Part shown: in pieces, positions 1 through 64,000 of the stretch
Layout of the letters: every line of letters begins with the position of its first letter
Position numbering within the stretch: position 1 is the stretch's first letter
DNA from: Hypericum androsaemum
Lineage: Eukaryota; Streptophyta; Magnoliopsida; Malpighiales; Hypericaceae
Length of the DNA stretch: 64,000 nucleotides
Direction: 5' to 3'
NCBI GenBank assembly: GCA_963995505.1
Contig: OZ023199.1
Span: 10,151,373 to 10,215,372, forward strand
The notes under the pieces: model-generated
The model's input: only the letters and a program-made list of their open reading frames with translations
Told to the model about the DNA's origin: nothing
The model's database searches: none
Made by a program: the position numbers and the translations under genes

Positions 1-985
1 CGGTACTTTTCTACGCTTGTTATTCGTGCGTTACTCGGGTTCTCGATAACGTAAAAAATATATTTTTCACAATAAAAAAATGTATTTTACATTTTTTATT
101 ATAACCACTCGACATTCGTAATATCATATCTGGTATAGTAGATTTCTTATAGAATGTATACGAAAATTACTTAAATCAACTGGTGAATACGTTTTTCTAA
201 TGAATTTAATAAATAAATTTATAACAAGTGAGAGCGTTCAAATTACTATCTATTTATAAGCACCAAAAAAGTTTACTTACTGTTTATTTCAAAGTTTTGA
301 TTTGTATTCGAAAATTTTAACATAATATTTAATCGGACATTGTTTTATGGTCATCCATTGAAGGGTACGGTACAGATGCCTTGGAATGGGTTTGGTCCCC
401 TTTGCTTTATTTCTGTATCCGACACATAATTGATAATACTATGCAATACCAATTGGCTTTAACGTGCTTGTTGGGTTTCTTTCATGTTCGCCAATTTGGC
501 ATCTCATGTTCGGTGGCGGTACTAGTATTAGTGGGATGGAAAGTAGGTCACGTTGGACCTACATCTATCTTACCTTTAGTTGGTTAAATACTTAAATTAG
601 ACTTGGACGACATTGATATTGCTACGCAAGTTCCTGCAACATCCAAATCCTAGTTCCACACCATCCTAGTTCCACAGCACTAGTTTGTCCAAATCGCATA
701 TTCGAGCATTTAAATTTAGGTTCGAGTTCAATCGAATCACAGAAAATGATAAATATATTTCTATTAAATTTTAACACGATAATATTTTCGTGACTCAAAC
801 TCGAGACATCTGCTTAAGTTACCAACGACCCGCATGATGAATTGAATTGGGTCAATTAAGAGATACGGAACTCCTCAATTCTGTTGTGAATATAAATTAT
901 ATAATAAATAGTAAAATTCAAAAGACAATTCTCACTATCTATCTTCTCCTAATTAACTTAAAAGCGAAAACAATTTTGTTATGCC
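1..985. other. AT-rich intergenic sequence, no gene seen
   Basis: No convincing coding region, RNA gene or terminal repeat was found. The open frames are short and show no recognisable motif. The right edge fades into the decayed 3' end of a LINE fragment. Confidence 0.6.
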
Positions 986-1082
986 TCGGCATTCACCAAT
1001 ACTCTCTCGGCCCTATAAGTGGGGATCGTAGCAAGAAACCACTTAACTAGAGTTAACCACCCCGCGAGTGATAGTTTTTTTG
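986..1082 (-). mobile_element. LINE reverse-transcriptase fragment, 3' part of a split copy
   Basis: Read on the minus strand from 1082, the first codons give K-L-S-L-A-G-W-L-T-L-V-K followed by L-A-T-I-P-T-Y. This matches the stretch that follows 'RLAGWKAK' in plant L1-type reverse transcriptases. That preceding stretch lies at the other side of Copia-1, ending at 5876. The LINE is therefore one copy interrupted by the copia insertion. Homology becomes unreadable below about 1020. It is a dead fragment. Confidence 0.7.
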
Positions 1083-2031
1083 TGTTGATTGTCGGAGGTG
1101 GTGTACTTGATTAGGATTTACGGCAGTCGAGGCAAGTGTTGGACACTTTCTCCGTAAGACGAGATTGTCACGTATATTTCAGTGCGGTACGGGCTACGGC
1201 AATCGTCTCCAAAATACAACGACTGTACGGGCGTTTTCAAGAACGTTGCACACGTATCTCGAAACTTTCGGGTGAACCCTTATATATCCAGAATTTTCGG
1301 ACTCTTTGTAAGTGAAGAACGGGGGAGAGAAGAAGACAACAATGCTAGGGAATGCACTTTGTTGCTGGGATGAGATAAATGGCAAGGGGGCATGCCTATT
1401 TATAGGCTGGAGGAGGCAGGGAAACAGCCACCCCGAAGGAACGCGTTCGTTCGGCCAGCAGGCTGGCTGGCTGCGCTCGTGGCCCTTCGGTGGCTTCTGA
1501 ATCTTTCCAGGCGCACCCAGACTGTGCTGGTGCCCTTTCGCGAGGGATCTCGCAACTCTTCGGCCTTCTAGAAGTCTCCTGGACATTCCAGCCCTTCGTG
1601 TCTCTTCGATGGCCATCCTGGAAGGTGCTCCCAGCTTCTCGTCACTTCGGTAGCTGCGGAGCTTTCTCCGGACCCGGGCAAAATACTTAAGGCTCCTCGT
1701 CACTTCGGTAGCTGCGCAGCTGCGCCACAAAGTGCCCATTGTGACCTGCGTCCAATGCGCCATGCGCACACGCGCACGCGCGCGTGCTCATGCTCGTGCT
1801 CGTGCTACGCACCATCCTCGTCGCTGTCCGAGTTGGCTTTCCCTCCAGGTGGTCAACTTTTTTCCTAGTCAACAAGGAGTTTCTCCTTATAAACTAGGAA
1901 ATGTTGGTGCCACTTTGAAATGTGGGATTGCACTTTCCATTTTCCTTTTGGGCCTCCCACTTTGGGCCTTTCCACTTTGGGCCTTTCCACTTTGGGCTTT
2001 GCTTGAATTTTCATTCAAAATTTTCCCAACA
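1083..2031 (-). repeat. Copia-1 3' LTR
   Basis: It is nearly collinear with 4905-5875. A TATA-like CCTATAAATAGG lies at 1395-1406 on the minus strand. A purine/pyrimidine-alternating (GC/AC)n tract lies at about 1762-1806. A short tandem repeat (unit like ACTTTGGGCCTTTCC) near 1955-2000 has one more copy here than in the 5' LTR. Confidence 0.9.
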
Positions 2032-2492
2032 ATCCTCCACATGAATGATGATTAATGCATGCAGACTCTAATCGAAAGTTCTGACGTGTTATTATTGCAT
2101 CGAGACAGGTAGCTTGCGGCTTTGAACCTTCTCTAGTAATATGTTATCGAATTTACTCGCTGCTCGGTGAAGGTGATATCTTGAACCGTCAGCTTTTGGC
2201 ATAAACCAAGACAATAACATTTACACAATAATAACCCTAGTATATTTGGGTTCTCACGTTGTGTCCATTTCGGCCATGGACCGTTTCTTGGATTCATAAG
2301 TATTTTTCCCATTTGAAGCAGCCTCACTTCACACTTACATAGGTGATCTCCTATCAGGAATATCCTGCCATACTCTACCTTTATCAAGGTATAGGAATCA
2401 TTAAAAGCATAATGTTTAACCTTAGTTGTCTCATTGAACCAAGTTTGTGGGATCTCCACTCATCATGGTTGAGTTACTGCTATGGACGTTCT

Positions 2493-4497
2493 TTAGTGTG
2501 TGGATTTTAATCCCATTTCCCTTACTGCATTGTACATTTGATCTCTATTGATTCCTTTCGTAAAACGATCAGCTAAGTTGTCCTTGGACTTTACGTAATT
2601 AATGGTGATCACCCCACTAGAGATCAACTGTCTAACGGTATTATATCTCTGACGGATATGTCGAGACTTTCCGTTGTACATTGTACTTTGTGTTCTCCCG
2701 ATTGCAGACATGCTATCACAATGTATCAATACGGGAGACACCGGTTTGCTCCAGCACGGAATATCCTCTAGGAAGTTTATGAGCCATTCAGCTTCTTCCC
2801 CAGCTTTGTCTAGTGCTATAAACTCTAACTCCATGGTGGATCGAGCTATGCACGTTTGTTTAGAGGACTTCCAAGATACAGCTCCTCCTCCTATGGTGAA
2901 TACGTATCCACTCGTGGATTTGGAGTCCTTAGTGTCACTGTTTCGGAGCTTGTTTTAGCTCGTATAGTGACTTGACTAGTCGACATACTTTATGCTCTTG
3001 ACCGGGAGCCACAAACCCTTCAGGTTACTCCATGTATATCTCCTCTTCCAGTTCTCCATTTAGGAAAGCTATTTTTATGTCCATTTAATGGATCTCAAGG
3101 TTATAGAGTGCTGCAACAGCTATGAGTACTCTAATCGATGTGATTCTTGTGACCGGTGAATATGTGTCAAAGAAATCATATCCCTCCTTCTGTTTGAACC
3201 CCTTAGCTACCAATCGAGCTTTGTACTTGTCGATTGATCCATCAGCTTTGTATTTCCTTTTTAGGATCCACCTGCATCCCAAAGGTTTGCAGCCCGGTGG
3301 GAGATCCAAGATTTCCCACGTGTGGTTTTGCATAATGGATTCTATCTCACTATTGATAGCTTCCTTCCAGAGAGGAGCATTTGGACTGGACAATGCCTCT
3401 TGGATTGTCCTGGGTTCATCTTCTAACGCATAGGTTAGATAATCCAGACCAAAGGATTTGGTTACCTTCGTCCGTTTACTACATCTAGGTTCATCATCTT
3501 CCAGATTTGACCCTTGCGTAGTCTCGTGAGCCCTTTTCTTTGTACTTCCTTCCTTTCTTTCCTTATTAGGAAAGCTATTCTCAAAGAACGTTGCGTTCCT
3601 TGATTCTATGACCATTCCTGCTGACAGATCCATCTGGGACAGGTCTTCAGCCAGGTTAGCCTTTCCTTGGTCGTCCTTCTTCGGCTGGCGACAGTCCTTA
3701 GCCATGTGTCCGGGTTTGCCGCAGTTGTAGCAGTCGCCCTTGATCTTCTTGTTCTTTTTCTTCTTGGGCTCTTGCTTCTCCTGCTTATCCCTAGACTTCT
3801 TCCTCTTCTTGCCACCTTTTCCCTCGGTGAGGTGCACGGTGTTCTCAGAGTTGGCCTTGCCTTACTTGACTTCGGACTTTCGGTTATCTTCCTCAATCCT
3901 AAGCCTCACTATCAAGTCTTCTAGGCCCATGTCCTTCCTCTTGTGCTTGAGGTAGCTCTTGAAGTCCTTCCAGAACGGGGGGAGCTTCTCGATCATCGCA
4001 GCTACTTAGAAGGACTCGCTGAGTTGCATCCCTTCAGCTTGGATCTCGTGAAGGATCAGCTGCAACTCCTGCACTTGGTCGATGACCTTCTTGGAGTCCA
4101 CCATCTTGAAGTCGAGGAATCGTCCGATGATGAATTTCTTCGTCCCGACATCCTCCGTTTTGTACTTCTTCTCGAGTGAACTCTACAGCTCCTTAGCAGT
4201 CTTTGCTTCCGCGTAGACGTTGTAGAGCGTGTCGTCTAGTCCATTCAGGACATAGTTCCGGCACAGGAAGTCGCTGTGACTCCACGCGTCGAGAGCATTG
4301 ATCTTCTGTTGATCCGTCTCATTTTCCGCTATCTTCGGTGCTTCCTCTTTCAGGAACTGAACTAGGTTGAGCATGGTCAGATAGAACGTCATCTTCTGTT
4401 GCCACCTCTTGAACTCGGTACCGTTGAACTTGGCTGGCCTTTCGGCGTGGATAATTCCTGGGACCGCTGGCATTGGTACGGTGCTTGACGATGCCAT
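2493..4497 (-). pseudogene. Copia-1 gag-pol remnant with two large internal deletions
   Basis: Gag starts with [10 protein letters not shown] at 4497 and runs with stop codons to a CCHC zinc knuckle (CYNCGKPGHMAKDC) near 3700-3740. About 25 codons later the frame jumps to the sequence that normally follows integrase (VIESRNATFFEN). Protease and integrase are therefore deleted. Reverse transcriptase begins (W-x-LVDLPPG-type region, then GCRWILKRKYKADGSIDKYK) and stops after ELKQAPK near 2960. It is fused there to the RNase H region ([16 protein letters not shown], then [18 protein letters not shown]). The YVDD catalytic motif is absent. The element could only have moved in trans. Confidence 0.85.
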
Positions 4498-4524
4498 CTT
4501 CAAGTACACGATCTCGTCTTACGA

Positions 4525-4904
4525 TTATTGATTGTCGGAGGTGGTGTACTTGATTAGGATCTACGGCAGTCGAGGCAAGTGTTGGATATTTTCTCCGTAA
4601 GATGAGATTGCCCCGTATATTTTAGTGCGGTATGGGCTACGGCAATCATCTCCAAGATACAACGACTATTCGGGCATTTCCAAGAAAGTTGCACACGTAT
4701 CTCGAAACTTTCGGGCAAACCCTTATATACTCAGAACTTTTGGACTCTTTGTAAGTGAAGAACGGGGGAGAGAAGAAGACAACAATGCTACAGAATGGTA
4801 CGGTGAACTTGGCCGGCCTTTCGGCGTGGACAGTTCCTGGGACCGCTGGCATTGGTACGGTGCTTGACGATGCCATCTTCAAGTACACGATCTCGTCTTA
4901 CGAT
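4525..4904 (-). repeat. Copia-1 tandem duplication: partial LTR plus second copy of leader and gag start
   Basis: 4525-4797 repeats the inner (U5-proximal) end of the 5' LTR. 4798-4904 repeats the first 107 bp of leader and gag (4418-4524), including the [10 protein letters not shown] start. The 5' end of the element therefore reads LTR, leader, gag start, truncated LTR, leader, gag start, gag. A single slippage or template switch during reverse transcription, or unequal recombination, would produce it. Confidence 0.85.
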
Positions 4905-5875
4905 TGTTGATTGTCAGAGGTGGTGTACTTGATTAGGATCTACGGCAATCGAGGCAAGTATTGGACACTTTCTCCGTAAGACAAGATTGCCCCGTATATT
5001 TCAGTGCGGTATGGGCTACGGCAATCATCTTCAAGATACAACGACTGTTCGGGCATTTCCAAGAATGTTGCACACATATCTTGAAACTTTTGGGCGAACT
5101 CTTATATACCCAGAACTTTCGGACTCTTTGTAAGTGAAGAACGGGGGAGAGAAGAAGACAACAATGCAACGGAATGCACTTTGTTGCTGGGATGAGATAA
5201 ATGGCAAGGGGGCAGACCTATTTATAGGCTGGAGGAGGCAGGGAAGCGGCCACCCCGAAGGGACGCTTCCGTTCGGCCAGAAGGCTGGCTGGCTATGCTC
5301 GTGGCTTCTGGATCCTTCCAGGCATGCCCAGACTATGCTGGCGCCCTTTTGCGAGGGATCTAGCAACTCTTCGGCCTTCTGAAAGTCTCCTGGACATTCC
5401 AGCCCTTCGTGCCTCTTCGGTGGCCATCCTAGAAGGTGCTCGCAGCTTCTCGTCACTTCGGTAGCTGCGCAGCTTTCTCCAAACCCGGGCAAAATACTTA
5501 AGGCTCCTCCAGCTCCTCGCGACGATGCGCACATGCCAAGTATCAAATGTGCCATAAAGTGCCCATTACGACCTGCGTCCAATGTGCCATGCGTACATGC
5601 ACACGTTTACGCGCGTGCGCGTGCGCGTGCACATGCGCGTGCGCGTGCTCGTGCTCAGATGGTGCTACGCACCATCCTCGTCGCGGTCCGAGTTGGCTTT
5701 CCCTCCAGGTGGTCAACGTTTTTCCTAGTCAACAAGGAGTTTCTCCTTATAAACTAGGAAATGTTTGTGCCACTTTCCAATGTGGGATTGCACTTTTCAT
5801 TTCCCTTTTGGGCCTCCCACTTTGGGCCTTTCCACTTTGGGTTTGCTTGAATTTTCATTCAAAACTTTCCCAACA
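4905..5875 (-). repeat. Copia-1 5' LTR
   Basis: It matches 1083-2031 over its full length with scattered differences and small indels. A TATA-like box lies at 5217-5228 on the minus strand. A long alternating purine/pyrimidine tract made of GCGTGC and GCAC units lies at about 5587-5664, clearly longer than in the 3' LTR. Confidence 0.9.
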
Positions 5876-7018
5876 CTTTGCTTTCTACCCAGCAAGTCGG
5901 CCTTGAACTTTTTCCAAGAGGTACCCAAATGTCTACTTAGTGATCCAGATCCATGTGTGCAGCGTTGGGATCCCCAGTTATTTCTCAAGGTCTCCCGTCA
6001 GTCTCACTTCCAAAGCCAAGCTCAGTTCTCTCGCAGTAGCTGGTTTCACATTCCGAGAGACAAACATTCGGGACTTGGGAGTAATAAACACGCTATCCCG
6101 ATGCTTAACATAAAGATTTTAGGATTCGCCTCAAGATGTGAGCATGAGATAGGGACGCCTCTGTGAAAAAAAATATATCGTTAGCAAAAAAGAGGTGGGA
6201 TAGCGCCGATCCACCCCTGGAAATCTGTATAGGCTTCCATTCCTCTTTCGAAAGAGAGACAACAACTAGATGTGCTAGGCATTCCATACACCGCACGAAG
6301 CCCCGAGAAGGAAGGAACTCTGACGTCATCTCCCCATTCCACAATAAGCGCATAGAAGCCTGCGAGATGCAAGCCATAATAAAATGAACAAACTGAGATG
6401 GCAGCCCAACATCTACTAACGTCGCTTCTAAAAAATCTTAGCATACTCGACCATACGCTTTTTCCAAATCAATCTTAACTGCCATGCAGTAGCCTGCTAG
6501 TCCCTGCTTATACCACATAGAATGCACCACCTCCTGTAATACTACAACGTTATCTGCAATTTGCCAACCAGGATCAAAACTACCTGGTACAGGTGAGACA
6601 AGTTCTGACAACTTCTCCTTGATGCGGTTGACAATGATCTTCGTTAACAGTTTGTAAGAAATATTACACAAACTGATAGGCCTGAACTGCAAAATCGAAA
6701 TACGATGTGGTACCTTGGGAACCGGTACTAATAACATCTCGTTCAAATGAAAAGGGCGTCGCCTTCTGTCCCCACTATCCTGATCCTCAAATGAAATAAC
6801 CATCGGTGAATGATCAGATTGGTATCTTACCAAGTGACAAACCCGACCCTCCGGCTACTAATGCATCCAAGCAAGGCTACATAGTGGCCTATTCGGCCGT
6901 TTCGAAACTGTCATACCAGGTCCCACACTCCTAGACCATGAAAACAGAGTACGAGAAAACCCAAAATCAATCATACCAGTGCTATTAATCCATCTCCCAA
7001 ATAGACTACCAGTATTTA
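5876..7018 (-). mobile_element. LINE fragment: endonuclease end plus reverse transcriptase, internally deleted
   Basis: Minus-strand translation gives, in order, the C-terminal part of an L1-type endonuclease (around 6840-7010: INSTGMIDFGFSRT, then RYQSDHSPMVI), a deletion joint near 6760, and the reverse-transcriptase fingers and palm (QFRPISLCNISYKLLTKIIVNR, 6600-6710). An altered catalytic motif follows (FANDIFFF near 6150-6170 in place of the family's F-A-D-D). The region after the palm is KYLGIPTLH, then KVQGRLAGWKAK, and it ends at the Copia-1 insertion. The reading continues at 1082. Stops and frameshifts make it a pseudogene. Confidence 0.85.
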
Positions 7019-7445
7019 TGTTAGACTTTTAGGCCCAATCAGGCAATTATTTTTGTGCCTGATTGGGCCCAGGCCCATCAGGCCCAAATGTTAGGCAGAA
7101 TGGGCCGATCAATGCTAGCACCACGTCAGCAGGACGTGGCACTGACACAGTTGTTGCCAGAGTTGGCGGCCCATGTGGCACGCTGATGTGACGCCACGTG
7201 GCGAACATGCGACCCAGAAGTGCCATGTGGCAGCCATGCGTGCCACGTGGTGTGCCACATGGCACGTTCTGATTGGCTGAATTTTTCTATAAAAAGGAAA
7301 ATCCGGCTGAACCAAAATGTAATTTGATATACTACCACTCAATAGAAAGGCAAAACGTTGAAATAGTCCCTGAATTTTGATAAAATTTTTAATAGAGGAA
7401 ATTTCGTGAAAATTAATTACGAATCTGTTATAACGTGATCGTAAT
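7019..7445 (+). repeat. Copia-2 5' LTR
   Basis: It begins TGTTAGAC and matches the 3' LTR at 14347-14741 through the shared ends AACGTGATCGTAAT. It contains GCCACGTGG G-box-like motifs (about 7193-7201 and 7242-7250) and a TATA-like TATAAAAAGG near 7290. It is about 30 bp longer than the 3' LTR because of a difference in the CACGTGG-rich part. Confidence 0.85.
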
Positions 7446-7601
7446 ACTTGAATGGTGAGGGGAAGCATGCCCGCGATCCACTTCGATTTTGAGGTTAATC
7501 AAGGACTTCGTATCGTTAAAAATTATGAGTGTTTAGTAAATTGAATCATATTGCCAAATCAAATTTCTAATATGTTCTCATATGAAAAATTTTCTATAGA
7601 A

Positions 7602-8008
7602 ATGTCAGTTGCTTCTAGATCTATCATAGCTGAGTTAAACCGTGAGTTAAAACTCAACGGTGAAAACTATGAGAACTGGAGCATGAAAATCTAATATATG
7701 CTTGAGGAACAAGAAGTTCTTGAGCACATACATGTGATAATGGATGAGCCTGATGAAGGCACAACTGCTCAACATAAGCGAGATAAAGAAGCTTATGTTA
7801 TTTGGAAGAAAAAAAATACTACTACCCGGTTGATTTTGTTGAGTTCGATGATGGATGATGTCACCTGACAATTTTGCTTTATGACATCGCAAAAGAGTTA
7901 TGGGACGCTCTCAAATAAAAATTCAGAAAGCTTTCAGTGTCAAAGCTGCGTGCTTTGACCATAAGGTTTGACACCTTTAAGAAGCGTCCGGAGGTTACCA
8001 TGAGGAAA
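7602..8008 (+). pseudogene. Copia-2 gag, first part
   Basis: The sequence encodes M-S-V-A-S-R-S-I-I-A-E-L followed by KLNGENYENWSMKI, typical of a copia Gag start. An early TAA follows, and the frame resumes with YMLEEQEVLEHIHV. A further stop occurs near 7866. The sequence is cut at 8008 by the solo LTR and continues at 9661. Confidence 0.8.
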
Positions 8009-9660
8009 TGACGTACGCAAAATTGACAAGTAATTTAACGCACAAACAAATAGTATAGTGTATAAGTAAGGTTCTTGAACTGAGAGAGATAGAACATGAA
8101 AATTGAAACAATCAATCGTATGTAGCCAAATTGAAACAAGTTCGTAAAGTAAAGAATGATATGAGGTTGCAAGACAATAAGTAAATTAAGAAATATAGAA
8201 AGACTGTTTGTACTTAATGAAATAAAAAGAGCACGATGCTTTTATGGACTACCTATCTATGTCAATATCATGGTTATTTATGAAGTTCTAACTAGTACCC
8301 AGAGTGTTCTAGTGCATCCTCCTAACGCTTTCGCTCATTAGGCCGATAAAACTAAGCTAGAATAGTTCACGAATACCAGCTAACGCTTTTGCTCATTAAT
8401 TAGATCGTGAACTAAGCTAAACTCAATTATAAAGTTAACTCCTCGTGGGTTATCCCTTAGTATCAAGATGTCTCATTAATACCTAAGAATATGTCAATTG
8501 ATCCTTCCGTTGAATTTAATGCCTTTCGGTCCACTATCATCAACTAACATCATAATCTAAGTGATCAAGTTAGATTAAGCATTACGATCATCAATTGACA
8601 ACTACTACGAAAGATGATCAAACCATAACCCAACATAGATAAGTAATCACATAATTAAAGCATCGTACTCACAAGAAAAACTACTCACAAGTCATGTTCA
8701 TACAAGAAGAAAACTTATACAAGAACATGATAGAAAATAACATTAAAGAGAGAGATAGAGAAAACTCAAGATGTAGTCAAGAGCTTCCTCAAGCATCCTT
8801 CTTCAAGCTTCCTTCTAGCATTCCTCCAATGGTACTCCTTGGTATTCCTCACAACTCTCAATCTCCAACTATATTCTTCAAAAACTAGATATCCCAAAGA
8901 GAGCAATTCCCTCCTCTATTTATAGTGAATGAGATGAGAGCTTTTTCTCCACTCATCCATCAAAAGAGAAGGTGGATGGATGAATATTCTCTCTTTTGAG
9001 TTGGAAAGCCTTTCTTTTGATGGTGGAGAGCACTTTAGAGGTGGAAAGCTCCACTTTGGAGGTGGAAAGCTCTTCTTTCCAACAAGAAACACCAAGGAGA
9101 ATTATTTATACAAGGCACTCAAGTTTCCAGCCATGTGAAAGAAAGAAAGGCAATCATGGTCCATAATGGTCCTTGAATTTTCGGCCAAATTCGTACAGAT
9201 TGCTGGCAGAATTAACGTTCGACTTTGGACGTGATTTTTATCCCTTTTGGGCTTCGAATTTGAAGAAGCCCATTAGAGACAAATGTGTAGCCCAGGATGT
9301 CTTCTTTCCGGAGCCACTGAATTTGCCTTCATCGGTCTTCGGATGAGAAAGTTATCTGTATTTAAGTCACAAGAGGTCAAACTCGCCCACATCTTCGAGT
9401 GCCCGATCAAGCGTCAATCTTTTAGGCTACTCCGATAGACTTCAACACGAACCAATGGTGCACCAACATCCTCCCTCTCATCTCACAAGGGCTTCTAGCA
9501 ATAAACATGAAAGAAACACAATAAAAATTAAGAGGTTACACGAAAACTAACATTATACGAAATAAGAGATATTAACATCAAATAACACGTAAACCTACTA
9601 GAAACGATAGGAATTCAATGCTAAAACATACGCAAACAATGAATGTTTTCACACTCATCA
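8009..9660 (-). mobile_element. Solo LTR inserted in Copia-2 gag
   Basis: The 1652-bp insert starts TGAC and ends ATCA, giving TG...CA ends with a 3-bp inverted match. It is flanked on both sides by GGAAA (8004-8008 and 9661-9665), a perfect 5-bp target duplication. Removing it plus one GGAAA rejoins the Gag frame (M-R-K followed by H-L-R-V-L-S-N-M). There is no internal coding region. A TATAAATAG on the minus strand near 8915-8925 suggests minus orientation. The length and the TGATGAGTGT start in that orientation fit a Ty3/gypsy-type LTR, which is inference. Confidence 0.85.
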
Positions 9661-10394
9661 GGAAACACTTGAGAGTGCTGTCTAACATGATCAGTGAACT
9701 AGTAAAGGCTGGTCACATACTTAGCAATGAGCAGCAGATTCAAGCTATCATCCGTTTTCTACCACCAAGTTGGGAACAGATGAAGATGAATCTTACCCAT
9801 TCTGACCATTTGGTAACATTTGATGATGTTGCTAGATACCTTGAGCTGGAGAAAGATCGCCTCCTTGCTATGAAATCCCACCCTGAAGCTCACTCAACTA
9901 GTTCAACTAGGAGTGGTGGGAAAAGGAAGAAAGATAAAGGGAAGGGTAAGTGTAAGTGTAAGGGAACTCCAAAGGCTGAAAACCAAGGAACCAAGTTAGA
10001 TGGCTCCAAGGCTAAAAAGAAAAAGCGGTTTAACATTTCAAAAGTAAAATATTTTAACTGTCAACAGAAGGGACATTTTATAAAAGATTGCAAGATGCCC
10101 AAGCAGGTACACCTAAACTCAAATGTGAGTAAGTTGTATGTATCCTATTGTACCCTTCTAACTGAGTCACGTTCTATGTGGGTGATTGATTCGGGAGCGA
10201 CAGACCATGTAGCCAGAGACCATTATTCGTTCGTTGAATACAGGCGGTTACTGGCTAGAGCAAAAACTATTTTTATCGGTAACAACTCATGCGTAAATGT
10301 GAAAGGCCTGGGCACTTGTAAATTGCACCTTCGTAGTGGTCGTGCCCTTCTTTTACATGAGTGTTGTTTGCTCCAGACATTTGAAAGAACCTGA
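9661..10394 (+). pseudogene. Copia-2 gag (second part) and protease
   Basis: The sequence encodes the Gag C-terminal region (RVLSNMISELVKAGHILSNE, then a lysine-rich stretch), a zinc knuckle altered from the family pattern (FNCQQKGHFIKDC, second half of CCHC kept) and the aspartic protease active site in WVIDSGATDHVARD near 10180. The frame stops at 10394 soon after the protease. The open frame that starts at 9618 begins inside the solo LTR by chance. Confidence 0.85.
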
Positions 10395-10411
10395 TCTCAG
10401 TTTCGACCTTA

Positions 10412-11563
10412 ATGTCTTTAGGTTTTCGGTTGTCGTTTAAAGACGACACTGTTAGATTTTATTTGGATAATGCCTATTTTGGCCTTGGATATATATCGAA
10501 AGATTTTTTGATTCTGGATATTGATCATTGTGAAAGTTTTTCCTTAGTCACTAGTTCAAACTCATCGGAAGATGATATTAAACTGTGGCATTCTAGACTA
10601 GGCCATATCAGTCAGGATCGTTTAAACCGTCTAGCTAAGGCAGGACTACTGAGAAATGTAGAGAAATCTATATTACCCAGATACGTATCCTGTCTAGAAG
10701 GGTAAAGCACAAGGAAACCTTTCGGTACTAGGGCTAGAGCCAAATTTCTACTATAATTAGTCCATTCCGATATCTGTGGTCCAATGAACGTGAGGGCAAG
10801 GCATGTAGCATATTACTTTATCACCTTTATTGACGACTATACTAGATATGGTCTTATATAACGGATTTCTCACAAGTCTGAAGCCTTAAACTACTTCATG
10901 ATGTACATGCGTATTGTTGAGAATCAGAAGGACAGAAAGATAAAAGCCTTACGAACTGATCGTGGCTGTGAATATCTTTCTGATGAGTTCAAAGCTCTAT
11001 GCATTGAAAAAGGGATTGAACATCAGTTGTCTATTCACTATACACCCCAGCAAAATAGGGTTGCTGAAAGAAGGAATAGAACCCTTCTTGACATGGTTAG
11101 ATCAATGATGGCAGAGGCAAATTTGCCTATATCATTCTATGGAGATGTGCTCCTGACTGCTGCATACGTTCTAAACCGTGTTCTCTCCAAGTCTGTTACA
11201 GCCACCCCTTATGAAATGTGGACAGATCGGAAGCCCGATCTATCCTATTTTAAGCCATGGGGGTGTGCGTCCTATGTCCTTTCTACCTCAAGTACTTTCG
11301 GTAAATTAGGACCGAGAGGTAGAACAAGTATCATTATAAGATACCCAGAGGTATCTAAAGGGTACGTGTTCGTGGGTGAAATGGACGATGGACATGTAAT
11401 AAAATTTGAATCACGTGATGCCACATTTTTGGAGAATGATTTTTCAAAGTTGGGGGAGGTTAGTAATGACCTTACCCTTTATGAGACAGATGAACCTGAA
11501 TTAAGTGGATCACTTCTTCTGAGTGGGAGAATTGAGGAGGAAGATAGAGATTTTTCAACTTAA
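10412..11563 (+). pseudogene. Copia-2 GAG-pre-integrase and integrase
   Basis: The pre-integrase zinc region reads LWHSRLGHISQDRLNRLAKAG (10590-10650). The integrase core follows with HSDICGPM near 10770 and an in-frame stop near 10860. The sequence resumes at 10898 with RTDRGCEYLSDEF, then GIEHQLSIHYTPQQN, where Q-N replaces the usual N-G. The catalytic D, D and E positions can be followed (D of HSD, D of TDRG, E of VAERRNR). A copia-type C-terminal region ends at 11563. Confidence 0.85.
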
Positions 11564-11770
11564 AATGATCCGAAAGGTCGTGATCTGAGTCCTGATAGGA
11601 AGATAATTCCTTATTCCAGTGAGAGTACGGTATTTTCACCCAGTGGGAGTGCGATTCCTGGATATGATGAATATATGAGAGATATTTATCAGAACTAGAA
11701 ATACCGTAGGTCTAGCAGAACTAGCATACCACGCCAACGATTTGACATCGAAGGTGAGGCTAATGCGTTC

Positions 11771-13348
11771 TTGGTATCACTAAAAAAATTTGGTAGTCCA
11801 AGTGAAATTCTTCTGGCCATCCTGCAGGATGAAGATGAGCCAAAGAATGTATCTGGAGCTTTGTCATCTCCAAAACAAACTGAATGGATAAATACAATGG
11901 AGGAAAAAATATCTTCCATGATCAAAAACCAGGTTTGGAATTTGGTCGACCTACCTAGGGGATGTAGGGCCATTGGGAATAAGTGAATTCTCAAAATCAA
12001 GCGCAATGCAGATGGCAGTATCGAAAGATACAAAATACGTTTGATTGTCCAAGGGTTCAAACAACAGGCTGGGATAGACTATGAGGAGACTTTTGCACCT
12101 GTTGTTAGATTTACGTCAATTTGGGTCATTTTAGCTATGGTTGCTAACATGAATCTAGAATTACATCAAATGGATGTAAAGACTGTTTTTCTCAATAAAA
12201 AATTGGATGAAGAAATCTACATAATTCAGCCTGAGGGCTACATTCAAAAAGGCTGCGAACACAAAGTTTACAAATTGAATAGATTAATTTATGACCTTAA
12301 GTAGTCGTCTAGACAGTGGTATATTCGATTTCATAATACGATCATGGCGCATGATTTTATAATGATAGACGAAGATCACTGCGTGTATGTTAAGTAATCA
12401 GGAAAGAAGTTTGTCATCATCACTTTGTATGTTGATGACATATTTTTAGCTAGAAATGACATGTGATTTCTTGTCGAAATCAAAGATTGGTTATCTTCCA
12501 ACTTTGAAATAAAAGACATGGGTGAAGAGGATTACATACTTGGAGTTAAGATTTCGAAGAATCGTTTGAAAAGGATAGTGTCTCTTTCACAAGAGACATA
12601 TATTCGCAAAGTAGTAGAACGTTTCAAAAGTGATCACAGTAACCCAAAGTACGTACCATTAGTTAAATGTCATAATTTGTGTAAGGACATGTGTCCAAAA
12701 ATAGCTAAACAACATCAGGACATGGAGAAGATTCCTTACGCCAACGCAGTTGGATGCCTGATGCATGCAATGTTGTGTACCAGACTTGATATTTGTTATG
12801 CTGTTGGGATAGCAAACAGATATCAGTCTGATCAAGGCAGTGCTCACTGGAAGACTGTCAAAGGGATTTTGAAATATTTGAACATTACTGCAGAATATTC
12901 CTTGTGCCATCAAAGGCATGACCTGATACTGAGTGGCTATACTGATGCTGATTGGGGAGGCGACATGGACAAGAAAAAGTTTACATCTGAATTCGTTTTC
13001 TTGTTGGGCGGGGGTGCTATCTCATGGAGCAGTAAGAAGCAAACCTGTTGTTCCTGTCAACAATGGAAGCAGAATATGTAGCTTCAGCTTATGCTCCACA
13101 AGAAGCGGTATGGTTGAAGAGATTCTTAAGCCATCTCTCCTTGATCAACTCGACAGAGCCCGTGAGTCTATTCTGCGACAACCAGGCAGCTATAGCCTAT
13201 GCTAAGGATCCTAGATTCCATAGCAGGGCTAAACATATAGATATTAAATTTCACTTTGTTAGAAGTTTAGTAAAATATAAAGAACTATGTATGAAACACA
13301 TATCTACACAAGATATGGTCGCAGATCCAATGACTAAAGCATTACCTT
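11771..13348 (+). pseudogene. Copia-2 reverse transcriptase and RNase H
   Basis: Reverse transcriptase begins around NQVWNLVDLPRGCRAIG (11925-11980). It continues through QGFKQQAGIDYEETFAPVVR and the polymerase motif YVDDIFLA (about 12430-12455). Stops occur at 11984, 12301, 12396 and near 12464. RNase H follows from about 12930 (SGYTDADWGGDMD) through STMEAEYVASAYA, LFCDNQAAIAYA and HSRAKHIDIKFHFVR to TKALP at 13348. A frameshift near 13060 separates the two RNase H segments. The domain order is copia type and the copy is inactive. Confidence 0.88.
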
Positions 13349-13350
13349 GA

Positions 13351-14346
13351 GAAGTGTTCGAGAAACATGTTAAGTCACTGGGTTTACAACAGTTTTATTT
13401 GTAATCCAATTAGTTAGAATAAATGAGTTTTATTTGGCAATATGAGTTATTTATGAAATATGTCGGACAGAGAAGTAACCCACTCACACGGGTGTTTATC
13501 TCAGTTGGAGTTAATAAGTTGATTCCTAGATGAGATGAGGCAGTTATTGGACATTCATAAGTACATGTCCTATGACGGAATGCCGTCTTGCTCAAGAGCA
13601 AGTTTCCTTATGGGATGCGAGAATAAGTTGCTGCATTTGAATTTTCTACAATCCATATGATAAGATATAAGTGGACCTTATCATACTGTCTGTCCTGTTA
13701 GCCTAGAGTTAAGTTAAGACTGATACTCTAGTATGGTGTTAAATGACATGTGTTCCTTTAAAAAAGAATGTACACCGTAACACGTGATCAGTATCATGTG
13801 TGCTACTCGACCACTAGATAGGATGAAAATGTTCAGTGATTTCACAATCCCTGGTGTGAGACCAATTTTCGAGAACTGTGATTCCCGAAACCTACCCTTA
13901 AGATCCTAAACGTATTCTGGAAGTATGGCCCAGTGCTGCTAGCTTGGAAAGTTCATGAAAATGTTATGGCATGGCGATTCGACCTGGTAGGACTGACCAG
14001 AAAAGTAGGATGTATCATTATGAAAAGAAAATAGTTAAGGGAGAAGGAACTCTGTTCATCACAATCTGAGTTTCGTGGTTAAGGTGCACCAATTGTATCG
14101 AAAAGTACAATAGTGAACCCGAATATAATTGTTTGAAATCACTAATGTGAACAATGGAATATGACATGAGTCCTGGGGTAATAGCATGCATTATATAAAA
14201 AGCTTGTCGATATGTCACTATTCAAGTAGCCTCAGTGTCCGTGCTCTTGAATTTGGCTTAACACACTCGACGTATGCTGGTCGCACGAAATCTTTTAAAG
14301 AAATCTGATAGCTGTTGATCAAGGTCAATAATAATTGATTGGGAGA
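13351..14346 (+). other. Copia-2 3' non-coding region
   Basis: This stretch lies between the end of RNase H and the purine tract and 3' LTR. No open frame or recognisable second gene was seen. Its length is large for the untranslated tail of a copia element, but no inserted boundaries could be found. Confidence 0.5.
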
Positions 14347-14741
14347 TGTTGGACTTTTTGGCCCAATCAGGCAATTATTATTGTACCTGATTGGGCCCAG
14401 GCCCATCAGGCCCAAATGTTGGCGGGTTGACCGGCCCGAGGCCACGCATGCACCACGTTAGCGTGACGTGGCGCTGACGCAGGTGCCGCCAGAGGTTGTG
14501 GCGCACGTGGCAACATGCGGCCCAGAGGTGCCATGTGGCAGCCATGCACGCCACGTGGCGCGTTCTGATTGGCCGGATTTTTCTATAAAAAGGGAAATTT
14601 GGCTGAACCAAAACGTAATTTAATATACTACCACTTAATAGAAAGACAAAACTTTGGAATAGTTCCTGAATTTTGATAAGATTTTCAATAGAGGAAATCT
14701 CGTAAAAATCAATTACGAATTCGTTATAACGTGATCGTAAT
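14347..14741 (+). repeat. Copia-2 3' LTR
   Basis: It begins TGTTGGAC after the purine tract and ends in the AACGTGATCGTAAT shared with the 5' LTR. Shared blocks include the palindrome-like CCTGATTGGGCCCAGGCCCA and the CACGTGG-rich stretch. Confidence 0.85.
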
Positions 14742-16281
<1,540 letters not shown>

Positions 16282-16533
16282 TGAAAGAATCAGATGCTTC
16301 TTCTATTCTTTTCTTTGGCGCAGAACCAGAGACCTCAGTTAGTTAAGAGGAGTCATAGAAAGAACAGGTTCAAAATCACGATCAATTCCTTTTTCAAATC
16401 CTGCTGCAGCTTAAAGCGTTTCTTTAATAAGACCTATCGTCGTTGGTTAAACCCTGATCTTCCGTGGATGGCAACCTTCGAGCTCGGCCCGGGCTTTCTG
16501 AAACGGCTGGAGCAGTCGTGTGATCATTTAGAG

Positions 16534-17912
16534 GTGTCAAAAATTCAGACAATTTTGAGAATGGAGTTGTCAGTTAAAATATTCCCTGTCTGGGGTTGGT
16601 TAGAAACCGCACAGAATGTTGCGGTTTTGGTTTGAACGCCGCTTGGATCTGGGTATCGGCTCGGCTGTACCTCGAATAAAAATGCGTATTTTTGTGCGTT
16701 TTAAGTTTTTATGTGAAACATTTTTTGGCCATCTGTTTTTATGTGACATTCCAATTATGGCCTTGTGTTTTAAAAAATTTCAGGGGTATATTGGTAAATT
16801 CAAAATAAAATCTAATCAATAACCTACCTACCTTCTTCTCTGCCATTTTTTCTTCCACCTTGAAATTGTCTTGCCTTTCCTCCTAAAAACCTCCGCCCAT
16901 TCCAACCTCCACCTTAGCAACAACACATATCCAGCATCAATAGTACCGTAGAGTCTTTTATGCTACCGCGAATGCTGCCAGTGGGTTCCTTTGAAATATA
17001 CAAGGTAAAGCAACTATCATAACACAAGATAATTAAATATTTTAAAAAAATATTTTAATTCTACCTGAAATGTGGCGAGTGTGTAGATATCTATACGAGT
17101 CAAACTCTTCACGTACACAACCATCTACAAACAATTAAAAAATACTTGATATAAAATTAACTATCAAATATCACAGATAAACTCAATTTAAAGGATAATT
17201 TTAAAACTATTACCTATGAAATTGTAGTACCACTATGGGTATTTTTGAAGTCCTCAATTGTTGCCCCAATAAATGTATTTCCAATCATCAAATTTGTACA
17301 AAACATAAAAAATTTATTATCAAAAAATTAGGAAATTGAAGCTACAAAAATAGAATACCTTCGGTCCTAACAAAGTGAACGGCGGACGTCCACAGATTTC
17401 TTTTGAACAAGTTATTGTCGCACTTGCTTTTGACTGATTTTTGAGGAACAGTTTCCGAAATTTTCTTGATGTATTTCCATAGATCTCGTTTCTGTTCTTT
17501 TATGTCAAAATTTGGACCATGTAAAACTTTATAATCTATTTCAACAATGGGCTTTTTTTCTCTACTCATTTCACTCAAAAACACTCCAGAAATTTTTTTT
17601 TAATCTGCTCGGTTGCACGCACGGAGATATGAATATATAAGGGGTACGCCTACTGCCAAAAAATACTGCGTTTCCTCTAAGAAGCGAATGAGCCGAGCTC
17701 AACATCGGAGCCGATGCGAAGATTCTTGGCTGCTGGTACAGCTTGTGTAAGAAACCGCACAAAAAGTGCGTTTTCAAGGAAAAGTGCACAATTTTGTGCA
17801 GTTTCTTTGCAAACCAAAACCGCAATATTTTGTGCGGTTTCTAACCAACCCCAGACAGGGAATACTTGAACTGACAACTCCATTCTCGGAATTGTCTGAA
17901 TTTTCGACACCA
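16534..17912. mobile_element. Long-TIR element A with intron-containing gene fragment
   Basis: 16534-16635 and 17912-17812 are inverted copies of about 100 bp. Both begin GGTGTC(A/G)AAAATTCAGAC and include GTATTCCCTGTCTGGGG-like and GGTTAGAAACCGCACA segments. The inner parts (to about 16700 and 17690) are GCAC/GTGC-rich on both sides. The interior holds intron-and-exon-like sequence on the minus strand. The long TIRs and captured sequence are typical of Pack-MULE elements. No convincing target duplication was found, so the class is tentative. Confidence 0.6.
16930..17213 (-). pseudogene. Captured gene fragment with two apparent introns (possible OB-fold/HROB-like)
   Basis: On the minus strand an exon at 17124-17065 (60 nt) reads MVVYVKSLTRIDIYTLATFQ. 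It is flanked by an intron-like 17213-17125 (GTAATAG...TTTGTAG) and by 17064-16989 (GTAGAAT...TTCAAAG). The following exon continues in frame with EPTGSIRGSIKDS and reaches a stop. The pattern 'ATFQ-EPTGSIRGSI' resembles the OB-fold of the plant/animal HROB (DUF4539) family, where '(L/F)xDPTG.(I/M).G.(V/I)H' is conserved. That assignment is from memory of the family pattern and is weak. An open frame at 17342-17584 on the same strand may be an upstream exon of unknown origin. Confidence 0.4.
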
Positions 17913-17950
17913 CTACGAAAAATCATCCAAAAACATTATGCAATTATGAG

Positions 17951-18056
17951 GCCAACGGGTATCTGGCCTAGTGGCATATGCGTTGCTTAACTTTAAGAAG
18001 GTCAATGGTTCAATTCTTGACATTGTAATTAGATATAATATTTACCTTTTAAAAAA
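17951..18056 (+). mobile_element. tRNA-derived SINE with 16-bp target duplication
   Basis: The 106-bp insert is flanked by ATTATGCAATTATGAG at 17935-17950 and again at 18057-18072, a perfect 16-bp duplication. The insert contains an A-box-like TGGCCTAGTGG (17964-17974) and a B-box-like GGTTCAATTC (18007-18016) at RNA polymerase III promoter spacing. It ends in an A-run. It lies just outside the right end of TIR element A. Confidence 0.85.
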
Positions 18057-18072
18057 ATTATGCAATTATGAG

Positions 18073-19371
18073 TACGACCGGGTGGGTGTGAGAGACACTC
18101 AATCCTCCGCAAGACCACCTAGCAAGGAAGAGGGAGCAGCACCGGCATGCTAGGTACTGGTCCAGGAGGTATAAAAGCATATGGTCAGATCATGTTATAT
18201 TTATTGTTTATGTTTAAAAGGAGATGAAAGGACTGAAAATGGGTAATACACATGAAACTCTCTTGTCCATTTCCTCTTGGTATGTTTACAACATTCTCTC
18301 GTTAGAGGTGAAGAATATACCTGTCAAGAATTAGCGACGCTGTGTATGCCCAAATCTTAATTTTGACCCGTCAAAGGATATTCTATGTCGTTTGTGTTAC
18401 ATTTGTACGAAAAAGTCATTCAATGTAGCAAGAACTAGCTGAAAAAATATAATGAATTTTGAATTTTTTTTCTTCATATATGGATAACCACGAGATTACA
18501 TGGACATTAAAGTTAAATTACATTAATTTATAAATCAAATTCAAATGTTATAAATGAACTAAAAATATTATTTAAAAAACCATGATCTCACCATCTAAAT
18601 TTGGATTGATTAAGAATAAATTAAATACTACTCTTTAATATATATGAAGAGAGAAGAAAATAGAGATTCCAGTGTGAGTATTAAATTACTACCCGACATG
18701 TAAATTAAATGGTAAAATATTATTCTAATTTAATTAGAGATTAAAATTAAAACTCTGGAATACCATATCATTATAATTTATTATATCAATTAATTAATTC
18801 AATAATATATATGTTATTTGTTTTTAATACCTGGTATCTAGATAGTAGATAAATTTAAGTTCAAAGTGAGTATAATTTTTGTAAAATTATCTAAAAATAT
18901 TTAATATTTTTGTATCTCAAAAAACTTGAAGTCAAAATATAATTAAGATAAAATAATGTTATTCTAAGTGACCGTAGGCTTTGTTAATAAACATAATAGA
19001 CAAAGAGGAAAGTGGGATTTGCGGTGTAACATTGTGGGGTTTCGGGATCTAGGGATTCCCTCTGCGATATCCCATCGCCAAGAATGTTACGTTAGCAAAG
19101 GGAAAAGCAGAGAGGGTGGCAGTGTCTACCACTCACATGGCCATATGTTGGTTAAGACACTGTTCTTTCTCGAACTTCTCCAAAGATTCATCTATTTTCT
19201 GCTTTACCTCCCTGTCCTTTTCTTGGGTTTCGAATGTCTCCAAATTAATTAATTTGGGGGTTTTCCCAGAAAATAAATTATGTTTTCCCAATAATCCAGA
19301 ATTCGGCGTTTCATATATATTTGGCAAAGAGAGATATATAGATATATAGACATTCTGCTTGGCAAACGAAA
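18073..19371. other. AT-rich intergenic sequence
   Basis: No gene or defined repeat was recognised. The open frames are short and motif-free. Confidence 0.5.
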
Positions 19372-19475
19372 GGTTTTTTTTGAAAAGTAAATTTTTTATA
19401 CCATGTTGGGATTTGAATCCTAAATCTCTTAGAAATAATATTTTTTTTTACTACTAGGCTAAATGTCCTTTGGTT
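19372..19475 (-). mobile_element. SINE-like element, minus strand
   Basis: On the minus strand an A-box-like TTAGCCTAGTAG (about 19463-19452) is followed by a B-box-like GGATTCAAATCCC (about 19421-19408) and then a TTTACTTTTCAAAA tail. The spacing and tail resemble the SINE at 17951 and the insert in the Dof gene. No clean target duplication was found. Confidence 0.5.
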
Positions 19476-20708
19476 CTGCTATAACAATTATAATGAAATT
19501 TGGTACGAGTTATAATAGTCTTTGATTTTTTATATAAAAAAAGAATGTTTTCAATTTTAAGTTTGTAAATAAGACACTGTTTTGATGTTTCTCCTTATTT
19601 ATTGATTCAGAATTCTAGATTTGGTCGTTCTGCATAATATTGAAACGATATATACCAGAGGTGAAATTTTATTTTAATATCTTATAGTTTAGTACATTTT
19701 AAATAAGTATTATATAGTTCAAAATGTGTAAAAATAGTGACACTTTTTTTGTGTGAAAAAAGTAGAAAAATATATTTATCTTAGTATTATGTATAACTAT
19801 GTAAAATAGTTACAAGTTGTCACACAACAAGTGGAGAGCACACATCAATTAAACCACATGATATTTACAAATATTAATTGTAAAAGTTTATCGGATGACA
19901 CTGCAACGTCAAACAGAAAAATCCGTATCATTTCTAATAAAAACGTGCCAAACTACATTTACTAGATTAGATTTAACTTAACTTAAGTAAAAAAAAAGAT
20001 ATTAGATTTAACTTGGGCGTAAAATAAAAACTTTCAAAAGTGTGCTCCATACTCTTTGGCTGAAGCGACTTATATTTAAGTTAAACCTTGACCATTCACG
20101 TGAAACATGACACGGTTTCTCTCAATTAATGAATAATTATTTAAAGCTAAACCTCTCTTATCCAATTAAATATAATTCAACTAACAAATACTTATATCAG
20201 TGTTTAAATAAATTGTTGTATATTAAAAATGAGTTCTTGAATTTAACTATTGAAATTGTAACAGTATTAAATATTCGAATTTATAATAGTCGACTGAATA
20301 ATTGTCTGATTATCTAATGTCATGAAATAAACTAAATATCCATTAGGATCACAATATTTGTTCTAGGCTGTCAACGGAAGAAAGGCTCCAGTCGCCACCT
20401 GCTCTCTGTCTTCTAACCTTTTGTTCCAAACAATTCCACTAAATCCTAAAGAACCCAAAAAAATGTTAAGCAACTGGAAAGGAGGAGGAGGAAAGATGGT
20501 CGTCATCTCTTCAACTACTAACGAGTGGCCACAGGTCCTCTCCTCTCTCTCTCTCTAAATTATTATTGTCAAAACATGACCCAGTTTTTTGTTTCCTAGC
20601 TTTTGGAATCGAATATATACGCCGTGTTGTTCACTTCGAGACCCTTTTATCTTCTCCTGATCCCTCAATTTTTTCCTTTTCTCCTCCTCCTCCTTATTTT
20701 TCTTCCAT
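19476..20708. other. Intergenic and promoter region of the Dof gene
   Basis: The sequence is AT-rich up to about 20370. The stretch before the Dof start carries a (CT)n tract at 20539-20557 and a TATA-like GAATATATAC near 20610. The transcript start was not determined. Confidence 0.45.
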
Positions 20709-21708
20709 ATGATTTCCATCCAGAGCCAGACAATTGATGAGAGAAGCAGCTTAATGGCACCAACTAGCGGGTTCCTAATGGAGAAAGCAGCAACCAACCA
20801 AGAACAGCAGCATCAGCATCCCCATCCGAGCCAGTTACATGGGCTGAAATGTCCCAGGTGCGAATTTTCCTCTCGTAGAAATAAATTTTTACATAAGTGT
20901 CCGGAATTGAACCTGGACTTCCGTCCGTAGGTGCGATTCTTCCAACACCAAGTTCTGTTACTACAACAACTACAGCTTGTCTCAGCCCCGGCACTTCTGC
21001 AAGGCTTGTAAGAGGTACTGGACACGAGGCGGAACCCTAAGAAACGTCCCCGTCGGTGGCAGTTGCCGGAAGAACAAGCGCGTCAAGAAGCAGCCTTCCT
21101 CCTCGGTAGAAGCCAATACCGCGTCCACTAGTACTAAAGCCAATGCAAACCCTAACCCTACCACTGCTGCTGTTACTACTACTTCTTCCTCTCAAGCCCA
21201 GATGGATATCATTTCTTCTGGTCCAAGCCACCTCAACCCTTTGTTCTTTGGGCTACCCACTAACTCATCAGAGATGAATCTCCATGGGTATGACCTCCAG
21301 CCCCAGTTGAATTCTCTTGGGCTAGGGTTTTCTTCCAATCTTCTATTTGGTCCAAGCTACTCCTCTCCAACAATGGCCACCTTGTTAGCTTCAAGCTTCA
21401 ACCACCAGAAGTTCAGTGCTAAAGGTGACCCCAATAAGTCTCCCTTTGACCAGTTTCAAGCCTTGACAGGGCAACAACCATTTGATGGGCTTCAAGTTCA
21501 TGGATCAGAGAATGTCTTGAAAGGAGTGAAAGTGGAGAATGGACAAGGCATGACTTATCATCAGGAAGACTACCACCAATTTGGGTTCTCCTTGGATCCT
21601 AATTCCCTTTATTGGGGCAATGGTAGTAGTACTAACCCGAGTAATAATCCCGGTGGTGCTTGGCATGATACTGCGAATCTTGGGCCCTCGGTGACTTCCC
21701 TGATCTAG
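20709..21708 (+). CDS. Dof-type zinc-finger transcription factor with an intron inside the zinc finger
   Basis: This is a DNA-binding transcription factor that recognises AAAG cores. Exon 1 is 20709-20857 and exon 2 is 20931-21708. Splicing out 20858-20930 gives 308 residues. The Dof finger is then complete: C48-x2-C51-x21-C73-x2-C76, with [37 protein letters not shown] and the basic end CRKNKRVKK. Without splicing the frame reads [10 protein letters not shown] and stops at 20930, so the protein would be lost. The C-terminal part is rich in S, N and P and ends LGPSVTSLI. Dof introns usually lie upstream of the finger, so this position is odd. The start at 20709 is the first ATG in frame; M16 or M24 are alternatives. 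The gene could instead be a fresh pseudogene. Confidence 0.85.
20858..20930 (+). other. Putative 73-nt recently gained intron, SINE-like, in the Dof exon
   Basis: The octamer AGGTGCGA occurs at 20856-20863 and 20929-20936 and borders a 65-nt insert. The insert carries a B-box-like GGTTCAATTCC on the minus strand followed by ATGTAAAAATTTATTTCTAC, as in a 5'-truncated tRNA-derived SINE. Because the duplicated octamer contains AG-GT, it supplies both the 5' splice site (CAG|GTGCGA) and the 3' splice site (GTAG|GTGCG). Removal of the 73 nt restores the Dof codons exactly (phase 2). Confidence 0.75.
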
Positions 21709-21717
21709 TCACCATCT

Positions 21718-21845
21718 GATGTCGTGGGCGAGATGGCATGCAGGTACGTCGAGAAGTGGAGATTCAAAACGGGTTGCGAGGTGCATGCCGGTCTCGCAAC
21801 CCGTCAAAATCTCTCCTTCTCGAAGTACCTACATGCCATCTCGTC
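21718..21845. repeat. Long hairpin just downstream of the Dof stop codon
   Basis: The arms 21727-21780 and 21793-21844 pair with few mismatches around a 12-nt loop. The innermost 12 bp (ACGGGTTGCGAG with CTCGCAACCCGT) pair perfectly. The hairpin is flanked by CACCATCT at 21710-21717 and 21846-21853, an 8-bp direct repeat that resembles a target duplication. It lies in the probable 3' UTR. It could be a small foldback MITE or a precursor of small RNA. Confidence 0.8.
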
Positions 21846-21853
21846 CACCATCT

Positions 21854-23223
21854 CTCCCTCTCTTTTTTGTCACTAGGATCTAGTGGGGTTGGGAATTAAT
21901 TAGGTCATGGTTTATGTATGAATCAAAGTTATCTCAAGATCGATGATGAATGAAGGAGGATGGATCGGAGAGATCATGTCAGCAGCAAGAAGTGGTCAAT
22001 TTCATCAGCCTACTACCATTTTTTTCGATGTTTCAAGGCTCGATGAGCGTTTGTACCAGCGCTGAGAGGAACCTCGGATCTTTTCTTCATCAATCACAAT
22101 TCAGAGTTCAAATGTTCAAGAAGGAATCAAATTTATACTTGGTGAAGAGGCTCTAGCTAGCACAATTTCCATCAGTAAGTTGGTCCTTTTTGGTAGAAAC
22201 CAGCATAGTAATTCAGATTCGAGTTGATTTGCATCAGTATATATATATGTCATGACTCGGGTCATTTCTTTTCCTTGTGTACCGGTTGAGATAAATATTG
22301 GGGTCCCGGAGGATACATGTTTCGATACTTTATCATGACAATGTACTAATTATTATATTTTTTTCTACCTTTTTTGCTTGCTTTTAGAATTTCAATCCAC
22401 AGTTTGGTCTCCTTGTTCTTGGGGAAAATAGGTAATGGGTTTACTGGTATAGGAAATTGAGAGGAGGGGGGATATGATAGGTACTATTTCTTCATTGTGG
22501 CTTGAGTCTGGTTTCTTTTTCTTCGTATTATGGATTTTGAAATGTTATTGGCAATGGATTATATATATGGTCTTCGGATTACCGGGGTGATATTTTTCGT
22601 TCTTGCTCTGATCATGTGGAAAATTAGCATGCAAAATTGATGAGTGCTCAAACACAGTACTTCATCACTTAGTTACTCGCCAATCTGCTTGTTTTAACCG
22701 AAATCTACAAATGCGTTACCTTAAAAAAATTTCTTGGATATAAGGGTTTGCAACCATTGTATTGTATGAGATCGTGTTAGAATATGAATTTCACATATAT
22801 CATAAGAGATTGGTACGTACGTACACTTTGAGAAGCATGTTGACATTTGAATTTTGTATAGATTAACAGATAAATTAATGAATATCTATAATGAATTATA
22901 CCGTTCACCAAATTATCGTGTTAAGTTCTTGGATTCGACAATGGAGATCGACATTATTTGGCAAATATATCAAGGAGAGTTATACCACTAGTGAGGATTT
23001 GTCTTTTCTGTTTGGATTTTAGAATTGGAAGACGTGGCTCGTTTAATCGTATCTCAATTGGATCGTAGTGAGTGATCGATGGAGAAGGACTAGTACAACA
23101 CTGCACCCTACCATCTGGACCAGAAGTGAGATTGTTGCTTGTGGTCTTGGATTTTAGTATTCTGGCTGTGGCCAACAACTTCATTCCCACCAGTGAGAGA
23201 AAGAGATGGATTAAGACATTTTT
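21854..23223. other. Dof 3' flank and intergenic sequence
   Basis: No gene was recognised. Short open frames near 21950 and 22954 lack motifs. Confidence 0.5.
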
Positions 23224-24194
23224 TATAGAAAAAATTTCAAGTACTATGTAGTTTCACTTTTTTTAACTTAGTATCCATTATTTTAGGTTTTTTTAAGTGA
23301 CGACAGCTTTCCAAAAGTTATAATTTTGGTGACAAATTTTTAACCAAAGTTAATTTTTCCAATCTGACTGTACACATCAGTGCTACATCGTATTTTTTAT
23401 CCCAAGTGTTGATGATGTGTCAAAATAAAAATTCCTAATTTTTCTGATCCTAATTAAAAATCTCAAATCTTACTAATTTTAACCCAACCTCTAAAATACT
23501 TACAGAACGTTCTCCCTCTCTCGCCTCACCATCTCCATCTCCACCTCCACTTTTCTAACCAAGGAGTTCGAGGCAATGGATGGCTGCCACGACCCCATGT
23601 GTGGGCTACCCACCCAACCCATGAATATTAATAAAATTGCATATAACAGGCCAAGAAAAATGAATGGCATATTGTCGAGAACAAATTTATATATAGTCTT
23701 TCATCATAAAATCTTGGTCCGATTACTTGGATATTTCTTTTTATCAAAAGTGGAGGGTAGCCCACAATGTGGACACATGAATATTTCAGGATTGGGAAGG
23801 GTAGTCCATAGATGGGGTCGTGGCAGCTATCCATTGCCTTGAACTCTTTGGTTGGAAAAATGGAGGTGGAGATGGTGAGGCGAGAGTGGGAGAGGGAGAG
23901 GGTTCTCTAAGTATTTTAGGGGTTGGGTTAAAATTAGTAGGATTTGAGATTTTTAATTAGAGTTAGAAAATTGATAATTTTTTATTTTGACAAGTCATTA
24001 ATATCTACGATAGAAAATACGATGTGGAGTTGACGTATACAGTCAGGTTGGAAAAATTAAATATGGTTAAAAATTTGTCACAAAAAATGTCATTTTTGGA
24101 AAACTCTGTTACCTAAAAAAAATTAAACTACAGGGTACTAAACAAAAAAAGCGTGAAACTATATGGCACTTAAGTGAACTTTTTACTTTCTATA
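23224..24194. mobile_element. Long-TIR element B
   Basis: About 400 bp at the left (from 23224) is matched in inverted orientation by the right (to 24194). The outer ends share TATAGAAA and the TGTAGTTTCAC / GTGAAACTATA motif. The inner parts share a C+T-rich block (CTCGCCTCACCATCTCCA, mirrored near 23873-23890) and GGATGGCTGCCACGACCCCAT (mirrored near 23813-23833). The central 150-200 bp is unpaired. The short open frames here are products of the repeat. A copy of the same terminal sequence lies at about 34795-34850. No clear target duplication was seen. Confidence 0.8.
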
Positions 24195-25493
24195 TCACCA
24201 GGTATAGGAATATCACTGTACCAAATATTCTAGCGATAATATTAATCCATCTCAATGAAGAAATTGATTAATATTATCGGTGCATCTGTGAACTTTTTTG
24301 CTGGCTCCTAACTCTTGGTCGCTGGTTCTATTTTTGAACTTGTTTTGGAGGGGAAACGTGGAATTTGCACGTTTAGGTTAGGTGGAAAGATGTAAAATAA
24401 AGGAAAGAAACACAATGCGATGGTGGTCCTGCCCGGAACGATCATGTCATGTTTTCACCAAGATCAACTAAGAGCAAGTTTTAGCTTAATTGAAAGTTTG
24501 AGTTTTAAATTTTATCATTATTGTTTATCACGTCCAACTCGGTCGTAGATTATTTGGGAAAACTCAGTATTTGGTGGCATGTAGTTTGGACCGAAAAAGA
24601 ATGTAAAATAACGGAAACAATTGTTGTTATAAAAAATACAATTCGACCGGTCTGATTACGACATGACATTAAAGATGAGTCATTTTTATACGAAACTCGA
24701 AGGGTACTTGGACAGGGGATCTATGTCATTTTCTATCGGTCCAACTAGTCGGATTGGTCGTTCCACATAAAACTCACCAAATTTTATTTTATTTTATAAA
24801 TATAAATTCTAGAATTTTGTTAGATTATAAGTGAATAAATTAGGATTTTGGTACTTATAAATGATAAACTTTATAACAAAATTAGAGTATATCTAAAATT
24901 ATTTATATTTTAACGCTAAATATAATTAATAATAGAATAATTAAGAAAAATTAAATCCGACTGATAATCCAACCGATTGAATAAATCAAACGAGGGGTGG
25001 AAGAAAATGTGAATACCCCAGGTCTGTTGTTTTTTAAAACATTGAAAGAACACATTGGCGTCTTGCTAGGTACATTATTGACGATCTAGGTCGGCTTCGG
25101 TGTATTTATGCGTACGTGCATTATCCATGGTGCTCTCTGTAAACCTCGGAAGAAATTATTGACGAGGCATTAATTAGTGGAAGATGTGATAATGTTTGGA
25201 CTCCGAGGGCTGCGTATCATCTGTTGGAACTCTGGCGATTCGTAAGAAAAAGTACGAAGATTGTTTCAAAGTTAATTGATCTCGTAGTCCTAAATTAGAT
25301 TATTAGACAACACTGTTTTAATGCGCGCGAATTTGGGTTCTTCATTTGGGAACTTGTTGGAGTTGTTTCAAGACGAATGTTGTGTAAGTTGATTTTTTTT
25401 TAAATATATAAATTTTACTAATAACAAGTCATGCGACATTTACAATAGTCAATTTAAGTTGATTTTTGGGGTAGTCTTGTGGTCTTTTTGCAG
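24195..25493. other. Intergenic sequence
   Basis: No recognisable gene. Parts between 24600 and 25000 are AT-rich. Confidence 0.5.
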
Positions 25494-25629
25494 TGTCTTG
25501 GGGCACGAGATCTCGCTCGCCTGCGGTTGATCCGATGGCTCTGGAGGATGATTGGTTGAAGCAGCTTTTGTCAATAATGGAGGTGCAAGACTACGCTTCT
25601 CGTGTGGAGCGAAGATTTCGTTACGTAAG
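25494..25629 (+). pseudogene. Possible isolated exon of an unrecognised gene
   Basis: A GC-richer stretch is bounded by an acceptor-like TTTTTGCAG and a donor-like AAG|GTAAAG. One frame reads MALEDDWLKQLLSIMEVQDY from about 25534 without a stop. I do not recognise the protein. No partner exons were found, so it may be a captured or orphaned exon. Confidence 0.25.
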
Positions 25630-26283
25630 GTAAAGATTAAACCTCCATTCTTGCATTCAGTTGATCAAGCCGCCCCGCCTTCCGTTGTCGATCCTGTGAT
25701 TCCGAAGGTTAATGATGATGCGCGAACTGAGGAGCAAGCGACTGAGGCATTGAACACCGCCTTGCAAGTGGGTCTTTCATTCAGAACCCAGATAATGTCT
25801 TCGAGGAATATTCAACGAGCAGAACCCACGAAAAAAACTTACTTGATTAGAACCCATACCCACAAACGAATGTCCGCAGAGAGTATAAGCAAAAACCCAT
25901 ACCATACCCATAGCATACTTGTTTAGAAATCTAATAACCACAATTAAACAAGCAAGTAAGGTTTGACGCACCAACAGAACAAACGAACCCAGCACTCGGT
26001 GGAAAGAGAGAGTGGCAGGTCGCACCGTCGCGGGCGTAGTCTAGGGCCTCCATGCGGCCGTCGCCTGTCGGTGGGAAGAGAGGTTTTGTTTTTCCCCAAT
26101 GGGTAGAGATCCGAAGAGGAGTCAAGAGGGTAGATATCAGATCTTTTAATTTGGGATTTAGGGTTATTAATTGGGTTAATTAAAAATTGGATATTAGGTA
26201 CTTGTGTTTTTGTTTGTGCGAGGGAGAGAGAAGGGTTCATTGTTCTGTTCGAAAGCGTTTCCTCCTAAGTACCCTTTTTAGTG

Positions 26284-26477
26284 TAGAGATGGAAAATTAC
26301 GGTTCGGTCCGGGTCTTTCCAGTTCTGTGCAGAAAGACCCGGACCCGAACCGAAAACTGAATTCCTTGGATTTGTAGGACCGGACTGGACCGTTTTTTCA
26401 TTTGGTTCGGTCTGGTCCGGTTTTTACGGTCCAGTTTGGTTCGGTTTGATAATTTTCGGTTTATTTGCTCACCCCTA
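26284..26477. mobile_element. hAT-like MITE of the GGGTGAGCAAA type
   Basis: The ends are TAGAGATGGAAAA on the left and, reversed, TAGGGGTGAGCAAA on the right. The interior is made of GGTTCGGTCCGG-type repeats and their complement, a composition common in plant hAT-type MITEs. No clean 8-bp duplication was found. Confidence 0.55.
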
Positions 26478-26894
26478 GTCCCCCTGAATCCAAATCCAAC
26501 TATTTATGAACGGAGAATTTTTTATTAGACGCTTTATATATCAAAATATTTTTACTCTTTATAATTCTATTAGAAAATTATAAAAAAATATGGAATCTTC
26601 ATACTCTACTAGATCTTCTATTATATTCTATAATGTACACATATACCCTTACGAGAATGAAAGTATGCCCTCGATGGAGGAAGACAGGAAATTAATTGCT
26701 GCATTTAAGATCAGAGCCCAACAAGAACAATAGATTAGAACTTGTATCCAAAGGTTTCTTGGGCCCAAAATGCCGGGTACTATTTGCTGAAGGGAAGGTA
26801 TGGGTAAAATTTTTTGCCTAATTTATTTTCTCTTATTATTTTTTGTGACCCGATTAACGACAGACGTTTTTTAGAAGGAGACTTTTCAATAAAA

Positions 26895-28010
26895 GAGAAA
26901 AAATTCAGAAGTTCCTAAATTTTAAAATAATGTACCGAAATGTCTTGTCTTTATTAAAATAGTACTTGAGTTTAAAGAAATTGAATTAGTTAGTTCCTCT
27001 CGTCAATTTATTTAACAAATTTAATTAAATTACAACATGAGATTGCAAAAATACCCTTAATAATTACCCCAACCCAACCCACGGCAAAAGATGTGAACCC
27101 TTGGGTCTAAACTCATCATCTTCACTACTAAAATGGTTGTTCTCAAATGTTTCCACATTTGTGAACTCATCATGCTCAAGAAAATGGACTTTCAAATTCA
27201 GGTTCTTAAAAAAAATCGTACAACATATTTTCCGAGTATCTATTCACCAAATTAGATTCTTCAATAAAAAGAACCACGGTTGCATCATAGAAGTATAAAA
27301 TTTACTAATTGAAAAAGACGCATTCGATACAAATGTTGGTCATGAACTTGTACAAGAAAAAATAAAAAACTCAACGCAATAAAATTGGTACTCTCAGTGT
27401 CGCACAAGAAGAATTCAACACAAGGAGAATTCCGTAACTGTTGGGCACACACGCTAGCTTGGCCAAATTAAAACCAATTCTGTAACGCTGGACAAGAAAA
27501 TTATCGACAGCACCGCCACACAAAATACAAACATAATAAGTAAATAAATCAAATCTATCCTTATTCCATAAAATTGATACCTCTCGGTGTTGAATTCTAA
27601 CAGGTATTTGACTTGATCGTTGATGACCTGTCTTATCTTGTTTTCTATCACTACTTACAATAGATTAGGGTTCTTTGTTTAAAAAGGGTGTTCTATTTTG
27701 GGTTTAGGATTTTTCTATAGTGATTTAGGTTATTTTTGTTTGATGAAGAAGTTGTTGTTTCATATATTTAGGTTTTTCATTCAAACGTTGTCATTCATGA
27801 CTTATTATGGGTTCACATCTTTTACCCTGGGTTAGGTTGGGGTAATTATTAAGAATATTTTGATAATTTTATATTGTAGTTTAATAGAATTTGTTAAATA
27901 AATTGATGAGAGAGAGTAACTAGTTCAATTTCTTAAAACTCAAACACTATTTTATCAAGGACATAAATTTTCAGTACATTATTTTAAAACTTAACGGTGA
28001 GTTTTTTCCC
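26895..28010. mobile_element. Long-TIR element C
   Basis: 26895-27110 is inverted at 28010-27800. Shared segments include GAAATTGAA(T/C)TAGTTA, TCAATTTATTTAACAAATT, TTAATAATTACCCCAACC and AAAAGATGTGAACCC. The central 700 bp holds no recognised gene. The element is of the same general build as elements B, E and F. Confidence 0.8.
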
Positions 28011-28539
28011 TAAATTTTTTGATTGCGCAAGACTTGAGCGAAGATATTCTTCAGAAAATCAATCTCGCCTATTCCTGTTCTCCTTTTATTTTATGAAGAG
28101 TTCCGTTGTACATGTGTCGGCGACCCTGACTTACAGTCGTAATTAGTAAAGTTGCTGGTATAAAATAAAATTAAAACCGAAAATGTCAACTTTTATTAAA
28201 ACTTGCATAAAACAGAAGATATTAGAGAAGTCTTCTTCCTCTCCTGCTCCACTGTTGCATAGAAAAAACGCAATTAAAAGAATCAGGTCTAGTCAGCATA
28301 ATTTTTTTTAAATCACCACTCATATTCATTATTCGCAAGGCTAAATGTACCACGACTTATTATATCATTGCTAGAAAATGGAAAATATAGAAAAATCTTT
28401 TGAAATAATCTGAACGCGGATAAATGACCAAAATAATCTCAAGAGAAAACTGTTACAATGATTCTGAACACAGTATCTAAAAGAAGAAAATAATATTAAA
28501 AATTAGGGATAATTACCCAGACTCATGGTGTTAGTATAT

Positions 28540-28626
28540 TGGCCTCTCACTCCTGTCTTTCGACAATCGATTAAAAATTCTCCGAAGTTTGATTTTATTA
28601 TACTCTTAGGCCCCTCGCTGACGTCA

Positions 28627-28684
<58 letters not shown>

Positions 28685-28860
28685 CATGGAAGTGACAAAA
28701 ATACCCTTAAAAACAAAAAAAATTACCTTCTTCAACCTCTAGATCTCACTATGAACACCAAAAACTAAATCCATAAATCAAAATCCACGAAGAGAGAGAA
28801 AATACACGAACTAATCTTTCCTAAAAGATCAAGGAAGTTAAGCGGTTGTAATTGGTGACA
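28540..28860. repeat. Half of a TIR-type element with a (TA)25 tract
   Basis: The stretch resembles one arm of elements E and F. It has a (C/T)TC(T/A)TAGGCCCCTCGCTGACGTCAGC-like part, then (TA)25 at 28631-28680, then AAAATACCCTTAAAAAC and CTTCTTCAACCTCTAGAT. The opposite arm was not found. The 12-bp palindrome GCTGACGTCAGC lies at 28618-28629, directly before the TA run. Confidence 0.5.
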
Positions 28861-29778
28861 CTAAGAAAAGACGAAATAAGTCAACTTGGCACCTGGGTTA
28901 GTCAAATTAATAAATACTCTTCTAATAAGTAATTAACAATACCAAATTATAAAAATATAAACTTGAAACATCTTAATTAAAACAACAACTAATGAATCTC
29001 TTTGCGATAAAAGAGTCGGACTACTACTGAGAAAATTGTGCAAGCCCACCACCGTCTGGGCCTTAATGGTGGCAGATTCAGGCCCAAGTCGTTCTTCATG
29101 CCTCTTCTATACCTCTGCTTTAAATTAGGAAGACATTTCCACCGGAAAAAAAATTAGGAAGAGACATGTTATCTCCATGTACCATATTATTTAACTAAAA
29201 CATGCCTCTGCCTGGAAGGAATTAGAAAGTTTTTAATTACCAGAAGATTAAGAAGCAAACCTGAAGATGGCTCTTAGCAAGGAGATGGTTATTCCTTCCT
29301 CTGCAATATCCAAGAACTGAAACACGAGGACACAAAAGCAAGGTCTTTACAACCAAGACTAGGAACACAGCGGGAAAACAATTCAAGGAAAAGAAATCGG
29401 AAAGGACTCACTATATCTTGGTCACCAACTCACTCAGTTCGCATGAAGAACGCAATGGCGCAGCTCGGATTTCCATCCGAAGCCAGCCTCTTCTAGCGCA
29501 TAATCTCATCTTCTAGGAAAGATGGGCAATTTTGATCAACCGCATTGCTTCCCGATGCTTCCAGCTCGGGATCCACAAAACCTCGTATGACGATGCGTAC
29601 AAGTTGGAGCCTAAACTTCCTTGATCTTCTTCCAGGGTTAAGCAACAGCCAGCAAAAACACAGCAACAACCAACACCACTAAACCACGCTGCTTAACCCA
29701 CAGAAGACGTGCTTGGCGGAAGTATCAAGCAATATATCAACGAAGGAACAAGATTCTTCTTCTCTCCTCGTAGAATAA
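28861..29778. other. Intergenic, 3' flank of the PPR gene
   Basis: No gene was recognised. The part from about 29240 to 29778 has mixed composition and may include the 3' UTR of the PPR gene. Confidence 0.4.
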
Positions 29779-32088
29779 CTACCAATAGTCACCGCAAGAA
29801 CATAGACCCCCTTTGAAATGGTGGAAGCGTTTACGGTCCCTGACTATGAACACCCTGTCGTAGATCTTCGACAAGAGCTTTGTCGCCGAATGACAGTCAT
29901 CGCATATCCGCAAGTTCTTAACAACTCGAATAGGAGTACCAGGCGCTGTACTAATAAGACCAAGAGCCATAGCCAACTTCTCACTATGATAACTTACTGC
30001 AGTTTCTTTCTCTTCCTCGTCAATGTTGTGCAACACTACTGCGGTGTTTGGCCTATACCCTGCTTTTTCTAGCTTGTCTCTCATTTCAGCCAGCTTTTCG
30101 TAGATTTTCATAAACTGCGGGTGTGTGGCATCTCCCATGACGAATTGATGTATCGAGCTGTTGAGTTCTATAGAGCTGAGACCTGGTTTTTTCTTCATCC
30201 CAGTGTCTTTCATAGCTTTTCTCAGACCAGCAACATCATCCCATCTATTAGCAGCAGCATATATATTTGTCATGAGAACGCTATACCCCAAACTCCCGGG
30301 TTCTAGTGCAAGAATCTCTCTCGCTGCTAATTCTGCCAACTCGGGGTTTTTGTGAATCTTGCAGGCGGCAAGGAAAGCGCCCCATACGGAGACATTCGGC
30401 TTTATTGGCATGGTGCTGATAATTTCATGTGCCTCATCAAGCATCCCAGCTCGTCCAAGAAGATCCACCATACAACCATAGTGCTCTATTTTGGGAACTA
30501 AGCCATACAGATCGACCATTTTCCGAAAATGCCTTTTACCTTGTACTACCAAGCCAGCATGAGCACAAGCATGCAAGACCCCAATGAACGTGATATCATT
30601 TGGTTTTACTCTCTGTCTCTCCATCTCTGCAAAGAGATCCAGTGCTTCAACACCGAACCCGTGCATTCCAAATCCATTGATCGTGGCATTCCACATGCTG
30701 GTGTCTCGATATGTTGATTCGCTAAACAGTTTCCGCGCCTCAACGATATCACCACACTTGGCATGCATATCTAACAATGCAGTTCTCAGCACCAAATCTA
30801 GTTCAATACCTTCCTTGTCGATATAAGCATGGAGCCATTTACCTTTGTCAAGAGCTCCGTCTTCTGCACAAAGCAGAAGAAGGCTCACCATTGTCATTGC
30901 ATTTGGTCTCACCCCGCAGTTCCTCATCAGGGCAAAGAGATCGAAAGCCTGACGAGAACAACTGGCTTGTGCATAAGCTGAAATCATAGCAGTCCATGTC
31001 ATTACATCCTTGTTCTTTATGCTATCAAAGAGGCACCTAGCTACCACCATCTCACCGCATTTTCCATACATGTCAACCAGAGCGGTTTCAAGAGCCAACG
31101 ACATCACGAAGCCATTCCTCAAAAGAAACGCATGCAGTCGCTTGCCTAACCCAAGGGCCCGAGAAAAGCCGCACGCGATAACCAAACTTAACACGGTAAT
31201 CTCATTTGGACAAACACCTTCTCGAATCATTTCAACGAAAAGCCGTTCACCCTCTTCTGCAGAACCGCACCTAACGTAGCCTGCAACAATGGAACTCCAC
31301 GAAACAACACATCTCGAGCTCATCCCATCGAAAAGCTTTCTTACGTAACCCACATTCCCGCACTTGGCATACATATCAATCAAGCAAGTGACCACCCGCG
31401 CGCTCATTTTCTCCTCGACCGTATTCCTAACAACATACGCATGGACTCCCTTCCCCAATTCCGCATCCTGAAAGTCCGCGACGAGATTAATCACGCTGAC
31501 CATCCCGGCCTCGCTAACCTTCACATTCAACAATCCCATATCCCTTACAAGTCCCAACCCCTCACCAAACAATCTACTCTTTCCATACCCCCTAATCATA
31601 GTACTCCAAGAAACAGCATCTCTCTCGGGCATATCATCAAACACCATCCGGGCGGAACCCACGCACCCGCATTCCGCGTACATCTGGATCAGCGCGTTAG
31701 GCACAAAGACGTCGTTGACCAACCCGCTCTTAACAGCGAAACCATGAATCTCCTTCCCCAACCGGGTCATCGCTACCTGGCCGCACGCCTTAAGAACGGA
31801 CGGGATAGTGAAGCTGTCGACTCCGGTCCCCGATCGCCTCATGTAAGCGTATATACTCAGGGCGGATTCGGGGTGGTTGTTCCTCGTGTAGGCAGTTATG
31901 AGACTGTTATACTGCGCTTCGACACTCGTTTTCGAGTCGAGCGGAAGGGACTTGGCCTTGATCATGTGGGCATGTGCTTGCTTGGTCCGGTCAAGGGAAA
32001 CCAACAACAGAGGTTTAGTAGCAATGTGGTGTTGGAGAGTGGCCAGTGGGAGCGCATTATGCTTCCCATTGACTAGGCACATTTCCAT
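29779..32088 (-). CDS. DYW-class pentatricopeptide repeat protein
   Basis: A single open frame of 769 residues encodes a PLS-class PPR protein. Degenerate 31-36-residue repeats run from about residue 58 to 560 (for example [40 protein letters not shown] and [20 protein letters not shown]). An E/E+ region follows ([20 protein letters not shown]), then a DYW deaminase domain of about 95 residues. The domain has YHSEKLA (HxE), CDDCH and the terminal sequence CSCGDYW. Such proteins act in mitochondria or plastids, where the PPR tract binds one RNA site and the DYW domain deaminates C to U. Absence of introns is usual for the family. It is transcribed divergently from the gene at 32714. I cannot name the orthologue or its editing site. 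Confidence 0.95.
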
Positions 32089-32534
32089 TACGCTTCCCCT
32101 AATTTATTCGTTCCGTTCCATCCGACACGTGCTCGACCCTAAATTAGTTCGTTCCGTATAGCAGCAATGAATCAAATCTCGAAAGAAACACACCAACGAA
32201 AAAAGTGGACAGCTCCAACCACAGCCAACAGCGAAACGGCGCCGTTATTGGAGGATTAGGTGAGGAATGGGCACAATTGTCCTTTCGAGAAAGACTGAAG
32301 GGTAAAAACGGAAATTAAGAAAATAAAAACACCGCCTTTTAAGTTGTTGCCCTTCCATTTCGTCGAACGGTTAGAGGGTTTCTTCCTTTGCTCTACATTG
32401 TTCTTCTCCAGGTCTCCCAGTCCTCTTCTTCCTTCCCGGCGCGGCCGAGCCGTTATCGGCGGCGGTTTTCTAGGGTTTGGTTGCTTTGCTTTCTCCGCGG
32501 AGGATCGCGGCGGTTGGGGTTAGGGTTTATCGCG
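32089..32534. promoter_or_regulatory. Shared divergent promoter and 5' leader
   Basis: This is the space between the PPR start (32088, minus) and the leader of the next gene (plus). It carries two telobox-like TAGGGTTT motifs on the plus strand (about 32472 and 32520), common in leaders of housekeeping plant genes. Confidence 0.5.
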
Positions 32535-32698
32535 GTGAGTTCCCATCTCTTCGAATTTATAAGGCTCTGTTTGTTTCGCTAGTTCCCGGGATCAAACAAA
32601 CGTGGAAAAATGCGAAAGAAGGCTTTTTTTTTCCCGTAGTCAAACAAACAGAGCCTAAAGTCGATTTGGTGCCCTATTGCTTGACCAATTGATTGCAG
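32535..32698 (+). other. Putative 5' UTR intron
   Basis: It begins GTGAGTTCCC after GCG and ends GATTGCAG, 15 nt before the start codon at 32714. It contains the MITE at 32563-32655, so part of the intron is transposon-derived. Confidence 0.6.
32563..32655. mobile_element. Tourist-like MITE in a 5' UTR intron
   Basis: The TIRs are GGCTCTGTTTGTTT and, reversed, AAACAAACAGAGCC. The 93-bp element is flanked by TAA on both sides (32560-32562 and 32656-32658), the 3-bp duplication typical of PIF/Harbinger elements. A related left part (GGCTCCGTTCGTCTG...CAAACAAACATCGAAAAATG) lies at about 44368-44425. Confidence 0.75.
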
Positions 32699-32713
32699 AA
32701 AGAGAGGGAGAGA

Positions 32714-34463
32714 ATGGGAGGGAATCTGTTCGAGGGACTACCGCCTCCGTCCCGCCCGGAGGAGATAGGGAAGAAGGAAGAAGAAGCGCCTCCTCCTCCT
32801 CCTCGGCCGGCTTTAAAGAGCGCCTTGAAGAGATCAAAACCCGTCGAACCTGACATTCCGACTGCTATCCAGGATTCTGATTCCGGTGGTGCTGGAAAGA
32901 AGTTGAGGTTTAAGACTACAACCGATGCTTCGGAGCAACAGGTGATAGAGGCAATGCAGAAGATCTCGTCGCATATCAAGAACTTATCGAAGTTTTCCAA
33001 GGCTTCAAAGCTGGTCGTACAGCTGGTTCAGGGTGGGAGTGTAAAGCCGGGAACCAGTGACCACTTCTTTGCCGTACTTGAAGCTGCGATGTCAACCCCG
33101 ACTTCGTGTAACGTTGCTTCTGTTCGGTCTGATTATCATGCATTGTTCTCGGTTGTGCAGGATGCTGCTGAAGTAAGTATGCAGCTCGGATTGCTTGTCG
33201 TTGGAAGTTATATTTTGAGTGTCTCACCCAAATCTTGTGTTTTCCTGCAGTGCTTTGACAACAAGCAGAAGCTTCAGTTGGATGTATGGACAATTAGAGC
33301 AGTTGTAGCAAATGACTTGTTTACAGATGACAGCTTCTTGGTACGATCGTTTTGCCGTTGCTTGATTTCTAATCTGGGTTGAAGACAACCATACTTTCGA
33401 GTCGGTAGTGGATTTTCTTTGTCTTCTATTTTTTGTAATGTCATTTGGTTTTCACTAATATGTGCGTTTGTTGACATTATACAGTTTTCCAAAACGGCTA
33501 AAACGGTAAGAGACACCATTAATAATCTTCCAGTTGCGACTGAGGATGATGACACTGAGGAAGCTGCAGCACTAAAAGATGAGAAAGTGGAAACCCTTGA
33601 AGACAGTGAGAAGAAGCAAGATGAAGCGCTGGCCGAAAGACACCAGGCTGAGTCCGATCCATTTGGCCTTGATGCTCTTATTCCAAGCAATGTGAAGAAA
33701 GAAGAGAGGTCGAAGTCGAAGAAAGATGCAACCTCAAAAATGAGAAAGGAAGAAGAAGAGACCAGAGGTTTCCTTAGGTCGAAAAGGGAAGCTTTGATAA
33801 GTTGTTTGGAGATTGCAGCAAGGCGATACAAGAACCCCTGGTAAGAGCCTTTGTGCACAAAAAGTTGTCAATTTATGTGCATTTGGTTCTTACATAGGAA
33901 TCATAAAGGCAATCATGGGATGGAAATGCCAACGGGCATTAGCAGAATGAGAAAATTTTGAAAATTACGGGACTTTTTTGGTTTGTTGGAAGTAGCTGTT
34001 GGGATAGACAGATAGTGCTGAAGGTTGTTAGGATTACCACATCGCTAGTCGCGAGTGTGGTGATCTTGTTCCACCTACTTTGTTTGAAGGGGCGTGATAG
34101 AATTACCTAGTTGCGAGAACCACTTTTTTAGGAGATTAAATCCAAACTGATTTTGATGGTATTGTAGGCTGAAATCAAGAATTAACCCATCTTTTCAGGT
34201 GTCAAACTGTAATCGACATTCTGGTAAAGCACGCCTACGACAATGTCACGAGGTTCACGTGTAAACAAAGGGAGGCCATTGGGAAGCTCTGGGATTCGAT
34301 CCGGGAGCAGCAGGCCCGCAGGAAGCAGGGGAAGTCTATTAACGGGAAGCTCGACGTCACAGCTTTCGAGTGGCTTCAAGAGAAATACTCCACCGAGAAA
34401 ATCAGCATCAGGCGCGCAGTCGGTGGAAGTGGAGACCGTCGCGCCCAACAGTGGCTAGGTTGA
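32714..34463 (+). CDS. Conserved plant protein of unknown function, four exons
   Basis: The exons are 32714-33172, 33251-33340, 33485-33840 and 34199-34463, with GT/AG borders that keep frame. The product has 389 residues. The N-terminus is proline-rich with KSALKRSK. A globular part follows (KKLRFKTTTDASEQQVIEAM, then KLVVQLVQGGSVKPGTSDHF). The third exon encodes an acidic then lysine-rich linker (ERSKSKKD, MRKEEEE) that could be a nuclear-localisation segment. The C-terminal region is alpha-helical (CLEIAARRYKNPWCQTVIDI, then AIGKLWDSIREQQARRK) and ends RRAQQWLG. I recognise it as a type widespread in plants but know no function. Teloboxes and a leader intron suggest constitutive expression. 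Confidence 0.85.
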
Positions 34464-35793
34464 ATCTCCCCTATGTTCTCATGATACGGTTGTTGTATGT
34501 CAAGTGATCTCGGGAAGAAGTGAAGTTGGTGGACTAAGCTCCGGTTCATCTTGGTAATTGGCGCCATAGCCTTGGGAGATATGTCTTATGTCTAGCATCG
34601 GGACACGTTCAGGTTTTTGCTTTTGTGATTAGACATACTAACCTTACATTAATTGACCTAATTTGTGATCTTATATGATGTTTTTAGGAAATATGATGTG
34701 GCACTAGCGTGGATAACATGTAAATGTCAACTGGACAAAATTTGTGATCTTATATGATGTTTCGAAACTTCCGTTACCGAAGTGAAAAAATAAATCACGT
34801 GATACTTAAGTAAAAAAAGCGTGAAATTACATGGTACTTAAGTGAAGTTATCCTATATTTTAATCTATTTGAGTCGAACCTAGATTATGGCAAAACTTTA
34901 TCGGATAGATCATCCAAGTTCAGGTTTATAAGCAATGGTAAGACTCGCTTTCGTTATGGTTCTGGTAGATTTTCTTAACCAAATCTCTACCTCAAAAATT
35001 GCTTTGCATTATGATCTTTACCAAACGATAATTATTTAAATGTGCATATCGCTACAAAAGTCAAAGGATAGAAAGGTCAGATTTTATTACAATTACTTGA
35101 AATACATTTAGCTGACATCTTTTTTAGATTGGGTACCATGTTAACCATTTCTCAAGTCTGCCAATTAGTTAACCATTTTGTTAATGGCATATGGTAAATA
35201 TGCCAAATTTTCACCGTAAACAAGGGGATAATTAGAAGGAAAGAACTTGCATAAGTACGTCTATTTTATGTCTTTCAATTTAAACATAGCTTTGATTCAC
35301 GCTCCATGGTAAAAGGAAAAAATTATCATTAAAAAAAATGAAGTTTTTTTTCTCTAAAGAAATGTGTTGACAAAGAATAAGATGTGTAGAACCGTTTAAC
35401 GAGATAATACTTTTTTAACTTTTTTAATATGGAAAATATCTAAATCGGATATTTGTAGATATCTTTTTAGACGTATTTATCAAGGTCAAAATAGGTATTT
35501 ATTTTTCATGTTCTTCAAAATAAATAAAAATGGATATCTTTGACGACAGAATCGGATATGAAAGTAAGAAAATAAGATTTCGAATTCGATTCATTGATTC
35601 GTACTAGGATGAGTGAGATGTCCCAGCAATTGTTTGTTTGGGTTATAATACAAGGTATCCGGATAAACTTCAAAACATAAAAAGAGGAGCAGTTGCACCA
35701 TTTCATATGGCACTTTCCTTTTGAACATTATTGTCACTGGACATTGTTACCAAATTTTTACTTCATGATTCAGACCGAACTTCCGTTAGGAGA
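34464..35793. repeat. Intergenic with a terminal fragment of the element-B family
   Basis: AATTTGTGATCTTATATGAT occurs twice, 80 bp apart (34658 and 34738). After the second copy comes AAAAAAAGCGTGAAATTACA and TGGTACTTAAGTGAA (about 34807-34842), the same end sequence as the right end of TIR element B. The rest is AT-rich with no gene seen. Confidence 0.55.
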
Positions 35794-36288
35794 TCATTCA
35801 TCCTTCCCGGCCACGGCCTCCTTCAGCTTCTGCGCGTTCTCCTTGGCCGAGTCCCACGCGCCCACCGCCGCCTCCTTCGCCTTCTCCCCAACCTGCCCCG
35901 CCGTCTCCGCTACGCTATTACTACCATCCTTGGCCTTCTCCGCCGCAAAATCCGCGTACTCCTTCGCCTTCTCCTTGGCACTCTCCGCAGTCTCTGAGGC
36001 CATTCCTTTGGCCTTCTCCGTCGTCTCCCCCGCCCACCCGGCCGCCCCGTCCTTCGCCTCCCCGGCCTTCGCCTTCGCCTCCTCGGCCTTCTCTACCGTT
36101 GCGTCAATTCCCTCGGCCGCCATCTCCTTGGCTCGTTCTGCCCCATCATTTTTGGCGGCTAAGGTGAAGCTAGCCCGGGAGGCCTTGAGCTTGAGGAACA
36201 CGGGAGGAGGAGGAGGAGGAGTTGAACGAGAGGGGAAGGCCCCGGAGAGCATAGAGACGGGGGCTTTGGTCATGGAAATGGAAGCCAT
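35794..36288 (-). CDS. LEA-type protein, probably plastid-targeted
   Basis: The 164-residue product starts MASISMTKAPVSMLSGAFPS, a serine-rich, acid-poor plastid-transit-like N-terminus with a proline run. From about residue 45 it is a hydrophilic, alanine/lysine/glutamate-rich helix of 11-residue type (AKEMAAEGIDATVEKAEEAK, TTEKAKGMASETAESAKEKA and VGEKAKEAAVGAWDSAKENA). This is the pattern of group 3/4 late-embryogenesis-abundant proteins, which protect membranes and enzymes during drying. The start at 36288 is preferred over the upstream in-frame ATG at 36405 because it gives the transit-like N-terminus. A G-box lies about 165 nt upstream. Plastid import is inferred. Confidence 0.85.
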   Translation of the reverse strand: MASISMTKAPVSMLSGAFPSRSTPPPPPPVFLKLKASRASFTLAAKNDGAERAKEMAAEGIDATVEKAEEAKAKAGEAKDGAAGWAGETTEKAKGMASETAESAKEKAKEYADFAAEKAKDGSNSVAETAGQVGEKAKEAAVGAWDSAKENAQKLKEAVAGKDE

Positions 36289-36394
36289 TGTTGCCTTTTT
36301 TGGGAAGTAGTTTGTTTGTGAGGTGTGTAAGAAGTTTGGGGGGCTTCGGTTATAAATAGGCGAAGGGAAGAAGAAGAAGGTGGTGGCGACTTGT

Positions 36395-36494
36395 AACGGT
36401 GACACGGAGGATAATTAGTTGGACTACGTCGGTAGGAGGTTCTTCTCTGCCACGTGGAGGGTAATTCGTTCGACTACGTCGGTAGGAGGTTCTT
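36395..36494 (-). promoter_or_regulatory. Tandem 50-bp promoter repeat with a G-box upstream of the LEA gene
   Basis: Two 50-bp units (about 36395-36444 and 36445-36494) share GACTACGTCGGTAGGAGGTT and flanking GAGG(A/G)TAATT. The far unit has the palindromic G-box CCACGTGG (36450-36457), an ABA-response core. The unit nearer the gene has a changed ACACGGAGG at the same place. This suits an ABA- or drought-regulated LEA gene. Confidence 0.6.
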
Positions 36495-37893
36495 GGCTCG
36501 ATCTCTCCTACTACAAAACGATAACCTTTTACGTTGATAAAAAGCAATGGTCCCAATTTGGAAAAGCGTTAAAATTTGACGATAAATAATATTTTTTTTT
36601 AAACAGATTTAGTGTTGAACTAAATTTCTGTATCTAAAGTAATTTTTTAATAGATTAATATATTTTTTGACATATTTTACCAATTTAAAAAATATCTTAA
36701 AATAATAGTTTGTGTTAGCTTTATTTTTTTTATAATATTTAAATTATTCTTATCTTTTGAATCATTGTCAAATTGTCATTGTAATTGTCGTATTGTTCTG
36801 ACAAAAATATATCAATTGAATGTAACATTTGAATATTACTAGGTGCTAAAATTTTTAATAATTTAATATAGACAAAAAATAACTACTATTTATAAATTTG
36901 TATTTGAACATAAACGAAGCACTTTTTTTGGTTTACATGTATTTAGTGACTAAAATTTATTTTTATTCGTTCAAAAAAAAGTGAAATTCTGTTACGTGAC
37001 AATCTCTCTTTATTGTAATTGGTACATTCAATGAAGAGAATTTAACAAAATAACAATTTTATGTTGGATCATATATGGAGCATCAACAATTCTTGTCAAT
37101 AATATGTAATTTGCTAATTTGAATATGCATTTTAATATCTATAAATTATTGTTTATTAATCAATTTTTTTGGTCAAACAACTCCATAATTGTTTTGTGTT
37201 TCTATTTCTTGATTGACTGAGAGTTTCATGAATGGTTGTTAGAATATAAGTGATGGTTTGATATCAGTTGCAACCTTGTCTAGTTGGTTGTTGCAAAAAT
37301 GCTAACGCCACATTTCAAATGTTTAATATCTTTATTTAATGACAGAGAGATTAAGTTTGTGTTTGAAGTTGAACTAGATTTTTGAAAGAAAACATTAAAG
37401 TGAAAGTTCGCAATCAATGCTGGGGTCGGTTTGTGGTTTTACGTGGACGAGCTTCGTCTCTCCATGTCGGTAAAGGAGGATCAGACAGAGAGACTGGTCG
37501 TGGGTGGCTTCCAATTCGTCCGACCTCGTGAGAATAATTTTCTTATCAGATCTTGTATATTAAGAATCAAATATTTTCAAACTCTATTTAGAAAACGATT
37601 CTCATAGAATTCTGCATAATTAGCCACTAACAGATTTTTATTCCTGTTCCGAGAACGAAAAGATATGGCTAGGTTCTTTAGTGAACAACTCTCGCACATT
37701 GACAAACGGGTTGTTCTGTTGGCAACTCTAAACAGGGATGTGCATCCTTCAAGCGTTGAGTTGTTCTTGATTTCTTCTTGGGAAAAGTCCACATAAGTAT
37801 CCTGTAGTTTTACGTTTTCACAATGAGATACCCTGTGGTTTCAAATTGGTAATTTGGTCCCTGTGGTTTTCGAAAAATTTCCCGGTCAGGTCC
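36495..37893. other. AT-rich intergenic sequence
   Basis: No gene was recognised. 37797-37893 has the 'CCTGTAGTTTTACG...CCCTGTGGTTTT' composition typical of outer ends of MULE-like elements and may belong to element D. Confidence 0.5.
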
Positions 37894-38940
37894 GGAGTAG
37901 CTGCCTGCCCATATAATGCTCAAACGATGTCGTTTTTGACTCAAAGTAGCGGCCACGTGGCGACCAAGTGGGTTTAGTTACCGATGACGTGTAATATGGT
38001 AAATTACCTAATTAGTCACCAGCTATTTTATAATTTTTTCAAAAATACCCAACTTAACCACTCAAGAAGACCATCTTCTTCCCCGCCTCTCTCTCTCTCT
38101 GCCCCAACCCCTACTCCTCCACCTCTCTCTCCCTATCTTCCCCTCTCCCAAACTCAAGTGAAAAAGGAGCCATCAAGTTGAAATCATTAATTGCGGGAGA
38201 CAAAAATAGCCCATTTTCCATTACCCCTAAATGGCCGAAGAAGAAACCCATGAATTCCCTATGGGTCGGGTCAAGAGAATCGTCAAGCTCGACAAGGACA
38301 TCAATAAGGTCATCTCGGAGGAGTTGTTCCTCGTCACGTGCTCCACTGACCGAGGGCTCCTCCAGCTTCGCGGCGGAGAAGAAGCGGAGGACGATCAAGC
38401 TCGAGGACCTCCGGGATGCTGTCAAGCGCCACAAGCTAACATCAGACTTCCTCCTTAACTCCCTCCCCTTGCCGGCACCGTACGCCGATGATCCAGCAGG
38501 GGATAAAGCGCGTTGCTAGTTGGTACGGGCTGGTACCCGCCAGATCGATCAAGTCCTCTTTACTCTATCGATTTCAATGAGTAGGACAACAGGACGAGGA
38601 GCGTGAGGAGGGCAATATGGTTTTTTTCTCGAAGAGGCAAGCCCAGGCGAGGTCGTGGATTACAGATTTTGGTTGTGGTTTTAGTTTTGTTGGGAGTGGG
38701 GAGGAGGAGGAGGGGAGAGAGAGAGAGAGAGGAGGAGAGGGATGTAGGAGGGGGGGGAGAGAGAGTTAAAAAATTAATATTTAAGTAGAGTATTTTTTAA
38801 TTATAAAATAATTAGTGACTAATTAGGTAATTTATCATATTACATATCAGCGGTAACTAAATCCACTTGGTCGCCATGTGGCCGCTACTTTGAGTCGAAA
38901 GCGACGTCGTTTGAGCATTATATGGGTGGGCAGCTACTCC
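37894..38940. mobile_element. Long-TIR element D carrying a histone-fold gene fragment
   Basis: The left arm from 37894 (GGAGTAGCTGCC) is matched inverted by the right arm ending at 38940 (GGCAGCTACTCC) for about 160 bp. Shared segments include CATATAATGCTCAAACGA, ACTCAAAGTAGCGGCCAC, GGCGACCAAGTGG and AAATTACCTAATTAGTCAC. Both arms end inward in CT/GA-rich tracts. The right end lacks the counterpart of 37797-37893, so it appears truncated. The interior holds a broken NF-YC/DPB3-like copy. Confidence 0.8.
38231..38519 (+). pseudogene. Captured histone-fold fragment, NF-YC/DPB3-like
   Basis: From the ATG at 38231 the frame reads HEFPMGRVKRIVKLDKDINK, then VISEELFLVTCSTD. This is the start of the histone fold of DNA-polymerase-epsilon-type NF-YC proteins (plant DPB3/NF-YC10 group). 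About 14 expected residues of the fold are then missing and the frame shifts. The second frame continues with AAEKKRRTIKLEDLRDAVKR, then HKLTSDFLLNSLPLPAP, the C-terminal half of the fold. The copy has no introns and lies inside TIR element D, so it is a captured and broken gene. Confidence 0.8.
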
Positions 38941-39150
38941 TCATCAAACAAAGGACGAAAAAAGAGCCACATGAACCCATAAAAAGAGTTTTTTTTTGTC
39001 AAGCATAAAAATAGATTTTGCATGCGAAGAAATAACATAATGAGCGACAAGATTATATATTTATGGGCAAATTATTTTTCAATCTTTGGTATTTAACTAA
39101 ATCTCTGTTTAGTCCTTACTGTTCTTAATAGCATATATTCGTCCTACGTT
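38941..39150 (+). repeat. Direct repeat, left copy (right copy near 40079-40285)
   Basis: About 200 bp is shared with 40079-40285 at high identity. Shared segments include ACATGAACCCATAAAAAGAG, TTTTGCATGCGAA, AAATAACATAATGAGCGA and ATATATTTATGGGCAAATT. The two copies are about 1.14 kb apart. The left copy starts exactly where TIR element D ends. Confidence 0.75.
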
Positions 39151-39341
39151 TGCTAAAATGCAACTCTCAGGTCCCTAGCGGACACAACGCTGACATCATC
39201 AGTCAATATAATTTCAAAATAACACTTATACCTTTCCAATAAAAAAAATTGGTCATCCCCTACCTCGCGTCTGAGAACAAAATTGTACCCCACTGCCGTA
39301 ACTTTTTCGGCCAATGTCCCGCCGGTCCTCCCTCCCTACAT

Positions 39342-39439
39342 TGGAAGTGGGTCACAGGGATTCGTTTGCCCAAGAACCGGACCCGGCTTTGGCTTGGGAC
39401 CTTGATACGGCCGAGGAAGCCGCCTTGGCCTACGACAGA
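39342..39439 (+). pseudogene. AP2/ERF-domain fragment
   Basis: The frame starting at 39342 reads WKWVTGIRLPKNRTRLWLGT. After a one-base deletion near 39402 another frame reads DTAEEAALAYDR. Together these are the second and third strands and the helix of an AP2/ERF DNA-binding domain (ERF/RAP2.4-like pattern). Nothing before or after belongs to such a gene. It lies between the two 200-bp direct repeats in transposon-like sequence and is probably captured. Confidence 0.75.
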
Positions 39440-40491
39440 ACCAGTGTGGTTTCGCCTTGGCCTCGGCACGAGCAGTTAGAGGATCTGGGTCGCTTGATAA
39501 TTTTCCTCTTCCTCCCGGCGACGGGAAGCTTCGGTAGAACAAGTGTGGTTTCGCGTCATTAATCCCTGGTGTTTGCAAGTGGGGTCGCTCGGTAGTTAAT
39601 TAGTCATAATTCAAATGTCCTACCTAACTCGATATTAGTACAATTTAGCCAATAGAAAATTAGGACCACTTATCATTTGGAGTTTGTCCAAATGATATAA
39701 ATCTTACATTCACTTGAATTCAGAGCCCGCGAATATAAAAGATACGGTCCTATACTCTATTAAAAAAGAGAAAAAAATACTCGTAAGTCCTTAAGGCTTA
39801 ATATGGTGTAGTAGGAGGTCCACTCCTTAGTTAACTATTCCCCGAATATGAGAAATCGAACTCATTAACCATTGCATCAATTTCCATCTCAAATACCACA
39901 TGAGATTACCAAAATAACCCCGTCACTTTAGAACTCTAAAAACGACATAACATATTAACCAACCTTCAAAGTGAAAAAATTCACACATCATATTAAAAAA
40001 CAAAAAACTAAACATTTAGGTTTAGGAATAAAGATAAGACCCTAAAAAGTTTAACCAATAAAAAGAGATTTTTACTTGCTCATCAAGCAACGAACGGAAA
40101 AAGAGCTACATGAACCCATAAAAAGAGATTTTGCATGCGAAAAAATAACATAATGAGCGACTCGATAATATATTTATGGGCAAATTGCCCTCCAATCCTT
40201 GATATTTAACAAAATTCGTGTTTTAATCTTTACTGTTCTTAATTACATACATTCTTCATACACGTTTGTCAAACCTTGGGAACTTCTGAATTTTTTTCAT
40301 TAAAAATTAAGACTACTTGGTCCATAAATGTTGATTACCAAATTTTACCCCCGACCCATGAATTCCCAAGTGTTTTTACATTTTTACCCCAATGCAACCC
40401 ATCATCTTCTACCCCCCACCCAATCTCGAATAGATAGATAGATAAGCCTTCCCCTTCTCCTCCTCCTCCCAACCTCATCCAAAACCCAAAA
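39440..40491. other. Repeat-derived sequence and RPS5 promoter
   Basis: The stretch is AT-rich. It contains the right copy of the direct repeat (about 40079-40285), which ends about 200 bp before the RPS5 start codon, and a short (GATA)n run near 40432. Confidence 0.5.
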
Positions 40492-42104
40492 ATGGCGACA
40501 GCAACAACAACCACTTCACTAACCCCACCACCTCTCTCCTCCCTCTCCCTCTTCCACTCCACCTCCTCCCAACTCCGCCTCCCATTCCTCCTCTCCCTCT
40601 CCAAACCCATTTCCCTCTCTACCAAATCCCCCTTCCTACGCCTCCCCTGCACCCCCTCCGACGACGTTCCCCCCCTCTCCCCCGACGACGACGACGAAGA
40701 AGATTCCGAAGACCCGCCTGAGTCCTACACGCGGACCGCCTACTTCGACGAGGGCCCGGAGGAGACGGACGAGGAGGTCGCCGCCGGCTACGAGGAGCTC
40801 TACGGTCCGGCGTACTCCGCGGAGTCGGTGCTCGGCGGGGACATCTTCATAATGGACAAGAAGAAGAAGCCCCGCGTGAAGCCGGGTCGGAGGCCCAAGG
40901 ACGGGCTGGAGGAGCGGGTGCTGGAGGTCAGGCGGGTCCAGAAGGTGGTCAAGGGAGGGACCAAGCTCAGCTTTCGGGTAACCGTCATTGTCGGAGACAG
41001 TAACGGGCATGTCGGGGTTGGTGTCGCTCAGGCCAAGGACTCCATGGGCGCCACCAATAGGGCATGTGCTGAGGCCCGGAGGAACATTATCACCGTTCCC
41101 ATGACCAGGCATTCGACTTTCCCCCACAGGTAAACACGAAATGGTTCGGGTTCTTGCGAGGTTTTCGGGTTTTTTCGATGTTTGGTTGTCATTGGATTTG
41201 GTCTGTCATTGTTCTTGAACTGTATTGTTAGGACTATTTCGCCCACAGAACTTAGTTTGGAGTTCATGAGAATCATGAAATAACTAAATATTCGAGTATA
41301 GGGCTGAGAGTTTGCGGGTGCTGGAGTAGGAACAATGTGGGTTCTTTCTTTGGAGTTGTTGTATCCTCGGCCCATGGCGTTTCAGGGAATATGTGGCCGA
41401 GGAGTGGAGACCGGTAGAGACCTGGGATTGGAATCCTTGTACTGTTGGCTCGAAGCACTTTGATGTGCACCTGTTCGGTTGAGATCGAATTGGGAAGTTT
41501 TGGACTTGGTGGATATGTTGTTAGCTATGTGGTTTTGTTGATGGCATGAACAACCTCTACCCTGTTCCTCTTAATGTGAATGCCCTTTCTATACAGTGAT
41601 TTCTCGAATTGATGTGAAGAGTTGGAGTATGCTGGAGCTATCAAAAGCTTGGATTTTTAGCTTTTCGGGTTGATTACTTGCAGATTCATTCTCCCTGTTT
41701 CCATGTCTAGACATAGGAAAAGATGTTCGGTCACGTAGGAGATATGGGTGGGGGTAGAATGCGTTTGTGTTTTGCGCATTCTAACGATCGCTACGTTAGG
41801 AAAGAACTAACAATGCTATTATTCTTGAGTTGATGGGTGCAGGGCCAATGGAAAATTTGGGGCAGCTACTGTGATGCTTCGGCCTGCTTCACCTGGTTCA
41901 GGAGTGAGTGCTGGCGGTACCGTGCGGCTTGTTCTGGAACTGGCGGGTGTGAAGAATGCATTAGGAAAGCAACTTCGAAGTGACAATGCCATGAACAATG
42001 CCAGAGCCTGCATTGAAGCCATGCGGGGCATGAGAACGCTGTACGACGTCGCTGCTGAGCGTGGGATGCCGGTGGAACGATTAATGTGGTCTTACAAGGG
42101 TTAA
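40492..42104 (+). CDS. RPS5: Plastid 30S ribosomal protein S5, nuclear-encoded
   Basis: The exons are 40492-41129 and 41843-42104, giving 299 residues; the 713-nt intron is GTAAAC...GTGCAG in phase 2. The first 60 residues are S/T/P/L-rich and free of acidic residues, as in a plastid transit peptide. An acidic linker follows ([14 protein letters not shown]). The S5 domain starts near residue 140: [20 protein letters not shown], then [20 protein letters not shown], and in exon 2 [20 protein letters not shown], then [18 protein letters not shown]5 sits at the mRNA entry side and helps decoding accuracy in the plastid 30S subunit. The open frame at 41871 is the internal part of exon 2, not a separate gene. 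Confidence 0.95.
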
Positions 42105-42383
42105 TTTTTATGCGCTCCAAACTGGCTATGACAAGAGTGGATTTTAATTAGTGTTTCTACTTGATACTTCGAGTGGTATGTTATTCTAACTTGCTTTTAT
42201 TCTGTTCAAACAGAGAAGTGTTTTCATGTGAATGTCTGGTATCTATAAATCTTGCAGCTGCAGGTAGGATTTTGTTGTCCATGTTTACTTACCTACTTTC
42301 AAAGACTGTTCCCTTTTACCAGACATGCTATAGGGTGAGTATTCGAAGGGACACGAATATCCAAATCCGAATTCCGAACAATT

Positions 42384-42725
42384 TGTTGAGAATTTCACAT
42401 AGCTTAAAGCAAGAGTGGGGACAAGTTTATAAGTGTTGAAAATTCACCAACCCATTGCCTAAAAATTTTGGGCTGGATATAGAGATTCTAACATGGTGTC
42501 AAAGCGGGTTGATCTTGTGCCTATTGTTGTGCTTGCATGACTCCCATTTCTCGTACGCTGGCGAAGTCAAAGCCCGTGCAATATTCGATCCGATGGGTCT
42601 CGTTTGAGGGGGTGTGTTGAGAATCTCATATCGCTTAGAGCAAGAGTGGGGGGCGAGTTTATAAGTATTGAAAATCCATCAACCAATTGCCTTAAGGTTT
42701 TGGGTTGGATATGGAGATTTTAATG
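42384..42725 (+). mobile_element. Complete TRIM (terminal-repeat retrotransposon in miniature)
   Basis: LTRs of 110 and 111 bp (42384-42493 and 42615-42725) both begin TGTTGAGAAT. A primer-binding site TGGTGTCAAAGCGGG, close to the tRNA-Met type TGGTATCAGAGC, starts at 42494, directly after the first LTR. A purine tract TTTGAGGGGGTG precedes the second LTR. The element is flanked by CAATT at 42379-42383 and 42726-42730. It has no coding capacity. Confidence 0.92.
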
Positions 42726-42730
42726 CAATT

Positions 42731-43531
42731 AGATCAACAAACAATAAGTTGTTTTAGCTTAACCACATCTCGATTTCGAGTCTTTGTGTACGCAATAGTG
42801 GTAGGTACTAATTGCGATAGAGAGCTTTACCATATGATGCCATCTTTTAAAAGTTCTACCTAATTCGAACTTAGACTAATGAAATAAGTGAGTTGGATAC
42901 TAGATGATACTAAAAAAACTATCTGAAGTGAGTCAAGGCCATTGTTTCTTAAGGGGAATGTGAGAAGGGCGGGGAGGTAAGGTAAAAGTTGGGCCAGGCC
43001 GAGGCGCGGGGAAGGTGAAAATGGGAAAAGCAAGCAGCGCAAATTTGGTCAATGAAGTATAAAATTTAATCTAAAAGATTATGAATTCGTATGATTTTAA
43101 AACTGAAATATATTTAATATCTAAACATTAGAGAAAAAAATCTTTTGTATACAATTTCCACAAACTAGCCATCTAAATACTTCCAATATTTTTTTTGTCA
43201 AAATTACATGGTTTCTGAATATTTTTGAAGTCCAAACCTTTAGTTGAGCCAACAAACACTATCCCCTTGTTTCTTTGATTTTCTTTTTGACTGACATTTT
43301 CATTGTTCTAAAATATATCTGAAATAATCAACCAAATAACTGAGAGCTCCAAACAAAGTTAGAGAACTATGAAGTTCTCGATGCAGCTTCCATGTTGCTC
43401 TTGTTTCTGCATCGTCAAGCCCGAAAATTAAGTTCAGCAACTGCAGGAACTGTCTCTAGACTTGCTTCCAAGTTCAGCTTCCATGTTGCAGTTGCAACTG
43501 TCTTCCTTCTTTCACTTCTGTAGCACACAGT
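42731..43531. other. Intergenic sequence
   Basis: No gene was recognised between the TRIM and the 3' end of the PKR1-like gene. The last part may be its 3' UTR. Confidence 0.5.
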
Positions 43532-44869
43532 TCATTCCTTCTTTAACTCATCAGGCACCAAATTTAGGTCTTGCATTTGGTCTTCGATTGAAACAAGACC
43601 AGTTTGCGAGAGGAACCTGCAGGAAAGAACATCACGATTCACGATTCACGATTGTAGTAAATCTTAATGATATATTTGCTCGCCTAGAACATCAATTGCT
43701 CATTTAGTACCTCTATCTAATCTAATCACATGTAATCTTTTCCATGCTGTCAAATCATGACTTAGCCTTTGCCTTAAATATTTCGGACCTTCTGCTTTCA
43801 CAGCAGGACTAAACAATAGCTGAGGAAGATCTAACGAATGATTCGACGTGTACACAGAAAGGACATTGTATTCCAACTTCCAAAATCTCGAATTGGGTCG
43901 TGTACTTCTTCCAGCAGATTCGATGCAATGCACATAACCAAAACAGAAGCAACATCGTGCCCACTTGTAACAAAATACTTTCACATAGCTGAACATACAT
44001 TCTAGGCAAGATATTCTTTCCTATCAGTAAGTTTGCAGCACAATCACCAAGTTTGCAGCACAATCACCAGGAAACCAGAAAGGACTAACAAGCCACCGAT
44101 CCCAAATGACCTTCGGTAGCATACTATTGAACACAGATGGCAAAGAGATCTTTGCTCTCCGAATTGCACCAAGGCGCGCGGAACTTTGCAAGAAACATTT
44201 TCCTCATTTTCACACCCCTTGGACCTCTCATTACTAAGTCCAAGATCAACATCCCTTTCACGGACATTGGAGGACGTCTCTCTAATGGATCACAATGGAT
44301 ACATCCAACACGCTGGTGATTAATGACTAACACAAATACCTAATGATAGACATGACGACTCCTAGGCTCCGTTCGTCTGCTCGAAAATATGTTACGGATT
44401 CAAACAAACATCGAAAAATGTGGAAAATTTAAGATTGGAATTGCACATCGATTAATTAACAAGAACCAACATGGAATTGCACAGCAAAAATCAAATTAAA
44501 GATTGGATCTTTTCAAGCCAAGAATCAGCAGAATACCAACTCAGAAGCAGGAAGAGGGTGGCAGCGATTAGGACCAAAAACCCAACATGGAGAAGCAGAG
44601 AGCTGTCCCTCGAAGACAAGGCCAGCCCTAGCATCACCATTAGAGACAGACCCAGCAATAAAAACGCAGACTTTAGGGTGTTCCATGTGGGCCCCTGCAA
44701 AACCCAGAAAGCAGAAACAAACACGAATCCAAATTAATCAGTTCAGTTCCGGAGATTGAAAGCAAACGAAGAGGGGAAGAGAGTAGCTACTAACGTTGAC
44801 GCCAGGAGCCAGTGCACCCAATAACACTGCGTTGGCTGATGATACACCTGATTCTACTTTCTTGTTCAT
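43532..44869 (-). CDS. Small two-helix membrane protein, PKR1-like
   Basis: Three exons keep frame with GT/AG borders: 44869-44795, 44694-44537 and 43616-43532. The product is 105 residues: MNKKVESGVSSANAVLLGAL, APGVNGPTWNTLKSAF, two hydrophobic helices (LLLGLSLMVMLGLAL and LLLHVGFLVLIAATLFLLLS), then WFLSQTGLVSIEDQMQDL and an acidic tail. The layout (short N-terminus with a 'L-x-PG' turn, two helices, W-F, charged tail) resembles yeast PKR1, a V-ATPase assembly factor of the ER membrane. That link is inference. An upstream in-frame ATG at 45061 would add 64 residues, which look like non-coding sequence. Intron 2 (44536-43617) contains part of a Tourist-like MITE. Confidence 0.7.
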
Positions 44870-45123
44870 TCTTTCGAAAGACTCGAACTCAAAATATTTT
44901 GTTAAGTACCCGAAGTCGATCGAGTGTGATGGTTGGTTATGGGATCTCTTGGTTTTAGGCTCATTAAAGTTGCCTCCTAGGAATTTGACCAAAAAAAAAA
45001 GTTGCCTCCTAGGAAGGTGGACGAACGAACGGGGTTTATTGAAGTTGTGCAATTGGGCCAATCTCCGTTATAATCCGGGCCCTTAAAACAGTCCATTTAT
45101 ACCTTTTCTAATATATTTTTTTG

Positions 45124-45814
45124 CAAAATAGTCATAATTTTTTGATGTTTGAAAAAATTAATGAATAAAATACTCTAGTATTGTTTAATCTTTAAAATTT
45201 TATAAATCAACTAATCAGTTCCTAAATCTATTTTAAGTTCCCAAACCATAGTTCACCTAAAAATTTTAAAAATATCCAAGGACAAAAAAAATCCATCTTC
45301 CAACCCATCTATCTACCGCTTCTCAAACAACCACTATTGAAATTCGTAACTCAACATAGACATGGCTCCTTCAATTCTCTCACTTCGAAGGACGATGTGT
45401 ACCGTCTCCACCGGTAGACAGTTTAACGTCTTCAACATCTCCTCCTTCGATGGGAACCCTAACCTAAGAACCCCAACCGTTGGGAACCTCACGTGTCCTT
45501 TTATTAGCCACTCCCAGCAACCGGTCAATGAATCCTTTCTCGTGTATCGTCGTTTGGTGTCAAGCGAGGGTATAAACATCCTTCGAATTGCGAGAATGGA
45601 ACGAGCCGTGACTATGTTGAGTTACGATGAGTTCATGGGCACTCGTGTATCGTCGTTTTGTCCTTATATATTTTTTAGGTGAACTATGAGTTTTTTTGGC
45701 ACTTAAAATGGGTGCATGGACTAATCTGTTGATTTACGACATATCAGGGACTAAACATTACTAGAACGTCCTTATTCTTGAATTTTTTCAAACATTAGAG
45801 ACCAATGACTATTT
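45124..45814. mobile_element. Foldback element G
   Basis: About 690 bp folds on itself almost fully. The outer arms share AAAATAGTCAT, GATGTTTGAAAAAATT, AAATCAAC and CATAGTTCACCTAAAAA. The inner arms share CGTAACTCAACATAG and ATGGCTCCTTCAATTC (mirrored near 45590-45625). Only about 150 bp in the middle is unpaired. The open frames seen on both strands (45334-45682) come from the inverted arms. Confidence 0.75.
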
Positions 45815-46712
45815 TTTTTTCCCGAATGTAAATGAATTCTTTGTTTGAAAAATCATAAAATCATTTGCAATAGATTAAAAGTTATAACTTTCATTTGATT
45901 GAAAAAACTTTTTTCAAGATCTAGAGTGACATTTTGGTGGAATGTATTAACATCTCGTAACCAAATTATAGACAAAATAATCAAAATAAATTGTTGAATA
46001 CAGTTCTGTCTAAAATATTCATTTTTGGTAGAAGTAGTGGGGCAAGATGCCCACTAATCTTTATTAACCACGTGTTGGTGCATCAGAACGAGTACATCAG
46101 AGTAAGCTAATCTCTTTCAAATCATCCAAATACACATCAATGCTAAACAAGAAAGGTATCTCTTTTTATATAATAAACAAGAAGGGTATCACACAGGATA
46201 TAATAGTATTCTATAATCAAAGCATGCTTAGGAAAAGAATCCATCACACAATTTCTTTCTCTCCAAATATAATGTATATGTGTCACCCAATCTCGAGCAT
46301 AAAACGGCTTTGCTCTGTCTAAACTATTTACCAAACACCAGTGCTAAGAATTGTATCAACAAAGAATGCTCCTCCCATATATAGCACACACCAAACAAAT
46401 CAAAGCCAGCCCAAAATTAGAAAACAAACCACCACCTCATCAACAAGGCAAATCAGAGAAAAACTCGGGCCAAGACCCCAAGAATTAGCCACCTCATAAA
46501 TTCTCAACCTATCAAATACCAAACCCTTATTTCAATTAACTCCAAGAACCTCGTAGCACCATTCCATTTTTATTCCTCTCACCATTTTATCATCCTTCTT
46601 CCTCTTCCTCCACGAGGAAGGGCAAAGGCAGGGATCAAACCTCACCTCTCCTCTCTCAAAAACTTTCCTCTTTGTCTCCCAAACAAAGGACAAGAAAAGA
46701 AGCAAAAGAAAA
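45815..46712. other. Intergenic and RALF promoter
   Basis: No gene seen. A TATA-like CCATATATAGCAC lies near 46375. The stretch before the RALF start codon is C/T- and A-rich, as in a leader. Confidence 0.45.
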
Positions 46713-47173
46713 ATGGGTTCCAAACAATGGATGGTCCTCCTGATCATGGCAATGATCCTCATTGTCTCCAAGGCCAGCTCGCTCGGCGACGCCGCGAGCT
46801 GGGGCTTGACCCACCCGGGCAGGGACATGCACGTGCTTGACATTGACTCTGAGATGCTGATGAGCTCAGGGAGCGCCCACCGGTTGCTCCAACAAAGGGG
46901 CAGGTATATTTTTTTCGTTTCATTTTTTTTAATTGCTTGTCTTGAACATTACATTTCGTTGTCTTGAACGAAGGTACATTTTTTATTTCGTATGACTTAA
47001 AATTTGGTGTACTATTATAAAAAAGGTACATTAGCTACGACCAGATGAAGAAGAACAAGACCCCATGCAACCGCCGTGGCCGGAGCTACTACAACTGCCA
47101 GGACCGGAAGCCGGCCAACCCATACCGCCGCGGCTGCTCCGCCATCACCATGTGCTATAGGAGCAATTATTAG
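46713..47173 (+). CDS. RALF-type secreted peptide precursor with an intron
   Basis: The exons are 46713-46903 and 47026-47173, giving 112 residues. Residues 1-23 are a signal peptide (KQWMVLLIMAMILIVSKASS). The mature part has YISYDQ, then TPCNRRGRSYYNCQ and ANPYRRGCSAITMC, with all four cysteines and the YISY and RRG motifs of RALF (rapid alkalinisation factor) peptides. These are apoplastic ligands of FERONIA-type receptor kinases and of LRX proteins. The site-1-protease motif RRxL is changed to HRLL just before the mature region. Most RALF genes are intronless. Here a 122-nt intron splits the codon before YISY, without which the frame ends in FFVSFFLIAC-type readthrough. Confidence 0.9.
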
Positions 47174-48708
47174 ATGATCGTCGACGATCAGGAGAAGGTT
47201 TATTGCATGCTCAAAGTTGACCAGAAGGGAGAGGATATGTGTGTGTTCGTTTTATTTATTTGTGCTACATTGATTGGTTATTATTAAATGATGATCACAT
47301 GCAAAATTATGGCTTTTAAATTTGTTTTTTTTTCTTTCAATAATCTTGTTGTTTATGTTTGTGGGTTTGTTGTTGTAATCGGTGTGGTTAATATTCGTCA
47401 GCTACGTACGATATCTCCTCGTCCTTGTTCCTCCGAGAAACAATTATTAAGGTGTAATGTTTGTTTAATTTGCATTAAAAATTTTCGGATTGCCAAAATG
47501 TTAAAGTAATGAATAAGCAAATATTCAGACTTTTAAGTTGAGCTAAAAAAAACAGTTTTAAAATTCATCGTTATTAAATTTGCACGACACTATAGCTTCT
47601 TGGCAACGGCGGTGATATTCCTTACTGAGGCCCAGCCCGCTAAGATCAAACCAGTAATGGGCCTAAAGTATTCGCTTCCAAATCGTTTTATTTTTCCTGA
47701 AATCGATATTCCGTTGACTACAATTTGTTCCAGGAAATTATGAACGATAAACATCAACTATAAACATGGTAATTAATCAAATTTATATTCGACTCGAACA
47801 ATTCTTAACTCAATTTTACTAGCTGTTTGACCAGTTGGACCGGTCGAACTTAGAAATATTGAAAATGTACCAATAGTAAATATCTTTTTAAAATGTTAAC
47901 TTCTTATACCAAGAATTACAACTTGTGAAGGTCTAAATTCTGAAATTTTATCAAATCATTATATGCATTGTGTCGCTATAGACCCATTACCCTATGGCGC
48001 AAATTGTAAATATTTGTTGTAGAGATTTGTGAATATGTTACATTGTTACCTGCACAACACACCAATTTGGTCCGAATATTTGGTCCAATTTGGCGGAACA
48101 ACACACCAATTAGCTGCATGATCTAGATGATTACATATCACAAAGAATATTATAATAACATGTGGTTGAGTTGGCCCGATCAATATTTCCAAAGACGACA
48201 TTATTTCTATCCGATTTCACGTATCATTTGACCCAAACAAAGCATATCGCCTCGCTTGCACATGCTTTTGTCAAACATAGGAATATTTACTTTTTGAGGG
48301 AAGTCATATGATAACATTAGAAATTTATGTTATGACTAAAACAGGTAACGGGGAATTCATATAAATTGGTTCAAGTTCGAATCAGATTTTTGACAAATCA
48401 AATCTAAATAATTATTATTGAATTTATAGTCTTCCTTAGTTGTGTCCCATATTAACATGTAGCGACATTCGTTATCCGAATGCACAGGATACCGAAAATT
48501 AAAGTACTATTTTACCCCTTGCTTCATGGATTACACAATCGAAATGGGCCAAGGGACGCACTTGGAGACGAACCAAATATCGACGGAGGGAAGGGAGGTT
48601 TCGATATAATATCCAAAACTTACACAGTGGGTCCATGCTCAGAGATCAAACACAATACTGCAGGAGATGAACTATTTATGTTGGAAATGTGAATGCTTGT
48701 ATACTTGC
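47174..48708. other. Intergenic sequence
   Basis: No gene was recognised; short open frames at 47288 and 48480 have no motif. Confidence 0.5.
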
Positions 48709-48940
48709 GTCCATTATCACATAACTCTGCATGCCAGTATCACATAATTGTGCATGCCAGTGGAACTTTTTTACAAAAATGCTAAAATATGGGAGACCAA
48801 AATAAAAAAAAATTATGCATGCCACTATCATCAACGGGGACTTGCCGTTTTCAAAAAATAAATGTCATTATTACATAACTACACTTGCCATTATCACATA
48901 ATTGCGCTTGCCATTATCACATACTTGCGTTTGCCGCTGC
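48709..48940. repeat. 23-bp minisatellite, two short blocks
   Basis: Units like ATTATCACATAATTGCGCTTGCC repeat twice at 48714-48765 and three times at about 48869-48938, each 23 bp. About 100 bp of non-repeated sequence separates the blocks. Reversed, the unit resembles that of the array at 55487-55897 (GCATGCCATT core). Confidence 0.7.
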
Positions 48941-51900
48941 GGTCCCACTTCACTCCAAATCGTTCGGAATCAATTTTTTCACTCTGTACCCAATCCAAAC
49001 CCCAGAAGGGAGGAGGAAAGGAACTTGGACTATGATTGCCAACGAAATGACAAAAATGGGTCTCCGGGCAGTGCACATGAAAGTCTCAAAATGTCTCAAT
49101 TACCCTGGCCCACAACCATTCGGCGGAAAATACTCGCTTTTCTGACTCGAATCCTAAATATCTACCGATATTTATATTCGAAGTCTTTAAAATCTGTGCA
49201 GTAAAGTCGAAATATTTACCCAGATTGACAAAGTATATTATTATCTAAAAATCTATGTTATGTAGATCTTGGTCGAATCCATCCAACAGAGATCATCCTT
49301 AGCCCAATTGCTGTAAATACCGATGATCAAAAATTTTGAATTAGATACGAAAAAATATGTTCGCCTCCATCGGCAATTATGGTCCCGTCTACTTAAAAAT
49401 GTCAAGAGAAAAACATAGGGCAATAGTTGCATCGACTCGTTAGAATAACGTGTACAATGAAAAAGGACGATCGAAGTAAACCTCACAAGTCACCTCCTCT
49501 TAAATATCTTTTTCTTCCCAGTCATAATCCCCACCACCGCCGACTTCCAATATCACTTTCCCATGCCCCCATTTACTCCTGTTTCGATCTCTTTCCGGTC
49601 AAAAAGTAGACCCAAATTCAATACAAAGAAAAAGAACGAAGCGGGTTCAATTCTCACGAATAAAAAAATATTATTGATGTAATTAACTCTTTTCTAAATA
49701 CCAAAACTTCATTAAAAAATCAATTTGTCTTTGGATGTTTGAACAAATAAAAAGTAACAGAATTCTATCTATCAGATTATAAATTTTGGATCTGAACTTC
49801 TAATTGACGAAATATTTAATATTCATAATTAATTGCTTTTACTTGCAGCAATTCAAAGTTCTCAAGTGCCCTCTGACTCAAGGAACCTCATGATCTATCT
49901 TCTTCTTTCTCCTCCACTTTCAATGGGTCAGTGGGGGTCGGTCGGTCCATCAGGGAAAAGATCTGCTGTGTCTTGAAGTCTAATCAACGTAGGTCATCAA
50001 GAACACAAAGGTTAGTTTTCTTCCTCCATACCCAAATCAGATCCCACAGGCATACAATCCACCCCTTTCCGACGGAACATATTGAATCGATTAATTCATA
50101 TTTGAAATATATATAACGGTAACTTTTTTAGAAGAGATATTAATTACTTGAAGAAAAATTACACCCATTTTGTAGTTGCAACCACCAAGGAAAAATGGGT
50201 TCCAACTTTAACTTTTACCACATTTATAGTCTGGAACCGGATCTTTGATTAAAAGATTAAACTATTGTATCCCCAAGAAAATTAGAGTCCCTATATCTAC
50301 TCTTCTTAGCCTACTTCACCACAAGATGCCTTTGTCATCGATTTGGGAGATCTTTTGCATCGGAAACCCCAAATAACAACGGCGCACCAAGCCCACCTCT
50401 ACCAATAATTCTAATCCTAGAAACCATAGATCATATAAAGCTCTTTTCTAAAATGAAAGACTTAATTTCTTTCTAAAATATCTTACATACAAATTTTAAG
50501 AATAAAAAAGTACTCGACTTTTTCTATTATAGCTGACTTGCTAAAATAATACTCCAATCCCATCTAGCAAAACTAATATCTAGAACTTTTGCTTTAAGCC
50601 AAATCAAGCCATTTGCCAAGAGAAATTGCGAATGTGGACCCACCACATATCAAAGGTTCAATCATGTTTTTTAATGTTAATTATACTTTAGTAACATAGG
50701 TTATACGCAACAAACAATAAAAAAATTTTGAATTATTAGCGAGTTACAACAAAAAGTCGGTACCCCAAAGCCTAGAGTTTCCATATCTCAAACTAATTAT
50801 CACATGTTCGGTAAGAGTATTAAAGTGTATTTAACTCTTAATATTTTTCATCTCCAAACCGACCCACGATGGTAAATTAAATAAGCTTCAATGACCAAGA
50901 CAAAGCTAAAGAGAATTAGACCAGACTTGTACTAACATTATCTGGTAAGGACAATGATGGCATGTAATAAAGAAATTCAATGGTGCTTATTCACATCCAA
51001 CCACAAAGAATAAAAATGCTTTTAAACCCAACTTAAAACATCTTTTTCCTCCACTTGGGAAAAATACAGAGTCATGGTAAAAGGCCCAAATTCCTTGCCT
51101 AATTATCTTCATGTTGCTTTGACAACAAATACTCGGCAACCGAAAATGTTGCAAGTAGTTGAATAGGAGGTGACTATAGCCCTTGGTAAATTTATCAAAG
51201 AAGAAAATAATTTATTTGATATTCGTTTATCAATGATTTTACTAATCGATAATTTTTTACAAATAAATGAAATTCAATTCTTTGATATGTATTTTTAATT
51301 ATTGAAAACTTATAAAGCTCTTCTCTTAAGCCTTGATCAATGAACCGAAAAAAAATTTCAAATTGTATTTCATTAAATTCGGGTATAATAGATACTCTCA
51401 TTTCTATCGACATCATTTTAAATTTTCCTAACTCGATTCTGAACAAGAAAATTCCAGAAAGAGAGCAGCTGCATTCCGTTCACCCATGTGAACTGATGCT
51501 ATTTTGCCATAAAGCTAATTTCAACTTCAACGTTAGAAAAATTCTATATATTCGGTAGTACATTGTTCTAGTTTTGTTGAAATGTGTCGAGTTTGTATTT
51601 TCGGGAACACACAATATTAAACAATTATCGGGAGAGCTTTGACTCAAACCCAACTTAAAATAGGATTAGTCGAGATAATAGCGTACGAATATTGGGTTGT
51701 ATGAAATAAACTGAACTGAACTCACCCACCTTCCTCCATACCCTCGCCATAACTATTCCTCTACACCTTCTCCTCGGTGGCATTAATGACTTGAAAAAGC
51801 AATGGAACTGAAGCAACTAGACTATAGAGCCCCATTCAATTCAATTACCGGACGGAAAAAATATCAGAAATTGTCAAAGAAAAGAAAGGAAAAAAGCTCT

Positions 51901-52309
51901 CTTTCTATCTCCTAACCACCTCATAACTAATCAAGACTAAAAAGGAAATGAAATTAAAAGCGGAAAGATAATTAACGCTCACGAAAAGGGAAAACCGAGA
52001 GAGACTGGTCAAACAGGAAAAAATTAAATTCGAAAGCAACGCCAACAAAAAAATTGGAAATTGGAAATTGATTTAGAGGATGCTTCTTCATTTCATTTCT
52101 CTTTTTTTCTACAATCCAACCGCCTCTTAAATATTTCCAAACGACGCCGTCCAGAAAATATACAACAATAAATCCGTCCGTTACATAATAAAACCCACCT
52201 CCCCAACAGGAAAAAAAAGGAAGTGTCAACAGTAATTAAAATTGGAAAATTAATTAATAATTTCCCATTTTTTTATACCCGGGCAGCTAAATCATTATCA
52301 TTAATATCA
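48941..52309. other. Long AT-rich intergenic region
   Basis: No gene, tRNA or defined terminal repeat was recognised. The open frames are short and without motifs. The end near 52300 may be the 3' UTR of the VQ gene. Confidence 0.5.
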
Positions 52310-53002
52310 TCATCGGGACGAAGGAGAAGGAATGTTAGCAGCTGAACCTGAGGAGACTCTGGGAGACGTGACCGGGAAGAGAGGGAGGAGACGGGGGGAC
52401 TCGCCGGAGGCGGCCTCCCGGGGAGTGGTCGCCGGCGAGGGGTGGAAGTAGAATCCCTTCTCCTTGATGGCCCTCTCCTCCTCGGAGGATCGGTCGAAGG
52501 GGTCCGGGATGAGGGGGGTGACGGGGCTGAGGGCGAGGGAGGGGAAGTCGAGGATGCTCGGGGAGAGGATCTCGCCGGGTTTGAATCCCGACCCGGGACC
52601 CGCCGGAGCGAAGATCGGGTTGATCTTGAAGTTCTTGAGGGAGTTGCGGCGCTCGTAGAGCTTGAACCCGGACGAGGAGTTGGGCTGGGTTGACGTCTTC
52701 TTGTTGGGGATGGACTTGATGGGCGGGATGCTTCGGGTCGACCCGGATGGGAATGGCGGGTCGGGTTGGGCCGACGGCGGCTTGTTGGTGGGGCGTGGGG
52801 AGCCCGTGAGCATCTGGACGACCTGCTTGAACGACGCCGTGTCGGCCTGAACGAAGGTGGTCGGGTAGGGGTGGTTGTTCGCGGTTGGGTCGGATCTGGG
52901 CAGCGGCGGTTGGCCGTTGGAGGAGCTGCTGCTGCTGTGGCTCGTCGGAGACGGCAGCTGGTGAGGCTGTTGGTGGTGGTGCGGTGGGTTTGAAGTTTCC
53001 AT
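52310..53002 (-). CDS. VQ-motif protein
   Basis: The single-exon, 230-residue product carries the VQ motif FKQVVQMLTG at residues 58-67 (FxxxVQxLTG). The N-terminus is H/Q/S-rich. Serine-proline sites are numerous (for example ILSPSILDFPSLALSPVTPL and PLFPVTSPRVSSG). KLYERRNSLKNFKI and FYFHPSPATTP are typical of the VQ4/11/31/33-like group. VQ proteins bind WRKY transcription factors in the nucleus, and this group is phosphorylated by MAP kinases MPK3/MPK6 at SP/TP sites. The frame at 52335-53042 is a GC-rich shadow. The subgroup is assigned from motif pattern only. Confidence 0.93.
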   Translation of the reverse strand: METSNPPHHHQQPHQLPSPTSHSSSSSSNGQPPLPRSDPTANNHPYPTTFVQADTASFKQVVQMLTGSPRPTNKPPSAQPDPPFPSGSTRSIPPIKSIPNKKTSTQPNSSSGFKLYERRNSLKNFKINPIFAPAGPGSGFKPGEILSPSILDFPSLALSPVTPLIPDPFDRSSEEERAIKEKGFYFHPSPATTPREAASGESPRLLPLFPVTSPRVSSGSAANIPSPSSR

Positions 53003-53649
53003 TTTTTCTGTAAGGAAAGGAGGAAGGAGGAGGCTTTTTCAAGAGGAGATGATGTGAGAGAGAGGTTTGTTAGTTTTAGTTTGGTTTGGTAAGAAATGTT
53101 TTGGTGGAGACTAAGGGTGGGACTTTGGACTTTGAAGTTTTCCTTGGTGGCGTTGGGTTTCTTTCTTCCTACTTCTCACGCTCTTTCCCTGGTTTTGACC
53201 ACCACGCTCATGTGTAGTGATGATTTTATAGCAAGATAATAATGACGGGCAAGTGTATGACGCGCAACTATTCTTAAAAATTTTAAGTAATTCAATTTGA
53301 TATAAAATAATAAAATATATTTTTTTCTGGCATATATTTTAAAATTAAATGAGTTTTACCTGACGTAATTTAATGACCGATAACTTTTAGGATGCGTGAA
53401 ATTGATTGAATATGAGAATGGGTATGCATTGATCGTCCAAAAAAGATGAGCTATGACAATGATATAAGAAATTCGTGCAAACAAAGACGAAATATTGAGA
53501 GAGAAATATTATATTTTTGGGTCAGTATATTGTATTGCATAATTTTGTGAAATTTGTCTGTCGTGTCTCGATATAATCTGTCGCCTTCTTGTATAAGAGA
53601 AGTCTCGAGATTCTTTAACTTGAGAAGTTAATTCCGTTTCAAATTCAAT
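53003..53649. other. VQ promoter and intergenic sequence
   Basis: Upstream flank of the VQ gene (minus strand). No other feature was recognised. Confidence 0.5.
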
Positions 53650-53656
53650 AAATATT

Positions 53657-54948
53657 AGGGAAAATTACGTTTAGGTTTGATCTCTCTCGAGTACCTATAT
53701 TTCTAAAATCATTACTAACGTTCCTCGTGTTTGGTTTTAGAAACTCTCGGATCCCAAGCTGACTTCATAAATCCTTTCTTTCATTTTTTGTCATTAAAAT
53801 GACCAAAATATTTTTAAACAAAAAATAAAAAAATCTCTCCTTCCTCGCATTTCACCTTCTTCTTCTCCATTCATTATTTTCTGTCCATTTTTCCCAGAAT
53901 TAAAAAGAAAGAATAAAATCAAAATCAAGTAAAATAGAAATCAAAAGGGAGGTAATCCAGATGGAGCTCCAGAAACCAATACCCAGATACAACCTTAAAG
54001 ACATCATCTTTAACGCAATCTGCCAATACTTAAAAACAAATACATTAAAAAAACTCATAAACTAACGAAATTAAATGAACCAAGATAAGGAAAATTACAA
54101 AAATGGGAAATGAACCCAGAAACAGTATATTCCTCTCCCTCCTCATAATCGACATTCTCCTCTTCGTCATTAACATCCTTGCCTTCTTCCACTTCATCCC
54201 CAATAACCTCACCATCTTCAAAGAACAAAGGTCGTCCGACTCTCCGTTGCTATCGAGGAAGACGACGACGAAGACGATGAAGTGAGACGGTGGCGATCGT
54301 TCGGCTCTCCGTGGTGGTACCGGTTGTCGTCGTCGTCCTCGTGGAGGGTGAGGAGAGGCATGGAGGTAGGATTGTTCTTGTAGGAGGAGGAATTTCTAGA
54401 AGTAGAAGCCCGCCGGTTCGCGAGGAGAATACGACGCCGCTTGTTGAAAGGGTTCTCGGCCTTCTTTATCTCCTTGACGCTTGCCGCCACTGCTGTCGTC
54501 ATCGTTACCTCCGGCAGATCCGTGAACGACAAGTTGTTCTCCTCATCGACCCGCTTCATCGGCCCCTTCTCCTACTTGTCATCCGTTGCGGTGAAGCACA
54601 GCCCTCGAGGAGGCGCAGCGGCGGTGGCGGTGAAGAACATCCCTCTTGTTCTCCTCGTCGACCCGCTTCATCGGCCCGTTTTGATTTTGCTTGATTTTGA
54701 TTTTGTTCCCCTTTTTAATAAAAGAGGAAGAAGAAGGTGAAGTGCGAGGAAGTAGAGAGATTTTTTATTTTTTGTTTAAGGATATTTTCGTCATTTCAAT
54801 GAAAAAAGAAAAAAAAGATTCATGATGTCAGCAAAGGACCTGAGAGTTTCTAAAACCAAACATGGAAGACGTCAATATGGATTTTAGAAATATAGGAACT
54901 CGAGAGAGAAGAAGACCAAACTATAAAAATCTGAGCATAATTTTTTCT
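53657..54948. mobile_element. Long-TIR element E
   Basis: Arms of about 230 bp match in inverted orientation. They start AGGGAAAATTA and, reversed, AGAAAAAATTA. They share CTCTCTCGAGT(A/T)CCTATATT, TTTGGTTTTAGAAACTCTC, AAACAAAAAATAAAAAA and TTCACCTTCTTCTTC. The element is flanked by AAATATT at 53650-53656 and 54949-54955. The middle (54200-54690) is GC-rich and open in several frames but matches no protein I recognise, including a hydrophobic stretch FFISLTLAATAVVIVTSG. Confidence 0.82.
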
Positions 54949-54955
54949 AAATATT

Positions 54956-55486
54956 ATCCGCATGGATTTATATAAGTTGGTGAGAGATGGCATCGAGGAC
55001 TTGACCGAAGAGAGATAAATATTTTGATAATTTGAAGCAGTAAATTAACTGCACTTGAAATAAGGGGATGGATTAGGTACATGGGTCTATATACCGAACG
55101 GGATTTAATTTAGGCCATAGATTTGAAGATTAGACGCGAGTCAGAGATCTAACGGTAAAGATTTATCAGGGTTATTTTTGTCTTTTACCTCTATATCTCC
55201 TCCTTTTTTTACTCTTCCTTTTCTTTCCTGGCTCATTCTTTTTTTCTTTTTCTCCTTCCCTTCCCAAGAGCACTTTCCTTCCTCTCCATCCATCTCTATT
55301 TTTTCCAATCCTAAATAAAATCGACGCCGACGAGGAGCAACGTTGACGAGGAGCGACGCCGGCGAGAAAGAGGTTTTCTTCTCTCATTTTTTCTTTCTTC
55401 ATGTTTCCCTTCTTAGTAAAGAGTTAAATCGTTTGTTCTTATTTTTTATTTTTGTTCGCGATGTATGTCTAAAGTGATATGACCGG
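54956..55486. other. Intergenic sequence
   Basis: No gene seen. 55170-55400 is CT-rich on the plus strand, and its minus-strand open frame is a compositional artefact. Confidence 0.5.
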
Positions 55487-55897
55487 TGATGACCAAATGG
55501 CAGTCCCGGTTATGTTCAAATAGCAGGCCTAGTTATATTCAAACGGCAGACCCGATTATGGTAAAATGGCATGCTCGGTTATGACAAAATGGCATGTCAT
55601 GTTACGATAAAATGAAATGCCCGTTTACAATCAAATAGCATGCCCAATTACAATCAAATGGCAGAGCCGTGCATGATAAAATAACATGTCCGGTAACAAT
55701 AAAAAGGCATGCTCAGTAATGACCAAATGGCAGACCATGTATGATAAAATGACATGCTCACTTACAATTAAATGACATGCCGGATTATGACTAAATGGCA
55801 GAGCGGAGTACGATAAAATGGCATATCTGGTTACAATAAAAAAGCATACTCGGTAATGACCAAATGGCAGGTCAATTACGATAAAATAGCATGTGGT
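55487..55897 (+). repeat. 23-bp minisatellite, about 18 units with a six-unit higher order
   Basis: Eighteen consecutive units of 22-24 bp follow TTA(C/T)(A/G)A(T/C)(A/C)AAATGGCATGCCCGG. Units 10-12 are closely matched by units 16-18 (AAAAGGCATGCTC, TAATGACCAAATGGCAG), giving a higher-order period of about 138 bp. There is no coding content. Confidence 0.88.
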
Positions 55898-56746
55898 TAA
55901 TATTTAATAAAACTTATAATTAATTAAATAATTTATAATTTAAAAATAATTTATTAATTAAATAATATAAATTGAAAGTAGATGCCTATGCACGCGCTCC
56001 GACGCGCATCAGCCCTCATCATCACGTGTGTCAGCTCTTTAACGCGTCCTCTTTTTTCCATTTTGGGACTGTTGTACGCCTATTCTGTTTGGTACAGAAT
56101 TGAGTTTCCTTTACCCAATCCATACTCTTGAAATAAGGGATAAAAATTTTCAAAACGCAGAAGCTAAATTAATAAAAACATGACGTATTTTCTTCTAAAT
56201 AAATTTAATTATATTGTACGCCATAAATCATAAATAATATTAAATGTTTTACTCTGGATAAAATTAACATTCATTATCCTAAACTAATATTTTCGAAACA
56301 ATATACATTTTTTCTTTTTCGAAATTACGACACTGGACTTTTTCAGAAAATAAAAAAAGGTACCCGGAAGCACGCTCCGAAAAAAGCGGTGGGCAATCCG
56401 AGCAATGTCTCTCTCTCCCGACCGAGTCTAAGTGGTAACATGTCGTTGGTGTCGTGTGGAATTTCGGACAAAAAAGGGTGGGCCCACCCGTGACCGAGTG
56501 TGTGAATAGAAATCGTCAACAAAAGGGATCCAGATTTGTCATTGACTCGTGCACTGTTTCATGATCAAATAAAGGCAATTTTCAGTTATTTTCTTATTGT
56601 ACAAATTATTAAATTAATTAATTTAGATTTGAAGTTATTTGTGAAAAAATAACGAATTTTAATTTTACGAAATTCAGAAAATTCAAACCCAAATATTTTA
56701 ATAAAGTTACTACAAATCTTTACCAATTAATCTAGATATTTTGCAG
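55898..56746. other. AT-rich intergenic sequence
   Basis: No gene recognised. Confidence 0.5.
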
Positions 56747-56755
56747 TAAATTATT

Positions 56756-58002
56756 GGATAAATTATTCTCAGGTCTCTGGAATTTGACGAATTTATCAGT
56801 AAGGTCTTTATTGTTTCGAAACCCCTCTTTTCATCCTCTAAGTTTCGTAAAATCGAATTCTCATGTCCCTGGCTCCAGTACCAGAAAATAACTCTGGCGA
56901 TATTAAACTTGAAGTAAAAAAATAAAAAATTCATCTTCTTCAACATCTAATATATCAAGAACACCAACTAAACCCACAAAATTAAACAACCAAAAGCAAT
57001 CAATTCACTAAAACACCAAATTAACAGTCAAGAACAGGGTCTGATGTAACGAAGAGCTGGTCGTGGTCTCCGTCTTTAATTTGAACAATGGCCAAAGGCG
57101 ATGCGGGAGGGGCGGTGCTTGAGGACCGCCGTTTTTCTTCCCGAACACTTCTCGAACCTTCACCTTCACGGCACGATGGGAGTTGAGGACGTCGCTTGAG
57201 AGTTGAGGGCGGCGTTTGGGAGTTGAGGATGGCGCTTGAAGATGCCATTTCTCTTCCCGAACACTGGCTTCCTCTTCTCGAACCTTCACGTTCACTGCGC
57301 GACGGGGCTCGGGGGGAGCCACAGGCTGGGAGTTGAGGACGGTACTTTAGGACGCCAATTCCTCCACCTTCACGAACACCGACTTCCTCTTCTCCACAAC
57401 TGCCGCCATTTATCTTCCCTTAGGGTTTGTGTTCTTGCAGACGGCATCGTTCTTCGTGTTCTTTGGTAATTTCTGATTGACCTGGCTCAGTAGCTTCGAT
57501 TGGACTTGAACTGTGAACACTCAGTTGACTTGAATTGTGATTTTCGATTGGACTTGAACTGTGAACACTCAATTAACTTGAACCGTGGCACGGGACCAGG
57601 GTTTCGATTGGCCTAGCTCCAGTAGCTTGACTTCTAAGTCGGATTTGGTGTTGAAATAGATGTTATTGGTGTTTTGTTAATTGAGATTTCTTGATTTTTT
57701 ATTAGGATGTTCTTAGTGTGTTTTAGGGGTGTTAATTGATATGTTGTTGGTGTTTAGTTAATTGGGCGTTCTTGATTTTTAATTGGTTGTTCTTGGTGTT
57801 CTTGATATTCTAAAGTTGAAGAAGATGGATTTTTTATTTTTTTGATTGATGTGCATTTTGATCCTTTCATGTTTAATGTCGTCGGAGTTATTTTTCGATA
57901 CTAGAGGCAAAGACCTGAGAATTCTATTTTACGGAACTTGGAAACTATAAGAACCCTACGGATGAATTCGTTAAATTTTAAGGACCTTAGGATAATTTGT
58001 CC
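56756..58002. mobile_element. Long-TIR element F, MULE-like with 9-bp target duplication
   Basis: Arms of about 220 bp match in inverted orientation. They start GGATAAATTATTCTCAGG and, reversed, GGACAAATTATCCTAAGG. They share CCGTAAAAT(A/C)GAATTCTCA-like, AAAATAACTC and ATCTTCTTCAAC segments. Flanks are TAAATTATT (56747-56755) and TAAACTATT (58003-58011), a 9-bp duplication with one change, the Mutator (MULE) hallmark. The interior 57040-57450 is GC-rich with duplicated phrases (GGAGTTGAGGACGGCG-like) and may be captured, but no protein is recognised. Confidence 0.85.
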
Positions 58003-58011
58003 TAAACTATT

Positions 58012-58278
58012 TCAGCTCTGAATAGAAAAAATGAAGGGTTTTTTTTTATAGTTTGCGTAATAAAATCAACAAAATTCTCTGGTACAAACTTACATATTTT
58101 ATTAAATAGTAACTTTAAAAACAATAAAAAGGGAATCAAGCTATTAATGGGTCCACCATATCCCTTCCTAATTTATTTTTAAAAAAATTAAAGGGTGATA
58201 AGCCGATACTCAATTATCTGAATAAGTTGTTGATTTTTATTTGGACAAATTACCTTCTGTTCCTGATCTATGTCATAA
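58012..58278. other. Short AT-rich intergenic spacer
   Basis: No feature was recognised between TIR element F and the poly(A) end of the LINE fragment. Confidence 0.5.
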
Positions 58279-60230
58279 TTTTTTTTCGGTGGTAATAGTG
58301 AGTGTTATACACTCGTAACATTAAAATAGCAAAAGGATTGCATCTATATCAAGCGAACATGACCCAACCCAACAATATCTTCCTCCAGCAACGAAACACA
58401 ACCAGCAGGAGGAGCAACAAGAACATGAAAACCAAGAGGGAAACTAAGTGCATAATTCGAAAGCCAATCAGCAACTCGATTGTCTTCTCGATAACAATGA
58501 TGGACCTCTACACGCCAACTCCGGCTAATGAGATTTTGACAATTAATCACGAGGGATGAGAGTGGGTGTTCTCTCCCAATACCCTCGGTCAGACATCGCG
58601 CTGCTACTTGCGAGCCTGTTTCAACAATAACCTGCTTGTATCCTTTATCCCAGACCAGCATTAAACCACGCCATATTGCCCATAACTCGGATGTTAGGGA
58701 ATCACAAACACCAGTGTTATTAACAAAATCACTACACCAAAAATCCTGAGCATCTCGAATCACACCACCTCCTCTAGTTAAACCCGGATTTCCTTTTGCT
58801 GAACCGTCGGTGTTCAACTTAACCCACCCATCTGTAGGCGGACACCAGACCACCATATGCTGTGTCGGATGAATATGTATATGGACATGAGCAACCGAAG
58901 ATTGCCAAGCCATAGCATAGTTACCCATTTGCTGTAAAATAAAAATAGAAGGATAAAAAGGTAAGCTTGCTCGATTAAAAGCCTCAGTCAAACGCCATCT
59001 CCAACTCCACCAACATACAGTGGCAAACACCACATTCCATAGCGTGTTACCCTGCACCTCTATGTTCAACTTGATGTTAAATTCCAGCCACTGTAAAATC
59101 TCCAAGTGAAAGAAATATGGATGCCCCTTGACTGGAACCAACTTCCTCCATAATTGACTAATCTTAAGGCAATCGCGCAGCAGATGTATAAGAGATTCAG
59201 GAGCGTTGTTCCATCGAGGACAATATAAAGAAGGTGAAAATTTATGCCTAAATCGCTCAAGATAGGTCATAACCCTCTTCTTCAAACATGTCCAGAGAAA
59301 TACTTTAATTTTTTTGGGTACCTTCAACTCCCATAATAACTTCCAATCAATAACCACCCGGCCAGAATCTAATGGAGCTGATGCAACTAGGAGATATGCA
59401 GACTTCGAAGTAAAGATCCCACTGGAAGTATGCTGCCAAGCTAGAGTATCAGCAACCCCACTTTCATTGTCAATGAAAATTGACGCCAAACACAACTTAT
59501 AACTTTCCGGAAGCAGACCACCTAACCTGTCCCAATTCCAGCCAGAAGTCACATCCTAGTATGTAGCTACTGAATGGTGCAGTTCCGCAGCTGGAATGAT
59601 CAAACCTTCCTGTACAAGTGGCCTCGACCCAGGTAGCTAAGGATCCAACCAAAACCTTGCAGTTTTTCCATTACCAACTGACCATCGTAGACCCTGTTCC
59701 AGAACACTTGACATTTGCATTATACTAGCCCGCACCCTAGAGCGTCGAGCATGCCGAGTAGAATGAAAAAGACCAACATCACCATAGCAGTATTTTTTTC
59801 CCAAGAGTTCTGCCTATAAAGTACCATTTTTAACAAGAAACTGCCAACCTAATTTAAGAAGGAGTGCATCATTCATTTCCCGAGCACTCCGAATACCCAA
59901 GCCGCCTAAATGCATTGGCTGACACACTTCTTTCCATTGCACCAAATGCACCGGACGACCCAACTCAGAATCTCCCCATATAAAATTGCGGCTGAGTTGA
60001 TCCAACTTATCACAAACATGTGGAGGCAAACATATTGTTTGCATAGAATAGCTAGGAATTGTATTCAACACTGATCGAACAAGGGTGATTCGTCCAGCCA
60101 TCGTGAGCTGTTTCGCCTTCCAACCAGCTAATTTAGATTGCACTCGTTCTAGGATGTACCCATATGAGTCCTGGGTAATACGACCATGAAGAATTACGGG
60201 TAGAGTTTCTGCTATTTCAAAAATTATTTT
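58279..60230 (-). mobile_element. LINE 3' half (end of reverse transcriptase to RNase H)
   Basis: Minus-strand order: ILHGRITQDSYGYILERVQ and SKLAGWKAKQLTMAGRITLV (from 60200 down), IWGDSELGRPVHLVQWKEV, a frameshifted stretch (59553-59813), then a 402-residue frame (59552-58344). That frame has a zf-RVT region (WELKVPKKIKVFLW, PESLIHLLRDC) and RNase H (VKLNTDGSAKGNPGL, SELWAIWRGL, HHCYREDNRVADWLSN). The third RNase H carboxylate is lost: VETGSQ stands where VETDS is usual. A run of A (58286-58279, minus) marks the 3' end. TTCCTGATCTATGTCATAA at the 3' flank loosely matches a stretch near 60268, a possible worn target duplication. Confidence 0.88.
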
Positions 60231-60475
60231 TCCATCGCTGCTCTTTGGTTAAATATTGGTCTCGAGTTCCTGGATGATGTCAGCAATCAAATTTATTATT
60301 ATTATTTATTATGAAAATATTGTTATGGCCCTAGGGTCATCTTCTCTGTGTCGTCAACCAGCCATGGATTTCTAGAACCACAAGAAACCCAGTCTGACTA
60401 AGAAGACGTCGATAGTCAGAATGGCCCCCACCTTTCCCACTGAAGACATGACAAAAAGCAGGCAAGGAAGATGCA
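60231..60475. other. Spacer between LINE and minisatellite
   Basis: No feature recognised apart from a short (TTA)n run near 60290. Confidence 0.4.
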
Positions 60476-61535
60476 GAGATCAAGGAAGGCAAGATAAGGA
60501 ATGGAAAGGCAAGATAAGGAATGGAAAGGCATGAAAAGGCAAAAAAAGGCAAGAAACGGCAAGAAAAGGCAAGAAAAGGAATTAAAAGGCATGAAAATGC
60601 AAGAGAAGTCAAGAAAAGGAATGACAAGGCATGAAAAGGTAAGAAAATGCAAGAATAGGCAAAAAAAGGAAAGATAAGGAATGAAAAGGAATGAAAAATT
60701 ATGAAAAGGCAAGAAAATGCGAGATAATGCAAGAAAAGAAAAGAAAAGAAAAGCCAAGAAAATTAAAGAAAAGGCACAAAAAGGAAGAAAAAGGAAGAAA
60801 AGGCAAAAGGAAAGAAAAGGCAAAATAAGGAAAGAAAGGTAAGAAAATGCAAGATAAGGAATGAAAAGGCAAAAAAAGGCAAGAAAAGGAACGAAAATGC
60901 AAGAAAATGCAAGAAAATGCAAGAAAAGGCAAGATAAGACAAGAAAAGGCAAGAAAATGAATGAAAAGGCATGAAAGGGCAAGATAATGCAAGATAATGC
61001 AAGAAAAGAAAAGAAAGGCAAGAAAAGGAAAGAAAAAGCCCGAAAAAGCATGAAAAGGCAAGAAAAGGCTTGAAAAGGCAAGATAATGCAAGAAAAGAAA
61101 AGAAAAGCCAAAAAAATTCAAGGAAAGGCATAAAAAAGTATAAAAAGGCAAGAAAATATAAGAAAAGGCAAGAAAAGGAAAAAAGAAAGAAAAGACAAGA
61201 TAAGGAAAGAAAAGGTAAGAAAATGCAAGATAAGGAATGAAAAGGCAACAAAAGGCAAAAAATCCATGAAAAGGCAACAAAAGGCATGAAAAGAAAAGAA
61301 AAGGCAAGAAAAGAAAAGAAAAGGCAAGAAAAGAAAAGGTAAGAAAAGGAAAGAAAAGGAAATAAAAGGCAAGAAAAGGAAAGAAACGGTAAAAAAATGC
61401 AAGAAACAGTAAGAAAAGGTAAGAAAAGTAATTAAAATGCATGAAAAGGCAAGAGAAGGCATGAAAAGGCAAGAAAAGGATTGAAAAGGCAAGAAAAGGC
61501 AAGAAAATGTATGATAATGTAAGAAAAGGCAAGAA
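60476..61535. repeat. 11-bp minisatellite, about 1.06 kb
   Basis: Imperfect copies of AAAAGGCAAGA (11 bp) repeat about 95 times. Variants include AATGAAAAGGC and GCAAGATAAGG. The minus strand lacks stops in all three frames because TCTTGCCTTTT has none. This creates open frames of 174-319 residues with an 11-residue period (FLAFSCLFLPF). They are not considered genes. Confidence 0.93.
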
Positions 61536-61540
61536 AAAGC

Positions 61541-61664
61541 GTGCGCAACATCGCGAGGAGCTGAGGAGCCTTAAATTTTGGCAATCTCGTCTTACGGAGA
61601 AAGAGTTCAACTCTTGCCTCGACTTAAAGATTCTAATCAAGTACACCACCTCCTGCAATCAACA
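61541..61664 (+). mobile_element. Remnant LTR of the Copia-1 family
   Basis: GCGAGGAGCTGAGGAGCCTT matches the reverse complement of about 5502-5520. After an internal deletion of several hundred bases, GCAATCTCGTCTTACGGAGA through AATCAAGTACACCACCTCC to CAATCAACA matches the inner LTR end (4905-4990, reversed). The remnant ends at 61664, where LINE sequence starts. Confidence 0.8.
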
Positions 61665-62865
61665 AGAGGTGATGTTCCTTGGGATTTTTCTTCTGTTATT
61701 GACCTCATTTATTTGTCCACTGGTAGCTGAAAAATTGAGGTATTGCATAACCTTTTCACCCCAGAAGAACATGCTGCGATTAGCAAGATCAAAATCTGTC
61801 GAGTTGGTACTCCCGATAGAGTTATTTGGCATCACTCTTTTGATGGTTCTTTCTCTGTCAATAAGGGTTATCAAATCTTCAAGTCTCAAGTTTGTCCTCC
61901 TTCGATCGATCATAATGCGTCTTCTAACTCTCCTTCTGTGGACGCAGGTTTTTGGAAAAAGCTTTGGTTGGTGGAGGCTCAACCTAAGATCGAACATTTT
62001 GCCTGGCGGGCTGCACAAAATGGCCTTCCTACCTCAGCGAATTTATATAGGAGACACCTAAACCATTCTCCTCTTTGCAAAATTTATCTTACTGCTGATG
62101 AATCCATTGTACATCTTTTTTTCGACTATCCTTATGCTAAGGCTGCTTGGTTTAGCAGTCATCTGTCTTATCATTTTTTTTCCCAGTTTGCATATTGATT
62201 TTACTGGGTGGTTAAATACTTTATTCGGTGATGTCTCTGCTGGTTCGAATAGGAGACTGCGCTCTTTTTCTTTACACATATGCTGGTCTATCTGGCTGTC
62301 AAGGAACAATTTCATCTTTGATAATCTTAAACCCGATCCACGTAGCATTGTTATCCAAGCCACTTATGTTTGTGATGAAACTTTGCAGAACTTAGGTTCT
62401 ACAAGACCAGACATGTTGGGTACAAACTCAACTCCAACTTCTTGGGTCGTTCCAGACTCGGGGACCTTGAAGTTCAACTGTGACGCTTACTGGATTGAAG
62501 ATTCATCTTCCTCTGGTGTGGCTACAGTTGTTCGAAATGATGTAAGCCTTCTTATTGAAGGTCAAGCCTTGAGGATTGCAGCCTCTTCACCTTTGAAAGC
62601 TGAAATTCTTGCTCTTCAAGCCACTGTCAAGCTTATTCGTCTTCGATTTGTTCACGTGGTTACTATGATCGAAATTGACTGTCGGCTAGCATTTATCTTC
62701 TTGACTGATCCTTATCCGCGTGTTCCTTGGCAATTGGAGACGCTGATTTTAGATCTTCGAGAAGACTTATGCTTATTCCCACTTTGTACACTTAGTCTTA
62801 TTAGTCGTTTGCAAAACAATGTCGATGATTGGGTTTGTAAACACTGTAGACTAGGTAATCAGTAA
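61665..62865 (+). mobile_element. LINE 3' half on the plus strand (zf-RVT and RNase H)
   Basis: The frame from 61665 gives DVPWDFSSVIDLIYLSTGS, a stop, then KIEVLHNLFTPEEHAAISKI and WHHSFDGSFSVNKGYQI. The zf-RVT domain follows (FWKKLWLVEAQPKIEHFAWR, then ESIVHLFFDYPYAKAAWFSS). A frameshift near 62190 leads to the RNase H frame (62098-62865). There LKFNCDAYW, SPLKAEILALQA and TMIEIDCRLAF hold the three catalytic acids and NNVDDWVCKH is the end motif. It lies in the opposite orientation to the LINE at 58279-60230. Confidence 0.87.
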
Positions 62866-64000
62866 TAATATATTTTTCTATGGTAATCAGTAATAACTAC
62901 ACTAGTACTACATATCTATATTCACTACGCTCCCTTCATCAATTCCAATTATTTCCGTGTGCACCATATCCTTTTTGCATTGACGTTTATAAAGATCACT
63001 TAAAAGATAGTTATGTTTTGTTATTCTCATCTTCCCAACGAGCGAATAAATCGAGTTCGTTGAAAGAAAAAACAATATGACAAAAAATGTACATTTTCTT
63101 TGGAGAAAACAATAAGTTTTTTTATTGTTTCTTGGCGATCGTTCTGTCACATTGAAAGCCTCTCCTGGATCCTGTGGGTTTAATTTGTCAGAACTTCGAA
63201 TCGTTGACTTCCAGTGCAAAAGGCAGGACCCAAATTGAACCTAATTGATCCAAAATGAATCTAATACCGGGAGAATCGTTTTACTTTGGGGGTTTAGTAC
63301 GGAGAAGACAATACCCGTAATAATTAAGGTTCGGCGTATTCTATAGCCGACATGTTTTTTTTAATTACATAATATTTGAGCATCAAACAAATACTTAATA
63401 CTAACACGATCTGATATATTTTGGGTTAATGAAACATTAATTTGCATCCATTTCTTGGACAAATGAATAATACGTGCAATAGGACTTTTTCTTAGGTCAG
63501 GCTCATAGAGATGCTCAAAATGATCCTCATATCTCCCTATAGAATCCAATTCTCAAATCAAAGTGCTCTTCTTATTTAAAGTGAAAAGCCCAAATGGACC
63601 ATTTTCTTTGCAAGTGCTGCACTAATTGATCAAAAAGTTGAGCACTCTATTCCGATCTCAACTCCTCTTGGGCCTCTTTAAATTCCTTTATAACAAACTA
63701 TTGGCCAATTTTTAAAATGCAACAATGTCAAAAATTAATAAGCATTTTTTATATCTTAATTAACTTAAATTTAATTTAGTTGATCACGTGAATATTTGAG
63801 TACCTCATAATTTCGGGAAAAAAACCCAACATAACAAGTTGAGAGAAATAATTTTTGGGTGAGAAGTACAGAAAATTAATTGATTTATGATTTTTTTTGT
63901 TGAAAAGTTAGAGTCGATTTAAATTTTCTAACAAATATTTAACAATATTATGTTACTAATAATACGAACTCAAAATATTTTAATTATATTAGAATAACTA
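62866..64000. other. AT-rich intergenic sequence at the window end
   Basis: No gene recognised. The short open frames at 62880, 62908 and 63361 are without motifs. Confidence 0.5.

Follow-up and report, generated by a model that had tools for sequence, protein, structure and literature searches.

Is the 73-nt stretch that splits a Dof zinc-finger exon in Hypericum androsaemum an intron made by a mobile element, or the scar of an insertion that killed the gene? The locus lies in a 64-kb stretch of DNA, here called the window. An earlier reading of its letters alone (the sequence-only reading) had proposed that a truncated tRNA-derived SINE duplicated a proto-splice site on landing and so created an intron de novo. 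As set out below, it is highly probable that an antisense, 5'-truncated tRNA-type SINE was inserted in the finger exon of a DOF1.4-like gene, and that the duplicated AG|GT turned the insert into a spliceable intron.

Results

A split Dof finger in a DOF1.4-like gene

As shown in Table 1, the 65-nt insert was bordered by an 8-bp duplication, AGGTGCGA, at 20856-20863 and 20929-20936. Removal of 20858-20930, which begins with GT and ends with AG, left the finger intact in a reading that, counted from the ATG at 20709, has exactly 308 residues, and the B-box-like GGTTCAATTCC was found on the minus strand, all as the sequence-only reading had it. The unspliced reading frame stopped at 20928-20930, and retention of the intron put in-frame stops into both the window copy and the C13 paralogue described below. 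When the spliced protein was compared with Pfam PF02701, it scored 115.8 bits and its downstream half alone 65.9 bits, and the retained 73-aa reading gave no match to this family. From its sequence, the window intron would be spliced out. With 73 nt and 59% A+T it comes close to the lower bound for introns of plants; its C13 counterpart has 90 nt and 70% A+T. A minimum of 70-73 nt is quoted for plants (PMC1626468), and the window intron sits at it.

Table 1 Features of the DOF1.4-like gene, its insert and a related SINE copy (window positions).
Feature	Position	Strand	Remarks
Probable exon 1 of the DOF1.4-like gene	20463..20534	+	ATG 20463, or 20496 as in the C13 copy; N-terminus like DOF1.4
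Intron 1, ordinary	20535..20723	+	Common to the C13 paralogue, 136/167 aligned bases identical
Exon 2, ends ..CCC AG inside the Arg codon of CPRC	20724..20857	+	
Left target-site duplication copy AGGTGCGA, source of the predicted GT donor	20856..20863	+	Identical in the C13 copy
New intron (predicted), 73 nt, phase 2, GTGCGA..CCGTAG, 59% A+T	20858..20930	+	C13 counterpart 90 nt, L004 1416-1505
SINE remnant, 65 nt, 5'-truncated, antisense to the gene	20864..20928	-	SINE homology
B-box-like GGTTCAATTCC, inside the insert	20903..20913	-	
Right duplication copy AGGTGCGA, source of the predicted AG acceptor	20929..20936	+	
Exon 3: remaining Dof finger and C-terminus, stop 21706-21708	20931..21708	+	Ka/Ks 0.035 for finger and basic part vs C13
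Full-length SINE, related multicopy family	Element 17951-18056, duplications ATTATGCAATTATGAG 17935-17950 and 18057-18072	+	40 scored matches

The true start of the gene very probably lies 5' of 20709, before the ordinary intron 1, which would make a protein of 316 aa. An in-frame ATG was present upstream of the one at 20709, at 20463; the exon that it opens ended with MVVISSTTNEWPQ, as in DOF1.4 proteins, and the N-terminus resembled their MLGNCEKMVVIS..NEWPQ (MVVIS..TNEWPQ). Among the 120 homologues listed of 7503, DOF1.4 was the name of many of the best, the first listed having 50% identity over 86% of the query; the best-covered of the 120 were at most 50% identical, and one reached 59% over 47% of the query. 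The finger start was intact as protein in all 120. Both the Dof finger and the DOF1.4 N-terminus were present in the window gene, which shares the PF02701 finger and the N-terminus with DOF1.4 proteins and differs from them in having its finger exon split by an extra intron.

Directly 3' of the DOF1.4 stop, at 21718-21852, a near-perfect foldback was also observed (-91.7 kcal/mol, z -12.3, 0/200 shuffles). It has scattered single mismatches like a microRNA precursor and is absent from the C13 paralogue, and no Rfam match to it was found in the window. It is a candidate for a new microRNA gene or a foldback element.

The duplication was weighed against its background. The AGGTGCGA octamer occurred nowhere else in the 64-kb window on either strand. 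The window together with 100 kb of C13 contained 3825 AGGT..AG pairs at a spacing of 70-129 nt. The score of the window copy (9) was reached by 2.1% of them and that of the C13 copy (8) by 2.7%, figures that local tandem repeats inflate. Taken by itself, the 8-bp repeat falls short of being overwhelming; the insertion case draws its strength from the site that the paralogue shares and from the SINE match. The duplication of the window copy may extend to 15 bp with 2 mismatches. A DNA transposon with an 8-bp duplication was also considered and rejected, since no terminal inverted repeats were seen by eye in the window insert, which matches a SINE.

The insert matches a tRNA-type SINE

The genome search covered 385 Mb in 29 contigs, in which the window gene is the C20 copy. 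The sequence-only reading had pointed to the genome for the SINE source of the insert, and the 73-nt query led to one other place, C1:20559296-20559341 (89%, E 7.5e-9), in an unlinked locus termed L002. By eye and against consensus words, L002 has A-box-like and B-box-like stretches, an A-tail and a diverged flanking direct repeat, and it looks like a SINE copy. Its A box, TGCCCCAACCGG, agreed in 11/12 positions with the consensus, and the B box of the window insert, GGTTCAATTCC, in 10/11 with the consensus GGTTCGANTCC. An A box was absent by eye from both the window and the C13 insert, a 5' truncation, and the window insert was therefore classed as a truncated derivative rather than an intact SINE.

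In alignments, the window insert was identical to L002 at 41/46 positions and to the C13 insert at 39/47, while the C13 insert, which retains more SINE 5' sequence, was identical to L002 at 58/70; none of these values was reached in 500 shuffles (0/500 each; 21 pairs tested in all, no correction). A profile search over 265 kb with the C13 insert was weaker than the alignments (E 0.001 vs L002; 0.002 to 0.22 vs C20). The A-run of the C13 insert lay one base from the duplication; in C20 the tail no longer consists of a plain A-run. By this homology, both inserts are identified as antisense, 5'-truncated copies of a tRNA-type SINE, which bears out the origin first proposed for the window insert.

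The only members found of the insert's own family were those at C20, C13, L002 and, as described below, L045. Further close copies were sought with the 73-nt query, an L002 query and a 35-place pattern allowing 3 mismatches, which returned only C20 and C1, suggesting that the family is old or small. The SINE copy at 17951-18056 in the window is related to the intron's SINE family and is not its source: it was identical to L002 at 39/43 positions (0/500 shuffles), and its own family, which occupies at least 40 places in this genome, gave 40 scored matches at 83-100%, the window copy included, among 222 candidate places. For this window copy and the next 20 best, the best flanking repeat was 11-20 bp with at most 3 mismatches in 16 of 21 (no control), so that a length of 8 bp, though short, is nothing unusual. 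The window gave no match in Rfam or tRNA scans.

The intron is shared with a paralogue under selection

The genome search with the Dof finger gave 49 matches at 46 places (counted from rows). At the site of the window intron, 42 of the 46 were uninterrupted and two were split, the window gene and its C13 relative; the two remaining matches do not extend to it. The split count leaves out two short matches, on C11 and C10:1989408. Both split genes matched the finger query only from residue 4. In the C13 copy (L004) the same AGGTGCGA pair flanked an 82-nt insert, making a 90-nt intron at the same base, and many collinear BLASTN matches were seen around the two genes.

Over the whole gene, the window and C13 copies differed by Ks 0.52 and Ka 0.156 (Ka/Ks 0.30). 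The new intron was identical at 54/68 positions, and the ordinary intron 1 at 136/167. The new intron has thus aged like intron 1, suggesting that it was present before the two genes parted. We therefore regard the SINE-made intron of the earlier reading as upheld but not its freshness in the window gene: by these comparisons the intron is old and predates the duplication at Ks ~0.5.

Selection was then compared part by part. Ka/Ks between the two copies was 0.198 in the exon part before the intron, 0.035 in the finger and basic part after it, 0.428 in the C-terminus and 0.33 in all downstream sequence. As the finger is whole only when the intron is removed, this low Ka/Ks is the best non-RNA evidence for splicing in both copies. 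The two inserts differ in length by 17 nt, and the exon frame is kept. The selected frame common to both paralogues argues against a pseudogene, a reading that was rejected. The left GTGCGA was conserved in 6/6 positions between the copies, which proves no constraint, because identity over the whole intron is already 54/68.

Two further probable intron gains among Dof genes

Among the broken matches of the finger search were three additional Dof genes whose finger is interrupted by an intron; they represent two further gains. In all three the site was QPR|YFCK (QPR|YYCK in L045), in phase 2 and elsewhere in the finger than the window intron. In L045 (C6), the intron was 103 nt long and its ends carried the duplication AGGTACTTTTGTAAGA vs AGATACTATTGTAAGA (14/16), with the A-rich SINE 3' end directly at the duplication. 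Its insert matched the C13 DOF1.4 insert at 55/66 positions (0/500 shuffles) and was weaker elsewhere (18/21 to L002, 2/500; 13/15 to the C20 insert, 12/500). The L045 paralogue L024 (82% over 303 aa, Ks 0.296) had no intron at the site, and this empty site was identical to the left duplication copy of L045 in 16/16 bases.

The other gain concerns L047 (C13), whose 126-nt intron had the duplication CAACCCAGGTAYTTTT (15/16) and an insert of another family, with A-box-like and B-box-like stretches by eye. Its tandem twin L046 shared the insert (55/64), but its duplication was degenerate (score 3), and L046 therefore counts only through L047. Ks was 0.166 between the twins and ~0.54 between each of them and the uninterrupted L027 (C20). 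Compared with the SINE sequences and the DOF1.4 and C6 inserts, L047 was no better than shuffles and L046 weak at best (43 to 309 of 500), so that the SINE nature of this pair is argued from its anatomy. The inserts in the Dof genes are antisense, which turns the A-tail into a T-run directly inside the donor.

A scan of 34 loci (L003-L032, L045-L048) for AGGT-anchored repeats found a B-box word in L003, L045, L047, L006 and L029; L006 and L029 were set aside by eye. The same scan missed L046 and gave no B-box flag in L004. When the window and a 100-kb stretch of C13 were scanned in a similar way, both DOF1.4 inserts were flagged along with numerous other repeats, of which a considerable share belonged to tandem arrays. 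Among the scanned loci, L048 (G000:C10:15536500-15538500) is a Dof gene in which the match to the finger breaks off after residue 41; it may be a decayed copy.

Measured in relative terms by these divergences, the DOF1.4 gain would date to before Ks 0.5, the L045 gain to after Ks 0.3, and the L046/L047 gain to between Ks 0.55 and 0.17. Within a single gene family, spliceable introns have thus probably arisen by SINE retroposition at AG|GT sites on at least three occasions. The model of a target-site duplication at a proto-splice site, which the sequence-only reading had invoked for a single gene, gained support from the SINE homology, from the same intron in a paralogue with a selected frame, and from the other two gains among Dof genes, for one of which a clean empty site survives.

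Other gene families

Among TCP genes, 44 matches (48/48 candidates scored) contained no adjacent split pair. GRAS genes gave 113 matches (110/167 candidates scored) and one gene with a possible gain, at C2:458728-459961. In this locus (L049, G000:C2:458000-460500), which we take to be SHR-like, positions 1460-1550 formed a 91-nt GT..AG split at SSR|YDFV whose ends carry the 7-bp repeat AGGTACG and in which no SINE was recognised. The other four GRAS split pairs that were judged by eye were rejected: an in-frame insertion in C10, a frameshift in C18, and a long intron in C16 and C5, a pair that is presumably SCR-like and was judged from C16 alone, leaving out the C5 counterpart sequence. For AP2 the scores cover 150 of the 228 candidates, a list below which half-domains would fall, and this family is not counted here. 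The TCP and GRAS results refer to adjacent split pairs and leave aside short partial TCP matches and partial, distant or stop-bearing GRAS matches.

In the matches read from these families (Dof, GRAS, TCP) there was no sign of a mass burst of SINE-made introns. Nor was an introner-type mass of like introns seen among the 46 Dof places, which held 5 split fingers from 3 gains, 2 of them from one SINE family. The Dof excess (3 gains in 46 places) may come from the P-R-[CY] codons, which read CCN-AGG-TRC, or from chance.

Discussion

The following course of events would account for the DOF1.4 intron. A truncated, antisense tRNA-type SINE would have retroposed into the Dof-finger exon at CCC-AGG-TGC. 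The target-site duplication would have copied AG|GT, so that the left copy supplied the GT donor and the right copy the AG acceptor, while the antisense A-tail became a T-rich stretch just inside the donor. The spliceosome could then excise the insert exactly. Later the gene would have been duplicated with its block (Ks ~0.5), both copies keeping the intron, and the window copy would have shrunk to 73 nt. The donors of all five introns agree in 6 or 7 of 9 positions with the consensus, compared with 5/9 for intron 1 of the same gene. A YTGAA word was present in each of the five, at a distance of between 17 and 56 nt from the acceptor. In four of them this word results from reading the B-box stretch backwards; in L046 it belongs to the A-box part. 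This word (in the window TTGAA at -21, in the antisense B box) is a possible branch point.

Had the insertion instead killed the gene, the open frame downstream would be a relic. The stop of the unspliced frame at 20928-20930 would fit such an outcome, but both insert-bearing paralogues keep an open frame under purifying selection (Ka/Ks 0.035 in the finger, 0.33 in all downstream sequence), and the exon frame is kept across a 17-nt difference in insert length. Nor would a protein started within exon 3 save the finger, as the first in-frame ATG there lies 90 residues in, behind it. We consider a relic very improbable. It is hardly credible, too, that the intron dates back to an ancestor of the DOF1.4 genes in many plants, with losses elsewhere, the SINE having landed inside it. 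The other species were compared as proteins only, which leaves some room for such a history; however, the SINE remnant fills almost the entire intron from duplication to duplication, with little space for an older one, and in this genome the site is unbroken in 42 Dof places.

A staggered double-strand break filled with stray DNA would lead to the same splicing as the SINE insertion and differs from it in origin, the likeness to a SINE being that of the filler. Both models accommodate short terminal direct repeats, and the 5' truncation and short A-tail of the element would suit filler. The insert nevertheless reaches the A-rich 3' end of the SINE, one base from the duplication in C13 and directly at it in L045, and the L045 insert, with its 16-bp duplication, comes from this family and shares its 3' end, so that we hold filler to be improbable and retain SINE retroposition as the preferred origin.

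A p-SINE1-like intron in rice CatA catalase homologues was reportedly described by Iwamoto et al. in 1999, a paper cited in PMC3151243. It resembles the present case as a plant SINE-like sequence serving as an intron in a coding gene; in the Dof genes three gains are seen in one family, with splice sites inside the target duplication and, for one gain, an empty site. Introners are introns derived from transposable elements, and some of their families, such as that of Florenciella, take both splice sites from the insertion site (PMC9860276). According to the same paper, introners are mass-copied, most are suggested to spread by DNA transposition, and none were found in land plants. Introners and the Dof introns are alike in that a mobile element makes the intron, with splice sites from the insertion site in some families; the Dof element, in contrast, is a SINE retroposon whose copies are few and old, and no mass of like introns was found in the families examined. 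The Daphnia neointrons (PMC4202315) have short direct repeats of 4-12 bp at their ends, for which double-strand-break repair is proposed. Such repeats at the ends of new introns are the point of likeness, whereas the Dof insert can be recognised as a SINE rather than filler, its 3' tail abutting the duplication or stopping one base short of it. We found no report of a SINE-made Dof intron in the open-licence literature searched.

A wider view can be offered as a tentative and rather doubtful proposal, namely that antisense SINE insertions at AG|GT are a recurrent, general route of intron gain in this angiosperm lineage, introner-like but run by a retroposon, with the Dof genes as the first visible cases. 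The A-tail and B box read backwards would then provide a T-rich stretch and a branch point, the two splice sites would come from the target duplication, and insertions into exons would thus be neutral at once.

The origin of introns is a long-standing question for which few cases can be traced, and a broad survey reports no introners in land plants (PMC9860276). Here, three gains of different ages were found in one gene family of one genome, with a recognisable element, a preserved duplication and, in one sister gene, the empty site. With the element, the duplication and the empty site all traceable, the target-duplication model of intron gain becomes directly testable in these Dof genes.
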